Below, piece after piece: positions 1 to 64,000 of a DNA stretch of 64,000 nt. The notes below the pieces were generated by a model. That model saw only the letters and a list, made by a program, of their open reading frames with translations. It had not been told where the DNA came from and did not search any database. How positions within the stretch are numbered: position 1 is the first letter of the stretch; the number at the start of each line of letters is the position of its first letter. Position numbers and translations under genes: made by a program. Source of the stretch: Bacillus sp. Cs-700. GTDB lineage: Bacteria; Bacillota; Bacilli; Bacillales; Guptibacillaceae. The DNA is taken from contig NZ_CP041063.1 in assembly GCF_011082085.1 (NCBI RefSeq), positions 558,001 to 622,000 of the forward strand, in the 5' to 3' direction.

Positions 1-200
1 CTCAGCCACTCCGGATAGCCAGCCACTTGTCGATATGCAATCGCAATTAAAATCGCTGAGGCTAGTTGTCCAGTAAGCTTAAACCCTGGGACCATGGCTA
101 GAAAATAACCTAATAACGCAATAAAAAACGTAAAGGCAATGCCAAGAATCCAGCGTATGGGTTCCGGTAGAGATTGCTGATGTCTTAACGTGTTGATCAT
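1..200 (-). CDS. YeiH/UPF0324 family putative sulfate/anion exporter, N-terminal part (cut by window start)
   Basis: Only the first 66 codons are present; the gene runs off the left edge. The visible N-terminus has a short polar stretch, one hydrophobic membrane segment (about residues 18-35), then a Pro-Gly-Phe turn and a second hydrophobic segment ending in an Ala-Tyr-Arg-Gln motif, as in YeiH-family membrane proteins. The ATG at 200 has a GGAGGAA ribosome binding site just upstream. It is divergent from a CysL-like LysR gene, and YeiH with a LysR regulator is a recurring pair in bacteria. The family is often annotated as a sulfate exporter, but the substrate is poorly established. The family call rests on a short fragment. 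Confidence 0.6.
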   Translation of the reverse strand, partial: MINTLRHQQSLPEPIRWILGIAFTFFIALLGYFLAMVPGFKLTGQLASAILIAIAYRQVAGYPEWL

Positions 201-277
201 ATTCTTTCCTCCGTTTCTCCTTCTATAGTTTACTTCACAAAGTATTATAAGTGAAATAATGATATTGAATGTTTATA

Positions 278-293
278 ATAAGTAATAACTTAT
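278..293. promoter_or_regulatory. Inverted repeat, candidate LysR operator between yeiH-like and cysL-like genes
   Basis: ATAAGT (278-283) and ACTTAT (288-293) form a perfect inverted repeat with a 4-nt spacer in the short divergent intergenic region, just upstream of the regulator's own start. The size and symmetry fit a LysR recognition half-site pair. Binding is inferred from position only. Confidence 0.4.
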
Positions 294-309
294 AGCGAGA
301 GGTGAGAAA

Positions 310-1179
310 GTGGATCAGCAATTAAAAGTATTTGTTACAGTCGTCGATAAGCGAAATTTCTCCAGAGCAGCAGAAGAACTACACATGACACAGCCTGCCG
401 TTAGTCAATATATTAAAAGCTTAGAAGAGAGTCTTGGTACTAAGTTACTAGAAAGAAACAACCGATCGGTAGAAATGAACAAAGCTGGTGAAATTGTTTA
501 TCATCATGCAATAGAGTTATTGAATTTATATTCAAAAATGAACTATTTATTGGATGACTTGACGAACAGAGCAAGTGGTAAACTGACAATCGGTGCAAGT
601 TACACTTATGGTGAATATGTTTTGCCACATGTTATTGCTTCAATACGAGAAAAATATCCTTTAATTACACCAGCTGTCACCATTGGAAATTCAAGAGAAA
701 TTGGAGATCTTGTTTATTCTCATCAGCTAGATGTTGGTATTATTGAGGGAGACTATCCAGCACGAGACATGAAAGTAGATAGTTTCACACAGGATGAAAT
801 GGTCATTGTAGCAGCCCCTTCACATAAGGATGTCGATCATGGAAGCACTCTGGAAAATGAAATGTGGATTGTCCGTGAAGAAGGTTCTGGAACGAGAGAA
901 GCGACTGAAAAAATGTGGGAGCTTCTATCGATTGTACCTTCTCAAAAAATGGCATTTGGAAGTACGCAACTCATTAAAGAGTCCGTTGAAGCTGGAATTG
1001 GCATAGGTATCCTATCAAAATGGACGATTCGAAAAGAATTGAAACTCGGAACACTAAAGATTCTTGAATTGCCCAATTTTAGATACACACGAACGTTTTC
1101 TATATTAATGCGCTCTCCCTTTCAAACGAAAGTTCTTGAAGTCTTTCTCGATCACGTCCATTCTCATCATAAAATATAA
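310..1179 (+). CDS. LysR-family transcriptional regulator, CysL-like
   Basis: This 289-residue protein has the standard LysR layout: a winged helix-turn-helix at about residues 1-60 (FSRAAEELHMTQPAVSQYI) and a substrate-binding domain from about residue 90. It strongly resembles Bacillus CysL/YwfK, an activator of sulfite reductase genes, including the GASYTYGEYVLP stretch at the start of the effector domain. The GTG start at 310 is chosen because GAGAGGTGAG lies directly upstream. It is divergent from the yeiH-like gene, so a local role in sulfur-anion export or response is likely. CysL function itself is known from B. subtilis, but no sulfite reductase gene lies in this window, so its target here is uncertain. 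Confidence 0.8.
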   Translation: MDQQLKVFVTVVDKRNFSRAAEELHMTQPAVSQYIKSLEESLGTKLLERNNRSVEMNKAGEIVYHHAIELLNLYSKMNYLLDDLTNRASGKLTIGASYTYGEYVLPHVIASIREKYPLITPAVTIGNSREIGDLVYSHQLDVGIIEGDYPARDMKVDSFTQDEMVIVAAPSHKDVDHGSTLENEMWIVREEGSGTREATEKMWELLSIVPSQKMAFGSTQLIKESVEAGIGIGILSKWTIRKELKLGTLKILELPNFRYTRTFSILMRSPFQTKVLEVFLDHVHSHHKI

Positions 1180-1261
1180 GCGTTCAGTAGAGAGTTATTT
1201 GTGAGCATGATATAGTATAGAAATTGTGAAAGAACGAATGGTTAAAAGGAAGCGATAGATA

Positions 1262-3481
1262 ATGAAAGAAATGATAGAAGAATGGCAATTAGCACTTCGT
1301 GCGGAAATAGCCCATTTAAAAAAGTTTGGAAGTAGGCCAATTAAAATTGTTAACGGTCGATTAATATCCGGCGATGATTTTCGATACTATTTTGATGCAC
1401 GTTCGCCTATTCAGATTCCATCTGGATCAAAAATTCGAATTGAGATGAAACATATAAAACGCGATGGAAGAATGTTATCTTCAGAAGGGAAAAATGTCAT
1501 TCTCGCCCTTGAAGGTGATTTTGGCGATCAAATTAGAGAAGCCGATCTTTACCATGATCCTTGGGAATTGCTTGATGAGCTGCACGAACGCTTGGAAGAA
1601 ATAAAGAAAAGTAAAAGAAGGTTAGCGCGGGTTAGCAAATTAATGAATCCACCTAAAACGGTTAAACATCCTGAAGAAAAAATTAAAAGTCATCTTCACG
1701 AGTTGATTCTTAGATCAAAATACAATCCGGTAACTTATGTATGGGGGCCACCAGGAACTGGTAAAACGCATAACCTGGCAAGAGCCGCAGCAAACCACTT
1801 TTTTAAAGGAAATAGCGTTCTAATTTTATCGCATAGTAATCAAGCTGTTGATGTTTTAATGAGAGAAATAGCTCTTTTTGCTGAAAAAAGGGCGAAGTTT
1901 GAAGAAGGTAAAATCATGCGTTATGGCCTGCAACGTGATGTTCCATCAATCTTGCCGCTTTATACAGATCAGTTACTGAAGGCACAACATCCAGATCTTG
2001 CTGAAGAGAAAGAGAGTATAGTGGAGGAACGGAAGAATTTAAAAGACGATTTATCAAATTCCTTTAGCAATCGTGATTCAACTCAGTTGCTAAAGTTAGA
2101 GTCTAAATTAGGAAATGTTCTTGAAAAGATTCGGCGTAAAGAAATGGAATTCGTTAAAAACGCTACGATAATAGGTACTACTTTAACAAAAGCGGCGATT
2201 GATGAAACGATCTATCGAAAAAGAGTTGATGTTGTCATTATTGATGAAGCTAGTATGGCGTACGTGCCCCAGGCAGCGTTTGCTGCCTCGCTTGGAAAAC
2301 GGGTTGTGATATGTGGTGATTTTAAACAGCTTCCCCCTATAGCTTCATCCCGGCATCCGCTAGTTTCGAAGTGGTTAAAAGAAGATGTCTTCCATCGAGC
2401 AGGCATCATTGAAACAGTTGAATCTGGTAACCTTCATCCTCAGTTGTTTCTTTTAAATGAGCAGAGGCGCATGCACCCTGTTATTTCCGCTTTTACAAAC
2501 AAAACGATTTATCATTCTCTTGTTAAGGATTATCCCAACACTGCTGCGTTAAGAGAAGTGATTACTGAAAAACTTCCTTTCAAAGGGAGGGCTTCCGCTC
2601 TCATTGATACGAGTCATACAGGTGCTTATTGTTTCACTGGCCACTCGTCAAAATCTCGGATGAACGTATGGCAACTCTTTTTATCTTTTCAAGCAATTTA
2701 TGAATCATTGCAATCAGGAATGACCTCGATTGGCTATGTAACACCATACCGTGCCCAATCGAAACTAATGGGATTATTGATAGAAGATCTTCTTTCACAG
2801 ACTGACCAAGCAGATATTCTTTCAGCAACTGTTCATCGATTTCAGGGAAGCGAACGAGATATGATGGTATTTGATACAGTAGATAGTGATCCAGAATTCC
2901 GTCCTGGAATGCTACTTACAGGAAATAATAGCGAGCGTTTAATCAACGTAGCGATGACCCGTACGAAAGGGAAATTCATTCATGTTAGCAACGTTGATTA
3001 TTTCAAAAAGCGGATGCCTCAATCAAAAACCCTCAGGCAATTAGTGGAGCACCAGTTACAGAAAAACGAAAGAGTTGGACCTACTCAAATAGGAAAGTGG
3101 ATTACACACCATCATGCTCAATTAAAATGGACTCATGCTTTAAACACGGAAGACGTATTTCATGATATTCAGAAAGCAAACGAAATCATCATTTCTATTC
3201 CAAGCGGAACATCGTTAACAAAAGAGTGGATAAAAACGTTGAAATCCTCACCAGGCAAAACAATCATCCTCTCCGAAACGGTTATTCAAGCGATTCCGTT
3301 GGCGGTTCATATCGCGTATGACGTACCCTTTCCCTTTGTAGCCATTGATCGAAAAATATTTTATCTTGGTGTGCCATTTGAAGGAATGAAAAATGTCCTT
3401 CCACCTGCGGTTTCAGTAAGATTGGAATCAGCACTTGTTACTGGTGAGATCGTAAATCAAATCCTCCCATCAGACGCTTAA
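1262..3481 (+). CDS. Superfamily 1 (UPF1/DNA2-like) DNA/RNA helicase with unassigned C-terminal domain
   Basis: The protein has 739 residues. Walker A (GPPGTGKT) is near residue 161, Walker B (VVIIDEAS) near residue 324, the superfamily 1 motif LNEQRRMHP near residue 398, and the late motif NVAMTRTKGK near residue 561. This order is typical of UPF1/DNA2-type AAA_11/AAA_12 helicases. The N-terminal 150 residues carry a basic, charged region before the motor. From about residue 600 to the end there is a separate domain of roughly 130 residues that I could not assign. The gene stands alone between a regulator and a VOC gene. Helicase activity is a confident family inference; the process served (RNA turnover, repair or defence) is unknown. 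Confidence 0.8.
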   Translation: MKEMIEEWQLALRAEIAHLKKFGSRPIKIVNGRLISGDDFRYYFDARSPIQIPSGSKIRIEMKHIKRDGRMLSSEGKNVILALEGDFGDQIREADLYHDPWELLDELHERLEEIKKSKRRLARVSKLMNPPKTVKHPEEKIKSHLHELILRSKYNPVTYVWGPPGTGKTHNLARAAANHFFKGNSVLILSHSNQAVDVLMREIALFAEKRAKFEEGKIMRYGLQRDVPSILPLYTDQLLKAQHPDLAEEKESIVEERKNLKDDLSNSFSNRDSTQLLKLESKLGNVLEKIRRKEMEFVKNATIIGTTLTKAAIDETIYRKRVDVVIIDEASMAYVPQAAFAASLGKRVVICGDFKQLPPIASSRHPLVSKWLKEDVFHRAGIIETVESGNLHPQLFLLNEQRRMHPVISAFTNKTIYHSLVKDYPNTAALREVITEKLPFKGRASALIDTSHTGAYCFTGHSSKSRMNVWQLFLSFQAIYESLQSGMTSIGYVTPYRAQSKLMGLLIEDLLSQTDQADILSATVHRFQGSERDMMVFDTVDSDPEFRPGMLLTGNNSERLINVAMTRTKGKFIHVSNVDYFKKRMPQSKTLRQLVEHQLQKNERVGPTQIGKWITHHHAQLKWTHALNTEDVFHDIQKANEIIISIPSGTSLTKEWIKTLKSSPGKTIILSETVIQAIPLAVHIAYDVPFPFVAIDRKIFYLGVPFEGMKNVLPPAVSVRLESALVTGEIVNQILPSDA

Positions 3482-3564
3482 AATGGAATGCATTTGCTTT
3501 TCTTCATTTTCGTTACTGTGTTAAAGTTATAGAGACGAAAGAATTGAATGAAAGCGGGTGACTT

Positions 3565-3951
3565 ATGGCGATTCAAAAACTTGAACATATTGGTGTACAA
3601 GTGCGAAACATTGAAGCATCGAAGGGGTTTTATCAAGGAATGATTGGACTCGAACTACTTGATGAATTTGATCATCCTGATGGCGATAAAAAACTAGCTT
3701 TTCTTGGTTTTAATGGTGAAATTTTAGTGGAGTTAATAGAAGGCTATGATTCAGATTTACCTACGGAAGGTAAAGTTCACCATATCGCCTTTACAGTAAA
3801 AAATATTGAACAAGAACGCTCCCGTCTTCATGATCTTGGTGTAACGTTCATTGATGAAGGTATCAACACATTGCCTAACGGAGCAAAGTATCTTTTCTTC
3901 GCAGGACCAGATGGTGAATGGCTTGAATTTTATGAACCTGCACCTAAATAA
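3565..3951 (+). CDS. VOC (glyoxalase/bleomycin resistance) family protein
   Basis: This is a small protein of 128 residues with the paired beta-alpha-beta-beta-beta modules of the vicinal oxygen chelate fold. His8 in the opening LEHIGVQV motif, a central KVHHIAFTV motif and the terminal EWLEFYEP motif supply the expected metal-ligand positions (His and Glu). The family includes glyoxalase I, methylmalonyl-CoA epimerase and dioxygenases, and the length fits single-domain glyoxalase-like members. Substrate cannot be read from sequence. The ATG at 3565 follows a GCGGGTG-type binding site. A terminator lies about 20 nt after the stop. Confidence 0.8.
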   Translation: MAIQKLEHIGVQVRNIEASKGFYQGMIGLELLDEFDHPDGDKKLAFLGFNGEILVELIEGYDSDLPTEGKVHHIAFTVKNIEQERSRLHDLGVTFIDEGINTLPNGAKYLFFAGPDGEWLEFYEPAPK

Positions 3952-3971
3952 AACAAGTAAACACAATAAGA

Positions 3972-4002
3972 CAGTGTCCACGTGAAAGGGCACTGCTTTT
4001 TT
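3972..4002 (+). terminator. Rho-independent terminator after VOC gene
   Basis: CAGTGTCC (3972-3979) pairs with GGGCACTG (3988-3995) through one G-U pair and is followed by CTTTTTT. Confidence 0.75.
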
Positions 4003-4008
4003 CTGTTC

Positions 4009-4059
4009 AAGAGCTCCAATCCTTTCGTTTCTAACCGCTCATCTTCGCTTTTCTTGTCT
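4009..4059. repeat. 51-bp direct repeat, copy 1
   Basis: This stretch, beginning AAGAGCTCCAATCC and ending TTTTCTTGTCT, is repeated without a single mismatch 116 bp further on. The sequence after this copy (TCTAGCTACGACTCGC) resembles degenerate versions of intergenic repeats common in Bacillaceae genomes; that resemblance is from memory and unverified. Confidence 0.9.
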
Positions 4060-4124
4060 AGCTACGACTCGCAGAAACGCCTGGATTTCACTCTTTCACA
4101 AAACACAAAAAGCGTGTTTGGTTT

Positions 4125-4175
4125 AAGAGCTCCAATCCTTTCGTTTCTAACCGCTCATCTTCGCTTTTCTTGTCT
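4125..4175. repeat. 51-bp direct repeat, copy 2
   Basis: Identical to the 51 bp at 4009-4059. The 65 bp between the copies include the short inverted repeat AAACAC/GTGTTT. The next gene starts 76 nt downstream, so the copy could lie in its 5' leader. Confidence 0.9.
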
Positions 4176-4251
4176 GAGCAGGAAACTCTTAAAAAGGGTG
4201 GTCATGCTGTAAGATTGAAGAGAACAAAAGTCATAGAAAGAAGGAATCGTT

Positions 4252-5448
4252 ATGGCCAAACAGCAAGATCTTCAGAAAGAGAAGATCTGGACGCGTGATT
4301 TTATTTTTATTTGCATGGCAAACTTTTTTATTTTTGCTGGATTCCAGATGACGTTACCTACACTACCTTTGTTTGTGAATGAACTTGGCGGCAGTGATCA
4401 GTTAATCGGCTTTGTGGTCGGTATCTTTACCTTATCCGCTTTACTTATTCGACCATGGAGCGGGCACGTATTGGAATCACTTGGAAGAAGAATCATTTTC
4501 TTAATTGGATTATTGGTTTTTGTCATATCTGTTGGATCTTATGCATTCACCGGCAGTCTTGTTCTGTTATTCCTAATGAGAGTAGTTCAGGGACTCGGAT
4601 GGGGAATGTCGACAACAGCGGTAGGTACAATCGCAACGGATTTAATTCCACAAAAGCGAAGGGGAGAAGGAATGGGATATTTTGGCCTTGCAGGAAATTT
4701 AGCAATGGCTTTTGGTCCAGCTCTTGGTTTATTTCTAATCGCTCTTTCTGGTTTTAAAACAATGTTCTTGATTGCAGCCTCTGCCGGTTTGCTTTCATTC
4801 ATCATCGCTTCAATTATTCGCTATAAACCTGCGAATAAAACACCGATTGAGAAAAAGAAATGGGACATCTTTGAGAAAACAGCATTAATGCCTTCAATAC
4901 TACTTTTCTTCATTACAATGGTCTTTGGAGGAATCGCTACCTTTCTACCATTGTATGCCGATCAGCTAGGTATTGATGGAATTGAATGGTACTTTGTCGT
5001 GTTTGCTATATCGCTTATGCTAGTGCGTGCTTTCGCAGGACGAATCTATGATCGAAAGGGCCATAAAGCTATTTTTCTTCCAGGCGCCTTCTTAATTCTA
5101 GCGGCAATGATTGATCTAACGTTATTAGCAAATCAATTTATGCTCATTCTTGCAGCTGTATTATTTGGTATTGGATTTGGGTCTGTGCAGCCAGCTCTTC
5201 AAGCATGGGCAGTTAATGAAGCACCAATTCATCGAAAAGGAATGGCTAATGCTACCTTTTTCTCGTTTTTTGATTTAGGAGTAGGTCTAGGGGCCATGTT
5301 TTTTGGTTTGATCGCATCCACATTTGGCTATGCTGATATTTATTTAACAGCAGGTATATCCGTTCTCATTTCAATGGTGATTTACGTGATATATTTAAAA
5401 AGAAGTGCTGCGGAACAAAGACATCATGAAGCTGTTCAATGGAAATAG
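4252..5448 (+). CDS. Major facilitator superfamily transporter
   Basis: This is a 398-residue integral membrane protein with about twelve hydrophobic segments and a cytoplasmic loop around residues 190-205. The conserved MFS motif between helices 2 and 3 is recognisable as RPWSGHVLESLGRR (about residues 68-81), and the second half has the pseudo-repeat ARIYDRKGHK-like loop (RAFAGRIYDRKGHK). It looks like a 12-helix drug or sugar exporter of the YfkF/YwoG type, but no substrate can be named. The ATG at 4252 has AAGGAATC upstream. It is a single gene between the 51-bp repeats and a bidirectional terminator. Confidence 0.85.
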   Translation: MAKQQDLQKEKIWTRDFIFICMANFFIFAGFQMTLPTLPLFVNELGGSDQLIGFVVGIFTLSALLIRPWSGHVLESLGRRIIFLIGLLVFVISVGSYAFTGSLVLLFLMRVVQGLGWGMSTTAVGTIATDLIPQKRRGEGMGYFGLAGNLAMAFGPALGLFLIALSGFKTMFLIAASAGLLSFIIASIIRYKPANKTPIEKKKWDIFEKTALMPSILLFFITMVFGGIATFLPLYADQLGIDGIEWYFVVFAISLMLVRAFAGRIYDRKGHKAIFLPGAFLILAAMIDLTLLANQFMLILAAVLFGIGFGSVQPALQAWAVNEAPIHRKGMANATFFSFFDLGVGLGAMFFGLIASTFGYADIYLTAGISVLISMVIYVIYLKRSAAEQRHHEAVQWK

Positions 5449-5450
5449 AA

Positions 5451-5480
5451 AAATGAGCTCGGCTTACGAGCTCATTTTTT
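5451..5480. terminator. Bidirectional Rho-independent terminator between MFS gene and lactate monooxygenase-like gene
   Basis: AAATGAGCTCG (5451-5461) pairs perfectly with CGAGCTCATTT (5467-5477) around a 5-nt loop. A T-run follows on the plus strand and an A-run precedes it, so it can serve both convergent genes. Confidence 0.85.
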
Positions 5481-5482
5481 TA

Positions 5483-6652
5483 TTATCGACTACTCGGAAT
5501 GAGCATCTCCTTGTTCACTTCATTTAGATCGCGACACCCTGACAACGCCATCGTTAAATCGAAATCAGCAAGAAGGTTAGAAAGTATATGCTTCACGCCT
5601 GCTTGCCCGGCTACAGCTAGTCCGTACATACATGGTCGTCCTACGAGAACGGCTTTGGCTCCAAGAGCAATGGCTTTAAATACATCAGCACCTCTTCTAA
5701 TTCCACTATCCATTAGAACAGGAACTTGATTTTCTACAGCTTCCACAATGGCCGGTAGAGCATCGAGTGCTGAGATTGCACCATCCACCTGGCGCCCACC
5801 ATGGTTTGAGACAATAATCCCATCGGCTCCATATTTTAAAGCTAGTTTGGCATCATCTGGATGAAGGATGCCTTTTAAAATGATGGGCAAAGACGTATAC
5901 CTCCTTAGCTCTGCTAAATCCTCCCACGTTAGTCCGGCATTTCCAAATACGTGAGTCCAATGCATAATTGCCCCCATAGCATCTTCTTCAGGAGGTACAT
6001 GGAGTCCCGCGCGAAAAGCAGGATCCGTTAAATAATTACCAATTCCTTCTCCAATCAGAAAAGGCAAGTACACATTCTGTAAATCTAATTCACGCCATGC
6101 CATCATAGGAGTGTCAAGCGTTACGACGATTGCTGAGTATCCAGCGAGTTCCGCTCGTTGAACAAAACTTTTAGCGATCTCTGGATCTCGACTCCAGTAA
6201 AGTTGAAACCATTTAGGTGCGTCTCCCAATATTTCAGCAATTTCTTCCATAGAATGACTTGATGCAGAGCTTGCAATGTAGGGGATTCCCATTGAAGCAG
6301 CGGCTTTCGCTGAAGCAAGTTCGCCTTCTTGATGCATAATGGATTGCACACCAATTGGAGCAACTAACAATGGAGCAGGAAGCATCTGACCGTACAAGCC
6401 TACCTTTAAGTTTCGGTCTTCAACATGACGAAAGACGCGAGGCACGATGTTCCATCGTTTAAATGCTTCACAGTTCGCATTTTTCGTTTCTTCTGCACCA
6501 GAACCTCCAGCAACATAATCATAAGGTCCATCCGCAAGAATTTCTCGTGCGCGTGCTTCCCATTCTTCATACCTTGTTGGTAAACGCTCCGGATCAGGTG
6601 AATGCATCTGCTTATAAATACCAAACTGAATTTCATTGCCGATATTAGCCAT
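5483..6652 (-). CDS. FMN-dependent alpha-hydroxyacid oxidising enzyme, lactate 2-monooxygenase-like
   Basis: The protein has 389 residues with the TIM-barrel FMN fold of the glycolate oxidase/lactate oxidase family. The catalytic histidine and flavin-binding arginine region is visible as SNHGGRQVDG, the second phosphate-binding stretch as LMDSGIRRGAD, and the C-terminal SGCRDL. At the active-site loop the sequence reads APIGVQ, with Gly101 where lactate oxidases carry Ala. In mycobacterial lactate 2-monooxygenase the equivalent Gly99 favours oxidative decarboxylation of lactate to acetate. That and the length of about 390 residues support a monooxygenase-like call. Substrate is still inferred. 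The gene is convergent with the MFS gene and shares its terminator. Confidence 0.75.
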   Translation of the reverse strand: MANIGNEIQFGIYKQMHSPDPERLPTRYEEWEARAREILADGPYDYVAGGSGAEETKNANCEAFKRWNIVPRVFRHVEDRNLKVGLYGQMLPAPLLVAPIGVQSIMHQEGELASAKAAASMGIPYIASSASSHSMEEIAEILGDAPKWFQLYWSRDPEIAKSFVQRAELAGYSAIVVTLDTPMMAWRELDLQNVYLPFLIGEGIGNYLTDPAFRAGLHVPPEEDAMGAIMHWTHVFGNAGLTWEDLAELRRYTSLPIILKGILHPDDAKLALKYGADGIIVSNHGGRQVDGAISALDALPAIVEAVENQVPVLMDSGIRRGADVFKAIALGAKAVLVGRPCMYGLAVAGQAGVKHILSNLLADFDLTMALSGCRDLNEVNKEMLIPSSR

Positions 6653-6830
6653 TGGAACGACTCCTTTATGAATGTAGTTAGTTGAATCTTCTTTGCTTTC
6701 TATCCATTTCCTTCTTTAAAAGGAAAACTTTATTTTGCGATACGGAATGAATAGCAGGAATTTGTATATCAGTTTCGAAGTAGTAGAATGGCACTAATTA
6801 TGTAACTAAAGAACTTACTGGGGGACAATC

Positions 6831-8198
6831 ATGAAGCTTTCGATCATACATACGAATGATATTCATAGTCATTTTGATAATTTTGCTAAAGCGACATCAC
6901 TTATTAGAGATTATGCAGATGAAAACACACTCGTTTTAGATGGAGGTGACTTTGCTGACTTTAAAAGTATTGAGCTTCAGGGAACACGGGGAATAGGTGC
7001 AGTCAAAATGTTGGAATCGACCGGGTACGACGCCATTACGATAGGGAATAATGAACTATTTAATGGAAATGAGACATTAGAGCATATGGCTGTACAGAGC
7101 ACTGTACCGTTTATTAGTTGCAATCTTCTTAAAGCTAACGGAGAATCGTTCAATGGAGTATGCAGCAGTACAATTCTAATTAAAAATGAACTTCGAATTT
7201 TGGTTACGGGTGCTTCTCCAGATTTACAAGAGTTCAATGATTTGATGGGGTTTCAAATTTTAGATTATGTAGAAGCGATCAGAGCAGAGGTCAAGAAGCA
7301 GCATGGAAACTATGATGTTTGTGTTGTTTTAAACCATGTTGGAACACAAGCAGATATCGAATTAGCTGAAGCCATCGATGAAATTGATTTAATTTTGTCA
7401 GCACATGACCACGTCCTTTATGAGGAAGCAAAAATAGTGAATAATACAATACTGAATTCAGCAGGTATGTACGGTGAACATATTGGAGTTATTGAAATTG
7501 ATGTATTAAAGGAAGGCGTAGAACTACTAGCTTCTTCTACCATATCAACAGCTAAAGCGGTTGAAGATATAGAAATTCAAACTATCTTGCAAGTAAGTAG
7601 GGAAGAAGCAATCGCTCACCTAAGTAAACCTCTTTATACTGTTAGCAAACCATTGTGGCATGACGTACTGGAAGAGAACCCGATGACCAATTTAATCGCC
7701 GACGGGTTGAAAGACCGTTTTGATTGTGATCTTGGGCTAATAAACAGCGGAATTGCAAATGGGGGTCTCGTCGACTATGTTTCCAATAAAAAGCTAATTG
7801 AAATTTGTCCTTCTCCACTAAATCCTACTTACTTTGAAATTCAAGGAAAGGACCTCTATGCAGCTCTTGAAAGTTCATTAAATAGCTCGGTTTGTATGGC
7901 TGATGGAAAAGGACCAGGTTTTCGAGGCAAGTATGTGGGACGACTTCACGTATCTGGTGCAAAAATTCAACATCATCAAAATCAAATTAAGATGATTACG
8001 ATTAACGATGAAGCTTTCGATCCCGAGCGGTGGTATCGAGTGGCTTCATCAGATTACTTACTAAGGGGTTCTGGTTATCCAGATTTAGCAAACAATCGAA
8101 ACTTTCATTATCAACCAGATGAAATAAAAGATGTAATTAGAGAATACGCCGAGAAGGAAGGTTTCGTAACAAATGCTTTCAAGAAGCGTTGGGTGTAA
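6831..8198 (+). CDS. Bifunctional metallophosphatase / 5'-nucleotidase (YunD-like)
   Basis: The protein has 455 residues. The N-terminal calcineurin-like metallophosphoesterase domain begins at once with IIHTNDIHSHF (metal ligands Asp and His), followed by VLDGGDFAD, IGNNE and LILSAHDH. The C-terminal 5'-nucleotidase domain starts near residue 275 with the ENPMTNLIADGL motif and ends with a substrate-binding SSDYLLRGSGYP region. No signal peptide is visible, so it is probably cytoplasmic like YunD, unlike the secreted family members. It would hydrolyse nucleoside monophosphates or UDP-sugars. The ATG at 6831 follows TGGGGGAC. It sits 105 nt before an aminopeptidase gene, possibly co-transcribed. 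Confidence 0.85.
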   Translation: MKLSIIHTNDIHSHFDNFAKATSLIRDYADENTLVLDGGDFADFKSIELQGTRGIGAVKMLESTGYDAITIGNNELFNGNETLEHMAVQSTVPFISCNLLKANGESFNGVCSSTILIKNELRILVTGASPDLQEFNDLMGFQILDYVEAIRAEVKKQHGNYDVCVVLNHVGTQADIELAEAIDEIDLILSAHDHVLYEEAKIVNNTILNSAGMYGEHIGVIEIDVLKEGVELLASSTISTAKAVEDIEIQTILQVSREEAIAHLSKPLYTVSKPLWHDVLEENPMTNLIADGLKDRFDCDLGLINSGIANGGLVDYVSNKKLIEICPSPLNPTYFEIQGKDLYAALESSLNSSVCMADGKGPGFRGKYVGRLHVSGAKIQHHQNQIKMITINDEAFDPERWYRVASSDYLLRGSGYPDLANNRNFHYQPDEIKDVIREYAEKEGFVTNAFKKRWV

Positions 8199-8303
8199 AC
8201 TGTTTCCGTCTTAAGTCGGAGTAGCTCGTACTCAAGCCGTTTCCAGAAAAAAAGAAAATTGATCTTAAACTAATAGTAGGCTACATAGAAAGGAAGAAGA
8301 TAA

Positions 8304-9431
8304 ATGCGCGACGAACGATTAAGTCAGTTAGCTAAGACGCTAGTCCATCACTCCATTGAAGTAAAGATTGGTGAACGCGTGATGGTGACAGGTCATCAAA
8401 TTGCTAAACCGTTAATACGTGAAATCATTAAGGAGATTTATGCAGCAGACGGGGTGCCATTTGTTGAATTACGTGATGATGAAATAGACGTTCACTTGGC
8501 TGAATTTGCAACAAAAGAGCAAGCAGAGATTCAAAAAGAATGGTATGCGAAGCAATTAGAAGATGTTCAATCGTTTATTCACATTCGAGCTGAAGAAAAT
8601 GATGCGACATTGTCAGAGCTTGCATCTGATGCTATGAAACTGTATGGAGAAGTTTTCAAAGAGATCGATCATAAAATGATCAATGAAAGAAAGTGGGTAG
8701 TTCTTGATTATCCAACGCCAGCAGCAGCACAAAAAGCAAAAATGGGGACACTTACTTATCAGGATTATTTGTTTGAAGTATGTAGTCTTGATTATAAACG
8801 AATGGCCGAAAAGCAGCAGCCGCTTTTTGATTTAATGGAAAAGACTGATCGAGTTCGGATCGTTGCACCTGGTACGGATCTCTCATTTTCTATTTTAAAT
8901 ATCCCAACTATCGCTAGCCACGGAAAGAAAAACATTCCTGATGGAGAAGTGTTTACATCACCCGTACGCGAAAGTGTAAATGGCGTTATTTCATTTAATA
9001 CACCATGTTCGTATCGAGGGATTACCTTTCACAACGTAAAATTAACGTTGGAGAACGGTAAAATTGTCCATGCGGAAGCTGACCAAACAGACAAATTGAA
9101 CGAAATTCTAAATCTTGATGAAGGTGCACGCTATATTGGAGAATTTGCTATTGGATTAAATCCACTAATTAATCATCCAGTAGGGAATACCTTATTTGAT
9201 GAGAAGATAAATGGTAGTATCCATTTTACGCCTGGACAAGCTTATGATAATGCAGACAATGGAAACCGCTCGATGATTCACTGGGATATGGTTTTGATAT
9301 TACGGAAGGAATATGGTGGGGGAGAACTGTATTTTGATGATAAACTCATTCAAAAAAATGGGGTTTTTGTGACAGGTGAGTTGATTGATTTAAACCCAGA
9401 AAACCTTAATCAAAAAGAAACAGTACGCTAA
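8304..9431 (+). CDS. M29-family metallo-aminopeptidase (AmpS/PepS-like)
   Basis: This 375-residue protein follows the thermophilic aminopeptidase (M29) family over its full length. The opening (LAKTLVHHSIEVKIGERVMV) is typical, and the second half carries the expected metal-site region: Glu in SPVRESVNG, the GARYIGEFAIGLNP motif, and the terminal SMIHWDMVLI with His and Asp. It would remove N-terminal residues from peptides in the cytoplasm. The family is usually near 370-415 residues, so this is full length. The ATG at 8304 has GAAAGGAAGAAG upstream. A clear terminator follows. Confidence 0.85.
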   Translation: MRDERLSQLAKTLVHHSIEVKIGERVMVTGHQIAKPLIREIIKEIYAADGVPFVELRDDEIDVHLAEFATKEQAEIQKEWYAKQLEDVQSFIHIRAEENDATLSELASDAMKLYGEVFKEIDHKMINERKWVVLDYPTPAAAQKAKMGTLTYQDYLFEVCSLDYKRMAEKQQPLFDLMEKTDRVRIVAPGTDLSFSILNIPTIASHGKKNIPDGEVFTSPVRESVNGVISFNTPCSYRGITFHNVKLTLENGKIVHAEADQTDKLNEILNLDEGARYIGEFAIGLNPLINHPVGNTLFDEKINGSIHFTPGQAYDNADNGNRSMIHWDMVLILRKEYGGGELYFDDKLIQKNGVFVTGELIDLNPENLNQKETVR

Positions 9432-9436
9432 TCAGC

Positions 9437-9469
9437 AACCACAGGCAGAATGATGCTTGTGGTTTTTTA
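9437..9469 (+). terminator. Rho-independent terminator after aminopeptidase
   Basis: AACCACAGGCA (9437-9447) pairs with TGCTTGTGGTT (9454-9464) with one G-U pair, followed by TTTT. The stretch from here to 9701 is AT-rich and I see no gene in it. Confidence 0.8.
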
Positions 9470-9701
9470 TACTTAAGTAGGTTTAATGTACGAGGTCTAA
9501 TTAACACTTAATTTTTTAGGATAGAAAGGGAGAGACAAACCATACATTTTTAGTTCTAATGATGAACATTAAAATTAATAAAATCAGTGGAAGGAAGATC
9601 TAAGAAATAATGAAGGTAATAAATTTCAATTATCGTAATGAATTATTATTAACTAAATAAGTTTTTAACAAAATATCGCAAAAGATAAACTAAATCAAGA
9701 G

Positions 9702-9729
9702 AAAAAGCAGACCGAATTGGCCTGCTTTT
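9702..9729 (-). terminator. Rho-independent terminator of the redoxin gene
   Basis: On the minus strand, directly after the redoxin stop, AAAAGCAG pairs with CTGCTTTT and is followed by TTC, with an inner CC/GG extension. Confidence 0.7.
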
Positions 9730-9731
9730 CA

Positions 9732-10277
9732 TTAAGCTTTATATGTCTTATCAATATACTGAACATTTTTACGTAACTCTGTAACTGTTGGACGACCAAA
9801 AGGACTTGTCTGTCTTTGCTGATAAAGAAGTTCGCCTTTCTCATCAATTAAGAAGTACGCTGGCTCACCATGAGCACCATGATCTTCATAAGGATCATCT
9901 TCACGGTGATCGTGAACATCATATGCATTAAGTGCCTTGTACTCCTCGTCTGCAAGGACTGGGAAAGAGAGATTTTTTTCTTTCGCCATCGCTTTTAGAT
10001 CTTCGAATTTATCAGTAGAAATGGTGGTAATGTGAACATTTTTACCTTCGAAGAATCCAGTGCTTTCTTCAAGATTTTCAAGATCACTTACACAGACAGG
10101 ACACCAAGAACCTCTAAAGAAAATTACAAGGTGCCATCCACCTTTTTCTTTTCGATATGATTCAAAAGAATACTCTTCGCCATTTACTGATGGTAGTGTG
10201 AAATTTGGTGCTGCGTCTTTCAATGCAAATTTAGATAAACTATTTCCTCCTTTGAATAGAAACAATCGCCTTATCAT
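9732..10277 (-). CDS. Redoxin / AhpC-TSA family thiol peroxidase-like protein
   Basis: This protein of about 165-181 residues has the thioredoxin fold of the AhpC/TSA group. The catalytic motif FFRGSWCPVCVSDLENL contains a CxxC pair at the peroxidatic position, and the frame opens with the typical DAAPNFTLPSVNGEEYSF stretch. It would reduce peroxides or disulfides in the cytoplasm. The start is problematic. An ideal AAAGGAGG site (minus strand, about 10246-10253) sits 7 nt before codon TTA at 10238-10236, exactly where relatives would start with Met-Ser-Lys-Phe, but TTA is not a known start codon. The nearest in-frame ATG (10277) and TTG (10286) lack a binding site. I give the ATG coordinate, so the N-terminal 13 residues are doubtful. 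Confidence 0.75.
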   Translation of the reverse strand: MIRRLFLFKGGNSLSKFALKDAAPNFTLPSVNGEEYSFESYRKEKGGWHLVIFFRGSWCPVCVSDLENLEESTGFFEGKNVHITTISTDKFEDLKAMAKEKNLSFPVLADEEYKALNAYDVHDHREDDPYEDHGAHGEPAYFLIDEKGELLYQQRQTSPFGRPTVTELRKNVQYIDKTYKA

Positions 10278-10458
10278 GTAAGGCAACTCTTATCATATCT
10301 TGAATCGAATCTAAATGATGTAAGATACCTTCCTCCTTTTTAATACAAAATAATTGACAAAAACAGAAAGAAACAATCCAATTTTCACTTTTAATGTCCA
10401 TTTCGAACGAATAAAACAATATGCACGTAAACAAAAGTAAATGCTTCTATTCTCACAC

Positions 10459-10488
10459 AATGATACAAAACATATATTGTGTATCATT
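10459..10488. other. dif-shaped inverted repeat (candidate tyrosine recombinase core site or operator)
   Basis: ATGATACAAAA (10460-10470) and TTGTGTATCAT (10477-10487) are inverted 11-bp arms with one mismatch, separated by the 6-bp spacer CATATA; A10459 and T10488 extend the pairing. An 11-6-11 layout is that of dif/Xer-type crossover sites. A tyrosine recombinase gene begins 134 bp downstream. An alternative reading is a repressor operator, because the AATGATAC half-site recurs at the recombinase promoter. Confidence 0.5.
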
Positions 10489-10528
10489 ATGAAAATGAAT
10501 GAAAGCTTATTTTTAGGGGTTTTCCTCT

Positions 10529-10592
10529 TTTACAGGAGAGGCCAGAAGGGTATAATGATACATATTGAGCAAAATCTTATCATTAATGATAC
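10529..10592 (+). promoter_or_regulatory. Promoter of recombinase gene with overlapping AATGATAC operator-like repeats
   Basis: TTTACA (10529-10534), a 16-bp spacer and TATAAT (10551-10556) form a good sigma-A promoter. AATGATAC occurs at 10554-10561, overlapping the -10 box, and again at 10585-10592, where it forms the palindrome TATCATTAATGATA (10578-10591) in the early transcript. Together with the upstream inverted repeat this suggests that a protein, possibly the recombinase itself, binds here and controls expression. Confidence 0.6.
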
Positions 10593-10621
10593 ATATCGAA
10601 TGTAGAAAGAAGGTTGCCTAC

Positions 10622-11164
10622 ATGAACACGGTTCAGCCGATTCGAGATCCTCAGAAGATAAAATTAGTAAAACAAAACCTGCGAAAGCGAAATTCCAGAG
10701 ATTGGTTTTTGTTTAATATGGGAATTAACACTGGTTTACGGATTAGTGATTTACTACCTTTACGTGTTGGTGACGTTCGTAACCAAACCCATATCATCAT
10801 AAAAGAAAAAAAGACCGGAAAATCAAAACGCTTTCCAATTAACTATGCACTTAAGGAGCTTATCGAATCGTATACGTTTGATATGGAAGAACGAGATTTT
10901 TTGTTTCCGTCAAACAAAACAGATTTACCTATCCAAAGAGGTCAGGCTTATAAGATTCTAAACCAGGCTGCAGCAGAAGCAGGGCTTTCTGAAATAGGAA
11001 CGCATACGATGCGAAAGACGTTTGGTTACTTTTACTACAAACAGACGAAAGATGTGGCAATGCTTCAAAAGATCTTCGGCCATTCTGCACCATCGATTAC
11101 TTTAAGATACATCGGCATTGAGCAAGAGCAAATGGATGAATCACTGTTTAACTTTAGTTTGTAA
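10622..11164 (+). CDS. Small tyrosine-type site-specific recombinase
   Basis: The protein has 180 residues, essentially a catalytic domain without the usual N-terminal core-binding domain. The catalytic set is visible: Arg40 (NTGLRISDL), a lysine in the beta-hairpin (KEKKTGKSKRFPI, about 64-67), His128 and Arg131 (HTMRKTFG), His154 (IFGHSAPSIT) and the nucleophile Tyr163 (LRYIGI). The enzyme should therefore be active for strand exchange. The ATG at 10622 has AGAAAGAAGG upstream; an upstream TTG at 10565 would add 19 residues but lacks a good binding site. No phage genes are nearby, so this is an orphan recombinase. The inverted repeats just upstream are its most likely DNA targets, which is an inference. 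Confidence 0.85.
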   Translation: MNTVQPIRDPQKIKLVKQNLRKRNSRDWFLFNMGINTGLRISDLLPLRVGDVRNQTHIIIKEKKTGKSKRFPINYALKELIESYTFDMEERDFLFPSNKTDLPIQRGQAYKILNQAAAEAGLSEIGTHTMRKTFGYFYYKQTKDVAMLQKIFGHSAPSITLRYIGIEQEQMDESLFNFSL

Positions 11165-11217
11165 AATTACTTCAAAATCGGAACATGTTATACTTTCTTT
11201 GAGAGGAGGGGAATTAA

Positions 11218-11397
11218 GCTCATCAAAAGCAGATTAGCGTTAATGATTTAATAGACTACTATATTAATGAAGAAACACGGAAGAAGGTTGCGTTTTGGTT
11301 CCGCTTACAAATTAGGGGGAGGTTTTGTCATTGGGAAAGAAAGATCATCGAGATCCAACGGAAGCGTCCATACATACTGATTTTAAAAACAATATGA
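11218..11397 (+). other. Protein-like reading frame without a start codon, upstream of and overlapping kynA
   Basis: GAGGAGGGG (about 11203-11211) is a strong ribosome binding site, yet no ATG, GTG or TTG follows at the right distance. The frame opened at 11218 reads plausibly as protein (Ser-Val-Asn-Asp-Leu-Ile-Asp-Tyr-Tyr, then a Lys-Lys-Val-Ala-Phe-Trp-Phe stretch) to about 11310, then continues in another frame inside kynA. It may be the remnant of a small gene. Support is weak. Confidence 0.2.
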
Positions 11398-12173
11398 CAT
11401 ACGGAGAATACTTAAGCCTTGATAAGATACTTGCGGGGCAAAATAGGTTATCCGACCATCATGATGAAATGCTTTTTATCGTTATTCACCAGGTAAGCGA
11501 ATTATGGATGAAATTAATCTTGCATGAACTAAGAGGCGCAATTGAAGCAATCGAAAAAGATGAATTATCAACTGCTTTTAAAATGCTTGCGCGTGTTTCG
11601 AAAACTCAGACCCAAATCATTCAGGCTTGGGACGTTCTCTCAACGTTAACCCCTTCGGAATACATGCAGTTCCGCGATTCGCTCGGACAGGCTTCTGGTT
11701 TTCAGTCTTATCAATACCGTATGATCGAGTTTGCATTAGGCTATAAAACACCTCACGTGTTAAGAATTTATGAGAAAGATAAAGAGCTTCATGAAGAACT
11801 AAAAGACGCATATCAAGAACCCGGTATTTATGATGTAGCGATTAAAGCTTTATCGAGGGCGGGTTTACCTATTGATAAGGACGTTCTTGATCGCGATGTG
11901 ACCGAAACATACAGAAAGAATAACTCTGTGATGCAGGCATGGTTGACCGTATATCGAGATGTAGAAACGTATTGGGACCTATATGAACTAGCTGAGAAGC
12001 TTGTTGATATTGAAGATTGGCTCCAACAATGGCGTTTCCGTCATATGAAAACAGTTGAAAGGATCATCGGGTTTAAACAGGGGACTGGAGGCTCATCCGG
12101 CGTTGGATATTTAAAGAAAGTTCTGGATCATCGCTTTTTCCCTGAACTTTGGGCTATTAGAACAGAGCTTTAG
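11331..12173 (+). CDS. kynA: Tryptophan 2,3-dioxygenase
   Basis: This haem enzyme opens the indole ring of L-tryptophan to N-formylkynurenine, the first step of the kynurenine pathway. The 280-residue protein contains the active-site helix [14 protein letters not shown] (His53 matches His55 of the Xanthomonas enzyme), the proximal haem histidine in [12 protein letters not shown] (about residue 238), the GTGGSSG loop and the closing HRFFPELW. I chose TTG 11331 rather than TTG 11325, because GGGGGAGG (11315-11322) is 8 nt from the former and only 2 nt from the latter. The formamidase and kynureninase genes that usually accompany it are not next to it. Confidence 0.93.
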
Positions 12174-12205
12174 TATAATTTAATATTATTATGTAAACAA
12201 ACACT

Positions 12206-12238
12206 AAAAAATGCCCTCTTGTTAAGGGCATTTTTTTA
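12206..12238. terminator. Bidirectional Rho-independent terminator between kynA and the G1P dehydrogenase gene
   Basis: ATGCCCT (12211-12217) pairs with AGGGCAT (12225-12231) around a 7-nt loop. A T-run lies downstream and an A-run upstream, so it can stop the two convergent transcripts. Confidence 0.85.
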
Positions 12239-13282
12239 TACTAATACGTCCTGTAACGTGTGATCACATTCTAAGAAAGAGAGAGCCTTTTGTTGGAAGG
12301 TTTGATCATGTAAATATGTGTAGCGACTTGGTTTTACTGATGGTGCAAATAAAATCGCTTCTGCCAGAGAGGACTTTTGAATCTTTTGTTCTTTTACATA
12401 ATGAAAGAAACCTGTTCGCTCAAACACTTTTTTCATTCGTAATGCACGATGGTTTTGGACGTTTGCCATAATGTACGTAGCAAGACCAACTTGAATCCCA
12501 TGCATATAAGGTTTCGACAATTGTTTGTCTAGAGCGTGTGAAATTAAGTGCTCTGAACCACTAATTGGAGCACTATTTCCACTAATCACGGTGGCCACAC
12601 CGCCCATCGTTAAGGAACTTACAAGCTCTTTGATAAAGATTGGATTTTGAAGATCAGTCATCGGCGTTCGAATGAAACTATTGACCGCTTTTTTACTAAG
12701 CATCGCTGCGAAAGCATTTACATGACCCTTTCCATGCCTTTCTTCAAATTCCCAATCATACAGAGCCGTAATGTTACTCATTAAGTCACCAACTCCTGCA
12801 AGTAAGAAATGAGAAGGAGCCTGTTGAATCACTTCAAGATCCGCAATAATTCCAAAAGGCACCTGTGCAGGAACGGTCGTCTTTTTTTGATTAACGATAA
12901 GAGAACAATTGCTGCTAGCAAAACCATCATTGGAAGCAGATGTTGGTATGCTGATAAAGGGGAGCTTTCTAGAAAAGGCAATATACTTTCCGTAGTCAAT
13001 AATCTGACCGCCTCCCATAGCAACGACAACATCATAGGAATCAAGGGTAAAAGCAAATGCAATGAGATCCTGAATGGTTTGACCGGGTTCCATTTTTTGA
13101 ACGTTTATCGTCACGTGTTTGGATTTCTGAAAGGACTCAGCATAAGCATCGTAAGTAAACGCATCAAACAAAAACAGAGCATGATGAAACCCGTGTTTAT
13201 GAAGAAGAGAATCTAGCTGATGACGAATACCTGAACGAATCTCCAAAATAGAAGGAATCGGAATATTCGTTAATGCATGCAT
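12236..13282 (-). CDS. sn-Glycerol-1-phosphate dehydrogenase family protein (AraM/EgsA-like)
   Basis: The protein has 348 residues and belongs to the iron-containing alcohol dehydrogenase/glycerol dehydrogenase fold. It carries the nucleotide-binding GGGQIIDYGKYIA motif, the family signature IPTSASNDGFASS, and metal-ligand histidines in SGSEHLISHALD and MHGIQVGLATYIM. These features match glycerol-1-phosphate dehydrogenases such as AraM of B. subtilis, which reduce dihydroxyacetone phosphate to sn-glycerol-1-phosphate. Its start lies 2 nt after the stop of the HAD phosphatase gene, so the two are co-translated. The family call is firm; the substrate is inferred. In archaea G1P feeds ether-lipid synthesis and in Bacillus it feeds heptaprenylglyceryl phosphate. 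Confidence 0.8.
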   Translation of the reverse strand: MHALTNIPIPSILEIRSGIRHQLDSLLHKHGFHHALFLFDAFTYDAYAESFQKSKHVTINVQKMEPGQTIQDLIAFAFTLDSYDVVVAMGGGQIIDYGKYIAFSRKLPFISIPTSASNDGFASSNCSLIVNQKKTTVPAQVPFGIIADLEVIQQAPSHFLLAGVGDLMSNITALYDWEFEERHGKGHVNAFAAMLSKKAVNSFIRTPMTDLQNPIFIKELVSSLTMGGVATVISGNSAPISGSEHLISHALDKQLSKPYMHGIQVGLATYIMANVQNHRALRMKKVFERTGFFHYVKEQKIQKSSLAEAILFAPSVKPSRYTYLHDQTFQQKALSFLECDHTLQDVLV

Positions 13283-13284
13283 GC

Positions 13285-13932
13285 TTAAACCGTACCTTTC
13301 TCACGCAAAAATTCTTCTATCTGCAAAAACGAATCAACCGCAACATAAGGCACATGATTTTCCTTTAATAAATCTTGAAGGGCATCTTTTGCAAAAGTTA
13401 GATCGGCAACTTTCGCAGGATGCGAATCGGGTTCGCTGTCACCAGCAAAATAAACAACATCATAGGTTTCCTTTAATTCTGCAATGACTTTTGATTTATC
13501 AATACCGTAACGTCTTGAATAATGTTTATGATTTTCATCAATCGACAAATGGACATTTTTATCTTCATAGTATCCTTTATTTGAGAATACCGGTACGTCT
13601 TTAATGCCATAATGCTCAAGAATGTGATGAATGTAATAATCGGTGCCGGCACTTAGTATATAGAAATCCCCACCGCTTTCCTGAACCGTTCGAATGAAAG
13701 AGGGGACGTGCTCATCAATAGGTAGCGAGAGAATGTCTTGAATAATTTGCTCTTCATGCTGGTCAATCGATTGAAATACCTGGCTAAGAAAATCAATATC
13801 TTGCATTTCACCTGCTTTCCATTTCTTATACAATGGTTTACCTTCAGGATAGTAAGTGTCAATCACAAGCCAGTAGAAATCCTTTTTTGAAATCGTTCCG
13901 TCAAAATCTGACACAAAAGCCCACTTTTTCAT
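13285..13932 (-). CDS. HAD-IB family phosphatase, MtnX-like
   Basis: This protein of 215 residues has the HAD nucleophile motif FVSDFDGTIS (Asp9 and Asp11), motif II in YILSAGTDYY, a lysine region DKSKVIAEL and the acidic motif YFAGDSEPDSHPA. It resembles MtnX, the 2-hydroxy-3-keto-5-methylthiopentenyl-1-phosphate phosphatase of methionine salvage, but no other methionine salvage gene is nearby. It is the first gene of a two-gene unit with the glycerol-1-phosphate dehydrogenase, 2 nt apart, which suggests a phosphorylated intermediate shared with that enzyme. The physiological substrate is open. It is divergent from ilvA. Confidence 0.75.
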   Translation of the reverse strand: MKKWAFVSDFDGTISKKDFYWLVIDTYYPEGKPLYKKWKAGEMQDIDFLSQVFQSIDQHEEQIIQDILSLPIDEHVPSFIRTVQESGGDFYILSAGTDYYIHHILEHYGIKDVPVFSNKGYYEDKNVHLSIDENHKHYSRRYGIDKSKVIAELKETYDVVYFAGDSEPDSHPAKVADLTFAKDALQDLLKENHVPYVAVDSFLQIEEFLREKGTV

Positions 13933-14098
13933 TTATGTATCCTCCTCGTATGATAGCTGATCTCTTAAAATTGTAGCATGCTTTTGGATTCAAAAGAAAT
14001 TCAATTCTTTTAGAACAATAACGTACAACAGCATTAAATTATGTTAAAATGATTTTTAAAAAGTTAAACAATTCAATTTAATCTGAAGGAGTGCGAGA

Positions 14099-15355
14099 AT
14101 GAGTAAAACAATCAGCAAAGTCCAGGTGGAAGATATCATTATCGCAAACCAAGTTTTAAAAGAAGTCGTTGTTCATACACCGCTACAGCGGAATGAAATA
14201 CTCTCCGATCGCTATAACTGCAACGTTTATTTGAAAAGGGAAGATTTGCAAAACGTTCGTTCTTTTAAAATTAGAGGGGCATATAACCTTATTCAAAGCT
14301 TAACAATGGAAGAAAAGGAAAACGGGATCGTATGCGCTAGTGCGGGAAACCATGCTCAAGGTGTCGCTTTCTCATGTAAAACGCTCGGCATTCAAGGTCA
14401 CATCTTTATGCCGGCTACCACACCAAGACAAAAAATTTCACAAGTTGAATTATTTGGAGGCTCCTACGTTGAAGTGATTTTAACAGGAGATACGTTTGAT
14501 GATTCCTTCCATACAGCTAAAGAGTTTTGTAACAAACAAGACAAAACATTTATTCATCCATTTGATGATTACCGAACGATTGCAGGTCAAGGAACTGTTG
14601 GCCTAGAAATTATGAATGACATTGATGAAGTTGACTACGTGATGCTCAGCATTGGCGGAGGTGGACTTGCTTCTGGTGTCGGATCGTATATTAAAAGCAT
14701 TAGCCCAAATACGAAAATTGTTGGAATTGAACCCGAAGGCGCTGCGGGAATGAAACGTTCGATTGAACACGACAGCGTCGTACCCCTTGACTTTATTGAT
14801 AAATTTGTAGATGGGGCTGCTGTGAAGCAAGTTGGCAAACTGACTCTGGACATTTGCAAGCATCTTCTTGATGATGTTGTTCTAGTGCCAGAAGGGAAAA
14901 TTTGCACAACTATTTTGGAACTATACAATCAGAATGCGATTGTAGCTGAACCTGCAGGTGCTTTATCGATCGCTTCACTCGATTTCTATAAAGATCAAAT
15001 TAAAGGGAAAAACGTTGTTTGTGTCATTAGTGGGGGGAATAATGATATTAACCGGATGCAGGAAATTCAGGAACGCTCCTTGATTTATGAAGGGTTAAAA
15101 CACTATTTCATTGTTCATTTTCCGCAGAGGGCTGGTGCCTTAAAGGAATTTATGGCTGATGTATTAGGACCAACTGATGATATTACCCGCTTCGAATATA
15201 CAAAAAAGAACAACCGAGATCGAGGACCAGTTTTAGCAGGGATCGAACTTAAGCATAAAGAAGATTATGAACCTTTGATTGAGCGTTTAAATCGAAAAGG
15301 GTTTTCTTATATTGAAATTAATAAAGATCAGGACCTCTTTAACCTGCTTATCTGA
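14099..15355 (+). CDS. ilvA: Threonine ammonia-lyase (threonine deaminase)
   Basis: This PLP enzyme converts threonine to 2-oxobutyrate and ammonia for isoleucine synthesis. The 418-residue protein has the Schiff-base lysine Lys57 in VRSFKIRGAY, the phosphate-binding SIGGGGLASG loop near residue 184, and the SGGNND motif near residue 310. A single C-terminal ACT-like regulatory domain (about 330-418) follows, containing FPQRAGALKEFM. This is the Bacillus-type biosynthetic form. The ATG at 14099 follows GAAGGAGTGCG. No T-box leader is visible in the 166-nt upstream gap, and the gene is separate from other ilv genes here. Confidence 0.93.
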   Translation: MSKTISKVQVEDIIIANQVLKEVVVHTPLQRNEILSDRYNCNVYLKREDLQNVRSFKIRGAYNLIQSLTMEEKENGIVCASAGNHAQGVAFSCKTLGIQGHIFMPATTPRQKISQVELFGGSYVEVILTGDTFDDSFHTAKEFCNKQDKTFIHPFDDYRTIAGQGTVGLEIMNDIDEVDYVMLSIGGGGLASGVGSYIKSISPNTKIVGIEPEGAAGMKRSIEHDSVVPLDFIDKFVDGAAVKQVGKLTLDICKHLLDDVVLVPEGKICTTILELYNQNAIVAEPAGALSIASLDFYKDQIKGKNVVCVISGGNNDINRMQEIQERSLIYEGLKHYFIVHFPQRAGALKEFMADVLGPTDDITRFEYTKKNNRDRGPVLAGIELKHKEDYEPLIERLNRKGFSYIEINKDQDLFNLLI

Positions 15356-15380
15356 AAACGCCTATAATGGGCGTTTTTCT
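15355..15380 (+). terminator. Rho-independent terminator after ilvA
   Basis: AAAACGCC (15355-15362) pairs with GGCGTTTT (15370-15377) with a T-rich tail; the stem begins in the stop codon. Confidence 0.8.
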
Positions 15381-15457
15381 TCGTCAGGGCTTTCTAGTAT
15401 AAATGAGACGCTTCTTTCTATATGATAGGAAGAGATTGTATTAAAAAGAGGTGTGCA

Positions 15458-16417
15458 ATGAAACTAAGTATACTTGACCAATCACCCATTTTTTATGGAG
15501 AAACGGAAGGGGATGCTCTTCAATCTTCAAAAGAATTAGCTGTTCTTGCAGAACGTCTTGGTTATACTCGATACTGGGTCACTGAACATCACGATTTAGA
15601 ACATGTAGCATGTCCTGCACCTGAAGTGCTCTTAAGCTATATTGGCGCACACACAGAGGAAATCCGTCTAGGTGCTGGTGCGATTCTACTTCCGCACTAT
15701 CAACCGTATAAAGTCGCTGAAGTATTCCATACGCTTGCGACGCTATTTCCAGGTCGTATTGATCTTGGTCTAGGAAGAGCACCAGGTGGATCTGCCGAGG
15801 CAACAACGGCTCTATCCCCAAGATTCCTCGAAGAAGTTAGGAAGATGCCACAAAAAGTGGAAGAATTACTTCGCTTTCTTAATCATGATTTTCCGAAAGA
15901 CCATATGTTTCATAACGTTCAAGCAAAACCTGTTCCGAACCTAAGGCCTGAACCGTGGTTACTTGGAACAGGGAAGAAAAGCGCATTACTTGCTGCCGAG
16001 AATAACATGTCCTATGCATTTGGTTATTTTATGAGTGACCATGATGGAAGGGAACTTCTCAACACGTATCGAACCCATTTTGTTGGCGAAAGACCTTATA
16101 CGATTTTAGCGGTTTCCGTTATATGTTGTGAAACCACCGCACGAGCAGATGAACTTGCCCATTGGACACAAGTTGTTAATGAAGCTCGTACAAAAGGGGA
16201 AAAAGCTCTCATCTCCGCTGAAGAGGCGAAACGTGTTTCCCTTCCTAAATATAAAACAAAGCTCATTAGCGGAACATTTGAGGCTGTCAAGCAGAAGTTA
16301 ATGACTCTGAAAGAAGAATATGAACCAGATGAACTTATGATTACGACGATCACGCCTAATCGTGAGGAAAGGTTGACTTCTTATCAGCTTCTAGGTGAAG
16401 CCATACAGAAAGAATAG
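15458..16417 (+). CDS. LLM-class flavin-dependent oxidoreductase (bacterial luciferase-like)
   Basis: The protein has 319 residues and a luciferase-like TIM barrel. Recognisable are the N-terminal LSILDQSPI strand, the TRYWVTEHHDL motif, the GAGAILLPHYQPYKVAE stretch and the GRIDLGLGRAPGGS loop typical of the MsnO8/YwcH/YceB-like group. It probably uses reduced FMN from a partner reductase, and its substrate is unknown. I chose the ATG at 15458 over one 12 codons upstream because AAAGAGGTG precedes it at good distance and the family normally starts Met-Lys-Leu-Ser. It is a single gene, with ilvA's terminator in front. Confidence 0.88.
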   Translation: MKLSILDQSPIFYGETEGDALQSSKELAVLAERLGYTRYWVTEHHDLEHVACPAPEVLLSYIGAHTEEIRLGAGAILLPHYQPYKVAEVFHTLATLFPGRIDLGLGRAPGGSAEATTALSPRFLEEVRKMPQKVEELLRFLNHDFPKDHMFHNVQAKPVPNLRPEPWLLGTGKKSALLAAENNMSYAFGYFMSDHDGRELLNTYRTHFVGERPYTILAVSVICCETTARADELAHWTQVVNEARTKGEKALISAEEAKRVSLPKYKTKLISGTFEAVKQKLMTLKEEYEPDELMITTITPNREERLTSYQLLGEAIQKE

Positions 16418-16565
16418 ATGTTTTTTCACTAATACGAATAAATCTGTTATGATAGAGTTTGGTTTCTTTTGTTTTTATAACACATGTTATTAACTGTCAA
16501 CATTTGAACAGTACCAATAGATAAGAAAATAAAAGGACGGATCATGCTAGAAGAGGAGACCGTAC

Positions 16566-18491
16566 ATGACTCAATCACTACCTTTTGAAATTACAAAGGA
16601 AGATTCTTTTTACGAGAAGCTTGGAGACTATGTTGGCGATGTATTTTATGACATTTTACCTGAACATGGTTACGAGCTTCGTGATGAACAGATCTTCATG
16701 GCTTTTCAAATTGAACAAGCCTTTAAGAATAAGAGCGTTGTTTTTGCAGAAGCAGGCGTAGGAACAGGAAAAACGTTTGTTTATTTGCTATATGCGATTT
16801 GCTATGCACGTTATACACGTAAACCCGCCATAATTTCCTGTGCGGATGAAACGCTTATTGAGCAACTCGTAAAAGAAGGCGGAGACATTGAGAAGCTTGA
16901 GAAAGCTCTTGGGTTAACCGTAGATGTTCGCCTCGCTAAAGCAAGAGAACAGTATGTTTGTGTAAAAAAACTAGATTACCTTTCACACCGAACAGATGAT
17001 GAGGATATTCTGAGCGTTCACGATGAAATTCCAGAGTTTGTCTATGAACCTGCTGCGTCGATGAAATCATTCCATCGATATGGCGATCGCAAAGAATACC
17101 CATGGGTACCAAATGATAAGTGGGAAAAGATTGCATGGGATCCATTACAGCAGTGTTCCACTTGTGATTGGCGCCATCGATGTGGCCAAACATTAAATCG
17201 TGAATATTATCGACATGCAAGTGATTTAATCATTTGTTCTCATGATTTTTACATGGAACATATTTGGACGAAAGAATCTCGTAAGCGTGAAGGACAACTT
17301 CCATTGCTTCCTGAAGCAAGTACAGTTGTTTTTGATGAGGGACACCTCCTTGAATTCTCAGCACAAAAAGGATTAACTTATCGCTTTCACTCTGAAACCC
17401 TCTCAAGTATTCTAACTGGATACATGGACCAGGATGTACGGGAAGAATCCCTCACACTTGTAGAAGAGATTCTTGAGCTTCATGATAATTGGTTTGCTCA
17501 TCTCAGTGACTCAGCAATAACCGTAGAAGGTTCCGTTCGTAAGGATGTACCTCGTACAGAAACGATGATTGAAATCGCAAAAGCCATTGCTGAAAAGGTT
17601 GATGCGTTATTGGAACAGCTTGTTTTTGATTCTGAGCTTCATGTGATGGAAGATTATCACGTCAAGATCATGGAAGAATATCTCGAATTTTTCGCTTATG
17701 GATTAAGAACGTTACTTCAGGATGGAGAAGGTATTCACTGGCTTGAGGAAACAGAGACACAAACGTCGCTTGTGATTATGCCAAGACTTGTAGAAGACAT
17801 TTTAAGAAAAGAAGTATTTTCACAAAAAATTCCTTTTGTCTTTTCATCTGCAACATTATCCCAGGCAGGGGATTTTTCTTATACAGCAAGTAGTCTTGGT
17901 ATTCAAAAATACGCTTCATTTTCTGTGAATTCTCCATTTGATTATGAGGCACAAATGAAAATGAACGGAACGGTTTCTCAATCTGAGAAAGAGAAATGGG
18001 AAGAAATGGGCCGTGCACTCAACCATAACAAAGGCCATTCTTTATTGCTATTTTCATCTCTTGAAGAAATGAACCGATTCCGAAACTGGGCCGATCAAGA
18101 AACCTGGAATTTCACAATTATTTATGAAGGCGATCGTGAAATCAGTGAAACAGTAAAAGCTTTTCAGCGAGAACATTCTGCCGTTCTATGCTCGTATCAT
18201 CTGTGGGAAGGACTTGATGTACCTGGTGAATCGCTTACACAGGTGCTTATTTCATCCTTACCATTTCCACCAAACGACCCGGTATTTCAGGCGAAGCGAA
18301 GTCACTCAGAAAATCCAGTAAACGAAGTGGATCTTCCTTATATGTTGCTTCGATTACGACAAGGAATTGGTCGTTTAATCAGGAGCAGTGCGGATCATGG
18401 TACTGTCCGGATTTGGATGACAGAGAAGCAAGTCACCACATACGAAAAACAAGTTCAAGAAGTGTTGCCTTTACCAATTAACTGGAACTAA
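16566..18491 (+). CDS. ATP-dependent DNA helicase of the DinG/XPD family (YpvA-like)
   Basis: This 641-residue superfamily 2 helicase has the Walker A motif EAGVGTGKTF near residue 63, and four cysteines (one in YVCVKK near 125 and three in the CSTCDWRHRC cluster near 195) that should bind the iron-sulfur cluster typical of XPD/DinG enzymes. The DEGH box (VVFDEGHLLEF, about 258) and the late motif LRLRQGIGRLIRS (about 597) complete the set. Size and cysteine spacing match YpvA of B. subtilis. It lacks the exonuclease domain of long Gram-positive DinG proteins. The role in repair or R-loop removal is inferred. Confidence 0.88.
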   Translation: MTQSLPFEITKEDSFYEKLGDYVGDVFYDILPEHGYELRDEQIFMAFQIEQAFKNKSVVFAEAGVGTGKTFVYLLYAICYARYTRKPAIISCADETLIEQLVKEGGDIEKLEKALGLTVDVRLAKAREQYVCVKKLDYLSHRTDDEDILSVHDEIPEFVYEPAASMKSFHRYGDRKEYPWVPNDKWEKIAWDPLQQCSTCDWRHRCGQTLNREYYRHASDLIICSHDFYMEHIWTKESRKREGQLPLLPEASTVVFDEGHLLEFSAQKGLTYRFHSETLSSILTGYMDQDVREESLTLVEEILELHDNWFAHLSDSAITVEGSVRKDVPRTETMIEIAKAIAEKVDALLEQLVFDSELHVMEDYHVKIMEEYLEFFAYGLRTLLQDGEGIHWLEETETQTSLVIMPRLVEDILRKEVFSQKIPFVFSSATLSQAGDFSYTASSLGIQKYASFSVNSPFDYEAQMKMNGTVSQSEKEKWEEMGRALNHNKGHSLLLFSSLEEMNRFRNWADQETWNFTIIYEGDREISETVKAFQREHSAVLCSYHLWEGLDVPGESLTQVLISSLPFPPNDPVFQAKRSHSENPVNEVDLPYMLLRLRQGIGRLIRSSADHGTVRIWMTEKQVTTYEKQVQEVLPLPINWN

Positions 18492-18494
18492 CTC

Positions 18495-18528
18495 AAAAGC
18501 TCTTTCTCCAATGAGAAAGAGCTTTTTT
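18495..18528 (+). terminator. Strong Rho-independent terminator after helicase gene
   Basis: AAAAGCTCTTTCTC (18495-18508) pairs perfectly with its complement at 18513-18526 around a CAAT loop, followed by TTC. Confidence 0.9.
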
Positions 18529-18565
18529 CATTAGGAGTTGGTATGATAGGTAGAGGAGGGATAGA

Positions 18566-19513
18566 ATGAAAACAAATTGGGAAAGACACCAAGCGATCAT
18601 TCATCTTCCAGATGAAGCCATTACATCAATAGTAAAAAGCTATCATCCGAAAGCGAGCATTACATCAACGAGGTACCTTTCTGAGGGCTTAAGTCACACA
18701 AATTTGAAAGTTGACATTGCAAATGAAAAGCCAATCGTCATAAGAGTAGCAAGAAATACTGAGAGTCTATACCGTGAAAAAGAAATTCATGACATTCTTC
18801 CTACTCGTGTCCGAAGACCCGATTTTCTCCACTTGACTAAATGGAATGGGTATAACATTGGGCTATTAGAATGGAAGGAAGGCGCGTTACTGCGGGATCA
18901 GCTGACGATTTCTTCAGCACGTGAAATAAGAGAAATGGGGAAATCGATAGGGGAGCAGCTTGCCTGTATTCGCAAAAAGCGTTTTACTACATATGGATTT
19001 CTAGATCCGAACCTTGTCGTCAGGGAAGATTTCCGGTTAACTCCACAGTCATTCATTACGACAATCCAATCGTTTTTCAACCATCATGCTTCTAAATGGT
19101 TACCGGAACATTTGCCTGAGAAAATCATCGAATTTGCAAAGGAAAATGCGCCTTTACTCAAAGAAGATCAGAGTGGAGCCGGACTTGTTCACGGTGATTT
19201 TAATGGATTGAACATCTTAATGACAAATACGGAAGTGAATGCCATTCTGGATTGGGAATTTGCATTATCAGGGAGTATTTATTTTGACATAGGGAACTTG
19301 CTTCGGTACCAATTCAATCGTATTGAATCATTTGAACAAGGTTTATATGAGGGATTAAAGAATGAAGGAATTTCCCTACCGAAGCAATGGAAAAAGCTCG
19401 CGAAGCTTGCTGATCTTATAGCGCTTTGTAGCTTGCTTGACAGAGTTATGTGTGGAGAAAATCGAGTGAAAGATATTACGCGCCTTATCAAACAAACGAT
19501 TCACTCAGAATAG
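18566..19513 (+). CDS. Aminoglycoside phosphotransferase (APH)-family kinase
   Basis: This 315-residue protein has the APH/choline kinase fold. The catalytic loop reads LVHGDFNGLNIL (His-Gly-Asp-x-x-x-x-Asn) near residue 212 and the metal-binding Asp is in AILDWEFALSG near residue 230. An N-terminal ATP-binding lobe precedes these with PIVIRVARNTESLYREKEIHD. Such chromosomal APH-like kinases phosphorylate small metabolites (for example homoserine or sugars) more often than drugs, so resistance should not be assumed. It is followed 21 nt later by a histidine phosphatase gene and then by an MBL-fold gene, likely one unit. Confidence 0.75.
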   Translation: MKTNWERHQAIIHLPDEAITSIVKSYHPKASITSTRYLSEGLSHTNLKVDIANEKPIVIRVARNTESLYREKEIHDILPTRVRRPDFLHLTKWNGYNIGLLEWKEGALLRDQLTISSAREIREMGKSIGEQLACIRKKRFTTYGFLDPNLVVREDFRLTPQSFITTIQSFFNHHASKWLPEHLPEKIIEFAKENAPLLKEDQSGAGLVHGDFNGLNILMTNTEVNAILDWEFALSGSIYFDIGNLLRYQFNRIESFEQGLYEGLKNEGISLPKQWKKLAKLADLIALCSLLDRVMCGENRVKDITRLIKQTIHSE

Positions 19514-19534
19514 TTAAAGAGAGAGGGAAAAGAC

Positions 19535-20104
19535 ATGAGGATAGGTTTTATTCGCCACGGGAGTACATTATGGAATAAACAAAAACGGGCTCAAGGTAGC
19601 TCGGATATTCACCTTGATGAACAAGGTCGCCGTGATGCAGCTAAGCTAGGGGAGTCACTCTTAAATGATGAGTGGGATATGATCGTTTCAAGTGATTTAT
19701 CACGTGCAAAAGAAACAGCTGAAATTATCGGGCGGATTCTTCATATTGATGTTAAAACGGATCCTAGGCTGCGTGAAGCTGGCGGAGGACAAATTGAAGG
19801 CACAACGGAGCAAGAGCGAATAGAGAAATGGGGAGAGAAATGGCGTGAGTTAGATCTCGGTATTGAAAAAGAAGCACTTGTTGTGGCAAGAGCGCATGAA
19901 GCATTAAATGACTTACACCATCAACATCCAGGTCATAACATTCTTATCGTAAGTCATGGATCATTTCTTCGACATTTCTTTAAAAGTACACTACCTGAAC
20001 TAAATCATGAAAAGCATATTGTCAATACATCTTTAACGGTTTTAAGAAGAAAAGAAGATGAGTGGTTAAATGAACTTTATCACTCAACAAGTCACCTTGA
20101 TTAA
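19535..20104 (+). CDS. Histidine phosphatase family protein (phosphoglycerate mutase-like)
   Basis: The protein has 189 residues. The signature FIRHGSTLWNK places the catalytic histidine at His8, Arg7 and Arg58 (SSDLSRAKETAE) complete the phosphate pocket, and the second histidine lies in IVSHGSFLRHF. It belongs to the cofactor-dependent phosphatase branch (PhoE/CobC-like) rather than glycolytic mutase, judged by its short length. Substrate is unknown. It is 21 nt downstream of an APH-like kinase gene, with GAGAGAGGG before the ATG. Confidence 0.8.
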   Translation: MRIGFIRHGSTLWNKQKRAQGSSDIHLDEQGRRDAAKLGESLLNDEWDMIVSSDLSRAKETAEIIGRILHIDVKTDPRLREAGGGQIEGTTEQERIEKWGEKWRELDLGIEKEALVVARAHEALNDLHHQHPGHNILIVSHGSFLRHFFKSTLPELNHEKHIVNTSLTVLRRKEDEWLNELYHSTSHLD

Positions 20105-20213
20105 CAAGTAAAGTTGTTTTTAGCTTCATTATGCATATTTAAAAGGATATTCGATTAGCATCAAGAAGTCTTTCAGTAGGTAAATGCAACTTACTTAATG
20201 GAGGGAATGAACG

Positions 20214-21167
20214 ATGAAGCTTCCTAAACGTATAGCAGATGATTTATCTCTTATCGATCTGTACGACCTGTCTCTCGAACAGCGGACAGGTTGTTATGTC
20301 CTGCATGAAGAAGAACTAACCATTATTGAAACAAGTGCAAGTCCTTCGATTTCACACCTCATTAGCGGGTTAGAAAATTTACATATCGACCTGAATGAAG
20401 TGCGTCATATCATTGTGACACACATTCATCTTGATCACGCCGGTGGAGCAGGCCTGCTGCTAAAGAAATGTCCGAATGCGCGTATTTTTGTTCATTCAAA
20501 AGGAGCACGACATTTGGAAAACCCAACTCGCTTAATTGAGGGAGCTAAAGCCGTTTATGGCAAAAGGTTTAAAGAATTGTTTGAACCGATTCTGCCAATA
20601 CCAGAAGATCGCATAGTCATTATGAAGGATTACGAGAAAATGAAGATTGGAATGAATCGTACGTTAACATTCATTGATACACCAGGCCATGCAAAACATC
20701 ATTTTTCCATACATGATTCTAAGACAAACGGCATATTTGTAGGGGACACTGTAGGCGTTTACTATCCACAACTTGATACAGAACTTTATTTACCCTCAAC
20801 CTCACCAAACCAATTTAATCCAGATGATATGCTTGCATCTGCTGATAAAATCAAGTCTTTTCATCCTAGTTATATTTACTTTGGCCACTATGGTCAATCT
20901 AACAATCCAGATGAAGTCCTTCGGCAACTAACAGCGTGGCTATCTGTGTTTTTGAGAATAACAGAAGAAGTAACAAGTCAAGATCAGAAGAATGATGACC
21001 GATCAGAACACCTTTTCAAAGCGCTTCTAAGTAATGTCCAAGGCGCTTTATTCAATCAAGGCGTGCCTCTTGATCATCCCGTTTATCAATACATCAAGAT
21101 GGACTTACACGTGTCGGCACTTGGCCTATTGGATTACGCTGATCGAAAAAAAGTAGGAACCACTTAA
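20214..21167 (+). CDS. MBL-fold metallo-hydrolase
   Basis: This 317-residue metallo-beta-lactamase-fold enzyme has the metal motif VTHIHLDHAGG (His70, His72, Asp74, His75). Later ligands are visible in DTPGHAKHHFS (His) and FVGDTVG (Asp), with a terminal FGHYGQS histidine. It resembles glyoxalase II/lactonase-like proteins with a helical C-terminal extension of about 90 residues. The substrate cannot be read. The ATG at 20214 follows GGAGGGAATG. A terminator with its stem across the stop codon follows. Confidence 0.8.
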   Translation: MKLPKRIADDLSLIDLYDLSLEQRTGCYVLHEEELTIIETSASPSISHLISGLENLHIDLNEVRHIIVTHIHLDHAGGAGLLLKKCPNARIFVHSKGARHLENPTRLIEGAKAVYGKRFKELFEPILPIPEDRIVIMKDYEKMKIGMNRTLTFIDTPGHAKHHFSIHDSKTNGIFVGDTVGVYYPQLDTELYLPSTSPNQFNPDDMLASADKIKSFHPSYIYFGHYGQSNNPDEVLRQLTAWLSVFLRITEEVTSQDQKNDDRSEHLFKALLSNVQGALFNQGVPLDHPVYQYIKMDLHVSALGLLDYADRKKVGTT

Positions 21168-21187
21168 GAAGTCTTAAGTGGTTTTCT
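21158..21187 (+). terminator. Rho-independent terminator after MBL-fold gene
   Basis: AACCACTTAAGA (21158-21169) pairs perfectly with TCTTAAGTGGTT (21172-21183); TTC follows. The nominal loop is only 2 nt, so the innermost pairs probably open. Confidence 0.75.
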
Positions 21188-21257
21188 TATGGCACCCTAA
21201 GCAAAACCGTTTATGATATAGTGAATAAGTCTACAGAACAATGGGTGGAGAGGTGCT

Positions 21258-22571
21258 ATGCTAAAATCCAAATCAACGATTCAATCATTTCGTTATATTT
21301 TTATCACATACGTAGGAACCATCGTCTTATTTGCCATTCTTTATTTGCTGCCTTTTTCGCATTACGGATCACTACAAGCGGTTGATTCGCTTTTTATCTC
21401 AACAAGTGCTCTTAGCGTAACGGGTTTATCTTCAGTAAATATTTCGACAGACTTCACTCGAATTGGACAGGCGTTATTGATTATCGAAATGCAGCTAGGA
21501 GGCATTGGAATACTGGTTCTTGTCAGCTATCTTTTTCTTATGATGGGAAAGAAGCTAACGATGTCAAGTATGCTGTTAATTTCTAAAGACCAAAATCAAT
21601 CACAGCTTAAAACCATTCGATCCTTAAGTTTGTCAGTATTAATGATCGCCTTAACAGTTGAAGCTATTGGATTTAGTCTCATGTTCAATGCCATAAGTGA
21701 ACAATATAGTTCAGTTAAAGAAGCAGTCTTTGTTACCGTTTTTCACAGTGTTGCAAGCTTTACGAATGCAGGATTTGATTTGTTTGGAGATAGCTTAATT
21801 TCTTATCAGCACAATTGGCTATTGCTTTTGACGTCAGCTACAATGATTTTCCTTGGTAGCCTTGGATTTCCGACCATCGTTGAATACATATTAGGCTTTC
21901 GCAAAAAGAAAAGTTTATTTACAAAAGTGAATATTAGACTTCATAGTTCACTCTTTCTCATTGGACTTATGGTGTATTTCTTTTTAGAGTACAACGGCGT
22001 ATTTAACCATTTATCTTTATGGGATAAGTTCGTAAATGTGGTTTTCCTTTCAGCCACCTCCCGAAACGGGGGGTTAACGACTGTCGACATTTCAACACTC
22101 GATATCACGACTGTCCTTATATTAATGAGTTTGATGTTTATAGGTGGATCTTCTTCTAGTACAGGTGGAGGACTGCGGTTAACTACTTTTGCAGTGCTTC
22201 TAGCAAAGATGGTATCTGTCGCAAAGTCTGAAGAATACACCACTTTATTTAAAAAAACCATTTCTCAGGATTCAATTAATAAATCATTTCTTATCTTTTT
22301 AAGCTTCATCTTTTTATTTGCGTTTTCGACCATTGTACTTTCTTATTTTGAATCTCAAGAAATCATTTTGGTGGCTTTTGAAGTCATTTCGGCATTAACG
22401 AATACCGGATTATCCATGGGCATCACTGGAGAACTTACAGGGGTATCAAAGCTATTGTTATGCATGCTTATGATTATTGGGCGCATTGGCGTATTTAGCT
22501 TCATTTACGCTGTATTTAAAATCGAAAAATCGAGAACACGTTACATCAAAGAAGACCTGGCTGTTGGATAG
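21258..22571 (+). CDS. ktrB: KtrB-type potassium/sodium symporter membrane subunit
   Basis: The 437-residue protein carries the four M1-P-M2 units of the Trk/Ktr/HKT family. All four selectivity-filter segments are visible: SALSVTGLSS, SFTNAGFDLFG, SRNGGLTTVD and ALTNTGLSMG, each with the conserved central glycine. A flexible glycine/serine-rich gate region (GGSSSSTGGGLRLTT) is present in the third repeat. It moves potassium with sodium and depends on the cytoplasmic RCK ring encoded by the next gene, 15 nt away. No c-di-AMP (ydaO) riboswitch fits in the 74-nt upstream gap. Length and motifs indicate an intact transporter. Confidence 0.92.
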   Translation: MLKSKSTIQSFRYIFITYVGTIVLFAILYLLPFSHYGSLQAVDSLFISTSALSVTGLSSVNISTDFTRIGQALLIIEMQLGGIGILVLVSYLFLMMGKKLTMSSMLLISKDQNQSQLKTIRSLSLSVLMIALTVEAIGFSLMFNAISEQYSSVKEAVFVTVFHSVASFTNAGFDLFGDSLISYQHNWLLLLTSATMIFLGSLGFPTIVEYILGFRKKKSLFTKVNIRLHSSLFLIGLMVYFFLEYNGVFNHLSLWDKFVNVVFLSATSRNGGLTTVDISTLDITTVLILMSLMFIGGSSSSTGGGLRLTTFAVLLAKMVSVAKSEEYTTLFKKTISQDSINKSFLIFLSFIFLFAFSTIVLSYFESQEIILVAFEVISALTNTGLSMGITGELTGVSKLLLCMLMIIGRIGVFSFIYAVFKIEKSRTRYIKEDLAVG

Positions 22572-22586
22572 AAGGAGTGAGGAACG

Positions 22587-23246
22587 ATGCGAAAACAATT
22601 TTTAGTAATAGGCGCAGGAAGGTTTGCAAAAGGCATCATCCGTGAGCTATATGAGCAAAAATGTGATGTGGTCGTGTGTGATAAAGATGAAGGACCATTA
22701 GAAGATATTGACGATTACACGACCCACTCTATTGTCGGAGATTTACGTGAAAACCGCGTGATGGATGATCTTAATGTTGAGCAATATGACGCCGTATTTG
22801 TCGCAATCGGTACGGACGCATATTCAGCGATTTTAATTACGAACAGACTTCGTGATCGGAAGGCCAAAAAAATTATTACAAAAGCAGTTAGTCGCGAAAT
22901 AGGTGAAATTTTATCTAACTTAGGAGCAGATCAGGTCATTTATCCTGAAGAAGAAGCAGGGATGAAAGTAGCGAAACAAATAATGATGCCAAACGTGCTC
23001 GAATATATCGAAATCACAAAAAACGTATCGGCGATTGAAGTCGAGGTCCCAGAAGAACTAATCGGAAAAACGCTTCTCGAACTCGATTTTTCTAGAAAAT
23101 ATGAGTTGAACGTCTCCCTTATCTTGCGGAAGGAAGCACCTATTTTGAGTCGCTATGCAGAAGTCGCGTTCCAAAAAGGGGATGTCATCTTAATGGTTGG
23201 AGAAAATAAAAAAATTGAGCGCTTTAAACACAAATTTTCAATCTGA
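22587..23246 (+). CDS. ktrA: KtrA-type RCK regulatory subunit of potassium uptake
   Basis: This 219-residue cytoplasmic protein has an RCK_N Rossmann domain (about residues 1-125) with the nucleotide motif VIGAGRFAKGI and the acidic strand end VVVCDKDEG. An RCK_C domain (about 135-219) follows, the site that binds c-di-AMP in Bacillus KtrA/KtrC. It forms an octameric ring gating KtrB in response to ATP/ADP. Tight linkage (15-nt gap, binding site GAAGGAGTGAGG) to ktrB marks a two-gene operon. Whether it is orthologous to KtrA or to KtrC cannot be decided without a tree. Confidence 0.9.
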   Translation: MRKQFLVIGAGRFAKGIIRELYEQKCDVVVCDKDEGPLEDIDDYTTHSIVGDLRENRVMDDLNVEQYDAVFVAIGTDAYSAILITNRLRDRKAKKIITKAVSREIGEILSNLGADQVIYPEEEAGMKVAKQIMMPNVLEYIEITKNVSAIEVEVPEELIGKTLLELDFSRKYELNVSLILRKEAPILSRYAEVAFQKGDVILMVGENKKIERFKHKFSI

Positions 23247-23266
23247 ATAAGTAACTTAAAAAAATG

Positions 23267-23296
23267 AAATCCGCATAGTTTTGCGGATTTTTTTAT
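23267..23296 (+). terminator. Rho-independent terminator after ktrBA
   Basis: AAATCCGCA (about 23267-23275) pairs with TGCGGATTT (23282-23290), followed by a T-run. Confidence 0.85.
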
Positions 23297-23323
23297 GAAA
23301 ATACAAAAAAATAAAAAAACATT

Positions 23324-23337
23324 TGAATGCGTTTACA
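23324..23337 (+). promoter_or_regulatory. Possible cre (CcpA) site upstream of ppc
   Basis: TGAATGCGTTTACA differs from the cre consensus TGWNANCGNTNWCA at a single position. It lies about 70 bp before the predicted -35 box of ppc. One mismatch and a lone site make this tentative. Confidence 0.3.
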
Positions 23338-23384
23338 TTGTTGTCTTTTCAGTACAAGTAGCTTACTTTTGCATTGAGATCAGG

Positions 23385-23425
23385 TGTCATAAAAGATGAC
23401 AAGAATAAAATTTCTTGTTTATAAT
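23385..23425 (+). promoter_or_regulatory. Predicted ppc promoter with operator-like inverted repeat
   Basis: ATGACA (23396-23401) and TATAAT (23420-23425) are spaced by 18 bp and precede ppc by about 60 nt. TGTCAT (23385-23390) and ATGACA (23396-23401) form a perfect inverted repeat with a 5-nt spacer, so a regulator bound there would cover the -35 box. Confidence 0.45.
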
Positions 23426-23486
23426 AAGTTTATTGAAATATTTTTAATATTTGGTATTAAGTTTTTATTAGAAAGGTTGATTGGAC

Positions 23487-26237
23487 ATGACAATTGATAC
23501 GGCACATTCGACGCAACAAAGTCACCACGTTGCCCTAAGGCGTGACATTAACATGCTAGGAAGCCTTCTCGGTGACGTTTTAGTGCAGCATGGCGGCAAA
23601 GAACTTCTTGATATGGTTGAATCGATTCGTGAGAAGACGAAATCCCTCAGAACAGCTGCAGATCTCGAAACTTCTCAGCAGCTCAAGGAAACCATTCAGA
23701 CGCTTCAACCACCTATGAGAAAGCAAGTCATTCGCGCATTTGCTCTTTATTTTCACCTTGTAAATATTGCTGAACAAAACCATCGTATTCGAAGACGTAG
23801 AGACTATCAAATGTTGGAAGAAGAACAGTCACAGCCCGGATCCATTCCGCACGCAATCTCTTTACTTAAGAAGAACAATGTACCGGGTGAGCTGATTGAA
23901 GATACATTATCCTCTCTATCACTCGAACTGATTTTAACTGCACATCCAACTGAAGCGACAAGACGCTCTGTCCTAGAAATTCATAAACGTATTGCGAAAT
24001 CATTACAACAATTGGATAATCCGCTATTAACAAAGCGAGAACAAAAAGCATTAAAAGCGGATCTACTTAACGAGATTACAATCCTTTGGCAAACTGATGA
24101 ATTACGACATAAAAAACCTTCCGTTATGGACGAGGTAAATATGGGCCTTTTCTATTTTGAAGAGACGCTATTCGAAGTACTACCTCAAATTCATCAAGAA
24201 CTAGAAGAGTGTTTGAAGGAACATTATCCAGATGCGAAATGGGAAGTCCCGAATATTCTAAAATTTGGCTCGTGGATCGGTGGAGATCGAGATGGGAATC
24301 CATTTGTCACACCAGAAGTTACCTGGAATACGCTCCAACGACAGCGAGATGTTGTCATTTCTAAATACAAAGAATCAGTAAAAGACTTAATGAGACAGTT
24401 AAGTCAGTCAACGAACCGCATTACAATCTGTAGCGAATTAATTCAATCCATTAAAGAGGATGAACAACGTCTTCCAAACACAAAAGAATGGGGCGTTTCT
24501 CACGAGGCTTATCGGGTTAAACTTGCGTACGTATTGGAAAAACTAAATCAGGTGGACGATGAGAACGGATACAAAAATGCAGAAGAATTTATAGCAGATT
24601 TAAAGCTAATAAGCAATAGTCTTCGTCAGCATTTTCCTAAAGGAGCTCATTTCTCAGAATTAAATAAATTAATTCGCCAGGCATCACTTTTCGGATTTCA
24701 CCTTGCTACTTTAGATGTTCGTAATCATAGTGGTGAACATGAGGGAGCCATCGCAGAAATTTTAAAACGCGTGAACATGGCAAACGACTATGCCTCGCTA
24801 GATGAAGAAGAGAAAGTAAACTTGCTGAGCAGTATATTGGAAGACCCGCGTCCGGTTTTATCAACTTATGAAGACTATTCGGAAAAAACACGTAAAATAC
24901 TCGATATTTTTTCGATGATTAAAAAAGCTCATCATGAGTTTGGTCCTAAATCAATTTCTGTGTATTTAATCAGCATGACGCAGTCTGCAAGTGATCTTCT
25001 TGAGGTGCTTGTACTTGCGAAGGAAGCAAACATTTACCGTTTACATGCAGATGGTAGTGTAGAGAGTGATTTAAATATCGCTCCGTTACTTGAAACAATT
25101 GATGATCTTAAAGCAGGGCCATCCATTATGGAGAAGCTTTTTGAACTCCCGGTTTACAAGAATCACTTATCACAGGTTGACAATCGTCAGGAAATTATGC
25201 TCGGGTATTCAGATGGCAGTAAGGATGGAGGAACACTAACGGCTAACTGGAAGCTTTATCAGGCCCAGCAAGAAATTAGCAGCATTGCATCTGAACGCGG
25301 CTTAAGTTTGAAATTTTTCCATGGTCGCGGGGGTGCACTTGGTCGAGGTGGTGGTCCACTTCGCAGAAGTCTTTTATCACAACCGCCAGAAACGTATACA
25401 GCTGGAGTCAAAATTACAGAGCAAGGGGAAGTTCTTTCTTCTCGTTATTTACTATACGATATCGCTTATCGAAGTCTAGAACAGGCGACTACGACGTTAC
25501 TAACGTCTGCCGTTTCTGGAATCGAAAAAGATACGCGTCAAGAAAAATGGCATGAAATGATGGAGGAAATGTCTTCAATATCTCTTAAATCCTACCAATC
25601 GCTTGTATTTGAGGATAACGGATTCCTTGCTTATTTTAAACAAGGAACGCCGCTTCCTGAACTTGGTGCATTAAACATTGGTTCACGTCCTATGAGTCGA
25701 AAAGGCACGGATCATTTCGATGATTTACGTGCGATTCCGTGGGTATTCGCCTGGACACAAAGCCGCCAACTCATGCCAGCATGGTATGCTTCAGGCACTG
25801 GACTAACGAAATTCGCGTCAACAGAAGAAGGCTTAAAGAATTTAAGAGAAATGTATGAAAATTGGCCATTCTTCGCATCTCTAATTGATAATTTACAAAT
25901 GGGTCTAATGAAAGCAGACCTCGCAACAGCAGAGAAATATATGTCGCTAATCGATGATGAACAGCTAGCGAATCGCATTTTTGGTAAAATTGTTGATGAA
26001 TATCAACGTACGAAAGATGTGATTTTGACCATTACTGGACAAGAAGAACTTCTGGATGGTACGCCAAACATTAAAGATTCGATTCGATTACGAAACCCAT
26101 ATGTCGATCCTCTAAGTTCACTACAAGTAGAATTGATTTCAACATATCGCTCAAATGGAAGTGAAGACGATGAGCTACTGAAAGAAATTTTATTAACCAT
26201 TAATGGTATTGCCGCTGGTCTTCGGAATACCGGCTGA
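23487..26237 (+). CDS. ppc: Phosphoenolpyruvate carboxylase
   Basis: This anaplerotic enzyme carboxylates PEP to oxaloacetate. The protein of about 916 residues contains the catalytic histidine motif LTAHPTEATRRS, the GGDRDGNPFVTPE motif, the mobile glycine loop FHGRGGALGRGGGP and the invariant C-terminal Arg-Asn-Thr-Gly, so it is full length and intact. ATG 23487 is preferred to TTG 23481 because GAAAGG (23471-23476) is better spaced from it. Most Bacillus species rely on pyruvate carboxylase, so presence of ppc is a feature of certain Bacillaceae lineages. A terminator follows at once. Confidence 0.95.
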   Translation: MTIDTAHSTQQSHHVALRRDINMLGSLLGDVLVQHGGKELLDMVESIREKTKSLRTAADLETSQQLKETIQTLQPPMRKQVIRAFALYFHLVNIAEQNHRIRRRRDYQMLEEEQSQPGSIPHAISLLKKNNVPGELIEDTLSSLSLELILTAHPTEATRRSVLEIHKRIAKSLQQLDNPLLTKREQKALKADLLNEITILWQTDELRHKKPSVMDEVNMGLFYFEETLFEVLPQIHQELEECLKEHYPDAKWEVPNILKFGSWIGGDRDGNPFVTPEVTWNTLQRQRDVVISKYKESVKDLMRQLSQSTNRITICSELIQSIKEDEQRLPNTKEWGVSHEAYRVKLAYVLEKLNQVDDENGYKNAEEFIADLKLISNSLRQHFPKGAHFSELNKLIRQASLFGFHLATLDVRNHSGEHEGAIAEILKRVNMANDYASLDEEEKVNLLSSILEDPRPVLSTYEDYSEKTRKILDIFSMIKKAHHEFGPKSISVYLISMTQSASDLLEVLVLAKEANIYRLHADGSVESDLNIAPLLETIDDLKAGPSIMEKLFELPVYKNHLSQVDNRQEIMLGYSDGSKDGGTLTANWKLYQAQQEISSIASERGLSLKFFHGRGGALGRGGGPLRRSLLSQPPETYTAGVKITEQGEVLSSRYLLYDIAYRSLEQATTTLLTSAVSGIEKDTRQEKWHEMMEEMSSISLKSYQSLVFEDNGFLAYFKQGTPLPELGALNIGSRPMSRKGTDHFDDLRAIPWVFAWTQSRQLMPAWYASGTGLTKFASTEEGLKNLREMYENWPFFASLIDNLQMGLMKADLATAEKYMSLIDDEQLANRIFGKIVDEYQRTKDVILTITGQEELLDGTPNIKDSIRLRNPYVDPLSSLQVELISTYRSNGSEDDELLKEILLTINGIAAGLRNTG

Positions 26238-26244
26238 TTTTAAG

Positions 26245-26279
26245 ACAACCCTCTTCTTTTTAAGGGGGTTGTTTTTTTG
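26245..26279 (+). terminator. Rho-independent terminator after ppc
   Basis: ACAACCC (26245-26251) pairs with GGGTTGT (26266-26272), followed by TTTTTT. Confidence 0.8.
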
Positions 26280-26381
26280 CAATGTAAAGAACGTGCACGG
26301 TTCTCGCTATTTACCACAAATACTTTTCCCTCCTTTAGAAAAACTAAGATAGTAACAAAATCAGCTAAAGGAGGGCAACGC

Positions 26382-27203
26382 ATGTACAAAAAGATCATAC
26401 CTTTATTATTGCCAGGATTACTGCTTCTCGGAGCATGTAACGCAAATAACAACGATGAAGAAGCGTTAAATATAAATAAAACAAGCGCGCCTACAGAGGG
26501 AATACAACGGATAAACAGTGGTCAATTGACAATTGATCCTAACTCCTATAGTACAGAGACACCAAGTGCAAAATTCCCTCATGGGGAAATGGTTCAAGAT
26601 GGGCAATTTGAATTTAATGAAGTTCTTCCAGGTGTAGATCCGCGAGAATATTTACCTGAAGGCTTCCCAGAGCAATATGGCATTGGCGGCAAAGAGGAAC
26701 AACAGCGTCAACAAAAGATGAGACCAGATCAAAATACTGGTCAAGCCCAGCCAAATGAAAATGCTGCTCCTGAGCAGGAAGAAGCTAATAAAGAAAAATC
26801 ACCTACTTCTGAGCCATCAGGTGAAATTACAAAAGAGATTAAACAGGTTATCGACTTAACAAACGCTGAACGAAAAAAACAAGGACTATCTCCACTAAAA
26901 GCTATGCCATCATTAAGTGATGTTGCTCAGGAAAAATCACGAGACATGCAGCAAAAAAATTACTTTTCCCATACAAGTCCCACTTATGGTTCTCCATTTG
27001 ACATGATGAGGGATTTCGGTGTTGACTTTAACACGGCTGGTGAAAATATTGCTCAGGGACAACAAACTCCCGAAGCCGTTGTTGATGCCTGGATGAAGAG
27101 TGAAGGTCATCGAAAAAACATCATGAACAGCAGTTTTACTCACATCGGGGTGGGACTTGCACAAGATGGACATTATTGGACGCAAATGTTTATCGGAAAA
27201 TAA
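26382..27203 (+). CDS. CAP (SCP/PR-1)-domain lipoprotein, YkwD-like
   Basis: The 273-residue precursor starts with a lysine-tagged hydrophobic signal ending in LLLLGAC, a lipobox with Cys19, so it should be anchored to the outer face of the membrane. A polar, Gln/Glu/Pro-rich linker (about 120-165) follows, then a C-terminal CAP domain from about residue 170: LTNAERKKQGLSPL, SRDMQQKNYFSHTSP, AGENIAQGQ and the closing HIGVGLAQDGHYWTQMF. ATG 26382 is set by AAAGGAGGG directly upstream and by the signal peptide. YkwD-type proteins are common in spore-formers; their biochemical role is unclear. Confidence 0.88.
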   Translation: MYKKIIPLLLPGLLLLGACNANNNDEEALNINKTSAPTEGIQRINSGQLTIDPNSYSTETPSAKFPHGEMVQDGQFEFNEVLPGVDPREYLPEGFPEQYGIGGKEEQQRQQKMRPDQNTGQAQPNENAAPEQEEANKEKSPTSEPSGEITKEIKQVIDLTNAERKKQGLSPLKAMPSLSDVAQEKSRDMQQKNYFSHTSPTYGSPFDMMRDFGVDFNTAGENIAQGQQTPEAVVDAWMKSEGHRKNIMNSSFTHIGVGLAQDGHYWTQMFIGK

Positions 27204-27214
27204 TGATTACAAAG

Positions 27215-27240
27215 AAAAGGGTCACATTTGTGGCTCTTTT
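27215..27240 (+). terminator. Terminator-like hairpin after CAP lipoprotein
   Basis: AAAAGGGTCACA (27215-27226) pairs with TGTGGCTCTTTT (27229-27240) using two G-U pairs, with a short T tail. Confidence 0.65.
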
Positions 27241-27310
27241 CACTTTTCTAGATAAATATTTAGAAAATACATGAAGAAGAAGGAAGTGGATTCATTTTGT
27301 CGAATCAAGA

Positions 27311-27326
27311 TACTAACCGGTTAGTA
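27311..27326. promoter_or_regulatory. Perfect 16-bp palindrome, operator of the acyl-CoA dehydrogenase/MaoC operon
   Basis: TACTAACCGGTTAGTA is fully self-complementary and sits 44 nt before the first gene of the operon, in the promoter or early leader region. Palindromes of this size and composition are typical of TetR-family regulators, which often control acyl-CoA catabolic genes. No TetR gene lies next to it. Confidence 0.65.
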
Positions 27327-27369
27327 AGTATATGGTTTATCAAAATCGAGTTACAAGGAGAGATTACGT

Positions 27370-28545
27370 ATGGATTTACGATTAACTGACGAACAAGTAA
27401 TGGTGCAAAAAACAATTCGAAAATTTGTAGAGAACGAATTAATTCCATTAGAAAATGATGTGCTTCGTAATGAACGAGCAGGAAAGCCAGGGATTTCTGC
27501 CGAAAAAATGGAAGAGCTTCAGCAAAAAGCAAAAAAAGCAGGGTTTTGGGGAATTAATACGCCTGAGGAATATGGTGGGGCTAACCTTGGTCAAATGATG
27601 CTTGCGATCGTGATGATGGAAGTTTCTAAAACGTTTGTCCCGTTCCGCTTCGGTGGATCAGCTGATAATATCCTTTATTACGCAAATGAAGAACAGAAAG
27701 AAAAGTATCTTTTACCAACGATTAATGGGGAAAAGAAATCTTGTTTTGCGATGACAGAGCCTGGTGCAGGTTCTGATACGCGTAATATTAAAATGACAGC
27801 CGTACGTGATGGGGATGAATGGGTTCTTAACGGTGAAAAAACGTTTATTACTGGTGGAAATGAAGCTGATTTTGTCATGGTGATTGCGATTACAGATAAA
27901 GAAAAGCATGCCGCAACAGGTAGAGACGGAGTTACTTGCTTTATCGCAGACCGCGAGATGGGTTGGAAGTCTGAATACATTCACACAATGGGAGAATGGG
28001 GACCGGCAGGATTAGTGTTTGATAATGTAAGGGTACCAAATCAGAATATTTTAGGTGAAGTTGATGGCGGTTACAATCTCGGTCTGGAATGGATTGGTTT
28101 TGCGCGTTGGATCGTGGGTGCAACAGCTGTCGGAGCTGGTGAACGGTTACTTAAAATGGCGATTGACTACGCGAATGAAAGAGAAACGTTTGGTAAACCA
28201 ATTGCAGAACGTCAGGCAATCCAATGGCAAATCGCAGATTCTGCTGTTGAGATTGAAGCTGCTAAATGGCTCGTTTTAAACGCTGCTTATACGCTCGATG
28301 AAGGAAAAGACAATCGACAGCTCGCTTCCATGGCTAAGCTCTATGGTTCAAACATGGGCAATCGCGTTGTTGATCGTGTCTTGCAAATTCATGGAGGAAT
28401 GGGATATACAAAGGAGTTACCAATCGAGCGCTGGTATCGTGAAGCGCGTCTTTGGAGGATCTATGATGGGACAGACGAAATTCAACGCTTAATCATTGCT
28501 CGAAACCTCTTGAAAGGACATGTAAAGGTAGGACAATACGCTTAG
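27370..28545 (+). CDS. Acyl-CoA dehydrogenase
   Basis: This FAD enzyme of 391 residues introduces the alpha-beta double bond in an acyl-CoA. The first signature is CFAMTEPGAGSDTRN, the flavin-contact region is GEKTFITGGNEADF, and the catalytic base lies in the RIYDGTDEIQRLIIARN stretch. The loop reads Asp-Gly-Thr-Asp-Glu rather than Glu-Gly-Thr as in the two other dehydrogenases in this window. It is the first gene of a three-gene operon with two hot-dog dehydratases, behind a palindromic operator. Substrate chain type is not evident. The binding site is AAGGAGAG. Confidence 0.88.
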   Translation: MDLRLTDEQVMVQKTIRKFVENELIPLENDVLRNERAGKPGISAEKMEELQQKAKKAGFWGINTPEEYGGANLGQMMLAIVMMEVSKTFVPFRFGGSADNILYYANEEQKEKYLLPTINGEKKSCFAMTEPGAGSDTRNIKMTAVRDGDEWVLNGEKTFITGGNEADFVMVIAITDKEKHAATGRDGVTCFIADREMGWKSEYIHTMGEWGPAGLVFDNVRVPNQNILGEVDGGYNLGLEWIGFARWIVGATAVGAGERLLKMAIDYANERETFGKPIAERQAIQWQIADSAVEIEAAKWLVLNAAYTLDEGKDNRQLASMAKLYGSNMGNRVVDRVLQIHGGMGYTKELPIERWYREARLWRIYDGTDEIQRLIIARNLLKGHVKVGQYA

Positions 28546-28556
28546 GAGGGTGTTTT

Positions 28557-29006
28557 ATGTTTGAATCACTAATTGGTACACGATCAACTCCTGTAAAGAA
28601 TATCGTGGAACGCGGCTCTTTGAAAGCGTTCTCAAAATCGATTGGGGATGAATCACCACTTTATCTTGATGAGTCAATTGGGAAACGCTCAAGATATGGA
28701 GAAAACATTGCACCGCCTACATATCCTCGAGTGTTTGATTATGGAGAAATTCAAGGCTTCGACTTGCCTAATGTTGGATTGATTCATGGAAAGCAATCTT
28801 TCCACTATAAGCGTCCGCTTTTGGTAGGGGAAACCGTCATGTGTTCCACTTCTCTTGAAGAATATTATGAGCGCCATGGAAAGAGTGGTTTACTCGGATT
28901 TCTTTTATTAAAGCGATATGGAGAAGAGCCAGGAGGAAAACTGATTTTTACAGAAGAGCAGGTAGTGATTATTACTGAAGCTGTAAGAGAGGGGATGAGC
29001 TCTTGA
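28557..29006 (+). CDS. FAS1-like dehydratase domain (MaoC N-terminal-type) protein
   Basis: The protein has 149 residues with the hot-dog fold of the MaoC_dehydrat_N family: an initial LIGTRSTPVKNIVERGSLKAFSKS-type region, the APPTYPRVF strand and the GLIHGKQSFHYKRPLLVGETV core. In such systems this half lacks the complete hydratase-2 motif and pairs with the catalytic MaoC half encoded by the next gene, with which it overlaps by 4 nt (TTGA). The pair probably hydrates enoyl-CoA made by the upstream dehydrogenase. Pairing is inferred from overlap and family knowledge. Confidence 0.8.
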   Translation: MFESLIGTRSTPVKNIVERGSLKAFSKSIGDESPLYLDESIGKRSRYGENIAPPTYPRVFDYGEIQGFDLPNVGLIHGKQSFHYKRPLLVGETVMCSTSLEEYYERHGKSGLLGFLLLKRYGEEPGGKLIFTEEQVVIITEAVREGMSS

Positions 29007-29401
29007 ACATAGTAGAAGAATTTAGAATTGGAACTCCATTGGAAATCAAGCTCACCCCAGTCTCTAGGTTAGATCTGATCAAATATGCAGGCGCATCGGG
29101 GGATTTCAATCCAATTCATACGATTGATGAAGAAGCTACTAAAGCAGGACTTCCTGGTATTATTGCACATGGGATGTGGACAATGGGTAACTTAGCGAAA
29201 TTGTTCACGCCATACTATGAAGAGGTCTTTCTTGAAGATTATTCTGTTTCCTTCAAAGGAATGGTTTTCTTAAATGATGTGCTTACACTAAAAGCTACTC
29301 TCGTATCGATCCAGAACGATCGTTATTATTTTGATGTGGCTGCACTTAATCAGAAAAATGAACCAGTTGTCAAAGGCGCTGCCGTTTTAAAAAGGTTTTA
29401 A
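29003..29401 (+). CDS. MaoC-family (R)-specific enoyl-CoA hydratase
   Basis: This 132-residue hot-dog protein carries the hydratase-2 motif YAGASGDFNPIH, with catalytic Asp and His, followed by IIAHGMWTMGNLAK and a C-terminal core strand. It should hydrate trans-2-enoyl-CoA, most likely as a heterodimer with the product of the upstream overlapping gene. The start is TTG at 29003 inside the upstream stop (TTGA overlap), with GAGAGGGG 8 nt before it. It is the last gene of the operon, followed by a strong terminator. Confidence 0.85.
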   Translation: MNIVEEFRIGTPLEIKLTPVSRLDLIKYAGASGDFNPIHTIDEEATKAGLPGIIAHGMWTMGNLAKLFTPYYEEVFLEDYSVSFKGMVFLNDVLTLKATLVSIQNDRYYFDVAALNQKNEPVVKGAAVLKRF

Positions 29402-29417
29402 TCAAATAAACGCGCAC

Positions 29418-29449
29418 AAACGAACCTTTATAGGTTCGTTTCTTTTTTT
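29418..29449 (+). terminator. Rho-independent terminator after the acyl-CoA dehydrogenase/MaoC operon
   Basis: AAACGAACC (29418-29426) pairs perfectly with GGTTCGTTT (29433-29441), followed by CTTTTTTT. Confidence 0.9.
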
Positions 29450-29555
29450 GTTCTTTATTAAATTCAATTTATCTCGAAACTTATTTTATTCCAAATCGTA
29501 GAAGAAGAGAGAGGAAGATACATACTTACCACTAATAGGAAAGGATGATGAACAG

Positions 29556-31118
29556 ATGATGGAATTTATCGGGTTAATAATTTCCGGTGTTATTTTGTTT
29601 TTATTACTTTTGGCAGGCGGTATCGGATTTTTCATTTTTAAAAGGCGTTATAAAACTGCCTCCTCTAATCAGGCGCTGATAATCACAGGGCCAAAATTAG
29701 GGGACGCAGAGAAAGATAATCGCATTTTCGTCGATGACAATGGTCGTAGTATGAAGATCGTACGTGGTGGCGGTATTCGATTAAAGTTGTTTCAAACAAG
29801 TACGCCGATCGACCTTACCTCCTTTCAACTAGAAATTGCTTCACCAAAAGCCTATACATCAGAAGGCGTTCCGATTCGAGCAACAAGTGTCGCAGAAATC
29901 AGCATAGGCAGTAGACTTGAAATTGTTGCGAATTATGCAGAGAAATTTCTAGGAAAACCACAAAAAGAGAAAGAGCGTGAATTAAAAGAGGTTCTTGAAG
30001 GTCATCTTCGAGCCATCATTTCATCACTTACAGTTGATGAAATCTACAAAGATTTTAATTCGGTCAATAAAAAAGTTAAGAATATTGCTGAAGAAGATCT
30101 CAAGAACCTAGGGTTTGAAATTACTTCTTTTGCTCTAAAAGAATTAAAGGATGATGATGAAGAGAACGGATATTTAGAAGCTCTAGGACGTCCACGTATT
30201 GCAGAAGCTAGAAAAGATGCCGATATTGCAGAGGCTAACGCCAGACGTGAAACCCGTATGCACAAAGCGAAAACGGACCAAGAATCAGAAGAAGATGAAA
30301 TAAGACGTCAGATTGAGATCGCTCGTTCTCAAAAAGACAAAGATGTGAAGGAAGCGGAGTACAAAGCTGAAATTGAACAAGGAAGGGCGCGTTCTGAGCA
30401 GTCCTATAACCTTGAGCAAGCAAGACTTAATCAGAAGGTGAAAGAAGAAGAGATGCAGGTTCAATTCATTGAACGACAGCGCCAGGTCGAATTAGAACTA
30501 GAAGAACAAAAGCGAAGAAAAACGCAAGCTGATTCGAATGCCTACGATATTCGAGCAAATGCTGAAGCTGAAGCGGAACGCGATCGCATCGATGGACAAA
30601 CAAAAGCAGAAATTGAAAAGCAAAAAGGGTTGGCTGAAGCTGAAGTGATTCGTGAACGAGGTCGTGCTGAAGCTGAAGCGAAAGAACTAATGGCTCAGGC
30701 AATGGAGAAATATGGCGATGCTGCGATTATTGAAATGCTTGTCGACATGTTACCGAAATATGCGCATGAAATTGCTCAGCCACTGTCTCAAATTTCTGAG
30801 ATGAAAGTCATTGATATGGGTGGAGGTAAAGGTTCCACTCAGATTACAGACAATGTAACAAAAACAATGACAGGTCTTCAGGCAAGTCTAAAAGAATCAA
30901 CTGGAATGGATTTAAAAGCTATGCTTGAGAGCTTTGTCTCAAGAGGACATCACAATTCTTTCGATAAAAAAGCTTATCCTACAGAAGAAGATGAGAGCAC
31001 CGATTCAGGAATGGAAGAAGACGCTTTTGAAAGCGAAGTAGCCTCAGCATATGAAGAAGAATTGGAAGAAGAAAGAACAGAACGTCCTGAAAATGAAGAA
31101 AACGAACAAAAAGAATAA
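29556..31118 (+). CDS. floT: Flotillin-like protein FloT (YuaG-like)
   Basis: The 520-residue protein has an N-terminal membrane hairpin (about residues 4-26), an SPFH/band-7 domain (about 30-190) and a long heptad, Glu/Ala/Arg-rich coiled coil (about 200-390) with the repeated AEAE pattern of flotillins. A conserved GDAAIIEMLVDMLPKYA segment follows, then an acidic tail. FloT organises membrane microdomains and affects fluidity and signalling. In B. subtilis it is preceded by yuaF (NfeD-like); here there is no such gene, and it appears monocistronic between two terminators. The start may be either of the tandem ATG codons at 29556 and 29559. Confidence 0.9.
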   Translation: MMEFIGLIISGVILFLLLLAGGIGFFIFKRRYKTASSNQALIITGPKLGDAEKDNRIFVDDNGRSMKIVRGGGIRLKLFQTSTPIDLTSFQLEIASPKAYTSEGVPIRATSVAEISIGSRLEIVANYAEKFLGKPQKEKERELKEVLEGHLRAIISSLTVDEIYKDFNSVNKKVKNIAEEDLKNLGFEITSFALKELKDDDEENGYLEALGRPRIAEARKDADIAEANARRETRMHKAKTDQESEEDEIRRQIEIARSQKDKDVKEAEYKAEIEQGRARSEQSYNLEQARLNQKVKEEEMQVQFIERQRQVELELEEQKRRKTQADSNAYDIRANAEAEAERDRIDGQTKAEIEKQKGLAEAEVIRERGRAEAEAKELMAQAMEKYGDAAIIEMLVDMLPKYAHEIAQPLSQISEMKVIDMGGGKGSTQITDNVTKTMTGLQASLKESTGMDLKAMLESFVSRGHHNSFDKKAYPTEEDESTDSGMEEDAFESEVASAYEEELEEERTERPENEENEQKE

Positions 31119-31127
31119 CATATGAAG

Positions 31128-31153
31128 AAAGCCTGGCTCAGTCCAGGCTTTTT
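31128..31153 (+). terminator. Rho-independent terminator after floT
   Basis: AAAGCCTGG (31128-31136) pairs with CCAGGCTTT (31143-31151) around CTCAGT, with T residues after the stem. Confidence 0.85.
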
Positions 31154-31263
31154 AATTTGAAAGCGTGGAGAACGTTGATTGACGCTTTTTATAGAATAGT
31201 GGTAAAGTGATGTTGTTGTTATCAGAAAAGTTTAAATTTTACATGTGAATGGAGGACTGTCTC

Positions 31264-32652
31264 ATGAATATCATATCTATACTAGCCACCTTTCTTGATG
31301 ATGATCAGATTAGCGTAAATGCCACCGTGTTAGAGCAGCATAGTAAAGACGAATCTTATCATACGCCACATGATCCAGACGTGGTCGTTTTTCCAAAAAC
31401 GACAGAAGAAGTTAGTAAAATTTTAAAGGTAGCGAACGAAAATCGAATACCGATTGTTCCGTTTGGACTCGGCTCAAGCCTAGAGGGTCATGTGATTCCT
31501 TATCAAGGTGGAATCTCTATCGATTTCCAATTAATGAACAAAGTTCTTGAGGTACGACCAGAGGATTTTCTCGTACGGGTGCAGCCCGGTGTCACGCGTT
31601 CACAATTAAATAAAGAATTAAAAAAGCACGGCTTATTTTTCACCGTTGATCCAGGTGCAGATGCCACACTAGGTGGAATGGCCTCAACTAATGCAAGTGG
31701 AACCACCTCTGTTCGGTATGGGGTCATGCGAGATCAAGTTCGTGATATGGAAGTTGTCCTTGCAGATGGTAGGGTTATACATACTGGAAGCAAAACAGCA
31801 AAATCGTCATCTGGTTATCACCTGAATGGGCTTTTCGTTGGTTCAGAAGGGACGCTCGGAACATTTACAGAACTAACTCTCAATGTCTATGGGATTCCAG
31901 AAGCCACCCTTGCAGGCAGGATCGTTTTTCCAACAATTGAGCAAGCGGTTTCAACCGTTACAAATATCCTTCATGCTGCGATACCAGTCGCAAGAATTGA
32001 ACTGGTCGATGCGCGTTCCGTTCAACAAGTGAACAAAACAAATGAAACGAACTACATTGAAAAGCCAACATTATTTATCGAGTTTCACGGAAATGAAGCT
32101 GGACTGAATCAAGATGTTGCGTTTGCTAAAAGCATTGCTGAAGACAACCAGTGTGAGGAGTTTATTTTCGAACATGATACGAAGAAACGAGCTCTTTTAT
32201 GGGAGGCTCGACACAACCTCGCATACTCGTTCAGTCATGGATCTCCAGGTAAAAAGATGATGGTAACAGACGTCTGCGTCCCCATTTCAGAGCTTACCGG
32301 TGCGATAACAGACGCAAGGAAAGCAATCGAAACTTACGGATTAGATGGTGCCCTTCTCGGTCATGTGGGAGATGGAAACTACCATGCCATCGTCATGATC
32401 AATCCTAATGACCCGATTGAGCTTGAGAAAGCCACAAAGCTAAATCAACACCTTGTTCACTATGCGCTCGAGCGAGGAGGCACATGTACGGGAGAACATG
32501 GGGTAGGTACAGGGAAAGCTCAATATCAACAAAAAGAACATGGAGCTGCTTTAGATGTCATGTTAGCAGTTAAACACACTCTTGATCCGAACGGCATTAT
32601 GAACCCAGGTAAAATATTTGCTATTGATAAAGAACAGTCTTCCATTATCTGA
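31264..32652 (+). CDS. FAD-linked 2-hydroxyacid oxidase (GlcD / D-lactate dehydrogenase type)
   Basis: This 462-residue flavoprotein has the FAD_binding_4 (PCMH) domain, seen in VVVFPKTTEEVSKIL, VPFGLGSSLEG, DPGADATLGGMASTNASG and a terminal HVGDGNYHAI. The C-terminal FAD oxidase domain ends with TGEHGVGTGK. It oxidises a D-2-hydroxyacid such as glycolate or D-lactate and passes electrons to the respiratory chain or a partner. ATG 31264 is chosen because GGAGG (31252-31256) lies 7 nt upstream; the ATG at 31249 overlaps that site. It is 20 nt upstream of a sigma-54 activator gene and probably co-transcribed with it. The exact substrate is unresolved. Confidence 0.85.
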   Translation: MNIISILATFLDDDQISVNATVLEQHSKDESYHTPHDPDVVVFPKTTEEVSKILKVANENRIPIVPFGLGSSLEGHVIPYQGGISIDFQLMNKVLEVRPEDFLVRVQPGVTRSQLNKELKKHGLFFTVDPGADATLGGMASTNASGTTSVRYGVMRDQVRDMEVVLADGRVIHTGSKTAKSSSGYHLNGLFVGSEGTLGTFTELTLNVYGIPEATLAGRIVFPTIEQAVSTVTNILHAAIPVARIELVDARSVQQVNKTNETNYIEKPTLFIEFHGNEAGLNQDVAFAKSIAEDNQCEEFIFEHDTKKRALLWEARHNLAYSFSHGSPGKKMMVTDVCVPISELTGAITDARKAIETYGLDGALLGHVGDGNYHAIVMINPNDPIELEKATKLNQHLVHYALERGGTCTGEHGVGTGKAQYQQKEHGAALDVMLAVKHTLDPNGIMNPGKIFAIDKEQSSII

Positions 32653-32672
32653 TTATTTTTGAGGTGACCGCT

Positions 32673-34310
32673 TTGGACTTATCGACTATTTCTCAACTGT
32701 CTTTTCCTGCTTTCATTTCAAAAAACGGAATCATTTTTTCAACAAATGACGCTTTTCGCTCCATCATAAACGATGCTGAAGAACAACCAGTTGAAGAGAT
32801 TTTTGACAGCATAGAAGAACACGAAACATTTACTATAACCCAGTACAAGGACACACGAATGTTGTTCATTACGGATCAAAAAGATCAGTTCGTTTATTAT
32901 ATTGGGAAAGAAAACACTCATTTCTCTGATCTCGAAAAACAGGTAACAGAACTTGAGAAACTCAACAGGGAATTGGATTCAATTATCGATAATTCCTATG
33001 ACGGAATTTATATTACCGATAACAAAGGAATCACATTGAAAACCAATACAGCGATTGAACGACTAACTGGAATCCCAAAGGAATATTACATTGGAAAAAA
33101 TGTTGATCGTCTCGTCAATAGGGGCATATTAAAAGATTCCGTAACAAAAAAAGTACTGAAACAACGCCGAACTGTATCAGTCGTACAGAATAATTTCGAA
33201 GGAAAAGAAACGTTGATTACCGGTAGCCCAATCTTTAACAATAAAGGTGATATTGAAAAGGTGATCACGAACATACGAGATCTTTCTGAATTAAATAGAC
33301 TTATATCTGAGTTGAATAGTGTTCAAAAAAAGAATGCCGAATATGAAAAAGAACTTGAGCTGTTAAAAGGATATTCAAACTCAGGGATTATTATTGAGAG
33401 TGAAACCATGAAAGAACTTTATGAAACAGGTACTAGAATCGCAAATTTTGATGCAACTGTTCTTATATTGGGTGAAACAGGTGTAGGAAAAGATGTTCTT
33501 GCTCGATTTATCTATTCAAAAAGCAAGAGAGCTTCAACCGGAGACTTTATTAAAGTAAATTGCGGTGCTATACCACAAGATCTAATTGAATCAGAGCTCT
33601 TCGGCTATGAAAGTGGCGCATTTACTGGCGCGAATCGCAATGGTAAGCCTGGGATGTTTGAAATGGCAGATAACGGGGTCCTATTTCTAGATGAAGTAGG
33701 TGAACTCCCATTAAAAACTCAAGTGAAATTACTCCAGGTTATTCAAGATAATACCATTCAACGCATAGGTGCTACGAAACTGAAAAAGGTTAATGTGCGA
33801 ATTATTGCTGCAACCAATCGCAACCTCCTCCATATGGTAAAAGAACAGGAATTCAGAGAGGATTTATTTTATCGCCTTAATGTCATTCCTCTCTCTATTC
33901 CTCCATTAAGAGAGAGAAGAGATGATATTCTACCATTAATCCAGTTCTTCCTAAACCGAACGAATTTAAAATATAACCTTGATAAGCATTTAAAAGCGGA
34001 CCTTAAAAATTCTCTTTATGAATTGGATTGGAAAGGGAATGTAAGAGAAATGGCTAATTTAATTGAACGAATGGTATTAACCACTTCTAAGCGTGCGATA
34101 TCTCATGATCACCTTCCTGACGAATATCAAAAGGAAAGAGCAGATCCTCATATTCACACCCTTAAAGAAGCCGTTGAAATAACAGAACGTAACGTTTTAG
34201 AAAATGCCTATTCAAAATACAAAAGCACATATGAAATTTCTCGAGTTTTAAATACCAGTCAGCCAACAATTGTCAGAAAACTTAAGAAATATCAAATTGG
34301 ACGATCATAA
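32673..34310 (+). CDS. PAS-containing sigma-54-dependent transcriptional activator
   Basis: The protein has about 545 residues. A variable N-terminal sensor (about 1-85) precedes a PAS domain (about 95-215, with DNSYDGIYITDNKG). The central AAA+ domain has Walker A GETGVGKD near 266, the sigma-54 contact loop ESGAFTGA near 315 and Walker B VLFLDEVGE near 336. The C-terminal helix-turn-helix ends in NTSQPTIVRKLKKY, of TyrR-like type. TTG 32673 is preferred because GAGGTG sits 6 nt upstream; a GTG at 32664 is the alternative. Two -24/-12 promoters lie immediately downstream, so this is their likely activator, perhaps sensing a carboxylic acid or acyl-CoA through PAS. Confidence 0.92.
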   Translation: MDLSTISQLSFPAFISKNGIIFSTNDAFRSIINDAEEQPVEEIFDSIEEHETFTITQYKDTRMLFITDQKDQFVYYIGKENTHFSDLEKQVTELEKLNRELDSIIDNSYDGIYITDNKGITLKTNTAIERLTGIPKEYYIGKNVDRLVNRGILKDSVTKKVLKQRRTVSVVQNNFEGKETLITGSPIFNNKGDIEKVITNIRDLSELNRLISELNSVQKKNAEYEKELELLKGYSNSGIIIESETMKELYETGTRIANFDATVLILGETGVGKDVLARFIYSKSKRASTGDFIKVNCGAIPQDLIESELFGYESGAFTGANRNGKPGMFEMADNGVLFLDEVGELPLKTQVKLLQVIQDNTIQRIGATKLKKVNVRIIAATNRNLLHMVKEQEFREDLFYRLNVIPLSIPPLRERRDDILPLIQFFLNRTNLKYNLDKHLKADLKNSLYELDWKGNVREMANLIERMVLTTSKRAISHDHLPDEYQKERADPHIHTLKEAVEITERNVLENAYSKYKSTYEISRVLNTSQPTIVRKLKKYQIGRS

Positions 34311-34325
34311 CTTTTTAAATGCCAC

Positions 34326-34350
34326 AACTCGCCTCTGGCGAGTTTTTTTA
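34326..34350 (+). terminator. Rho-independent terminator after the sigma-54 activator gene
   Basis: AACTCGCC (34326-34333) pairs perfectly with GGCGAGTT (34337-34344) around TCT, followed by a T-run that abuts the next -24 box. Confidence 0.9.
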
Positions 34351-34351
34351 T

Positions 34352-34367
34352 TGGCATCAAACTTGCA
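34352..34367 (+). promoter_or_regulatory. Sigma-54 (-24/-12) promoter of the ketopantoate reductase-like gene
   Basis: TGGCATCAAACTTGCA contains the invariant GG (34353-34354) and GC (34365-34366) with exactly 10 nt between them, as required for sigma-54. The gene starts 29 nt after the GC pair. Confidence 0.88.
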
Positions 34368-34394
34368 ATATTTAAGGGAAAGGAGGAAGAGACT

Positions 34395-35309
34395 ATGAAA
34401 ATCGGAATTGCTGGAACAGGAGCAGTTGGTGGTTATATTGGTGGCATGCTAGCCATTGCAAATCACGAGGTTGTATTTTTATCCAGAGGACCTAACTTGC
34501 TCAGGATGCAAGAACGGGGGTTAAAAATAAAAAGCCCCGTAGATGAAGTAATCATTCATAAGGAGTTTACACATTCACTGGATACATTTAGCGATGTGGA
34601 TCTCATCATATTAAGTGTCAAATCAAACGATACAATCAATATGGCTAGACAGTTGCGCCAACATATATCTTCTAGTACTCCCGTTCTTATTATGCAAAAC
34701 GGAGTCAGTAATGAAGAAATTGCAATGGAATATTTCGATCTTACTTGCCTATATACAGCTGCAGTATATTTAACATCCAAAATGTCAGAACCAGGTATCA
34801 TCGAGATGGCAGGTAAACCAAGATTAACTATAGGGTCATTAGACTCTGGACATGTAGATGAAGCAAAATCTCTCACTCATTTGTTTAATGAAGCAGGAAT
34901 TCAATCGAAAACATCATTCAATATTATGCGAGCTAAATGGAAGAAATTGTTGTGGAATGTAACATTTAATCCTCTTTCAGCCTATGCAGGTGTCACAGTG
35001 GGACAAATCATTGATCAACCAGAACTGCGTGATATAGCTGAGAGTGCTTTAGTGGAAGGGATGAAAATAGCGAGTCATAAAGGTTTTTCTTTTCAGAATG
35101 AGCTGATCAATCAAATATTCATAGGGGCAAAAAATGCAGATAATCACTATACAAGCATGCTCCAAGATCGACTAAGCGGAAAACAACTCGAGATTGAATC
35201 GATATGTGGGTACTTTTTGAAAGAAGCGACTAAGCGAGGTGTTTCAATCCCAGTTATTCAATCACTCTATAACAATTTAGCAACATTAGATAAGAGAGCT
35301 CTCCGATAA
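34395..35309 (+). CDS. Ketopantoate reductase (2-dehydropantoate 2-reductase, PanE/ApbA) family protein
   Basis: This 304-residue NADPH-dependent oxidoreductase has the N-terminal Rossmann motif IGIAGTGAVGGYIGG, the LSVKSNDT strand, the conserved catalytic lysine in RAKWKKLLWNVTFNPLSA and an all-helical C-terminal domain. The family reduces 2-oxoacids; the pantothenate enzyme is only one member. Transcription from a dedicated sigma-54 promoter beside a catabolic operon argues for a role in degrading a hydroxy- or oxoacid rather than vitamin synthesis. That functional reading is inference. The binding site is AAAGGAGGAAG. Confidence 0.8.
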   Translation: MKIGIAGTGAVGGYIGGMLAIANHEVVFLSRGPNLLRMQERGLKIKSPVDEVIIHKEFTHSLDTFSDVDLIILSVKSNDTINMARQLRQHISSSTPVLIMQNGVSNEEIAMEYFDLTCLYTAAVYLTSKMSEPGIIEMAGKPRLTIGSLDSGHVDEAKSLTHLFNEAGIQSKTSFNIMRAKWKKLLWNVTFNPLSAYAGVTVGQIIDQPELRDIAESALVEGMKIASHKGFSFQNELINQIFIGAKNADNHYTSMLQDRLSGKQLEIESICGYFLKEATKRGVSIPVIQSLYNNLATLDKRALR

Positions 35310-35549
35310 ATAACCTTTTCACAAACCATCTCACAGCTTTAAAACAACTGATTCATTTTTGAATCAGTACATAACCATATGATAATGTCGATCCTTTTTT
35401 ATCGCTAGCTATGTTTATGAACCATGTTTATTTTCAACTTATTTACGACCATTGATGGCAATAATCGAGAATACACCAATAAAATCGACCATAGTCATAT
35501 CGTTGATTGTTTGTATTTCATTACTAGAGAGTTTATTTACTAGAATTAT

Positions 35550-35597
35550 AAGTGATACAAAAACGAATTCATAATTCATTTTTGTATCACTTTTTTA
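35550..35597 (+). terminator. Large terminator-like hairpin upstream of the beta-oxidation operon
   Basis: Twenty bases at 35550-35569 (starting AAGTGATACAAAAA) pair with 35573-35592 with a single C-A mismatch and a 3-nt loop, followed by TTTTA. The nearest plus-strand gene ends 240 nt upstream, so it may end a long 3' tail or a small RNA. It could instead be an activator-binding inverted repeat, about 105 bp before the -24 box. Confidence 0.6.
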
Positions 35598-35674
35598 TTG
35601 CTTTTTTTAAGCGTTCGCATTTCTGAAATCAAAATATCCCCGAAAATAAGCCGTTTTTGAGCTTTATTAATAAT

Positions 35675-35690
35675 TGGCATAAAACTTGCT
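35675..35690 (+). promoter_or_regulatory. Sigma-54 (-24/-12) promoter of the ten-gene beta-oxidation/TRAP operon
   Basis: TGGCATAAAACTTGCT has GG at 35676-35677 and GC at 35688-35689 with 10 nt between, nearly the same sequence as the promoter at 34352. The first gene starts 39 nt after the GC pair. Confidence 0.88.
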
Positions 35691-35727
35691 ATTTAATTAA
35701 AGTAACCAAAGTAAGGGGGAACTTATT

Positions 35728-36876
35728 ATGACTGCAACTATTACAAGTGAATTACTTCAGATGAAAACCATGATTCGAAACTTTGTTGAAAATGAGGTCG
35801 AACCATTTGCTCAGCAAATTGAAGATGAGGATGCGATTCCAAAACATTTAATCGAAAAAGCAAAAGAACTAGGTCTCTTTGGAATGAGTATCCCAGAGGA
35901 ATATGGTGGCATCGGATTAAATTCTGAAGGAAAAGCTGTGGTATTAGAACAACTCGGACGCACGCACAACGGCTATGTATCTTTAATTAGTGCTCATACT
36001 GGTATTGGTAGTACTGGACTAGTGAAATTAGCTTCTGAATCACTTAAACAAAAGTACTTACCTGATATGGCTGTCGGAAACAAAATAGCCGCTTTTGCTT
36101 TATCGGAACCTGGAGCCGGATCAGACGCAACAAATTTATCAACCAATGCAGTGAAGCAGGGGGATAAATGGATCATTAATGGTATGAAACATTTTATTAC
36201 GAATGGTCCTGTTGCAGATGTCTTTACAGTCATTGCATCTACTGATAAATCAAAAGGAGCTAAAGGTGGCATTACAGCATTTCTAGTAGAAAAGAATTTT
36301 CCAGGACTAATTGTAGGAAAACGCGATAAAAAGATGGGTTTGAAGGGCTCGTATACATGCCAAATTATCTTTGAGGATTGTGAAGTACCCGAAGAAAATG
36401 TAATTGGTGAAATTGGAATGGGATACATTTCAGCCCTTAAAATCCTTGGTGAGGGTCGAATTGGATTAGCTGCCCGAGCGGTAGGATCTTGCGATAAATT
36501 AATTGAGATGTCAGCTAGTTACGCCAAAGAACGTATACAATTTGGAAAGCCAATTGCCTCCAATCAAGCAATTCAGTGGATGCTTGCTGACATGGCAACT
36601 GAAACAGAAGCAGCTAGGGCACTAACGACCATGGCAGCTAAGAAAGTTGATGAAGGTAAGAAAGTGATTAAAGAAGCTTCAATGGCAAAACTCTATGCTT
36701 CGGAAGTATTCAACCGAGTTGCTGATAAAGCTGTACAGATTCATGGAGGAATGGGCTACGTTTCTGATTATCCAGTGGAACGCTTTTACAGAGATGCACG
36801 AATTACTAAAATTTATGAAGGAACAAGCGAAGTTCAGCGCATGATTATTTCAAGACACATTTTAGATGAATATTAA
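35728..36876 (+). CDS. Acyl-CoA dehydrogenase (first gene of sigma-54 operon)
   Basis: This 382-residue FAD enzyme has the signature AFALSEPGAGSDATN, the GMKHFITNG region and the catalytic glutamate in ITKIYEGTSEVQRMI, as in short/medium-chain dehydrogenases. It is clearly paralogous to the dehydrogenase at 44549, the ninth gene of the same operon, which suggests two oxidation steps on different chain lengths or branched intermediates. The ATG follows AAGGGGGA. Electron transfer would go to ETF, which is not encoded in this window. Confidence 0.92.
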   Translation: MTATITSELLQMKTMIRNFVENEVEPFAQQIEDEDAIPKHLIEKAKELGLFGMSIPEEYGGIGLNSEGKAVVLEQLGRTHNGYVSLISAHTGIGSTGLVKLASESLKQKYLPDMAVGNKIAAFALSEPGAGSDATNLSTNAVKQGDKWIINGMKHFITNGPVADVFTVIASTDKSKGAKGGITAFLVEKNFPGLIVGKRDKKMGLKGSYTCQIIFEDCEVPEENVIGEIGMGYISALKILGEGRIGLAARAVGSCDKLIEMSASYAKERIQFGKPIASNQAIQWMLADMATETEAARALTTMAAKKVDEGKKVIKEASMAKLYASEVFNRVADKAVQIHGGMGYVSDYPVERFYRDARITKIYEGTSEVQRMIISRHILDEY

Positions 36877-36927
36877 TCAATTGATCTACTCGAACGACCG
36901 ATACAGCAGAGGAAGGAGCTGGATTGT

Positions 36928-38895
36928 TTGAGTCAAAGTTATTCTGGAAATCCCGTTCAGAAAATTGATACGACTATTAAAGATAGACCGTCCTATATCG
37001 AGGAAATATGGTCAACGAGAAAAGAAAATTGGAATCTAGCAAGAATTCTAGTAGTGATTACATCTGTTTTAGCGATAGGATTATCCCTCTTTCACATTTA
37101 TACAGCTGGTTTTGGAACGCTTTCCTCCTGGCAACAGAGAAGTATACATGTTGTTTGGGCACTACTATTAATATTTCTTATCTTTCCATTTCGAAAGGGT
37201 AAGAAGTTTGGACCTATTGATTTACTTTTCGTTATTGCAACTTTAGTAGTGAGTGGTTTTATCCTTTTTCAAGGTGATGCCATTCAAAGTAGACAAGGTA
37301 ACCCAAATATGACCGATATTATTCTCGGAAGTATTTTCATAGGATTAGTTCTTGAAGCAACACGTAGGACAAATGGCTTTCTTATGGCTTGTATTGGTTT
37401 GTTTTTCATGGGTTACATCTTTTTGGGTCCCTATTTTCCCGGTGCTCTAGCTCACCCCGGAGTAAGATATGGGAAAATGGTTGATCAGATGTTTAATGGC
37501 ACACTAGGAATTTTCAGTGCTCCCATATATATTAGTTCAACTGTTTTAATTTTATTTGTGATTTTTGGAGCGTTTTTAATGCGTTCTGGTGGAGGACAGT
37601 TTTTTACGAATTTTGCTTTTGGTGCACTTGGTAATCGTGCAGGAGGACCTGCATTATCAGCAGTTGGAGCAAGTGCAATGGTTGCAACGATTACGGGAAA
37701 TGGAGCGGCCAACGCAGCTGTAACAGGATCCTTCACGATTCCTCTAATGAAGAAACTTGGATATAGTAAACGATTCGCTGCAGCGGTTGAAGCAGTTGCT
37801 TCACAGGGCGGACAAATAATGCCACCCATTATGGGAGCCTCCGTCTTCATCATGGCTGAAACTACGGGTATCCCTTATATAACGCTCGCGTTGTATGCAT
37901 TAATTCCCGCAATTATATACTTCTTAATTGCAGGATTTATCGTGTATTACCATGCGAAACGTTTGCACATGGAAGGCATTCCGAAAGAACAACTTCCCGA
38001 TCCAAAAAGGGTACTTCTAACTCAAGGCTATCTATTTCTTCCAATTCTTATGATTATTTACTTAATGATTGATGGATTTAGCCCAATGAAAGCTGGCTTT
38101 TATGGAATCATAGCTACGATTCTTTTAAGCTGGATTAGAAAAATGACCAGAATGAATGTATTGGATATTCTAGCTTCACTCGAAAGTGGTGCTAGAAGTG
38201 CACTAGCCGTTATTTCTGCCTGTGCGACTGCCGGTATTATTGTTGGTGCTGTATCCCTAACTGGGCTTGGTCTTACGTTCTCGAGATTTATGATTGATAC
38301 GGCGGGAGGTCATTTATTTCTTCTTCTCATCATGTTAGCCATTGCTTCAATCATCCTTGGTATGGGAATGCCAACCGTTTCAGCATACGTCATTCTTGCC
38401 GTTTTAGGGGTTCCTGCGTTAGTGGAGATGAATGTTAACGTTGTGGCTGCCCATATGTTTGTATTTTATTTTGGCGTAATGTCAGGACTTACTCCTCCAG
38501 TTGCAATAACAGCTTATACGACGGCAGGAATTGCTGGATCTAATCCATCATCAACCGCATTTTACGCGATTCGTATTGCTCTTGGCGGATTTTTTGTTCC
38601 ATTTGTATTTGTCTATAACCCCGAATTGTTATTACAAGGCGGAGATATTCCTGCCATCATAACTGCATTGATATCTGCTGCAGTTAGTTGTGTTCTTTTT
38701 GCAGGTGCAGTGGAAGGATATTGGTTTGGACATGTTACGCCGCTGAAAAGAACGATTTTATTTATCAGTGCTATATTACTTGTTATGCCTGGTTTAATCG
38801 GAGATCTAATAGGACTTCTTCTTGTCGTGTTCACTTTCATCTGGCAACGTTCTCATCGTGTCGGGAAAAGCTCACCCCAAGAAATAAGTGGATAA
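36928..38895 (+). CDS. TRAP transporter fused permease (4TM/12TM), TAXI type
   Basis: This 655-residue membrane protein joins a small DctQ-like four-helix part (about residues 40-135) and a large DctM-like part (about 145-640). Conserved glycine-rich stretches such as GNGAANAAVTGSFTIP, ASQGGQIMPPIMGA and GMGMPTVSAYVILA line the transport path. Fused permeases of this kind work with TAXI-family binding proteins, and such a gene follows 13 nt later. Transport is driven by an ion gradient, usually sodium. TTG 36928 is preceded by GGAAGGAG at 9 nt. It likely imports the carboxylate degraded by the surrounding enzymes. Confidence 0.92.
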   Translation: MSQSYSGNPVQKIDTTIKDRPSYIEEIWSTRKENWNLARILVVITSVLAIGLSLFHIYTAGFGTLSSWQQRSIHVVWALLLIFLIFPFRKGKKFGPIDLLFVIATLVVSGFILFQGDAIQSRQGNPNMTDIILGSIFIGLVLEATRRTNGFLMACIGLFFMGYIFLGPYFPGALAHPGVRYGKMVDQMFNGTLGIFSAPIYISSTVLILFVIFGAFLMRSGGGQFFTNFAFGALGNRAGGPALSAVGASAMVATITGNGAANAAVTGSFTIPLMKKLGYSKRFAAAVEAVASQGGQIMPPIMGASVFIMAETTGIPYITLALYALIPAIIYFLIAGFIVYYHAKRLHMEGIPKEQLPDPKRVLLTQGYLFLPILMIIYLMIDGFSPMKAGFYGIIATILLSWIRKMTRMNVLDILASLESGARSALAVISACATAGIIVGAVSLTGLGLTFSRFMIDTAGGHLFLLLIMLAIASIILGMGMPTVSAYVILAVLGVPALVEMNVNVVAAHMFVFYFGVMSGLTPPVAITAYTTAGIAGSNPSSTAFYAIRIALGGFFVPFVFVYNPELLLQGGDIPAIITALISAAVSCVLFAGAVEGYWFGHVTPLKRTILFISAILLVMPGLIGDLIGLLLVVFTFIWQRSHRVGKSSPQEISG

Positions 38896-38908
38896 AAGGA
38901 GGATTTTA

Positions 38909-39910
38909 ATGCGTAAATCATTAATTAGTCTATTGGTAGCGCTTACACTAATCGTGATGACAGCTTGTGGAAATAGTGCTTCTAGTGATGGAGAAGGACT
39001 CAAAGCACCTGATAAGTTCTTAAAAGTTGGTTCGGGACCTATGGGTTCTGGGTGGTATCCGATTACGACTGCATTGTCAGAACTATATATGGATCATTTT
39101 TCTGGACTTAATGTTTCACAGATTGAAGGCGGAAGTACTTCGAACCTAAAATCACTCCAAATTGGTGATATCCAGTATGGTATTCATTACACTTCTGATT
39201 TTGCTGACGCAGTTAAAGGGACTGGAAGCTTTGATGAAAAATTAGACAAGGTATCAGGACTTACTTCTCTCTATCCGGTTTATCAGACAATCGCGACTCT
39301 TGCAGATAATGAAGAGATTAATAAGGTGGAAGATATCGTTGATCAACACATCTTCCTAGGTCCAAAAGGCGGGGGTGGTCCAGTTGCCTTCTGGAGAATG
39401 ATGAAAGAATACGGGATTGACGAAGGTTCTATTGAGGATGCAGGTGGTAAGATTTCCTATGGTAATTATTCAGATGGTGCCTCTATGTTAAAAGATGGCA
39501 TTGTCGATGTTTTTGTTGGTGGTGGGGCTCCTCAAGTGACTTCTCTTCAGGAGATAGAGGTAACAAAACCAATTAAGGTTATTCCAATTGATGAAGAAAA
39601 GCTTAAAGGCATTAGCGAAAAAGGATTGGGGATTTCTTATGATAGCCTTCCAGGAGGAACGTATAAAGGTCTAGAAGAAGAGATACCAACTTACACTCTA
39701 GTTGCGATGTTTGGTGTCCGCTCAGACTTATCAGAAGATTACGTTTATAACTTAACGAAAGTATTTTGGGAAAACCAGGATCCTTTTAACGAGCAAATTC
39801 CACAAAGAGCAAAGAATTTTACGTTAGAAACTGCTTTAGATGGGATCGATCCAGAGACGCTTCATCCAGGAGCAAAAAAATACTATGAAGAAGAAAAGAT
39901 CATTGAATAA
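38909..39910 (+). CDS. TAXI-family TRAP transporter solute-binding lipoprotein
   Basis: The 333-residue precursor has a basic N-terminus, a hydrophobic signal and the lipobox VMTAC with Cys20, so it is anchored outside the membrane. The mature part shows the TAXI pattern: LKVGSGPMGSGWYPITTALSE, VSQIEGGSTSNLKSLQIG and DVFVGGGAPQVTSLQEI. It captures the substrate for the fused permease encoded just upstream. ATG 38909 is fixed by AAAGGAGG at 38895-38902, which overlaps the permease stop codon. TAXI ligands include glutamate and other organic acids; the ligand here is unknown. Confidence 0.92.
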   Translation: MRKSLISLLVALTLIVMTACGNSASSDGEGLKAPDKFLKVGSGPMGSGWYPITTALSELYMDHFSGLNVSQIEGGSTSNLKSLQIGDIQYGIHYTSDFADAVKGTGSFDEKLDKVSGLTSLYPVYQTIATLADNEEINKVEDIVDQHIFLGPKGGGGPVAFWRMMKEYGIDEGSIEDAGGKISYGNYSDGASMLKDGIVDVFVGGGAPQVTSLQEIEVTKPIKVIPIDEEKLKGISEKGLGISYDSLPGGTYKGLEEEIPTYTLVAMFGVRSDLSEDYVYNLTKVFWENQDPFNEQIPQRAKNFTLETALDGIDPETLHPGAKKYYEEEKIIE

Positions 39911-39947
39911 AAAACAGCAAAAGTAATTCTCAAAGGTGGGAATGGCA

Positions 39948-41564
39948 TTGGAGAAACTTATCGACCGACCATGGTACCGATTTTACCCGGAAATTATGAA
40001 TAATTCCCAATCACTACCAGAATGTTCAGTGTACCAGTTGCTTCACGATAGCGAAAAGAAATATGGAAACAAGGTAGCGCTTCGTTTTCAAGATCAACGA
40101 ATCTCATATAGAGAATTGAAGGACACAGTCGATCGGCTCGCCTCATCCTGGCATGACATGGGAATAAAAAAAGGAGAACGCATCGGCTTGATGTTATTGA
40201 ATCAACCTATGTATGTCTATGCATATTATGCAGCTCAGAAGTTAGGTGCCACTGTGGTACAGATAAACCCCATGTATATGCCGAGGGAAATTGAAGAAAT
40301 TTCACACGAGGTAGGTCTCTCTTATCTCGTCACAGAGAGTAGGTACATGGAGAAACTTGAAACTGTCATGAAATCATACTCTTTTGATCAGTTATTTCTA
40401 ACAGATCAAAACAGTTCCGTTTTATTACCAAATACTCACTTCATTGAACGGCTTATTAAAGAAAAGGCACCTGATCAAAAAGCCGTTCCTATTAAAGCGA
40501 AAGATGATATTGCCGTCATCCAATTTACTGGTGGTACGACAGGAAAAATGAAAGGCGCGATGTTAACACATTATAATCTTGTTTCGAATGTAATCCAGAG
40601 TTATTTGATGTACGGAAGTGAGATGAAGCTCGGTGAGGAAGTCACTTTAACGGCAACCCCTCTTTATCACGTTTACGCAATGACAAGCGGTATGAATTTA
40701 AGTATTTATATTGGTGCCACCAATATTATTGTACCTAAGTTCGATGTAAACGACGTGTTAAGAATTATTAGGGAAAACCAACCTTCTTTTTTCCCAGGTG
40801 TCCCAACGATGTACAACGCTTTTGTTAATCATCCTGACGTAAAAGAGTATGGACTGAATTGCTTTAAATTTTGTTCCAGCGGCTCTGCTCCACTTCCAAT
40901 CGAAGTGATAAATCGTTTCGAAGAAATAACGGGTGCGGTTATAGGAGAGGGATTTGGTATGTCAGAAACATCCCCTTCAACACATCGTAATCCACCATTT
41001 GGAGAAAGGAAGATTGGTAGTATTGGGATCCCTTTTCCCGGAACAGATTGTCAAATCGTTGATGAAGATGGAAATGAACTTCCTCCTAAAAGTGTTGGAG
41101 AACTCGCCATTAAAGGACCTCAGGTGATGAAAGGTTATTGGAATAAACCAGAGGAAACGAGTGAGAGTATAAAAAACGGCTGGCTACTCACTGGTGATCT
41201 TGCAACGATGGATAAGGATGGTTACTTCTATATTGTCGGTAGGAAGAAGGAAATGATTATTACAGGAGGATTTAATGTCTATCCACAGGAAATTGAGAGT
41301 GTTCTTTATGAACATCCCTCTGTTAAAGAAGCCGCTGTGATTGGGATCCCTCATGAATACAGTGGCGAACGAGTGAAAGCATTCGTTGTTGTTAAAGACC
41401 ATTCCATTTCAGAAGAAGAGCTCCTTGCCCATTGTTACGAGAATTTAACAAGATACAAAGTACCCAAGCAAATTGAGATAAGAGATTCATTGCCTAGAAA
41501 TACAGTTGGAAAGTTACTTAAACGGCTCCTAATTACAGAAGAAACGATCGAAACAGGGAGGTAA
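39948..41564 (+). CDS. Long-chain-type acyl-CoA synthetase (AMP-binding ligase)
   Basis: This adenylate-forming enzyme of about 538 residues activates a carboxylic acid with ATP and CoA. The P-loop is IQFTGGTTGKMKGAM, the A5 motif is GEGFGMSETSP, the ATP-binding aspartate is in LLTGDLATMDKDGY, and the catalytic lysine is in the terminal LPRNTVGKLLKR. TTG 39948 is preferred because AAAGGTGGG (39932-39940) is 7-8 nt upstream; ATG 39942 is too close. It sits between the importer genes and the oxidation genes, which fits activation of an imported acid. Chain length and type are not evident. Confidence 0.9.
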   Translation: MEKLIDRPWYRFYPEIMNNSQSLPECSVYQLLHDSEKKYGNKVALRFQDQRISYRELKDTVDRLASSWHDMGIKKGERIGLMLLNQPMYVYAYYAAQKLGATVVQINPMYMPREIEEISHEVGLSYLVTESRYMEKLETVMKSYSFDQLFLTDQNSSVLLPNTHFIERLIKEKAPDQKAVPIKAKDDIAVIQFTGGTTGKMKGAMLTHYNLVSNVIQSYLMYGSEMKLGEEVTLTATPLYHVYAMTSGMNLSIYIGATNIIVPKFDVNDVLRIIRENQPSFFPGVPTMYNAFVNHPDVKEYGLNCFKFCSSGSAPLPIEVINRFEEITGAVIGEGFGMSETSPSTHRNPPFGERKIGSIGIPFPGTDCQIVDEDGNELPPKSVGELAIKGPQVMKGYWNKPEETSESIKNGWLLTGDLATMDKDGYFYIVGRKKEMIITGGFNVYPQEIESVLYEHPSVKEAAVIGIPHEYSGERVKAFVVVKDHSISEEELLAHCYENLTRYKVPKQIEIRDSLPRNTVGKLLKRLLITEETIETGR

Positions 41565-41568
41565 AAGT

Positions 41569-42435
41569 ATGAATATAGAACGTGTTAGTAAAGTTGGTGT
41601 GATTGGATCGGGAACAATGGGGTCACAGATTGCGATGGTTTGCGCTCTTGCTGGGTACTCAGTTGTTTTAAACGATATAGAAGAAAGTAGTCTTGATAAA
41701 GCCAGAAAGTCACTTGAAGGCCATATGGCACGCAGAATTAAGAAAGGGAAATTGACAGAAGGACAGGTGAAAGAAGCTTTTCAATTGATTCACTTTAGTA
41801 CTTCTCTAAACGATTTCAAAGAAGTCGACCTTGTTATCGAGGCAATCATTGAAAAGCTAGAAGTCAAAAGAGAACTTTTTGCTAAGCTCGATCAAATTTG
41901 CCCCAATCACTGCATTCTCGCAACAAACAGCTCGACAATCGTTAGTTCAAAATTAGCAGACGCAACGGATCGTCCTGAAGCAATATGCAACATCCATTTC
42001 TTCAATCCTGCACTCGTCATGGATTTAGTAGAAGTTGTAAAAGGACCGCATACGTCTGATCAAACAGCGGATACAGCCTACGAATTTGTAGAATCGCTAG
42101 ACAAAACACCGGTTCTTTTGCAAAAAGAAATTTCTGGTTTTGTTGCAAACAGGATTCTTGGAAAACTAATGGACGAAGCAGTTTACTTACTTGAGAACGG
42201 CTATGCAACACACGAAGAGATCGATCTCGTTTGTACGAAAGCTTTAAATTATCCGATTGGACCTTTTGCACTTATGGACCTCACTGGTATCGATGTAAAT
42301 TATTATGTACGTCAACAGCGATTTGAAGAGTCCGGAAATGAAGCCGATCGACCAGCACGAATTGTAGAAGAAAAAGTAAACAACGGGGAACTTGGGAGAA
42401 AGACAGGCAAGGGCTTTTATAGCTATCAAACTTAA
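41569..42435 (+). CDS. 3-Hydroxyacyl-CoA dehydrogenase (NAD-dependent), copy 1
   Basis: The 288-residue protein has the NAD-binding motif VGVIGSGTMGSQIA, the catalytic HFFNPALVMDLVEVV (His) and EISGFVANRI stretches, and a helical C-terminal dimerisation domain ending RKTGKGFYSY. It oxidises 3-hydroxyacyl-CoA to 3-oxoacyl-CoA. A second, divergent copy lies at 43682 in the same operon. It starts 4 nt after the ligase stop, with CAGGGAGGTAAAAG overlapping the ligase end. Confidence 0.92.
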   Translation: MNIERVSKVGVIGSGTMGSQIAMVCALAGYSVVLNDIEESSLDKARKSLEGHMARRIKKGKLTEGQVKEAFQLIHFSTSLNDFKEVDLVIEAIIEKLEVKRELFAKLDQICPNHCILATNSSTIVSSKLADATDRPEAICNIHFFNPALVMDLVEVVKGPHTSDQTADTAYEFVESLDKTPVLLQKEISGFVANRILGKLMDEAVYLLENGYATHEEIDLVCTKALNYPIGPFALMDLTGIDVNYYVRQQRFEESGNEADRPARIVEEKVNNGELGRKTGKGFYSYQT

Positions 42436-42455
42436 ATGATGGGAGTCGTTAGATT

Positions 42456-43229
42456 ATGGAAAATATCATTTTTACTCAAGAAGATCAGCTTGCCTATGTA
42501 ACGATTTCACGTCCTGACGTAAGGAACGCATTGAATAAAGAAACATTGATCGAATTAAAACAAACTCTGGAGAAACTTGAAGAAATGGACGAAGTGAAGT
42601 GTGTCATCATCACAGGTGAAGGAGAAAAATCATTTGCAGCGGGCGCAGATATTTCACAACTTGAAAAGAAAACCATGTATGATGCATTCAAATCAGGTAG
42701 CATGCAGGAAATCTATGATTATATCGAAGGTTATACGAAACCAACCATAGCAATGGTAAACGGTTATGCGCTAGGTGGGGGATGCGAGCTTGCCATGGCG
42801 TGTGACATAAGAGTTGCAGCCACTCATGCCAAATTTGGCTTACCCGAACTCAATCTCTCCATCATTCCTGGAGCAGGAGGCACTCAGAGGCTTACAAGAC
42901 TTGTCGGTAGAGGGAAAGCACTAGAAATGATTTTAACTGGCAAATTGATCTCAAGTGAAGAAGCCGCTGCCATTGGCCTAATCACTGAAACGGCTGAAAT
43001 ATCAAACTTAAAAGAAAAAACAGTTGAAATCGCCGAACAAATTATTAGTAAAGGTCCGATGGCCGTTATGATGGCAAAACTCGCCGTGAATATGGGAGCG
43101 GATATAGATATGAAAACAGGTTTACTTATTGAGAAGTTGTCACAAGCGATTCTTTTTGCTTCAGAAGACAAAAACGAAGGAACGAGAGCTTTTCTTGAGA
43201 AAAGAAAGCCCGTTTTTCAAGGTAAATAA
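42456..43229 (+). CDS. Enoyl-CoA hydratase (crotonase family)
   Basis: This protein of 257 residues has the crotonase core: the oxyanion-hole AAGADISQL segment, GYALGGGCELAMACDIR, the LPELNLSIIPGAGGTQRL motif with the first catalytic glutamate, and ALEMILTGKLISSEEA with the second. Both acidic residues are present, so hydratase activity is likely. It converts the enoyl-CoA made by the acyl-CoA dehydrogenases. The stop is 1 nt before the next start. Confidence 0.92.
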   Translation: MENIIFTQEDQLAYVTISRPDVRNALNKETLIELKQTLEKLEEMDEVKCVIITGEGEKSFAAGADISQLEKKTMYDAFKSGSMQEIYDYIEGYTKPTIAMVNGYALGGGCELAMACDIRVAATHAKFGLPELNLSIIPGAGGTQRLTRLVGRGKALEMILTGKLISSEEAAAIGLITETAEISNLKEKTVEIAEQIISKGPMAVMMAKLAVNMGADIDMKTGLLIEKLSQAILFASEDKNEGTRAFLEKRKPVFQGK

Positions 43230-43230
43230 A

Positions 43231-43653
43231 ATGGAGGCAAATACAAGCACTAAATATGAACGTGTTAGAAATGATTTTGAAACAAGTCCCTTTTTCAACT
43301 TATTAGGTTTTGAATTACGATCGATTACTGAAGATGAAGTCATCCTTGAGCTACCAATAGAAAGAAAACTATTAAACACACATGGAAGTTTGCACGGTGG
43401 TGTCTATGCAACGATGATTGACAATATTATTAGTTTGAAAATGCGTTCTACAATCGGCAGTCCTGTCATCACGATTAACTTAACCATTAACTATATTGCT
43501 CCAATCACAAGTGGGAAGATTATCGCAAAAGCGTTCGTCTATGGAGAAGGAAAGCGAACGAAAATGGGTGAAGGAGTTGTGATGGATGAGAACGGAAAGC
43601 TTCTTGCAAAAGGAAGTGGAACGTTTAAAGTGATTAAACCGAAAGAACAATAA
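43231..43653 (+). CDS. PaaI-type hot-dog acyl-CoA thioesterase
   Basis: The protein has 140 residues with the PaaI/YbgC-like hot-dog signature LNTHGSLHGGVYATMIDN, which contains the catalytic His-Gly-Gly and Asp region, then a typical INLTINYIAPIT strand. It would release CoA from blocked or dead-end acyl-CoA intermediates. ATG 43231 directly follows the hydratase stop by 1 nt, implying translational coupling. An upstream extension into the hydratase gene is possible but has no binding site. Confidence 0.85.
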   Translation: MEANTSTKYERVRNDFETSPFFNLLGFELRSITEDEVILELPIERKLLNTHGSLHGGVYATMIDNIISLKMRSTIGSPVITINLTINYIAPITSGKIIAKAFVYGEGKRTKMGEGVVMDENGKLLAKGSGTFKVIKPKEQ

Positions 43654-43681
43654 AGATCGTTAAAGAAAAGAGGCGTTGCAT

Positions 43682-44533
43682 TTGTCAATTCAAAAAATAG
43701 CAGTAATTGGTGCAGGAACTATGGGAAGAGGCATTGCCTATTCTGCTGCTGCAGCAGGACTCTCGGTCATTCTTCAAGATGTCAGCGAAGCGTCATTAGA
43801 AAAATCCAAATCTTATCTACAAACGCAATTTGATCGATCCGTAAGTAAAGAGCTTCTTTCTAAAGAATTAGCTGATGAACGATTTAGAGAAATTAACTAT
43901 ACAACAGAACTATCTGAAGCTGCCAAGGATCGTGATCTAGTCATCGAAGCAGTTCTTGAACTAATGGAACTCAAAACAAGCATCTTTAAACAACTCGATG
44001 AATATGCACCAGATCATGCTATCTTAGCTACCAACACATCAACCATGAGCCCCACCGAAATCGCTGCCCAAACAAAAAGACCCGATCATTGTCTTGCCCT
44101 TCACTTTTTTAATCCCGTTCCAAAGATGAAGCTAATTGAAGTCATTTGTGGTTTAGAAACTTCTGAAGAAACGATTAGCCAAGCTATGGCCTTTGGGGAA
44201 TCCATCGGTAAGGAATGCGTTCGAATCAATGAATTTCCAGGCTTTGCTGTCAGCCGTATGAATTGCTTGATCGGCAATGAAGCTATGAATATGGTCATGG
44301 AAGGTGTTGGTTCACCGGAAGACATCGACAAGGCTATGAAACTAGGGCTAAACCATCCGATGGGTCCACTAGAACTCGCAGATCTAGTTGGTCTCGATAC
44401 AAGACTTCGTAACATGCAATATCTATATGAAACGCTCGGAGAAAAATATCGACCATGCCCGATTTTAACAAAATACGTTAAAGCCGGAAGACTAGGTAGA
44501 AAAAGTGGAAGAGGATTTTATACATACGATTAA
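43682..44533 (+). CDS. 3-Hydroxyacyl-CoA (3-hydroxybutyryl-CoA type) dehydrogenase, copy 2
   Basis: The 283-residue protein has the Rossmann motif AVIGAGTMGRGIAYSAA, the catalytic HFFNPVPKMKLIEVI stretch and EFPGFAVSRMNCLIGNEA, then a C-terminal domain with LNHPMGPLELADLVGLD and RKSGRGFYTY. It is closer to PaaH/Hbd-type dehydrogenases than copy 1. TTG 43682 is chosen because AAAGAGG (43667-43673) is 8 nt upstream; TTG 43676 is too close. Two copies in one operon suggest distinct substrates. Confidence 0.9.
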   Translation: MSIQKIAVIGAGTMGRGIAYSAAAAGLSVILQDVSEASLEKSKSYLQTQFDRSVSKELLSKELADERFREINYTTELSEAAKDRDLVIEAVLELMELKTSIFKQLDEYAPDHAILATNTSTMSPTEIAAQTKRPDHCLALHFFNPVPKMKLIEVICGLETSEETISQAMAFGESIGKECVRINEFPGFAVSRMNCLIGNEAMNMVMEGVGSPEDIDKAMKLGLNHPMGPLELADLVGLDTRLRNMQYLYETLGEKYRPCPILTKYVKAGRLGRKSGRGFYTYD

Positions 44534-44548
44534 AAAGGAGAGACAAAC

Positions 44549-45697
44549 ATGGACTTTGAATTAGATCAGGACATTCAGTTTCTTAAAACCAACATCCGAA
44601 ACTTTGTTGAAAATGAAGTCGAGAAGGTTGCCATGACGATTGAGCGCGAAGATCGTATACCAGACCGAATCATTGAGATGTCTAAAGAAATGGGATTATT
44701 CGGCTTAAGTATCCCAGAAGAATATGGTGGCTTAGGTATTGGCATGGTTGGAAAATGCGCTCTCTATGAAGAGTTAGGTAAAACCCATAATGGTTTTACT
44801 ACACTGATAGGTGCTCATACAGGTATTGGTTCTGTCGGAATCGTTGAACTTGGCAATGAAGAACAAAAGGAAAAGTACCTTCCAGATATGGCAAGCGGAA
44901 AGAAAATTGGCGCCTTTGCCTTAACCGAACCTTCTGCGGGATCGAATGCTTCGAACTTAAAAACAACAGCAGTTAAAGAAGGAAATAAATATATTTTGAA
45001 TGGAACAAAGCATTACATTACGAATGCCACTGAAGCAGATGTTTTTACCGTAATGGCAGCAACAGATCCATCAAAAGGCGCAAAAGGGATTACTTCATTT
45101 ATCGTAGAAAAGGACTTTCCAGGCTTTCAGGTCGGTGCGGTTGAAGAAAAAATGGGGTTAAAAGGATCCCACTCCGCTGAGCTTATTTTTGATAACTGTG
45201 AAGTACCAGAGGAAAACGTGCTTGGTGAGGTAGGAAAAGGTTACGTCAATGCATTGAAAATATTAGCAAATGGTCGAGCTGGACTCGCTGCGCGTAATCT
45301 GGGATCATCTCAAAAACTATTGGATTTAAGCATGGAATATGTAAAAGAACGTATTCAATTTGGAGTGCCAATTATTGAACATCAGGCCGTCGCTCACATG
45401 GTGGCAGAAATGGGGGTGGAGATTGAAGCCCTAAGATCGTTTACATACCGCGTCGCGTGGATGGTCGATCAGGGTGAAAAAGTCATTAAAGAAGCGGCAA
45501 TGCTTAAGTTATACGGTTCTGAGGTCTATAACAGAGTTGCAGACAAAGCCCTTCAGGTGCATGGGGGAATCGGCTACATTTCGGATTATCCGATCGAGCG
45601 GTACTTTCGAGATGCACGTATTACACGCATCTATGAAGGTACTTCTGAGATACAAAAGAACATTATCGCGAGTCAGCTAAGAAAAGAATATAGCTAA
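44549..45697 (+). CDS. Acyl-CoA dehydrogenase, second copy in operon
   Basis: The protein has 382 residues. The signature is [15 protein letters not shown], where family members usually have Gly-Ala-Gly-Ser-Asp, and the catalytic glutamate is in [15 protein letters not shown]. It is the same length as the dehydrogenase at 35728 and parallels it throughout, so the two are paralogues. The altered Ser-Asn in the first signature could change flavin or substrate contacts. It starts 15 nt after the preceding gene, with AAAAGGAGAG. Confidence 0.92.
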
Positions 45698-45710
45698 AGG
45701 AGGATTAGGA

Positions 45711-46901
45711 ATGAGTGAAAACATCGTAATTGTTGAAGCAGTTAGAACACCTGTCGGACGGTATGGTGGCGTGTTGAAAAGCTTGAATTCCGGTGAGCTA
45801 GCCGCTATTGCCATTAAAGAAACGATCGCAAGAGCAGGGATAACCCCTGAACTTATTGATGAAGTTATCCTTGGTGAAGTACGTCAAACAACGCAGTCGT
45901 CGAATGTTGCCAGGATTGCTGCTTTAAGAGCTGGGGTACCTCCTACTTCACCCGCATTTACAATTAATCGACTTTGCGCTTCTGGAATGCAGGCAATTGC
46001 TTCAGCTGCTCAACAAATCCATTCCGGGCAGGCTGAGATTCTGGTCGCTGGTGGTACGGAAAGCTTAAGTCACGCACCGATCTATTTACGCGACAGCCGC
46101 TTTGGCGGAGATAGAACAAAATTAGTAGATTCCAATCTTGAAGCTGGTCAACAACCGGCCGAGTTATATGGTAATAATTTAGGTATGGGCATTACCGCAG
46201 AAAACGTAGCGGAAAAGTACCAGATTTCTCGAGGGGATCAGGATGCTTTTGCTGCTGAGAGTCAGCGACGCGCGGCTGTAGCCATCGAGGATGACGTATT
46301 TGCTGAAGAAATCGTTCCGGTCGAGGTAAAGTCACGACGTCAGACCAACCTCGTAAATCATGATGAACATCCGCGTCCAGGAACAACAATAGAAAAGCTT
46401 TCAATGTTAAAGGCAGTATTTAAAGAAGGCGGTTCGGTTACTGCTGGAAATTCTTGCGGTAGAAACGACGGAGCGGTGGCGATGCTTGTGATGACGGAAG
46501 CGAAAGCAAGTGAACTACAACTTCAACCACTTGCCCGAATTATTGACTGGGCTACCTCGGGCATTTCACCCGAGATCATGGGGGTTGGCCCTGTTCCGGC
46601 TGTTAAAAAACTTCTAGAACGAACAGGAAAGCAGTTAAATGATATCGGATTAATCGAATTAAATGAGGCATTCGCTGCCCAGGCGCTTGCGGTTATCCGT
46701 GAACTTGGACTCCAGTCAGATAAAGTGAATGTAAACGGCGGGGCTATAGCGCTTGGTCATCCCCTTGGGGCAACGGGTGCACGCATTTTAACATCTCTTA
46801 TGTATGAAATGAAACGAAGAGATGAGCGGTTCGGTATCGCCACACTTTGCGTCGGTGGTGGACAAGGAATGGCAATGATGGTAGAGAATATGGTTAACTA
46901 G
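45711..46901 (+). CDS. Acetyl-CoA acetyltransferase / 3-oxoacyl-CoA thiolase
   Basis: The 396-residue enzyme has the nucleophilic cysteine in INRLCASGMQAIASA (about residue 88), the NSCGRNDGAVA stretch, the catalytic histidine in NVNGGAIALGHPLGATGAR and the second cysteine in ATLCVGGGQGMAM. It cleaves 3-oxoacyl-CoA to acetyl-CoA and a shortened acyl-CoA, closing the beta-oxidation cycle of this operon. It is the last gene, starting 13 nt after the dehydrogenase, and a terminator follows directly. Confidence 0.93.
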   Translation: MSENIVIVEAVRTPVGRYGGVLKSLNSGELAAIAIKETIARAGITPELIDEVILGEVRQTTQSSNVARIAALRAGVPPTSPAFTINRLCASGMQAIASAAQQIHSGQAEILVAGGTESLSHAPIYLRDSRFGGDRTKLVDSNLEAGQQPAELYGNNLGMGITAENVAEKYQISRGDQDAFAAESQRRAAVAIEDDVFAEEIVPVEVKSRRQTNLVNHDEHPRPGTTIEKLSMLKAVFKEGGSVTAGNSCGRNDGAVAMLVMTEAKASELQLQPLARIIDWATSGISPEIMGVGPVPAVKKLLERTGKQLNDIGLIELNEAFAAQALAVIRELGLQSDKVNVNGGAIALGHPLGATGARILTSLMYEMKRRDERFGIATLCVGGGQGMAMMVENMVN

Positions 46902-46904
46902 AAG

Positions 46905-46928
46905 AGACGGGATGCCGTCTTTTTTTTT
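46905..46928 (+). terminator. Rho-independent terminator of the sigma-54 operon
   Basis: AGACGG (46905-46910) pairs with CCGTCT (46915-46920), followed by eight T residues. Confidence 0.88.
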
Positions 46929-46992
46929 CAGCCGATACAGCTTTACACACTACTCATTTAGCAAAAAAATAACGAATTAAAGGAGGTCAAAA

Positions 46993-47469
46993 ATGAAAAT
47001 AAGACCATACGAACCTAAAGACTTAGATCACATCATCGAATTATATCAACAAACCGTTTATATCATTAATCGACAGGATTATTCAGCGAATCAAGTAAAT
47101 GCATGGGTGAATTCAACAACTAAATCAACAAGATATTCAAAATGGGCACTAGAATTTGAGCGGAATTTCACTTATGTAGCTGAAGAAGAAGGAGAAGTTG
47201 TAGGCTTTATCGACATGACCGCAGCCGGCTATCTTGACCGTTTATATGTGCATCATTATTTCCAGAGAACGGGAATTGCTTCTTTGCTTCTCTCAGAAAT
47301 TGAATCCACTGCACGAAGTCAGCAGTTAAATAAGATCACCACAAAGGCTAGCATTACAGCACGTCCATTTTTTGAAGCACAACATTTTCAGACGATCAAG
47401 AAACAAACTGTTGAAATAAGCGATGCTAAAATGACAAACTTCTTGATGGAGAAAAAGTTGAAACGCTGA
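46993..47469 (+). CDS. GNAT-family N-acetyltransferase
   Basis: The 158-residue protein shows the GNAT fold: an N-terminal MKIRPYEPKDLDHII strand-helix, the VVGFIDMTAAGYLDRLYVHHYFQRTGIASLLL region containing the acetyl-CoA binding motif (Gln-Arg-x-Gly-Ile-Ala), and a terminal strand. It resembles the YafP/putative acetyltransferase group with a C-terminal Phe-rich strand. Acceptor substrate is unknown. It is an isolated gene behind the operon terminator, with AAAGGAGGTC as binding site. Confidence 0.82.
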   Translation: MKIRPYEPKDLDHIIELYQQTVYIINRQDYSANQVNAWVNSTTKSTRYSKWALEFERNFTYVAEEEGEVVGFIDMTAAGYLDRLYVHHYFQRTGIASLLLSEIESTARSQQLNKITTKASITARPFFEAQHFQTIKKQTVEISDAKMTNFLMEKKLKR

Positions 47470-47530
47470 GACAGGAGAGATCATTGAAAAAATGAGATAG
47501 GGTTAAATCAGCAGTCAGTTCATCTCAACA

Positions 47531-48130
47531 TTAATATTTAATTTGAAATTCTTTTGAGTATCCAATAGCGGCAATGATCGTCCCAGCTGTTTGAGCATAA
47601 CTTCCTAGCGCCAAAATTTTCTCACCAAGTTTGATCCGTTTTCTTTTAATAAACAAAAGCCCAATTGTCTCTATTGAGAGCGCATAAGTTTGTATGGTCA
47701 ATCCTGTTGTAATTAATCTAGCATAAGCGGATTGACTTAGGCTTGAACCTTGTGCTTCAAAGCCAGCACCAATTGTTTGAACCACGCCTCCAATAATATC
47801 AATAGTTAGACCCTCATCTTCATCTAAGCTAATGGCTTGAGCGCCTCCCACCACATTAGAAGCGTTACCCGCCGCCTGCAGCCAGGAACCTAAAATACCT
47901 AGCATTTCCTCTTGCTTACCACCTGACAAATTCGTCCGCCCTATGGCTTGAAGAGAATCTCCTGTTGCTTCAATCGCATTCCCAATCGCATACAGGTCGC
48001 CACCAACTTCATCAATGAGTTCTCCTTTTTCCCCCATTGCAACAAGTGTATTTCCGATCGAAACAATACCTGCTCCTAGAACTTGTATCCAAGCACCTAT
48101 CAGTATAATCGAATCACCGTACACCTCCAA
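47531..48130 (-). CDS. Repetitive glycine/alanine-rich protein of unknown function (DUF6944-like)
   Basis: This protein has 199 residues built of repeated short units of the type Ile-Gly-x-x-Ile/Leu-x-Ala-x-Gly, each about 11-15 residues long, alternating with acidic loops. There is no signal peptide and no catalytic motif. Similar repetitive proteins of unknown function occur in Bacillus and relatives (named DUF6944 in databases, from memory). The TTG start at 48130 has AAGGAGAGG 8 nt upstream. It is convergent with the GNAT gene and divergent from the siderophore operon, and is probably a separate unit. Confidence 0.6.
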   Translation of the reverse strand: MEVYGDSIILIGAWIQVLGAGIVSIGNTLVAMGEKGELIDEVGGDLYAIGNAIEATGDSLQAIGRTNLSGGKQEEMLGILGSWLQAAGNASNVVGGAQAISLDEDEGLTIDIIGGVVQTIGAGFEAQGSSLSQSAYARLITTGLTIQTYALSIETIGLLFIKRKRIKLGEKILALGSYAQTAGTIIAAIGYSKEFQIKY

Positions 48131-48343
48131 TATTGCATCCTCTCCTTATCATTTCTTCATCCTATTCAACGATAAGAAGCAATGTTTGTATGATTATAGA
48201 CATAAACCACGAAATGACTTAATAGTAGAGTAAATATTCCTCTATTTCTCAATACTGGAAACCCAACTAAAACTAACAACTATAAATTCCGTTTTATGGT
48301 TATTTTCACATTCCATAGACCTATAAATATCACAACTAACTAA

Positions 48344-48426
48344 TGAGAATAGTTCTCAAGCATCATTGAATATGATAATCATTCTCATTTATAATGTTAC
48401 TTGCAACGCATTGAAAATGATTATCA
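48344..48426 (+). promoter_or_regulatory. Fur-controlled promoter of the siderophore operon (three 7-1-7 Fur boxes)
   Basis: TGATAATCATTCTCA (48373-48387) and TGAAAATGATTATCA (48412-48426) match the Fur 7-1-7 consensus TGATAATNATTATCA in 13 and 14 of 14 defined positions or nearly so, and TGAGAATAGTTCTCA (48344-48358) is a weaker third. They flank a promoter, TTGAAT (48366-48371), 18-bp spacer, TATAAT (48390-48395). Fe-Fur should block it. The rest of the 316-nt gap, 48131-48340, shows nothing else. Confidence 0.9.
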
Positions 48427-48446
48427 TTTAAAAAGGATGGTTTTAT

Positions 48447-49802
48447 ATGACTGTTAAAGATTTAGCTAATAACCAGACACTGCTTGCCCAACAAGAAAGA
48501 AGAGAATCAAATGCAAGATCTTATCCAAGAAGGATACCGATCGCCATTGATAAAGCAGAAGGCATTTTTGTTACAGACGTGGACGGAAAGCGATACTATG
48601 ACTGTTTGGCGGGTGCAGGAACACTTGCACTTGGACATAATCATCCTGTAGCGATAGAAGCAATGGAGAAGATTCTTCACGATAAACGACCGTTACATAC
48701 GTTAGACATTACAACGCCAGTGAAAGAAGAGTTTGTAAATGAAGTGTATTCATGCTTACCAGAACAATTTGCCAATCGAGCTAAAATCCAGTTTTGTGGC
48801 CCTACTGGCGGGGACGCCATTGAGGCAGCATTAAAATTAGTCAAAACAGCAACTGGAAGAAGCAGCATCCTTACTTTCCAGGGTGGGTACCATGGTTCTA
48901 CACATGGGACGATGGCGATCAGTGGGAATCATGCTCCTAAACAATATGTTCAAGGCTTGATGCCTGATACCCACTTCATGCCTTATCCTTACGCCTACCG
49001 CTGTCCATTCGGAATGAAGGATGAAGAGGGACACAGGGTTTCAAGTACCTATATCGAAAATCTTCTCGATGATCCAGAAAGCGGCATTTTACCCCCAGCA
49101 GCCATGATTCTTGAGGTCGTACAGGGAGAAGGGGGGTCAATTCCGGCACCGATCGAATGGCTTCAAGAAATGAGAAGAATTACGAGTGAGAGAGGAATCC
49201 CTCTCATTATTGATGAAATTCAAACTGGCATCGGTCGAACGGGTAAAATGTTTGCATTTGAACATGCAGGGATTGTACCGGACGTTATTGTGCTTTCAAA
49301 AGCAATCGGAGGAAGTTTACCTCTTTCCGTTGTGATTTATGATCAAGATCTTGACAAGTGGAATCCGGGTGCGCACATTGGTACTTTTCGAGGAAACCAA
49401 ATGGCAATGGCTGCTGGGACAGCTTCGTTAAAATTTATTAAAGAGCATGAGCTTCACAAACATTCGGCTGCAATGGGTGAAAGAATGCTTACTTCACTAA
49501 AAGATATGCAGCACCAATTCCGTGAAATTGGTGACGTTAGAGGGAGAGGGTTAATGATTGGGGTGGAAATTGTAGACCCTACAAAGTGCCAATCTTCGTC
49601 AGGAAGTTATCCTTCTCATCCTGCATTAGCAAGTCGCATTCAAAGAGAATGTTTTAATCGAGGGTTAATATTAGAAGTTGGAGGGAGAAACGGCAGTGTC
49701 GTAAGACTTTTACCTCCGCTGATTATTACGGACGACCAAGTGACAGATGTCCTCACAATTATTGAAGAAGCAGTAAAAGTTGCTGTTGAGTCAATCGAAT
49801 GA
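48447..49802 (+). CDS. L-2,4-diaminobutyrate:2-oxoglutarate aminotransferase (RhbA-like)
   Basis: This class III PLP aminotransferase of 451 residues makes L-2,4-diaminobutyrate from aspartate semialdehyde. The PLP lysine is in VIVLSKAIGGSLPLS, with the IIDEIQTGIGRTGKMFAFEH motif before it and FQGGYHGSTHGTMAISG further upstream. It is the first gene of the Fur-regulated operon and overlaps the decarboxylase gene by 4 nt (ATGA). Gene order equals rhbA of rhizobactin 1021. Its product feeds 1,3-diaminopropane formation. Confidence 0.9.
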   Translation: MTVKDLANNQTLLAQQERRESNARSYPRRIPIAIDKAEGIFVTDVDGKRYYDCLAGAGTLALGHNHPVAIEAMEKILHDKRPLHTLDITTPVKEEFVNEVYSCLPEQFANRAKIQFCGPTGGDAIEAALKLVKTATGRSSILTFQGGYHGSTHGTMAISGNHAPKQYVQGLMPDTHFMPYPYAYRCPFGMKDEEGHRVSSTYIENLLDDPESGILPPAAMILEVVQGEGGSIPAPIEWLQEMRRITSERGIPLIIDEIQTGIGRTGKMFAFEHAGIVPDVIVLSKAIGGSLPLSVVIYDQDLDKWNPGAHIGTFRGNQMAMAAGTASLKFIKEHELHKHSAAMGERMLTSLKDMQHQFREIGDVRGRGLMIGVEIVDPTKCQSSSGSYPSHPALASRIQRECFNRGLILEVGGRNGSVVRLLPPLIITDDQVTDVLTIIEEAVKVAVESIE

Positions 49803-51307
49803 CACTAACGAACAAAGAAATTAAAGCAGAAGTAATTAAAGAACTCTTTCTTCATAGTGGAGAAAGTGGAGAAGCTTCTTTTCAAAAGCAAATGACCGAA
49901 ATGATCGCCATCATCAGTCGAACCTTTCAGGATGCAACCGCTCCATACATTGGGAAGGAACCCAAAATGGTTCAAGATGAAATCGCATCACTGATTAAGT
50001 TTCCTAATGAAACTCAAAATTTCACCGAACTATTGCAAGAAATAGCGGAACCGATACTAAAGAATAGTCTTCAAGTTTCTCATGAAAAAAGCATCGCCCA
50101 TTTACACTGCCCGCCGCTCATACCAGCTATTGCGGCGGAACTTGTGATTAGTTCTTTCAATCAGTCTCTTGATTCATGGGATCAAAGCACCGCTGCCACG
50201 TACTTAGAACAGGAAATGATCAAGTGGCTGACTAAGAAATTTGGCTACACAGCCAGTTCTGATGGCACATTTACAAGTGGCGGAACGCAATCGAATTATA
50301 CAGGCCTTTTGTTAGCGAGGGATGAATTTTGTTATCGCAAGTGGGGGCGTGATGTCAAGCTGGATGGGTTACCCTCCCAATTTCACAAATTAAGGATTCT
50401 TTGCTCTGAGGATGCCCACTTCACCGTACAAAAAACAGCTGCCCAACTAGGACTAGGAGAGAACGCCGTAATAATGGTAAAAGTTGATGAGTACCACCGG
50501 ATGTCGCCGATGCACTTAAAAAAACAATTGATAGATTTAAAAGAAAGAGATCTTTTACCTTTTGCACTTGTTGGAACGTGTGGCACGACTGATTTCGGAA
50601 GCATTGATCCTTTAGTTGAATTAGCCACGATCGCAAAAGAGGAAGAATTATGGTTCCATGTCGATGCGGCATATGGTGGAGCACTTATCCTCTCTGAATC
50701 TCATAATTGGAAGTTAGAAGGAATTAAAGCGGCAGACTCCATTACAGTTGATTTTCATAAACTTTTCTACCAACCAATCTCATGTGGCGCTTTCCTTGTA
50801 AAAAATAGCCATTCCTTTCGTTTTCTGAATCATCACGCTGATTACTTAAATCCAATGGAGGATGAAGGGGAAGGAATTCCAAACCTAGTAAACAAATCAA
50901 TTGTTACGTCCAGAAGATTTGATGCTTTTAAACTTTTCCTCTCGTTGAAAACCGTTGGAATCAGTCTTTTTTCTGAAATGATTGACGCTACCTTTTATCT
51001 GGCCCAAGAAACAGCGAATTACTTATCTCAACAACCTAATATTAAAGTTGAAAACAAAAACCCAGAACTCAACACAGTCATTTTTCGATTTGAACCACAG
51101 ACTCCATCAGGAAATGTGTGCAAGATAAATCGAAAAATACAGCAAGAAATGCTGTATGAGAGCAAAGCAGCTATTGCTAAAACATCGGTGAATGGCCGAA
51201 CCTATTTGAAATTCACCATGCTTAATCCTAGAACAAAAATAGAGCACATTTATGAGATTGTAGAAGAAATTCAAACACTAGGATGGAAATGGAGGGACCA
51301 CACGTGA
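49799..51307 (+). CDS. L-2,4-diaminobutyrate decarboxylase (RhbB-like)
   Basis: This group II PLP decarboxylase of 502 residues has TSGGTQSNYTGLLLARD, the PLP-stacking region VGTCGTTDFGSIDP, LWFHVDAAYGGAL and the Schiff-base lysine in SITVDFHKLFYQP. It releases 1,3-diaminopropane, the backbone of schizokinen and rhizobactin 1021. The start overlaps the aminotransferase stop (ATGA), and its own stop overlaps the GTG of the next gene. Product assignment follows from the neighbours. Confidence 0.9.
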   Translation: MTLTNKEIKAEVIKELFLHSGESGEASFQKQMTEMIAIISRTFQDATAPYIGKEPKMVQDEIASLIKFPNETQNFTELLQEIAEPILKNSLQVSHEKSIAHLHCPPLIPAIAAELVISSFNQSLDSWDQSTAATYLEQEMIKWLTKKFGYTASSDGTFTSGGTQSNYTGLLLARDEFCYRKWGRDVKLDGLPSQFHKLRILCSEDAHFTVQKTAAQLGLGENAVIMVKVDEYHRMSPMHLKKQLIDLKERDLLPFALVGTCGTTDFGSIDPLVELATIAKEEELWFHVDAAYGGALILSESHNWKLEGIKAADSITVDFHKLFYQPISCGAFLVKNSHSFRFLNHHADYLNPMEDEGEGIPNLVNKSIVTSRRFDAFKLFLSLKTVGISLFSEMIDATFYLAQETANYLSQQPNIKVENKNPELNTVIFRFEPQTPSGNVCKINRKIQQEMLYESKAAIAKTSVNGRTYLKFTMLNPRTKIEHIYEIVEEIQTLGWKWRDHT

Positions 51308-53073
51308 AATTTGCTAAAGACTATGCAGAACAAGCTACGATGCAGAGCTTCCTAAATTGTTATTTACGCGAAACTAGCCATTTTACTGAAATAGAAAAGC
51401 CTGAATCTTTACGAGATTTATCAGCTCAGAAATTCATTTCCTGTTTACTAGAAAACCAGGGAATTGAGCTGATTTTACCAGTCTCTTATTGGTCTCTAAC
51501 TGGACGACATATCTATCAATTCCCATTAGTTTATCGCATAGGAAATGGCACATTTAACACGCTTGATTATCTTACATTAACCACGTTAATTGTTAAAGAA
51601 CTCCTAATCCATCAGAAACGATTAGATGCAGAAGATGAATTGATTATGCGGATCATATTAAGCTGTCAAAACATGAAATTATATATTGAAAAAAGATACA
51701 AGGACAAAAACCGCTTATCGGATGAAGTGTTTGATTACATTGAAGCTGAACAGTCTCTCTTACTTGGGCATCTGCTACATCCAACCCCCAAAAGCAAACA
51801 AGGTTTATCAATAGAAGAAGATCGTCTGTACTCACCTGAATTGAATGGTCAATTTCAACTTCACTATTTTAGTGTTCATCCTTCAATCATATTAGAAGAC
51901 TCAAGTTTATCATTATCCGCCAGTGAACTGATGAGAGAGGAGTTAACAACGGATGAATCCGTTAATCAAGAATGGCTACATCAATTTGAGAAGTGGGTTC
52001 TTATTCCTGTGCACCCCCTTCAAGTCAATGTTCTCTTAAAAAATAAACATGTGGTGAACTATATTCAAAAAGGGAAACTTGAATATCTCGGCCCAGTGGG
52101 GAAGATGTACACGGCTACTTCTTCATTTAGAACACTTTACAGTCATCAATCTAAATATATGCTGAAATTTTCAGTTCCTATTAAAATAACAAACTCACTT
52201 CGAGTCAATCAGCAAAAAGAACTTGATCGAGGAGTTGAAGTTTCTAGACTACTGAAAACAACGTTAGGAAAAGAATTAAAGAGAAACCACCCAAAGTTCG
52301 AAATCATTCATGACCCCGCTTATTTGAATGTCGCCATTCCGGATCTTGAATCTGGTTTTGCAGTTGTTATACGAGAGAATCCTTTCTATGAAAATAGCGA
52401 AAACACGAGCTTAGTCGCTGCTCTTTGCCAGGATCATGCGTTTGGCGGGAAAGCTCGATTACATTCTATTGTCACTTCAATTGCAAGAAGAGAGGGACGT
52501 GCAATTGAAAAAGTAAGTTTAGAATGGTTTGATCGCTATTTGTCTCTCTCTCTTGAGCCGATGCTATGGCTTTATCGCAACTATGGTATTGCTCTTGAAG
52601 CCCATCAGCAGAATTCCGTCATTAAATTATCGGAAGGTTATCCATCAAGCTTCTATTACCGAGACAATCAGGGTTATTACTTCAGCGAATCCATGGCTGA
52701 TAAGCTCTCAAAACTACTTCCAGATTTAAATGAGAAAAGCGATACCATTTGTACTGATGAAGTAGCAAGTGAACGTTTTCGCTATTATTTCTTTTTCAAT
52801 CATTTATTTGGCTTGATCAATGCATTTGGCGTGAACGGATTGGTTAGCGAACAACACCTAATAGATCTCTTAAGAGAACGTCTTCTACGGTATGAGGTGT
52901 CATCACCTCTTGTGAAAAGTTTACTAGAAGAGGCAGTTTTACCGTGCAAAGCGAATTTATTAACTCGCTTCTATGACATGGATGAGCTCGTGGGCTCACT
53001 GGAGACACAATCGGTTTATACAATGGTCAATAATCCAATTGCTCAGGAGGTTGCAGTAAAAAATGGCTCATAA
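51304..53073 (+). CDS. IucA/IucC-family NIS siderophore synthetase, copy 1 (RhbC-like)
   Basis: The protein of 589 residues has the ATP-dependent NIS synthetase fold with LIPVHPLQVNVLLKN, YTATSSFRTLYS, KFSVPIKITNSLR and a C-terminal FhuF-like iron-transporter/thumb part with LEAHQQNSVIKL. It condenses a carboxyl of citrate with the acetylated hydroxydiaminopropane. GTG 51304 is favoured: it overlaps the upstream stop (GTGA) and has GGAGGG 7 nt before it, whereas ATG 51283 contains that site. Position corresponds to rhbC. Confidence 0.92.
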   Translation: MKFAKDYAEQATMQSFLNCYLRETSHFTEIEKPESLRDLSAQKFISCLLENQGIELILPVSYWSLTGRHIYQFPLVYRIGNGTFNTLDYLTLTTLIVKELLIHQKRLDAEDELIMRIILSCQNMKLYIEKRYKDKNRLSDEVFDYIEAEQSLLLGHLLHPTPKSKQGLSIEEDRLYSPELNGQFQLHYFSVHPSIILEDSSLSLSASELMREELTTDESVNQEWLHQFEKWVLIPVHPLQVNVLLKNKHVVNYIQKGKLEYLGPVGKMYTATSSFRTLYSHQSKYMLKFSVPIKITNSLRVNQQKELDRGVEVSRLLKTTLGKELKRNHPKFEIIHDPAYLNVAIPDLESGFAVVIRENPFYENSENTSLVAALCQDHAFGGKARLHSIVTSIARREGRAIEKVSLEWFDRYLSLSLEPMLWLYRNYGIALEAHQQNSVIKLSEGYPSSFYYRDNQGYYFSESMADKLSKLLPDLNEKSDTICTDEVASERFRYYFFFNHLFGLINAFGVNGLVSEQHLIDLLRERLLRYEVSSPLVKSLLEEAVLPCKANLLTRFYDMDELVGSLETQSVYTMVNNPIAQEVAVKNGS

Positions 53074-53626
53074 GCAGGTTGAAGTAGATCAAGAATATAA
53101 AACCATCTCCTTTTCTGAAGTGAGCTTTGAAAGGGATGTACATATGATCCACCGGTGGATGAACGAAGCACATGTTTACCCTTTCTGGCAATTAAATATA
53201 TCGTTAGAAGCCTATAAACATCATTTGCTGAAAGCATTAAGAGACAAGCATCAAACCCTTTACCTCGGTCTTATAAACAACGAACCGATCAGCTACTGGG
53301 AAGCTTACTGGGTAGAAGGAGATATCATGGAAGGCATGTATGAAAACAAACCTTTTGACCAGGGTATCCATCTCTTAATTGGAGAAACAGACTTCCTTGG
53401 TAAGGGATACGCCCTTCCACTTCTTCGCGAAATGGTGTCTTTACAACTGAAGGAAAAGCGGACAAAAAGAGTGATTGCTGAACCAGACATTCGAAATAAG
53501 AAAATGATTCATGTCTTTGAAAAATGTGGCTTTCGACCGCAAAAACCGATTAAGCTTCCTGATAAAACAGGGTTATTAATGTTTTGTGAACGTGATCAGT
53601 TTGAAAGGAAGTGGGGGAATGAGTGA
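53063..53626 (+). CDS. Siderophore N-hydroxy-diamine O/N-acetyltransferase, IucB/RhbD-like
   Basis: This 187-residue GNAT protein of the AlcB/IucB type contains the family pattern HRWMNEAHVYPFWQLN, GIHLLIGETDFLGKGYA, and IAEPDIRNKKMIHVFEKCGF. It transfers acetyl from acetyl-CoA to the hydroxylamine of N-hydroxy-1,3-diaminopropane, giving the hydroxamate. It overlaps both neighbours (11 and 8 nt), so translation is coupled. A paralogue with the same signature lies at 56804. Confidence 0.9.
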   Translation: MAHKQVEVDQEYKTISFSEVSFERDVHMIHRWMNEAHVYPFWQLNISLEAYKHHLLKALRDKHQTLYLGLINNEPISYWEAYWVEGDIMEGMYENKPFDQGIHLLIGETDFLGKGYALPLLREMVSLQLKEKRTKRVIAEPDIRNKKMIHVFEKCGFRPQKPIKLPDKTGLLMFCERDQFERKWGNE

Positions 53627-54941
53627 ACACATATATGATGCCATTGGTATAGGGATTGGACCATTTAACCTTGGTTTTGCTGCCTTAACTGAAGAGCTTG
53701 ATGAGATAGACGTACTTCTGTTTGATCGGAAAGAAGCGTTTGATTGGCATCCTGGAATGCTGATTGATGGAACCACTTTACAAGTACCATTTTTCGCTGA
53801 TCTAGTCAGCATGGCGGACGTAAAAAACAAATTTACCTTTCTAAACTACTTACAAATTCATAAACGTTTGTACCACTTTTACTTTTTAGAAAAGTTTCAT
53901 ATCCCAAGAAAAGAATACAATCACTACTGTCAGTGGGTATCTAAGCAACTTGATTCATGCCGATTTGGTTATGAGGTGATGGATGTTTCATTCCATCAAT
54001 CAGAAGAAGGAGCATCCGTTTATCTTGTTCAAGTTCAGCATATTAGGACATTAAAAATTGAAACGTTTCTAACAAAACATCTCGTAATGGGGATAGGTTC
54101 AATACCTTCCGTTCCTAAACCATTCAAATCTAAGCTCAGTGAAACGGTTTTTCATTCATCAGATTATATGGAGAAGAAAGAGCGAGCTGTACAAAGAAAA
54201 TCTATTGCTGTCGTCGGCTCAGGTCAGAGTGCAGCTGAGATCTTTTTAGACTTAGCCAAAGAGCAGGAAAAGCACCATTATGAATTAAGCTGGTATACAA
54301 GATCAAACGGCTTTTTCCCAATGGAATACTCAAAACTCGGTCTTGAATATTTTTCACCAGATTATACGGACTTCTTTTACAGACTTTCACAAGAAAAGAA
54401 AGATGGGCTACTGAAAGATCAAGCATTGCTTTATAAAGGAATTAGCGCTGAAACGATTTCTGAAATCTATGATGTCTTATATGAGCAATCAATTGGAAAT
54501 CAACAGCCGGCTCATCTACAAGCAATGAGCGAAATAAACCATCTGGAGATGAATGGAGGGGTATGCAACGTGCAAGGTAATCATACCGTGACAGAGGAAT
54601 CGTTTGATTTCGAATCTGAAGTCATCATTCTAGGTACTGGCTACACACAGAACATGCCAAGTTTTTTACCGGAATCCCTATTAAATAAAGATCCAAAAAA
54701 TCGTCTTGAAATTACAGAAGATTATCGTTTGAGTACGAAACATAACAGTGAAAATGAGATTTTTGTCCAAAACGGTGAACTTCACACTCATGGGGTTGGG
54801 GCACCAGATCTTGGGCTTGGCGCTCATCGAAACGCCGTTATTATTAATCAGATCGCTAAGAAAGAAGTGTATCCCGTTCAGTCAAAAAATGTCTTCCAAT
54901 CTTTTGGAGTGGTCAAAAATCCTGCATTAATAACTAATTAG
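53619..54941 (+). CDS. Diamine N-monooxygenase (IucD/RhbE-like)
   Basis: This 440-residue FAD/NADPH enzyme N-hydroxylates the free amine of 1,3-diaminopropane. The FAD motif is AIGIGIGPFNLGFAAL at the N-terminus, the NADPH motif is IAVVGSGQSAAEIFLDL near residue 200, and the late LGTGY motif is in VIILGTGYTQNMPSF. ATG 53619 is chosen: it overlaps the acetyltransferase stop and puts the FAD motif at the N-terminus, as in IucD. It is in the rhbE position. Confidence 0.92.
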   Translation: MSEHIYDAIGIGIGPFNLGFAALTEELDEIDVLLFDRKEAFDWHPGMLIDGTTLQVPFFADLVSMADVKNKFTFLNYLQIHKRLYHFYFLEKFHIPRKEYNHYCQWVSKQLDSCRFGYEVMDVSFHQSEEGASVYLVQVQHIRTLKIETFLTKHLVMGIGSIPSVPKPFKSKLSETVFHSSDYMEKKERAVQRKSIAVVGSGQSAAEIFLDLAKEQEKHHYELSWYTRSNGFFPMEYSKLGLEYFSPDYTDFFYRLSQEKKDGLLKDQALLYKGISAETISEIYDVLYEQSIGNQQPAHLQAMSEINHLEMNGGVCNVQGNHTVTEESFDFESEVIILGTGYTQNMPSFLPESLLNKDPKNRLEITEDYRLSTKHNSENEIFVQNGELHTHGVGAPDLGLGAHRNAVIINQIAKKEVYPVQSKNVFQSFGVVKNPALITN

Positions 54942-54955
54942 AAAGTGGTGAACGT

Positions 54956-56758
54956 ATGTATTCTAATAAAGACTTAGATCATATTTTATCAAAAGAAAGC
55001 TGGGAATTAGTGAATCATAAACTTCTCGCAAAAATGCTTTCAGAATTTATGTACGAGGACATGATTACACCTGAAATCATTCAAGAACAAGAAAACCATA
55101 GCCTTTTTGAACTACGTGTTTCTACCAAGAAAACCTATCAGTTCCGTGCAGTGACTCGTCTTTTTGATAGCTTTGCTGTTGACTGGAAATCGATTCGTCT
55201 CTTTTCTGACGGTAAGGAAGAGAAGGGTGGAGCAATCGCTTTTCTTCTTGATCTTCAACCACTGATCGGCATGTCGGCTGAAACGACAGCTCACTTAATA
55301 AAAGAAATCAATCAAACACTTATTGCAGATGCTCATCTGTTATCAAATCGCGTCTCCTCGGATGAGTTAGTTGAGGAAGACTATGCTAGATTAGAAGGTT
55401 ATATGACCGGTCATCCGTGGATCACCTATAACAAAGGTCGAATAGGATTTGGCTACGATGATTACTTGGACTTTGCGCCTGAACATCAGAATGAAGTAAA
55501 ACTTGCCTGGATCGGGGTTAGTCGTGAAATAAGCTCTTTTCAATCTGTTAAAGATCTAACTGTTGATGAGCTCATAAACGCTGAGTTAAGTGTTGGTGAC
55601 CTTCGAAAATTCAAAGAGATTTTACTATCCAAAAGGCTAGATCCCACCACCTTTCTCTTCATGCCAGTTCATGAGTGGCAGTGGAAAAATGTCTTGATTC
55701 AGAGTTTCGCAGAACAAATTGCGAATCAAACGATTGTACCGCTGGGCGAATCTAGTGACTCTTACCTTCCTCAGCAATCCATTCGGACGTTTGTTAACCA
55801 ATCTCATCGAGACAAGCATCATGTTAAGTTGCCAATGAGCATTTTAAATACTCTCGTCTATCGGGGCTTACCTACAGAACGAACGCTCATTGCACCGCAA
55901 ATCACCGAATTTATAAAAGGAATCTATGAAAACGACTCCTTCTTAAGAGATGAATGTAACGTTATCTTACCAGGTGAAATTGCTAGTATTAACGTTGAGC
56001 ATCCTTATTATCAAAGGCTTCAACATGCACCGTATCAATACAAAGAAATGCTTGGGGTTATATTTCGTGAAAGCATCTATACATACCTTGAAGAAGGGGA
56101 ACAAGCCATTACATTAGCGGCATTGCTATATGAAGACCATAATGGTAAAGCCTATATTCAAAGTATGATTGAAAAATCAGGTATTTCGACGCAAGAATGG
56201 ATAACGCAATTTCTTGATGTCACGATGAAACCGTTACTGCATTATTTGTACCAGTATGGCACGGTCTTCTCGCCGCATGGACAAAATACCATTCTCGTAT
56301 TAAAAGAGTATAAACCGTGCCGACTAGCTGTAAAAGATTTCGTTGATGACGTTAATATTAGTGATCAACCATTCGAGGAGTTAAGTAGACTGCCGCACGA
56401 GTTAAAAATGGTTCTTCGCAGTGAACCACCAGAGGGACTTACGCAATTTATTTTCACAGGTTTGTTTATTTGTCACCTTCGCTATTTAACAAATATTTTA
56501 GAGCATAACGAAATGATGCATGAAGATGAGTTTTGGAAGATTCTCGCAGAAACGATTCATGCCTATCAAGCTAGGTTTCCTCACTTAAAAGAGCGGTTTA
56601 AGCTGTTTGATTTCTTCCAACCATCATTTACGAAGCTATGTCTCAATCGAAATCGAATGGTCCAAGAAGGTTATTCGTCTGGAGATGATCGGCCACACGC
56701 ATCAGAATTCGGTAATGTAAACAATGTACTTTCTTATTATAAAGGAGTAACAAACTAG
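54956..56758 (+). CDS. IucA/IucC-family NIS siderophore synthetase, copy 2 (RhbF-like)
   Basis: This is a second NIS synthetase of 600 residues with FMPVHEWQWKNVLIQ, QQSIRTFVNQSHRDKHHVK, LPMSILNTLVYRGLPTERT and the C-terminal FSPHGQNTILVLKEY. With the copy at 51304 it would couple the two arms to the two outer carboxyls of citrate, giving a dihydroxamate. It is in the rhbF position, 14 nt after the monooxygenase gene. A terminator-like hairpin follows. Confidence 0.92.
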   Translation: MYSNKDLDHILSKESWELVNHKLLAKMLSEFMYEDMITPEIIQEQENHSLFELRVSTKKTYQFRAVTRLFDSFAVDWKSIRLFSDGKEEKGGAIAFLLDLQPLIGMSAETTAHLIKEINQTLIADAHLLSNRVSSDELVEEDYARLEGYMTGHPWITYNKGRIGFGYDDYLDFAPEHQNEVKLAWIGVSREISSFQSVKDLTVDELINAELSVGDLRKFKEILLSKRLDPTTFLFMPVHEWQWKNVLIQSFAEQIANQTIVPLGESSDSYLPQQSIRTFVNQSHRDKHHVKLPMSILNTLVYRGLPTERTLIAPQITEFIKGIYENDSFLRDECNVILPGEIASINVEHPYYQRLQHAPYQYKEMLGVIFRESIYTYLEEGEQAITLAALLYEDHNGKAYIQSMIEKSGISTQEWITQFLDVTMKPLLHYLYQYGTVFSPHGQNTILVLKEYKPCRLAVKDFVDDVNISDQPFEELSRLPHELKMVLRSEPPEGLTQFIFTGLFICHLRYLTNILEHNEMMHEDEFWKILAETIHAYQARFPHLKERFKLFDFFQPSFTKLCLNRNRMVQEGYSSGDDRPHASEFGNVNNVLSYYKGVTN

Positions 56759-56764
56759 CAGAGT

Positions 56765-56788
56765 GACGGGGTTCATCCCCGTCCTTTT
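56765..56788 (+). terminator. Terminator/attenuator inside the siderophore gene cluster
   Basis: GACGGGG (56765-56771) pairs perfectly with CCCCGTC (56777-56783) around TTCAT, followed by CTTTT. The next gene starts 20 nt later in the same direction, so it probably reduces rather than abolishes read-through. Confidence 0.65.
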
Positions 56789-56803
56789 AAGGAGATAAGT
56801 AGA

Positions 56804-57448
56804 ATGGCTTTCGAATGCTCGATCACCGAAGAATCCGGTCGAATCATTTCTTTTCGACCGGTGATTGAAGAAGATGTTCCTATCTTACACGAATGGATGC
56901 ATCAGAAACACATTTACCCATTTTGGAAGTTAAATTTGCCACTTGAAGAAATTAGAGTCTGGGTTAAAAACTCGATTTCATCACCACATAAGCGCGTTTT
57001 CATGGGCTATCTGAATGATGAACCTGTTTGTTACGTCATTGGATACGATGTGAGGCAAGACCCAATAAGACATTTTTATTCGAATGAACCAAGAGATATG
57101 GGAATGCATTTGCTTATAGGACCTAGACGACTATTAAACAAGGAAGATGGTGAAACAATTATAAGAGCCATGACATTGTTTTTGTTTGAAAAGTTTGGTG
57201 CAAATAGATTGATTGGAGAACCTGATTATCGAAATAGAATCGTCATTCCAATACTTAAAAAACTTGGTGCAAATGTGGTAAAAGAAATTCAAATGAATGA
57301 AAAAAGAGCAAAACTCGTGATTGCGAATCGGAATGAGTTTCATCAAAATATAAATGACTCCACCATCACTTTATCTTTTCAACTATTAAATTCCCCAGAT
57401 GATGAGTGGGAAATATTTAATGAGGCGGTCAAACATGGATCGTCGTAA
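56804..57448 (+). CDS. Second IucB/AlcB-type siderophore acyltransferase
   Basis: This 214-residue GNAT protein shares with the RhbD-like protein the pattern HEWMHQKHIYPFWKLN, MGMHLLIGPRRLL and IGEPDYRNRIVIPILKKLG, so it is a paralogue. A C-terminal extension of about 30 residues (after VIANRNEF) has no counterpart in the first copy. It lies behind the internal hairpin and has no equivalent in rhbABCDEF. It may acylate a second position or use another acyl-CoA, as the lipid acyltransferase of rhizobactin 1021 does. That is inference. Confidence 0.8.
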   Translation: MAFECSITEESGRIISFRPVIEEDVPILHEWMHQKHIYPFWKLNLPLEEIRVWVKNSISSPHKRVFMGYLNDEPVCYVIGYDVRQDPIRHFYSNEPRDMGMHLLIGPRRLLNKEDGETIIRAMTLFLFEKFGANRLIGEPDYRNRIVIPILKKLGANVVKEIQMNEKRAKLVIANRNEFHQNINDSTITLSFQLLNSPDDEWEIFNEAVKHGSS

Positions 57449-58415
57449 ACTTGATCCACAATCAGAAAAACTACTTAAGCGAATCGCTTCAAGAATGAAT
57501 GAACTGCAACATCCTCCTCTTGATTCTCTAACACCAGATATGTCACGTTATTACTATAACGAAGCTCGGGCATACTTTACACCTATTCCTTCAACTCAAA
57601 TATGTTCAGTTGAAAGAAGAATCGGCAGTCACCAAATACCAATTCGTATTTATCAACCAGAAGGTTTTCATAACCTTCCAGTATTCATTTACATGCATGG
57701 TGGCGGGTGGGTTTTTGGAAGCCTTGATAGCTGTGAATCATTTTGTCAATACATAGCAGAGAAGTGCAGATGTATCGTAGTATCTGTAGGATATCGACTT
57801 GCGCCTGAACACAAATATCCTGCTGCATTGATGGATACAATTGATGCAGTGCTCTGGACGATTGAACATATTTCATCCTATGGAGGAGATATCAACAGAC
57901 TGTCCATCGGCGGTGAATCTTCGGGTGGGAATTTAGCGGCTGCTGCTTGTATTGCCCTTCATCAAAAAGTAGCGATTCATCATCAATTTCTGATTAATCC
58001 AGTTACAAATTATGCATTTGATTCTCCTTCTTATCTTGAAGATTACCAATTTAATTTAACAGCTGAGAAAATGAAATGGTTTTGGCACCATTATCTTAAA
58101 ACCTCTAATGATGGGAAAAACCCCTTTGCTTCTCCTTTACAAGTAGAAGATCAGATAGCTGCAAACCTTCCTAAAGCTCTAATCGTCACTGTTGAATATG
58201 ATCCTTTAAGAAGTGAGGGAGAAGCTTATGCGAATAAACTAAAAAGAAATGGTGTAAACGTCACCCACCTTCAGTATGAAAAACTGGTTCATAGTTTCAT
58301 CAATATGATTGGAGAGGTTAACGTAGCTAAAAAGGCTGTCGATGAGATGCTTTTTCATATGAAACAATTTATTTACGCGGAAGAAGCACATAATCCACAT
58401 ATGAAACCGGTTTAA
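57435..58415 (+). CDS. Alpha/beta hydrolase (HSL-type esterase) at the end of the siderophore cluster
   Basis: The 326-residue enzyme has the hormone-sensitive-lipase oxyanion motif MHGGGWVFGS, the nucleophile elbow GGESSGGNLAAA (Ser), an acidic residue in TVEYDPLRSEGEAYA and the catalytic histidine in KLVHSFINM. There is no signal peptide, so it is cytoplasmic. ATG 57435 lies inside the end of the acyltransferase gene (14-nt overlap) with TGAGGCGG before it, so the two are coupled. A role in hydrolysing the siderophore or removing an acyl group is suggested by context only. Confidence 0.85.
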   Translation: MDRRKLDPQSEKLLKRIASRMNELQHPPLDSLTPDMSRYYYNEARAYFTPIPSTQICSVERRIGSHQIPIRIYQPEGFHNLPVFIYMHGGGWVFGSLDSCESFCQYIAEKCRCIVVSVGYRLAPEHKYPAALMDTIDAVLWTIEHISSYGGDINRLSIGGESSGGNLAAAACIALHQKVAIHHQFLINPVTNYAFDSPSYLEDYQFNLTAEKMKWFWHHYLKTSNDGKNPFASPLQVEDQIAANLPKALIVTVEYDPLRSEGEAYANKLKRNGVNVTHLQYEKLVHSFINMIGEVNVAKKAVDEMLFHMKQFIYAEEAHNPHMKPV

Positions 58416-58473
58416 TCCGTTAACTAAAGGGAAACTACCATGTAATGACAAGTTTTGTTAATGGAGGGAAATC

Positions 58474-59457
58474 ATGAAGTATCGACAGTTAGGACAAACC
58501 GACTTAAAGGTAAGTGAAGTTAGTTTTGGAACATGGGCGATCGGCGGAGCGTGGGGTAAAACAAATGACGCCCAAGCTCTCGAATCACTTCAATACGCGA
58601 TCGATGCCGGGGTTAACTTCTTTGATACAGCAGATGTATACGGTCACGGTCATAGTGAAAAACTTCTAGCGAAAGCGACAAAAGGACAGGAAGATAAGAT
58701 CCATATTGCAACTAAATTTTGTCGTGCAGGAGATATCCATGATCCAGCTACTTACTCTGAAGAAAGTGTGCGTTCATATTGTGAAGCTAGCTTAAAACGA
58801 TTTGAACGCGATCAGATTGATCTGTTTCAAATCCACTGTCCACCAATTGAAATACTAAAAGATGGAGCCGTATTTCAAGTATTAGATAAGTTAAAAGCAG
58901 AAGGAAAAATCCGTTATTACGGTGTAAGTGTCGAAACCATTGAAGAAGGGCTCCTATGTCTTGACTATCCAGGCGTAAGCACATTGCAAGTTATTTTCAA
59001 CCTTTTTAGACAAAAACCTTTAGAAGAGTTATTTCCTAAAGCGCATGACCAAGGGGTTGGGATCCTTACTCGTGTGCCCCTTGCAAGTGGTTTATTAACT
59101 GGGAAATTCAAGAAAAACTCATCATTCGAAGAAGACGATCATCGTCACTTTAATCGAAACGGAGAAGCCTTTAATGTTGGGGAAACCTTTGCAGGCATTG
59201 AATTTGAGAAGGGTGTTGAATTAAGCAATGAAATCAACTGGATTGCCCGAGATCGAGAGAGCATGACAACTGCTGCACTCAAATGGATTCTTGAACATAA
59301 AGAAGTTTCTTGCGTTATTCCGGGCTTTAAAAATGTTAATCAGGTAAAACAAAACCTTAAAGCAGTTGAAGTTCCTGATTTTACGAAAGAAGAGATTGAG
59401 AAGCTTAAAGCGTTCTATGAGCAAGAAGTTCATGGGCTAATTAGAGGAGCTTATTAA
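58474..59457 (+). CDS. Aldo/keto reductase
   Basis: This NADPH-dependent TIM-barrel oxidoreductase of 327 residues has the active-site tetrad positions Asp and Tyr in FFDTADVYGHGHSE, Lys in IHIATKFCRAG and His in LFQIHCPP. The C-terminal cofactor motif reads VIPGFKNVNQVKQNL. It resembles the YhdN/YccK general stress type. The binding site is TGGAGGG. It is followed 22 nt later by the OsmC-family gene, probably in one transcript, so a role in oxidative or carbonyl stress is plausible. Confidence 0.9.
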   Translation: MKYRQLGQTDLKVSEVSFGTWAIGGAWGKTNDAQALESLQYAIDAGVNFFDTADVYGHGHSEKLLAKATKGQEDKIHIATKFCRAGDIHDPATYSEESVRSYCEASLKRFERDQIDLFQIHCPPIEILKDGAVFQVLDKLKAEGKIRYYGVSVETIEEGLLCLDYPGVSTLQVIFNLFRQKPLEELFPKAHDQGVGILTRVPLASGLLTGKFKKNSSFEEDDHRHFNRNGEAFNVGETFAGIEFEKGVELSNEINWIARDRESMTTAALKWILEHKEVSCVIPGFKNVNQVKQNLKAVEVPDFTKEEIEKLKAFYEQEVHGLIRGAY

Positions 59458-59479
59458 ATAGAGGAAAGGAGTTTTAAAG

Positions 59480-59944
59480 ATGGAAAAGCCAATTGAAATT
59501 GCGAATATTCGAATTGAGCAGGATAAAGATAAAAGCCGGCGAGCTTACATCGCTAATTTCAAAGAACCTATACACTATGGGGTACATGGTGGTGTTAAAG
59601 ACTTTTACCAAGCCACACCAGAGGTAGAACAACCCTCGACCCTCGATCATATTGTTGCAGCAGCTGGCGGCTGACTAACCGGTACATTATCCGGTGCGCT
59701 GGAGGCGCGCCATATACCAACTTATCCAAATAAGGTATCAGGAAAGTTTGAAGGAATCATTGAAGCACCAGATGGGGTTCTTAAAATCACAAAAATCCGC
59801 TGTCATTATAAGTTAATTATTCCTTCTGAGAAGCGGAATGCAGCTGAAAGAGCGCTTAATGTGTTTGAACGAGGATGTCCTGTAGCACAAACGTTAAAAG
59901 GCTCCGTCGCTTTTGAACATGATTGGGAGATTATAGAAGAATAA
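59480..59944 (+). CDS. OsmC-family peroxidase-like selenoprotein (in-frame TGA read as selenocysteine)
   Basis: The frame from ATG 59480 (site AAAGGAG) codes 64 residues, meets TGA at 59672-59674, then continues open for 89 codons to TAA at 59942-59944, giving 154 residues. OsmC/Ohr proteins have two cysteines: one in a helix after Ala-Ala-Gly-Gly and one in a later Cys-Pro-Val motif. Here TGA stands in place of the first (VAAAGG, residue 65, then LTGTLSGALE), and the second is intact at Cys133 (FERGCPVAQTLKG). The part after TGA is fully OsmC-like with no other lesion. A SECIS-like hairpin follows at the right distance. OsmC-like selenoproteins are known in bacteria. A fresh nonsense mutation is the alternative. 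Confidence 0.82.
59672..59711 (+). promoter_or_regulatory. Bacterial SECIS-like element with selenocysteine UGA
   Basis: After the UGA (59672-59674), GGTGCGC (59693-59699) pairs with GCGCGCC (59705-59711) in a 7-bp GC-rich stem with one G-U pair. The loop TGGAG has its first G 27 nt after the UGA. Bacterial SECIS elements carry a small loop with an early G about 16-37 nt downstream of UGA, so position and form fit. Confidence 0.8.
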
Positions 59945-59946
59945 AC

Positions 59947-59985
59947 GAAAGGCTGATGAATAAAACCATTCATCAGCCTTTCTTA
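59947..59985 (+). terminator. Rho-independent terminator after the OsmC-family gene
   Basis: Fifteen bases from 59947 (GAAAGGCTGATGAAT) pair perfectly with 59968-59982 around AAAACC; the tail is short (TTA). It directly follows the second (TAA) stop, which supports TAA as the true gene end. Confidence 0.8.
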
Positions 59986-60124
59986 TTGAAGGTATTGTAT
60001 TTTCCAGAAAAATTTATTTAAATGATCAGGTTGAATTCGTCTAATCTCTTAACGAATAAGTATTGGACAAGCTATTAAACCATAGCTCGTCACTCAACAA
60101 GTTACTAATGGATTAATCCGTGTA

Positions 60125-61012
60125 TTATTTCAGCTCAACAACCGGTTCAGCTAGATTAATAAACTCTTTCACAGCAAAAGGCAAATATTTGTTTCGTTTC
60201 CAAATCAATCCGAGTTCTAAGTTTAAATTAGAATGTCTAAGCTTTAACGTTTTAATCCTCTCATTATGAATTGAATTGGCAATTTTACTCGGTAGAAGTG
60301 CAATACCCAGTTTCGCTTCTACCATTTCAATCATAAAATCCTTTTGCGAGCTCTGACATACGATGTTAGGATAAAATTCATTCTTCGAGCATTCTTCTAG
60401 AATTCGATCATATAAAGTGAAATCATCTCGATACAAAATAAAGGGCTCATATTCGAGATCAGCAAGGTGGATTTCAGAGTACACTGCTAACGGATGCTCA
60501 TCATGAACGATTAACATGAGTGGATCTTTAATAACCTGTACTGCTTCAAAACTACTATTTTTTAAAGGTGTGTTACAGATCAATCCAATATCAAGAGAAC
60601 CGTCATCAACGCCTTGTTTTATCATTTTGGACCCTACTTCAGTAAGTAGGATTTCTACTGTAGGATAGAGTGCTTTAAACTGACTGATTATCTTTGAAAA
60701 AAAAGCTGCACCGATGATAGGAGGGATTCCGATTTTGATTTCCCCCTTTTTTAATTCTGTAATATCCGAAAGCTCTGCTGTGAGGTTTTGAAAGGCATGA
60801 AGAACATGCTGAGCATTGACCAAAACAGCCTTACCAGCATCAGTCAATTCTAATTGCTTAGAACGATAGAAGAGGGGGATGCCAAGCTCTGTTTCTAGAT
60901 TCTTGATAGCTTTACTAATCGATGGTTGTGACACATGAAGTGTCGATGCTGCTTTTGTAAAACTTAGCTGTCTCGCCACTTCTGAAAAATACTCAAGATG
61001 ACGAATCTCCAA
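60125..61012 (-). CDS. LysR-family regulator, divergent from malate synthase G
   Basis: The 295-residue protein has the LysR helix-turn-helix at residues 1-60 (SFTKAASTLHVSQPSISKAIKNLE) and an effector domain from about residue 90 (IKIGIPPIIGAAFFSKII). It resembles the CzcR/CitR/YwbI group. It is transcribed away from the malate synthase G gene, with a perfect inverted repeat between them, so control of that gene is likely. Effector unknown; an intermediate of C2/C4 acid metabolism would fit. Confidence 0.85.
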   Translation of the reverse strand: MEIRHLEYFSEVARQLSFTKAASTLHVSQPSISKAIKNLETELGIPLFYRSKQLELTDAGKAVLVNAQHVLHAFQNLTAELSDITELKKGEIKIGIPPIIGAAFFSKIISQFKALYPTVEILLTEVGSKMIKQGVDDGSLDIGLICNTPLKNSSFEAVQVIKDPLMLIVHDEHPLAVYSEIHLADLEYEPFILYRDDFTLYDRILEECSKNEFYPNIVCQSSQKDFMIEMVEAKLGIALLPSKIANSIHNERIKTLKLRHSNLNLELGLIWKRNKYLPFAVKEFINLAEPVVELK

Positions 61013-61069
61013 ACCTAATCACTCCTAATGCCGCAATATTTTATGCAAAATTCTGAATTATAACCTTAG

Positions 61070-61086
61070 GGCATACTCAATATGCC
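61070..61086. promoter_or_regulatory. LysR-type operator between the regulator and malate synthase G
   Basis: GGCATA (61070-61075) and TATGCC (61081-61086) are perfect inverted half-sites with a 5-nt spacer, matching the T-N11-A architecture of LysR sites, placed centrally in the 175-nt divergent region. Confidence 0.65.
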
Positions 61087-61130
61087 AAATATGTATTATA
61101 TTAATAACTATTTTTATTATAAGATAATAC

Positions 61131-61167
61131 ATAACAAAAGGACAGTGCCACCGCGAGGTCCTGTTAT
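61131..61167 (+). promoter_or_regulatory. Leader hairpin upstream of malate synthase G
   Basis: ATAAC and AGGAC (61131-61143, with a 3-nt bulge) pair with GTCCTGTTAT (61158-61167); the GC-rich loop contains GTGCCACCGCGAG. It ends 7 nt before the AAGGAGG ribosome binding site. It could be an attenuator or simply stabilise the leader. I do not recognise a known riboswitch. Confidence 0.4.
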
Positions 61168-61187
61168 CTTTACAAGGAGGAAATACA

Positions 61188-63362
61188 ATGGAAAAGTATA
61201 CGAAGGTCGGCTCTTTACAAGTAGCCACTGAACTCTATAACTTTATTAATTCCGATGTTATACCAGGTACAGACGTTTCAAGTGATCAATTCTGGAATGG
61301 ATTCGGTGAAATTGTGAAAGATCTCTCTCCTAAAAATAAAAGACTACTTTCTATTCGTGAAGAACTTCAACAAGAAATCAACGAGTGGCATCAAGCAAAT
61401 CCTAAGTACAGTTTCGAGGAGTACAAAACGTTTTTAACAAAATTAAATTATATTGAGAAGCAAACGGATGAATTTACGATAACCACTGCAAATGTAGACG
61501 ATGAAATAGCTGTTCAGGCTGGACCACAACTAGTTGTGCCAGTAAACAATGGACGGTACGCAATTAACGCAGCGAACGCAAGATGGGGAAGCCTTTACGA
61601 CGCATTATATGGAACAGACGCGATTAGTGAAGAAAACGGAGCAGACAAAGCCGGAAATTATAATCCAGTTCGTGGACAAAAAGTAATTGCTTATGCAAAA
61701 CGTTTTCTTGATTCAGCAGTCCCCTTAAAAGAACGAAGCTACTCCGATATAAAGCGTTTTTCGATAGAGCAAGGAATGCTCAAAATTTATTTTTCAGACA
61801 ATAATGAAAGCGTTTTATTAAATCAGGATCAATTCGTCGGGTATCAAGGTAATGAAAATAATCCAGATGCAGTGCTATTGAAAAACAATGATATTCACCT
61901 AGAAATTCAAATTGACCCATCCAATCCAATCGGCAAAACGGATCCTGCAGGTATTAAAGATGTATATGTAGAGTCTGCCATAACAACGATTATGGATTTT
62001 GAAGATTCAGTTGCTGCAGTAGATGCCGAGGATAAAGTACTTGTATATCGGAACTTTCTCGGCCTAATCAAAGGCGACATTGTTGCATCCTTTTCAAAAG
62101 GAACAAAGACGATATCACGAACACTGAATCCTGATCGTGAATATATCTCCCCAGATGGCAAAGAATTCTCACTTCGTGGCCGCTCACTCATGTTTGCCCG
62201 TAATGTTGGTCACTTAATGACAACAAATGCCGTACTCGATCAATCAAACAGCGAAGTTCCAGAAGGTATCCTGGATACAGTCATTACAGGACTTATCGCA
62301 AAGCACGACATTCTCAAGAATGGTAACTATCAAAATTCATCTAAAGGCTCCATTTATATCGTAAAACCTAAAATGCATGGTTCAGAAGAAGTAGCTTTTG
62401 CCAATGAATTATTTAATCGAACAGAAGATCTACTTGCATTAAAGCGAAACACTATGAAAATAGGCGTAATGGATGAAGAACGTCGCACAACCCTTAACCT
62501 TCAAAACTGTATTCGAGAAGTGAAGGAACGTGTTGTCTTTATTAATACTGGTTTCCTAGACCGTACAGGGGATGAAATTCATACTTCGATGGAAGCAGGT
62601 CCTGTTATCCGTAAAAATGAAATGAAGAACGCCACTTGGTTACAAAGCTATGAGAAATCAAATGTGCAACAGGGATTGAAAACAGGCTTTTCCGGTGTAG
62701 GACAAATCGGGAAAGGGATGTGGGCTATGCCAGACTTGATGGCAGACATGTTAGCGCAGAAAGGAAGCCAATTACAAGCAGGAGCGAATACGGCTTGGGT
62801 ACCTTCACCAACTGCAGCTACCCTTCATGCGCTTCACTACCATGAAGCCAATGTTCCTAATATCCAAAGTGAATTAGCAAAGACCACATCAACCTATCAA
62901 GATGACATTCTTCAAGTACCAATAGAAGATAAGAACTGGAGTAAACAAGAGATTCAAGAAGAGCTTGATAATAATGCTCAGGGCATTCTTGGATACGTGG
63001 TTCGCTGGGTCGAGCATGGTGTAGGTTGTTCAAAAGTGCCGGACATTCGAAACATTGAACTTATGGAAGATCGCGCAACCCTCCGTATCTCAAGTCAACA
63101 TATGGCGAATTGGCTACATCATGGCATTTGTACAGAAGAACAGGTATTTGAAACAATGAAACGAATGGCCAAAGTTGTAGACAATCAAAATGCAAGTGAC
63201 CCCGATTATCGTGCAATGGCTGCAAATTATAATGATTCTGTTGCATTTCAAGCGGCTTGCGACTTGGTTTTTAAAGGATTGGAGCAGCCAAGCGGATATA
63301 CAGAACCTATTTTGCATAAACGTCGACAAGAAGCAAAAGCAAAGTTGTATGCTAATAAGTAA
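61188..63362 (+). CDS. glcB: Malate synthase G
   Basis: The 724-residue enzyme condenses glyoxylate with acetyl-CoA to malate. It is the long, monomeric G isoform, with the catalytic arginine in the [13 protein letters not shown]-type region, [57 protein letters not shown], and the late [10 protein letters not shown] and [18 protein letters not shown] motifs. No isocitrate lyase is adjacent, so it may serve glycolate-derived glyoxylate (a GlcD-like oxidase is at 31264) as well as the glyoxylate shunt. The ATG follows CAAGGAGGAAAT. Confidence 0.95.
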
Positions 63363-63370
63363 CTTATCTT

Positions 63371-63402
63371 GCAAAAGTGGCCGTCGGCTACTTTTGCACT
63401 CT
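63371..63402 (+). terminator. Rho-independent terminator after malate synthase G
   Basis: GCAAAAGTGGCC (63371-63382) pairs with GGCTACTTTTGC (63386-63397) with one G-U pair; the T-tail is short. Confidence 0.7.
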
Positions 63403-63481
63403 TTTACGAAAAATTAACTGAAAAATCTAAAAACTCGTTTCAACTTGTCTGATATGTGACTTCTGAAAGGTGGTTAATATT

Positions 63482-64000
63482 TTGGAATTTAAGCGTATTT
63501 CTTCTCAAAAAATATCTGAGAAAGTGGAAGAACAAATCGTAAAACTAATTAAAGAAGGTAGTTACAAAGAGGGTGATAAGCTCCCCTCTGTACGAGAGCT
63601 TTGTGATTCCCTTGATGTAGGTCGTTCAGCTGTACGTGATGCGCTGACAACACTAAAGGGGAGAGGATTAGTAGAAACAAGACAGGGTGAGGGAACGTTT
63701 GTGACAGGGTTCAATCCCAAGCGTTATTTTCAACATATGTTGATGCCCCATCAGAAGGAATTGGAATCTCTCTTTCAAGTAAGAGAGATTTTAGAAACGA
63801 GCATTGTCAAATTAGCTGCAGTAAATCGGAAAGAACAGGATCTCATTGCCATGAGAAAAGCGCTCAATCACATGAGTGAATGTCAATATGATGACAGCGG
63901 TTATCATGATTGTCAATTTCATATGGCAATTGCTAAAGCATCTGGAAATAACATCTTACAACAATTACTAGAATCAATCTCGTCGACGATGGCAAAATCA
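63482..64000 (+). CDS. GntR-family regulator, FadR/FCD subfamily (cut by window end)
   Basis: 173 codons are present and the gene continues beyond the window. The N-terminal winged helix (residues about 8-75) shows the GntR pattern GDKLPSVRELCDSLDVGRSAVRDALTTL and the GLVETRQGEGTFV wing. The FCD effector domain begins with LFQVREILETSIVKLAA, and metal-ligand residues Asp and His appear in YHDCQFHMAIAKASGN. TTG 63482 has GAAAGGTGG 8 nt upstream. FCD regulators such as LldR/LutR/GlcC sense organic acids, so control of lactate or glycolate genes just outside the window is plausible. Confidence 0.88.
   Translation, partial: MEFKRISSQKISEKVEEQIVKLIKEGSYKEGDKLPSVRELCDSLDVGRSAVRDALTTLKGRGLVETRQGEGTFVTGFNPKRYFQHMLMPHQKELESLFQVREILETSIVKLAAVNRKEQDLIAMRKALNHMSECQYDDSGYHDCQFHMAIAKASGNNILQQLLESISSTMAKS

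Follow-up and report, generated by a model that had tools for sequence, protein, structure and literature searches.

A new OsmC subfamily in Bacilli, apparently selenocysteine-only, proposed from a TGA-interrupted gene of Bacillus sp. Cs-700

Based on our comparison of the gene with its relatives, the best reading of a TGA-interrupted frame in the genome of Bacillus sp. Cs-700 is a new OsmC subfamily, apparently restricted to the selenocysteine (Sec) form and decoded by SelB. We consider it highly probable that SelB decodes UGA codon 65 as Sec and that the protein has the Ohr/OsmC fold. So far we have found only Sec forms of the subfamily, in members of the Bacilli and of one other class in that phylum. 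The window, that is, the whole stretch of DNA analysed, is 64,000 nucleotides long and corresponds to positions 558001-622000 of genome G000, a single contig of 4.30 Mb; its relevant features are collected in Table 1.

Table 1. Features at and around the proposed OsmC-family selenoprotein gene (positions in the window).
Feature	Position	Strand	Basis
Proposed OsmC-family selenoprotein gene	59480..59944	+	154 codons plus TAA; Pfam OsmC match, predicted OsmC fold
TGA codon 65, proposed Sec codon at the peroxidatic Cys position	59672..59674	+	TGA in 59/59 relatives; PDB alignment
Putative SECIS hairpin, 18 nt after TGA	59693..59711	+	Fold, near-frozen synonymous codons, pairing counts
Cys133 codon (TGT), expected resolving cysteine in CPVAQT	59876..59878	+	Aligned with second Cys of OsmC
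Probable ribosome-binding sequence AGGAAAGGAG, 8 nt before ATG	59462..59471	+	Reading of the sequence
Aldo/keto reductase-like gene, 22 nt upstream	58474..59457	+	
LysR-type regulator-like gene, convergent neighbour	60125..61012	-	
16-bp hairpin between convergent genes, terminator-like on the minus strand	59947..59982	.	Terminator scan

The reading frame and its TGA codon

Across its 154 residues, up to the TAA, the frame has TGA codon 65 as its sole interruption, which bears out the initial annotation of an in-frame TGA in an otherwise intact OsmC-like frame. The read-through protein matches Pfam OsmC (PF02566) over residues 51-147 with 47.5 bits (cut-off 27.5). At the given base composition, the 89 codons past the TGA would stay open with a chance of 0.2%. 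Between the window gene and nine near relatives, dN/dS is 0.06-0.15 on the 3' side of the TGA, and on the 5' side it is 0.05-0.10 in the three relatives that give a value, dS being saturated in the other six. Judged from these ratios, the codons past the TGA are under purifying selection, as for translated sequence. An ordinary ORF listing, as had been predicted for automatic annotation, shows only a 64-aa ORF at this locus; gene-finding software that halts at TGA would therefore cut the proposed OsmC selenoprotein short.

To collect relatives, contigs were scanned, one genome per species, with the window protein carrying Cys at position 65 as the query; 352 stretches matched the pattern and 59 were confirmed as relatives. 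Because the scan requires an exact short peptide, distant Cys forms would escape it, and because the query carries Cys, the confirmation step is, if anything, biased towards Cys forms. Comparison of close relatives for TGA against TGC or TGT had been proposed earlier, and its outcome is uniform: all 59 relatives, from 95% down to 58% identity, have TGA at the aligned codon, and none has TGC or TGT. The second Cys (Cys133), previously described as intact, is kept in 58 of the 59, the exception (L067) being frameshifted before it.

These data bear on whether the TGA is simply a real stop, the locus then being a pseudogene or a gene for a 64-residue protein, as standard ORF calling would have it. 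A real stop is at odds with the same TGA in every relative down to 58% identity, with a frame free of any other stop, with the purifying selection 3' of the TGA and with the link of the gene to selB described below. We therefore reject it on TGA conservation, selection and the selB link, and give it almost no credence.

The downstream hairpin and the selenocysteine machinery

The hairpin that follows the TGA fits a bacterial SECIS. Its stem (59693-59699 / 59705-59711) encloses the loop UGGAG (59700-59704); when the T of TGA is counted as 1, positions 22-28 pair with 34-40 around a loop of the form UGGNN. A stem-loop just 3' of the UGA whose small apical loop includes a G is the bacterial SECIS criterion as worded in PMC1088965, and the hairpin is of this kind. 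Among 78 distinct segments, the inner six pairs (23-28/34-39) form throughout except for an A.C mismatch in the deep relative L134, and the outer pair 22-40 forms in 34. The same hairpin is found in L126, which is 40% identical.

Stem codons were counted over 77 unique genes (the window gene, 58 named and 18 unnamed), with the broken copies L067, L122 and L128, the entry L094 (the window gene itself) and exact duplicates dropped. Ala73 is GCG in 75 of 77 genes and Leu74 is CTG in all 77; Ala76 is GCG in 75 of 75, the other two genes carrying Val. The background shares of these frozen codons are 0.27-0.28. Entropy ratios at codons 73, 74 and 76 are 0.00-0.09, the next-lowest values, at Arg77 (0.35) and Gly72 (0.38), fall in the same stem, and at every other codon whose amino acid is at least 90% identical the ratio is 0.53-1.06. 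In energy, the 51-nt segment from the window folds only a little better than shuffled sequence (z -1.64, with 15 of 200 shuffles as good). Covariation is sparse: L113 and L115, whose hairpin letters are identical, share one double change at pair 27-35 (G-C to A-U); a pair count over 14 SECIS segments gave no both-side change, and the 78 distinct segments gave two both-side-change cells, no more than in slid controls. Since the slid controls show as many such changes, covariation is given no weight here. By this comparison of codons and pairs, the near-frozen synonymous sites are stronger evidence for a SECIS than energy or covariation.

The initial annotation stated that the organism must carry selA, selB, selC and selD, and all four are found in the genome, within a span of less than 8 kb. 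The tRNA-Sec gene (selC) lies at 357692-357784 (59.4 bits, the sole one of 25 matches above cut-off), and ARAGORN names it Sec with anticodon tca; two lower tRNA-Sec matches (L002, L005) sit among ordinary tRNA genes according to ARAGORN. Then come selB at 358294-360147 (359 bits; the other six of its seven matches fall below cut-off), selD at 362723-363649 (410.6 bits; the other four of five fall below cut-off), which carries one in-frame TGA, in GGUGCK, and selA at 364068-365429 (563.6 bits, a single match). In control runs, all 14 control genomes gave weak matches to tRNA-Sec, selB and selD, and matches above cut-off occurred in 5/14, 2/14 and 2/14, respectively.

Between selB and selD, outside the window, there is a PhnD/E/C-like phosphonate-type ABC transporter (G000:C1:360184-362585; L087:10184-12585). 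Its binding protein scores 186.8 bits with the NCBI 'putative selenate ABC transporter' model, below the cut-off of 250, and 224.1 bits with a general phosphate/phosphite/phosphonate model (cut-off 112). From its position, our guess is that it may be a selenium importer.

The association with SelB extends across genomes. In the order, 115 of 249 genomes have selB (E <= 1e-70), among them 30 of the 30 Sec-OsmC carriers, an overlap with a chance of 8e-12 if the genomes were independent, uncorrected for kinship. By genus, 16 of 105 have the gene and 51 of 105 have selB (chance 2e-6, likewise uncorrected for kinship). selB was also present in 50/50 named genomes tested, some of which are probably the same as in the 249-genome sample. 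That test took 50 of the 59 loci: L023 comes from the assembly already represented by L021, and L027, L031, L040, L051, L053, L057, L059 and L062 were left out. Some selB matches are unusual in themselves: in carrier G809 a TGA lies inside the selB match, and two selB matches above cut-off occur in G787 (locus L017) and G826 (locus L065), as well as in G197, which is listed at 8% contamination.

The open frame would look the same whatever residue is inserted, so that UGA might be read as Trp or by near-cognate readthrough instead of as Sec. This reading has to contend with a tca-anticodon gene that ARAGORN names tRNA-Sec, with selB in all carriers tested, with the near-frozen synonymous codons in the hairpin directly 3' of the UGA, and with Cys at the position in OsmC, in 1ml8 and in each of the four paralogue alignments reaching this site; we regard it as very improbable. 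Decoding by SelB, as the initial annotation proposed, withstood both refuting checks set there, being supported by selA-selD in the genome together with the invariant TGA and the lack of TGC or TGT in the 59 relatives, and the Sec decoding step is strongly supported as far as sequence evidence goes. We suggest that SelB, with Sec-tRNA(Sec) from selC, would read UGA codon 65, assisted by the SECIS hairpin within the coding sequence, which starts 18 nt downstream, and that translation would then continue to residue 154.

Distribution and relation to known OsmC selenoproteins

The nearest named species, at 95% identity, is Pseudalkalibacillus hwajinpoensis (AmN0-1), which NCBI files as Guptibacillus hwajinpoensis in the family Guptibacillaceae; the earlier label of a Bacillaceae genome therefore no longer holds, since NCBI has moved this species out of Bacillaceae. 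Record titles of the relatives include Pseudalkalibacillus, Alkalihalobacillus, Litchfieldia, Virgibacillus, Cytobacillus, Planococcus, Fictibacillus, Alkalicoccus, Marinithermofilum and Melghirimyces, and the named genera that carry Sec-OsmC belong to Guptibacillaceae, Caryophanaceae and Thermoactinomycetaceae, among others. The gene is also present in two records, L027 and L057, under the titles Chryseobacterium sp. ISL-80 and Pseudomonas sp. ISL-84; these titles are probably wrong because the neighbour clusters are common to Cytobacillus loci.

A profile of 14 members (E <= 1e-25) detected Sec-OsmC in 30 of the 249 order genomes, where 31 of the 32 matched stretches have one TGA and the remaining one, the second piece of the broken G085 copy, has one TAA. 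In the phylum it was found in 6 of 398 genomes (E <= 1e-14), with one TGA per stretch except for the TAA piece of G085. One of the phylum copies, in G612, is 40% identical to the window protein (tblastn) and belongs to another class, in which the gene is present in 3 of 154 genomes (E <= 1e-10), each time with one TGA. The order and phylum samples overlap, G000 and G085 being in both. Within these overlapping samples and at these limits (249 order, 398 phylum and 154 G612-class genomes), no Cys form was found; below the profile limits, the Cys relatives examined were five paralogues of the window's own genome. An origin from a plasmid, phage or virus was considered and rejected: there was no Sec-OsmC match in 72,556 plasmid records or among 50,697 phage records (both E <= 1e-3), and of the 15 stretches in viral contigs that fit the pattern, none encodes a Sec-OsmC relative.

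Some genomes have two Sec-OsmC copies (Marinithermofilum abyssi, L021 and L023; G019; G287), and two copies are broken. In L067 (6001-6240), relative to L065, 11 nt are missing from the SECIS hairpin, where direct repeats GGCGCG flank the gap, so that its frame is broken, and L122, from genome G085, leaves the frame about 26 codons past the TGA. Either true decay or sequencing error could explain these frameshifts.

The gene had been assigned to an established but rare OsmC selenoprotein family. OsmC-like selenoproteins are indeed on record: one with the motif UxxT has been known since 2005 from marine metagenomes, according to the partial texts of PMC1088965, PMC2398784, PMC9312934 and PMC13188914 (Table 1), the motif being given for three Sargasso Sea sequences in Table 1 of PMC1088965. 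It likewise belongs to the OsmC family (PF02566/COG1765), with one Sec and a predicted bacterial SECIS, and NCBI has an OsmC-related (seleno)protein model, NCBIfam NF041052 OsmC_like_Se. Membership of our gene in that catalogued family, with the Sargasso Sea proteins and NF041052 taken as one, would be in keeping with the shared Pfam family, with Sec at the Cys position of the same fold and with the matches of NF041052 to 42 of 45 members at E <= 0.01 (best 6.2e-7). The window protein, however, scores 20.9 bits with NF041052 against a cut-off of 95, and, by published motif, UxxT in the marine family is set against ULxGT here, the U+3 residue (residue 68) being Gly in 77/77 genes (ULTG in the window). 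The marine family also comes from metagenomes, whereas the present one comes from cultured Bacilli with no Cys form in the searches made. We therefore find membership improbable, and by the NF041052 score and the UxxT motif the two are not the same family. The main text of PMC13188914 mentions 'OsmC' once and never 'Bacill'; among the literature matches listed, covering titles and abstract starts with subscription papers and preprints outside that coverage, we found no report of a Bacilli OsmC selenoprotein.

Most selenoproteins have Cys homologues (PMC2673044, partial text), and the Sargasso Sea search kept TGA candidates only if they had at least two Cys homologues (PMC1088965, partial text). 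A search that demands Cys homologues can miss a family that always has Sec.

Fold, possible chemistry and gene context

The predicted structure matches OsmC structures, at no more than 20% identity; the five AlphaFold models have confidence values of 94.4, 87.4, 84.1, 83.9 and 65.8. A PDB search with the single sequence gave nothing at E <= 0.001, and a profile of 45 members gave five entries. In the four PDB alignments shown (1ukk, 1nye, 1qwi and 1ml8), Sec65 aligns with the first redox Cys. The window's own genome has five OsmC-family Cys paralogues without TGA, two of which (L088, L091) presumably are Ohr-like; L089, L090, L091 and L092 have Cys at the Sec65 position, and the fifth alignment stops short of the site. 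The earlier proposal that the TGA replaces the first, peroxidatic Cys is thus supported by four PDB and four of five paralogue alignments. OsmC (E. coli 1nye/1qwi, T. thermophilus 1ukk) and 1ml8, which we take to be E. coli YhfA, share the fold and both redox positions with the window protein; they carry Cys where it would carry Sec, and the window family has blocks of its own, YGVHGGVK and PSTLDHIVAAAGGU. Ohr (X. fastidiosa, P. aeruginosa, B. subtilis OhrB) likewise has the same fold and a two-residue redox pair, but its catalytic pair Arg19/Glu51, as described in the partial text of PMC5962072, has no clear counterpart in the window family.

We suggest a plausible catalytic scheme. Sec65 would attack a hydroperoxide, likely organic or lipid, or else another electrophilic or disulfide substrate; the selenenic acid would be resolved by Cys133 to give a Se-S bond, which thioredoxin, a lipoylated protein or another dithiol could reduce. 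From the analogy with the family, a hydroperoxide is the somewhat favoured substrate, and the highly reactive peroxidase of the initial annotation is likewise a proposal. Consistent with this, both OsmC redox positions (Sec65 and Cys133) are kept, 71 of the 77 genes have Arg at residue 20 and the other 6 have Lys, and the best-scoring NCBIfam model, though below its cut-off (25.1 of 85.8), is the OsmC peroxiredoxin TIGR03562. The protein could also be a genuine OsmC-fold selenoprotein that is not a hydroperoxide reductase and handles, for example, disulfides, persulfides or metalloids, like YhfA-type proteins. The Ohr Arg/Glu pair is not clearly retained, Tyr43, Asp56 and Arg77 are identical in 77/77 genes, as is His36, which is Gln in the deep relatives L134 and L135, and no conserved neighbour hints at a substrate. 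Moreover, the activity of YhfA is stated as unknown in the partial text of PMC5962072, and PMC4069020 reports, by its title, an organic-peroxide response protein without thiol-dependent peroxidase activity. Set against the features named above for a hydroperoxide reductase, these points make a non-peroxidase role a possibility to be taken seriously, albeit one we would not bet on.

In bacteria, formate dehydrogenase alpha (Fdh-alpha) is the most widespread selenoprotein (PMC13188914, partial text). The window genome has four Fdh-alpha matches, none with TGA, and the likely Sec site, assigned from the UHxP motif in Table 1 of that review, reads RYCQTP. Of 36 carrier genomes, among them G747 (59% complete) and G085 with its broken copy, 9 had an Fdh-alpha match with TGA (E <= 1e-150), counted as any TGA within the match, and 27 had none; five of the 36 had no Fdh-alpha match at that limit. 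Fdh-alpha was the sole other selenoprotein surveyed across carriers. That Bacilli without Sec-containing Fdh keep selA-selD for Sec-OsmC is a candidate answer, and the counts are only suggestive. Tentatively, the OsmC subfamily might be obligately Sec, with no Cys form in nature, and together with SelD be the main reason that many Bacilli keep the Sec machinery, in place of the usual formate dehydrogenase; we lean against so broad a claim. Sec-OsmC would allow the advantage of Sec over Cys to be tested in an enzyme whose fold is not that of thioredoxin, with the five own-genome paralogues without TGA as internal controls.

The gene context varies between loci, with every neighbour cluster limited to at most 10 of 60, and an operon clue to the substrate was rejected for that reason. 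In the window, the gene just upstream, which we take from its sequence to be aldo/keto reductase-like, is probably co-transcribed with the OsmC gene; its cluster is near the gene in 6/60 loci. Downstream, where the convergent gene presumably encodes a LysR-type regulator, the terminator placed after the TAA by the initial annotation stands in part: the hairpin exists, but it scored as a terminator on the minus strand only, toward the convergent gene. Further upstream, at 53586-57448, lie what we take to be siderophore-type biosynthesis genes (lysine N6-hydroxylase-like, IucA/IucC-like and acetyltransferase-like).
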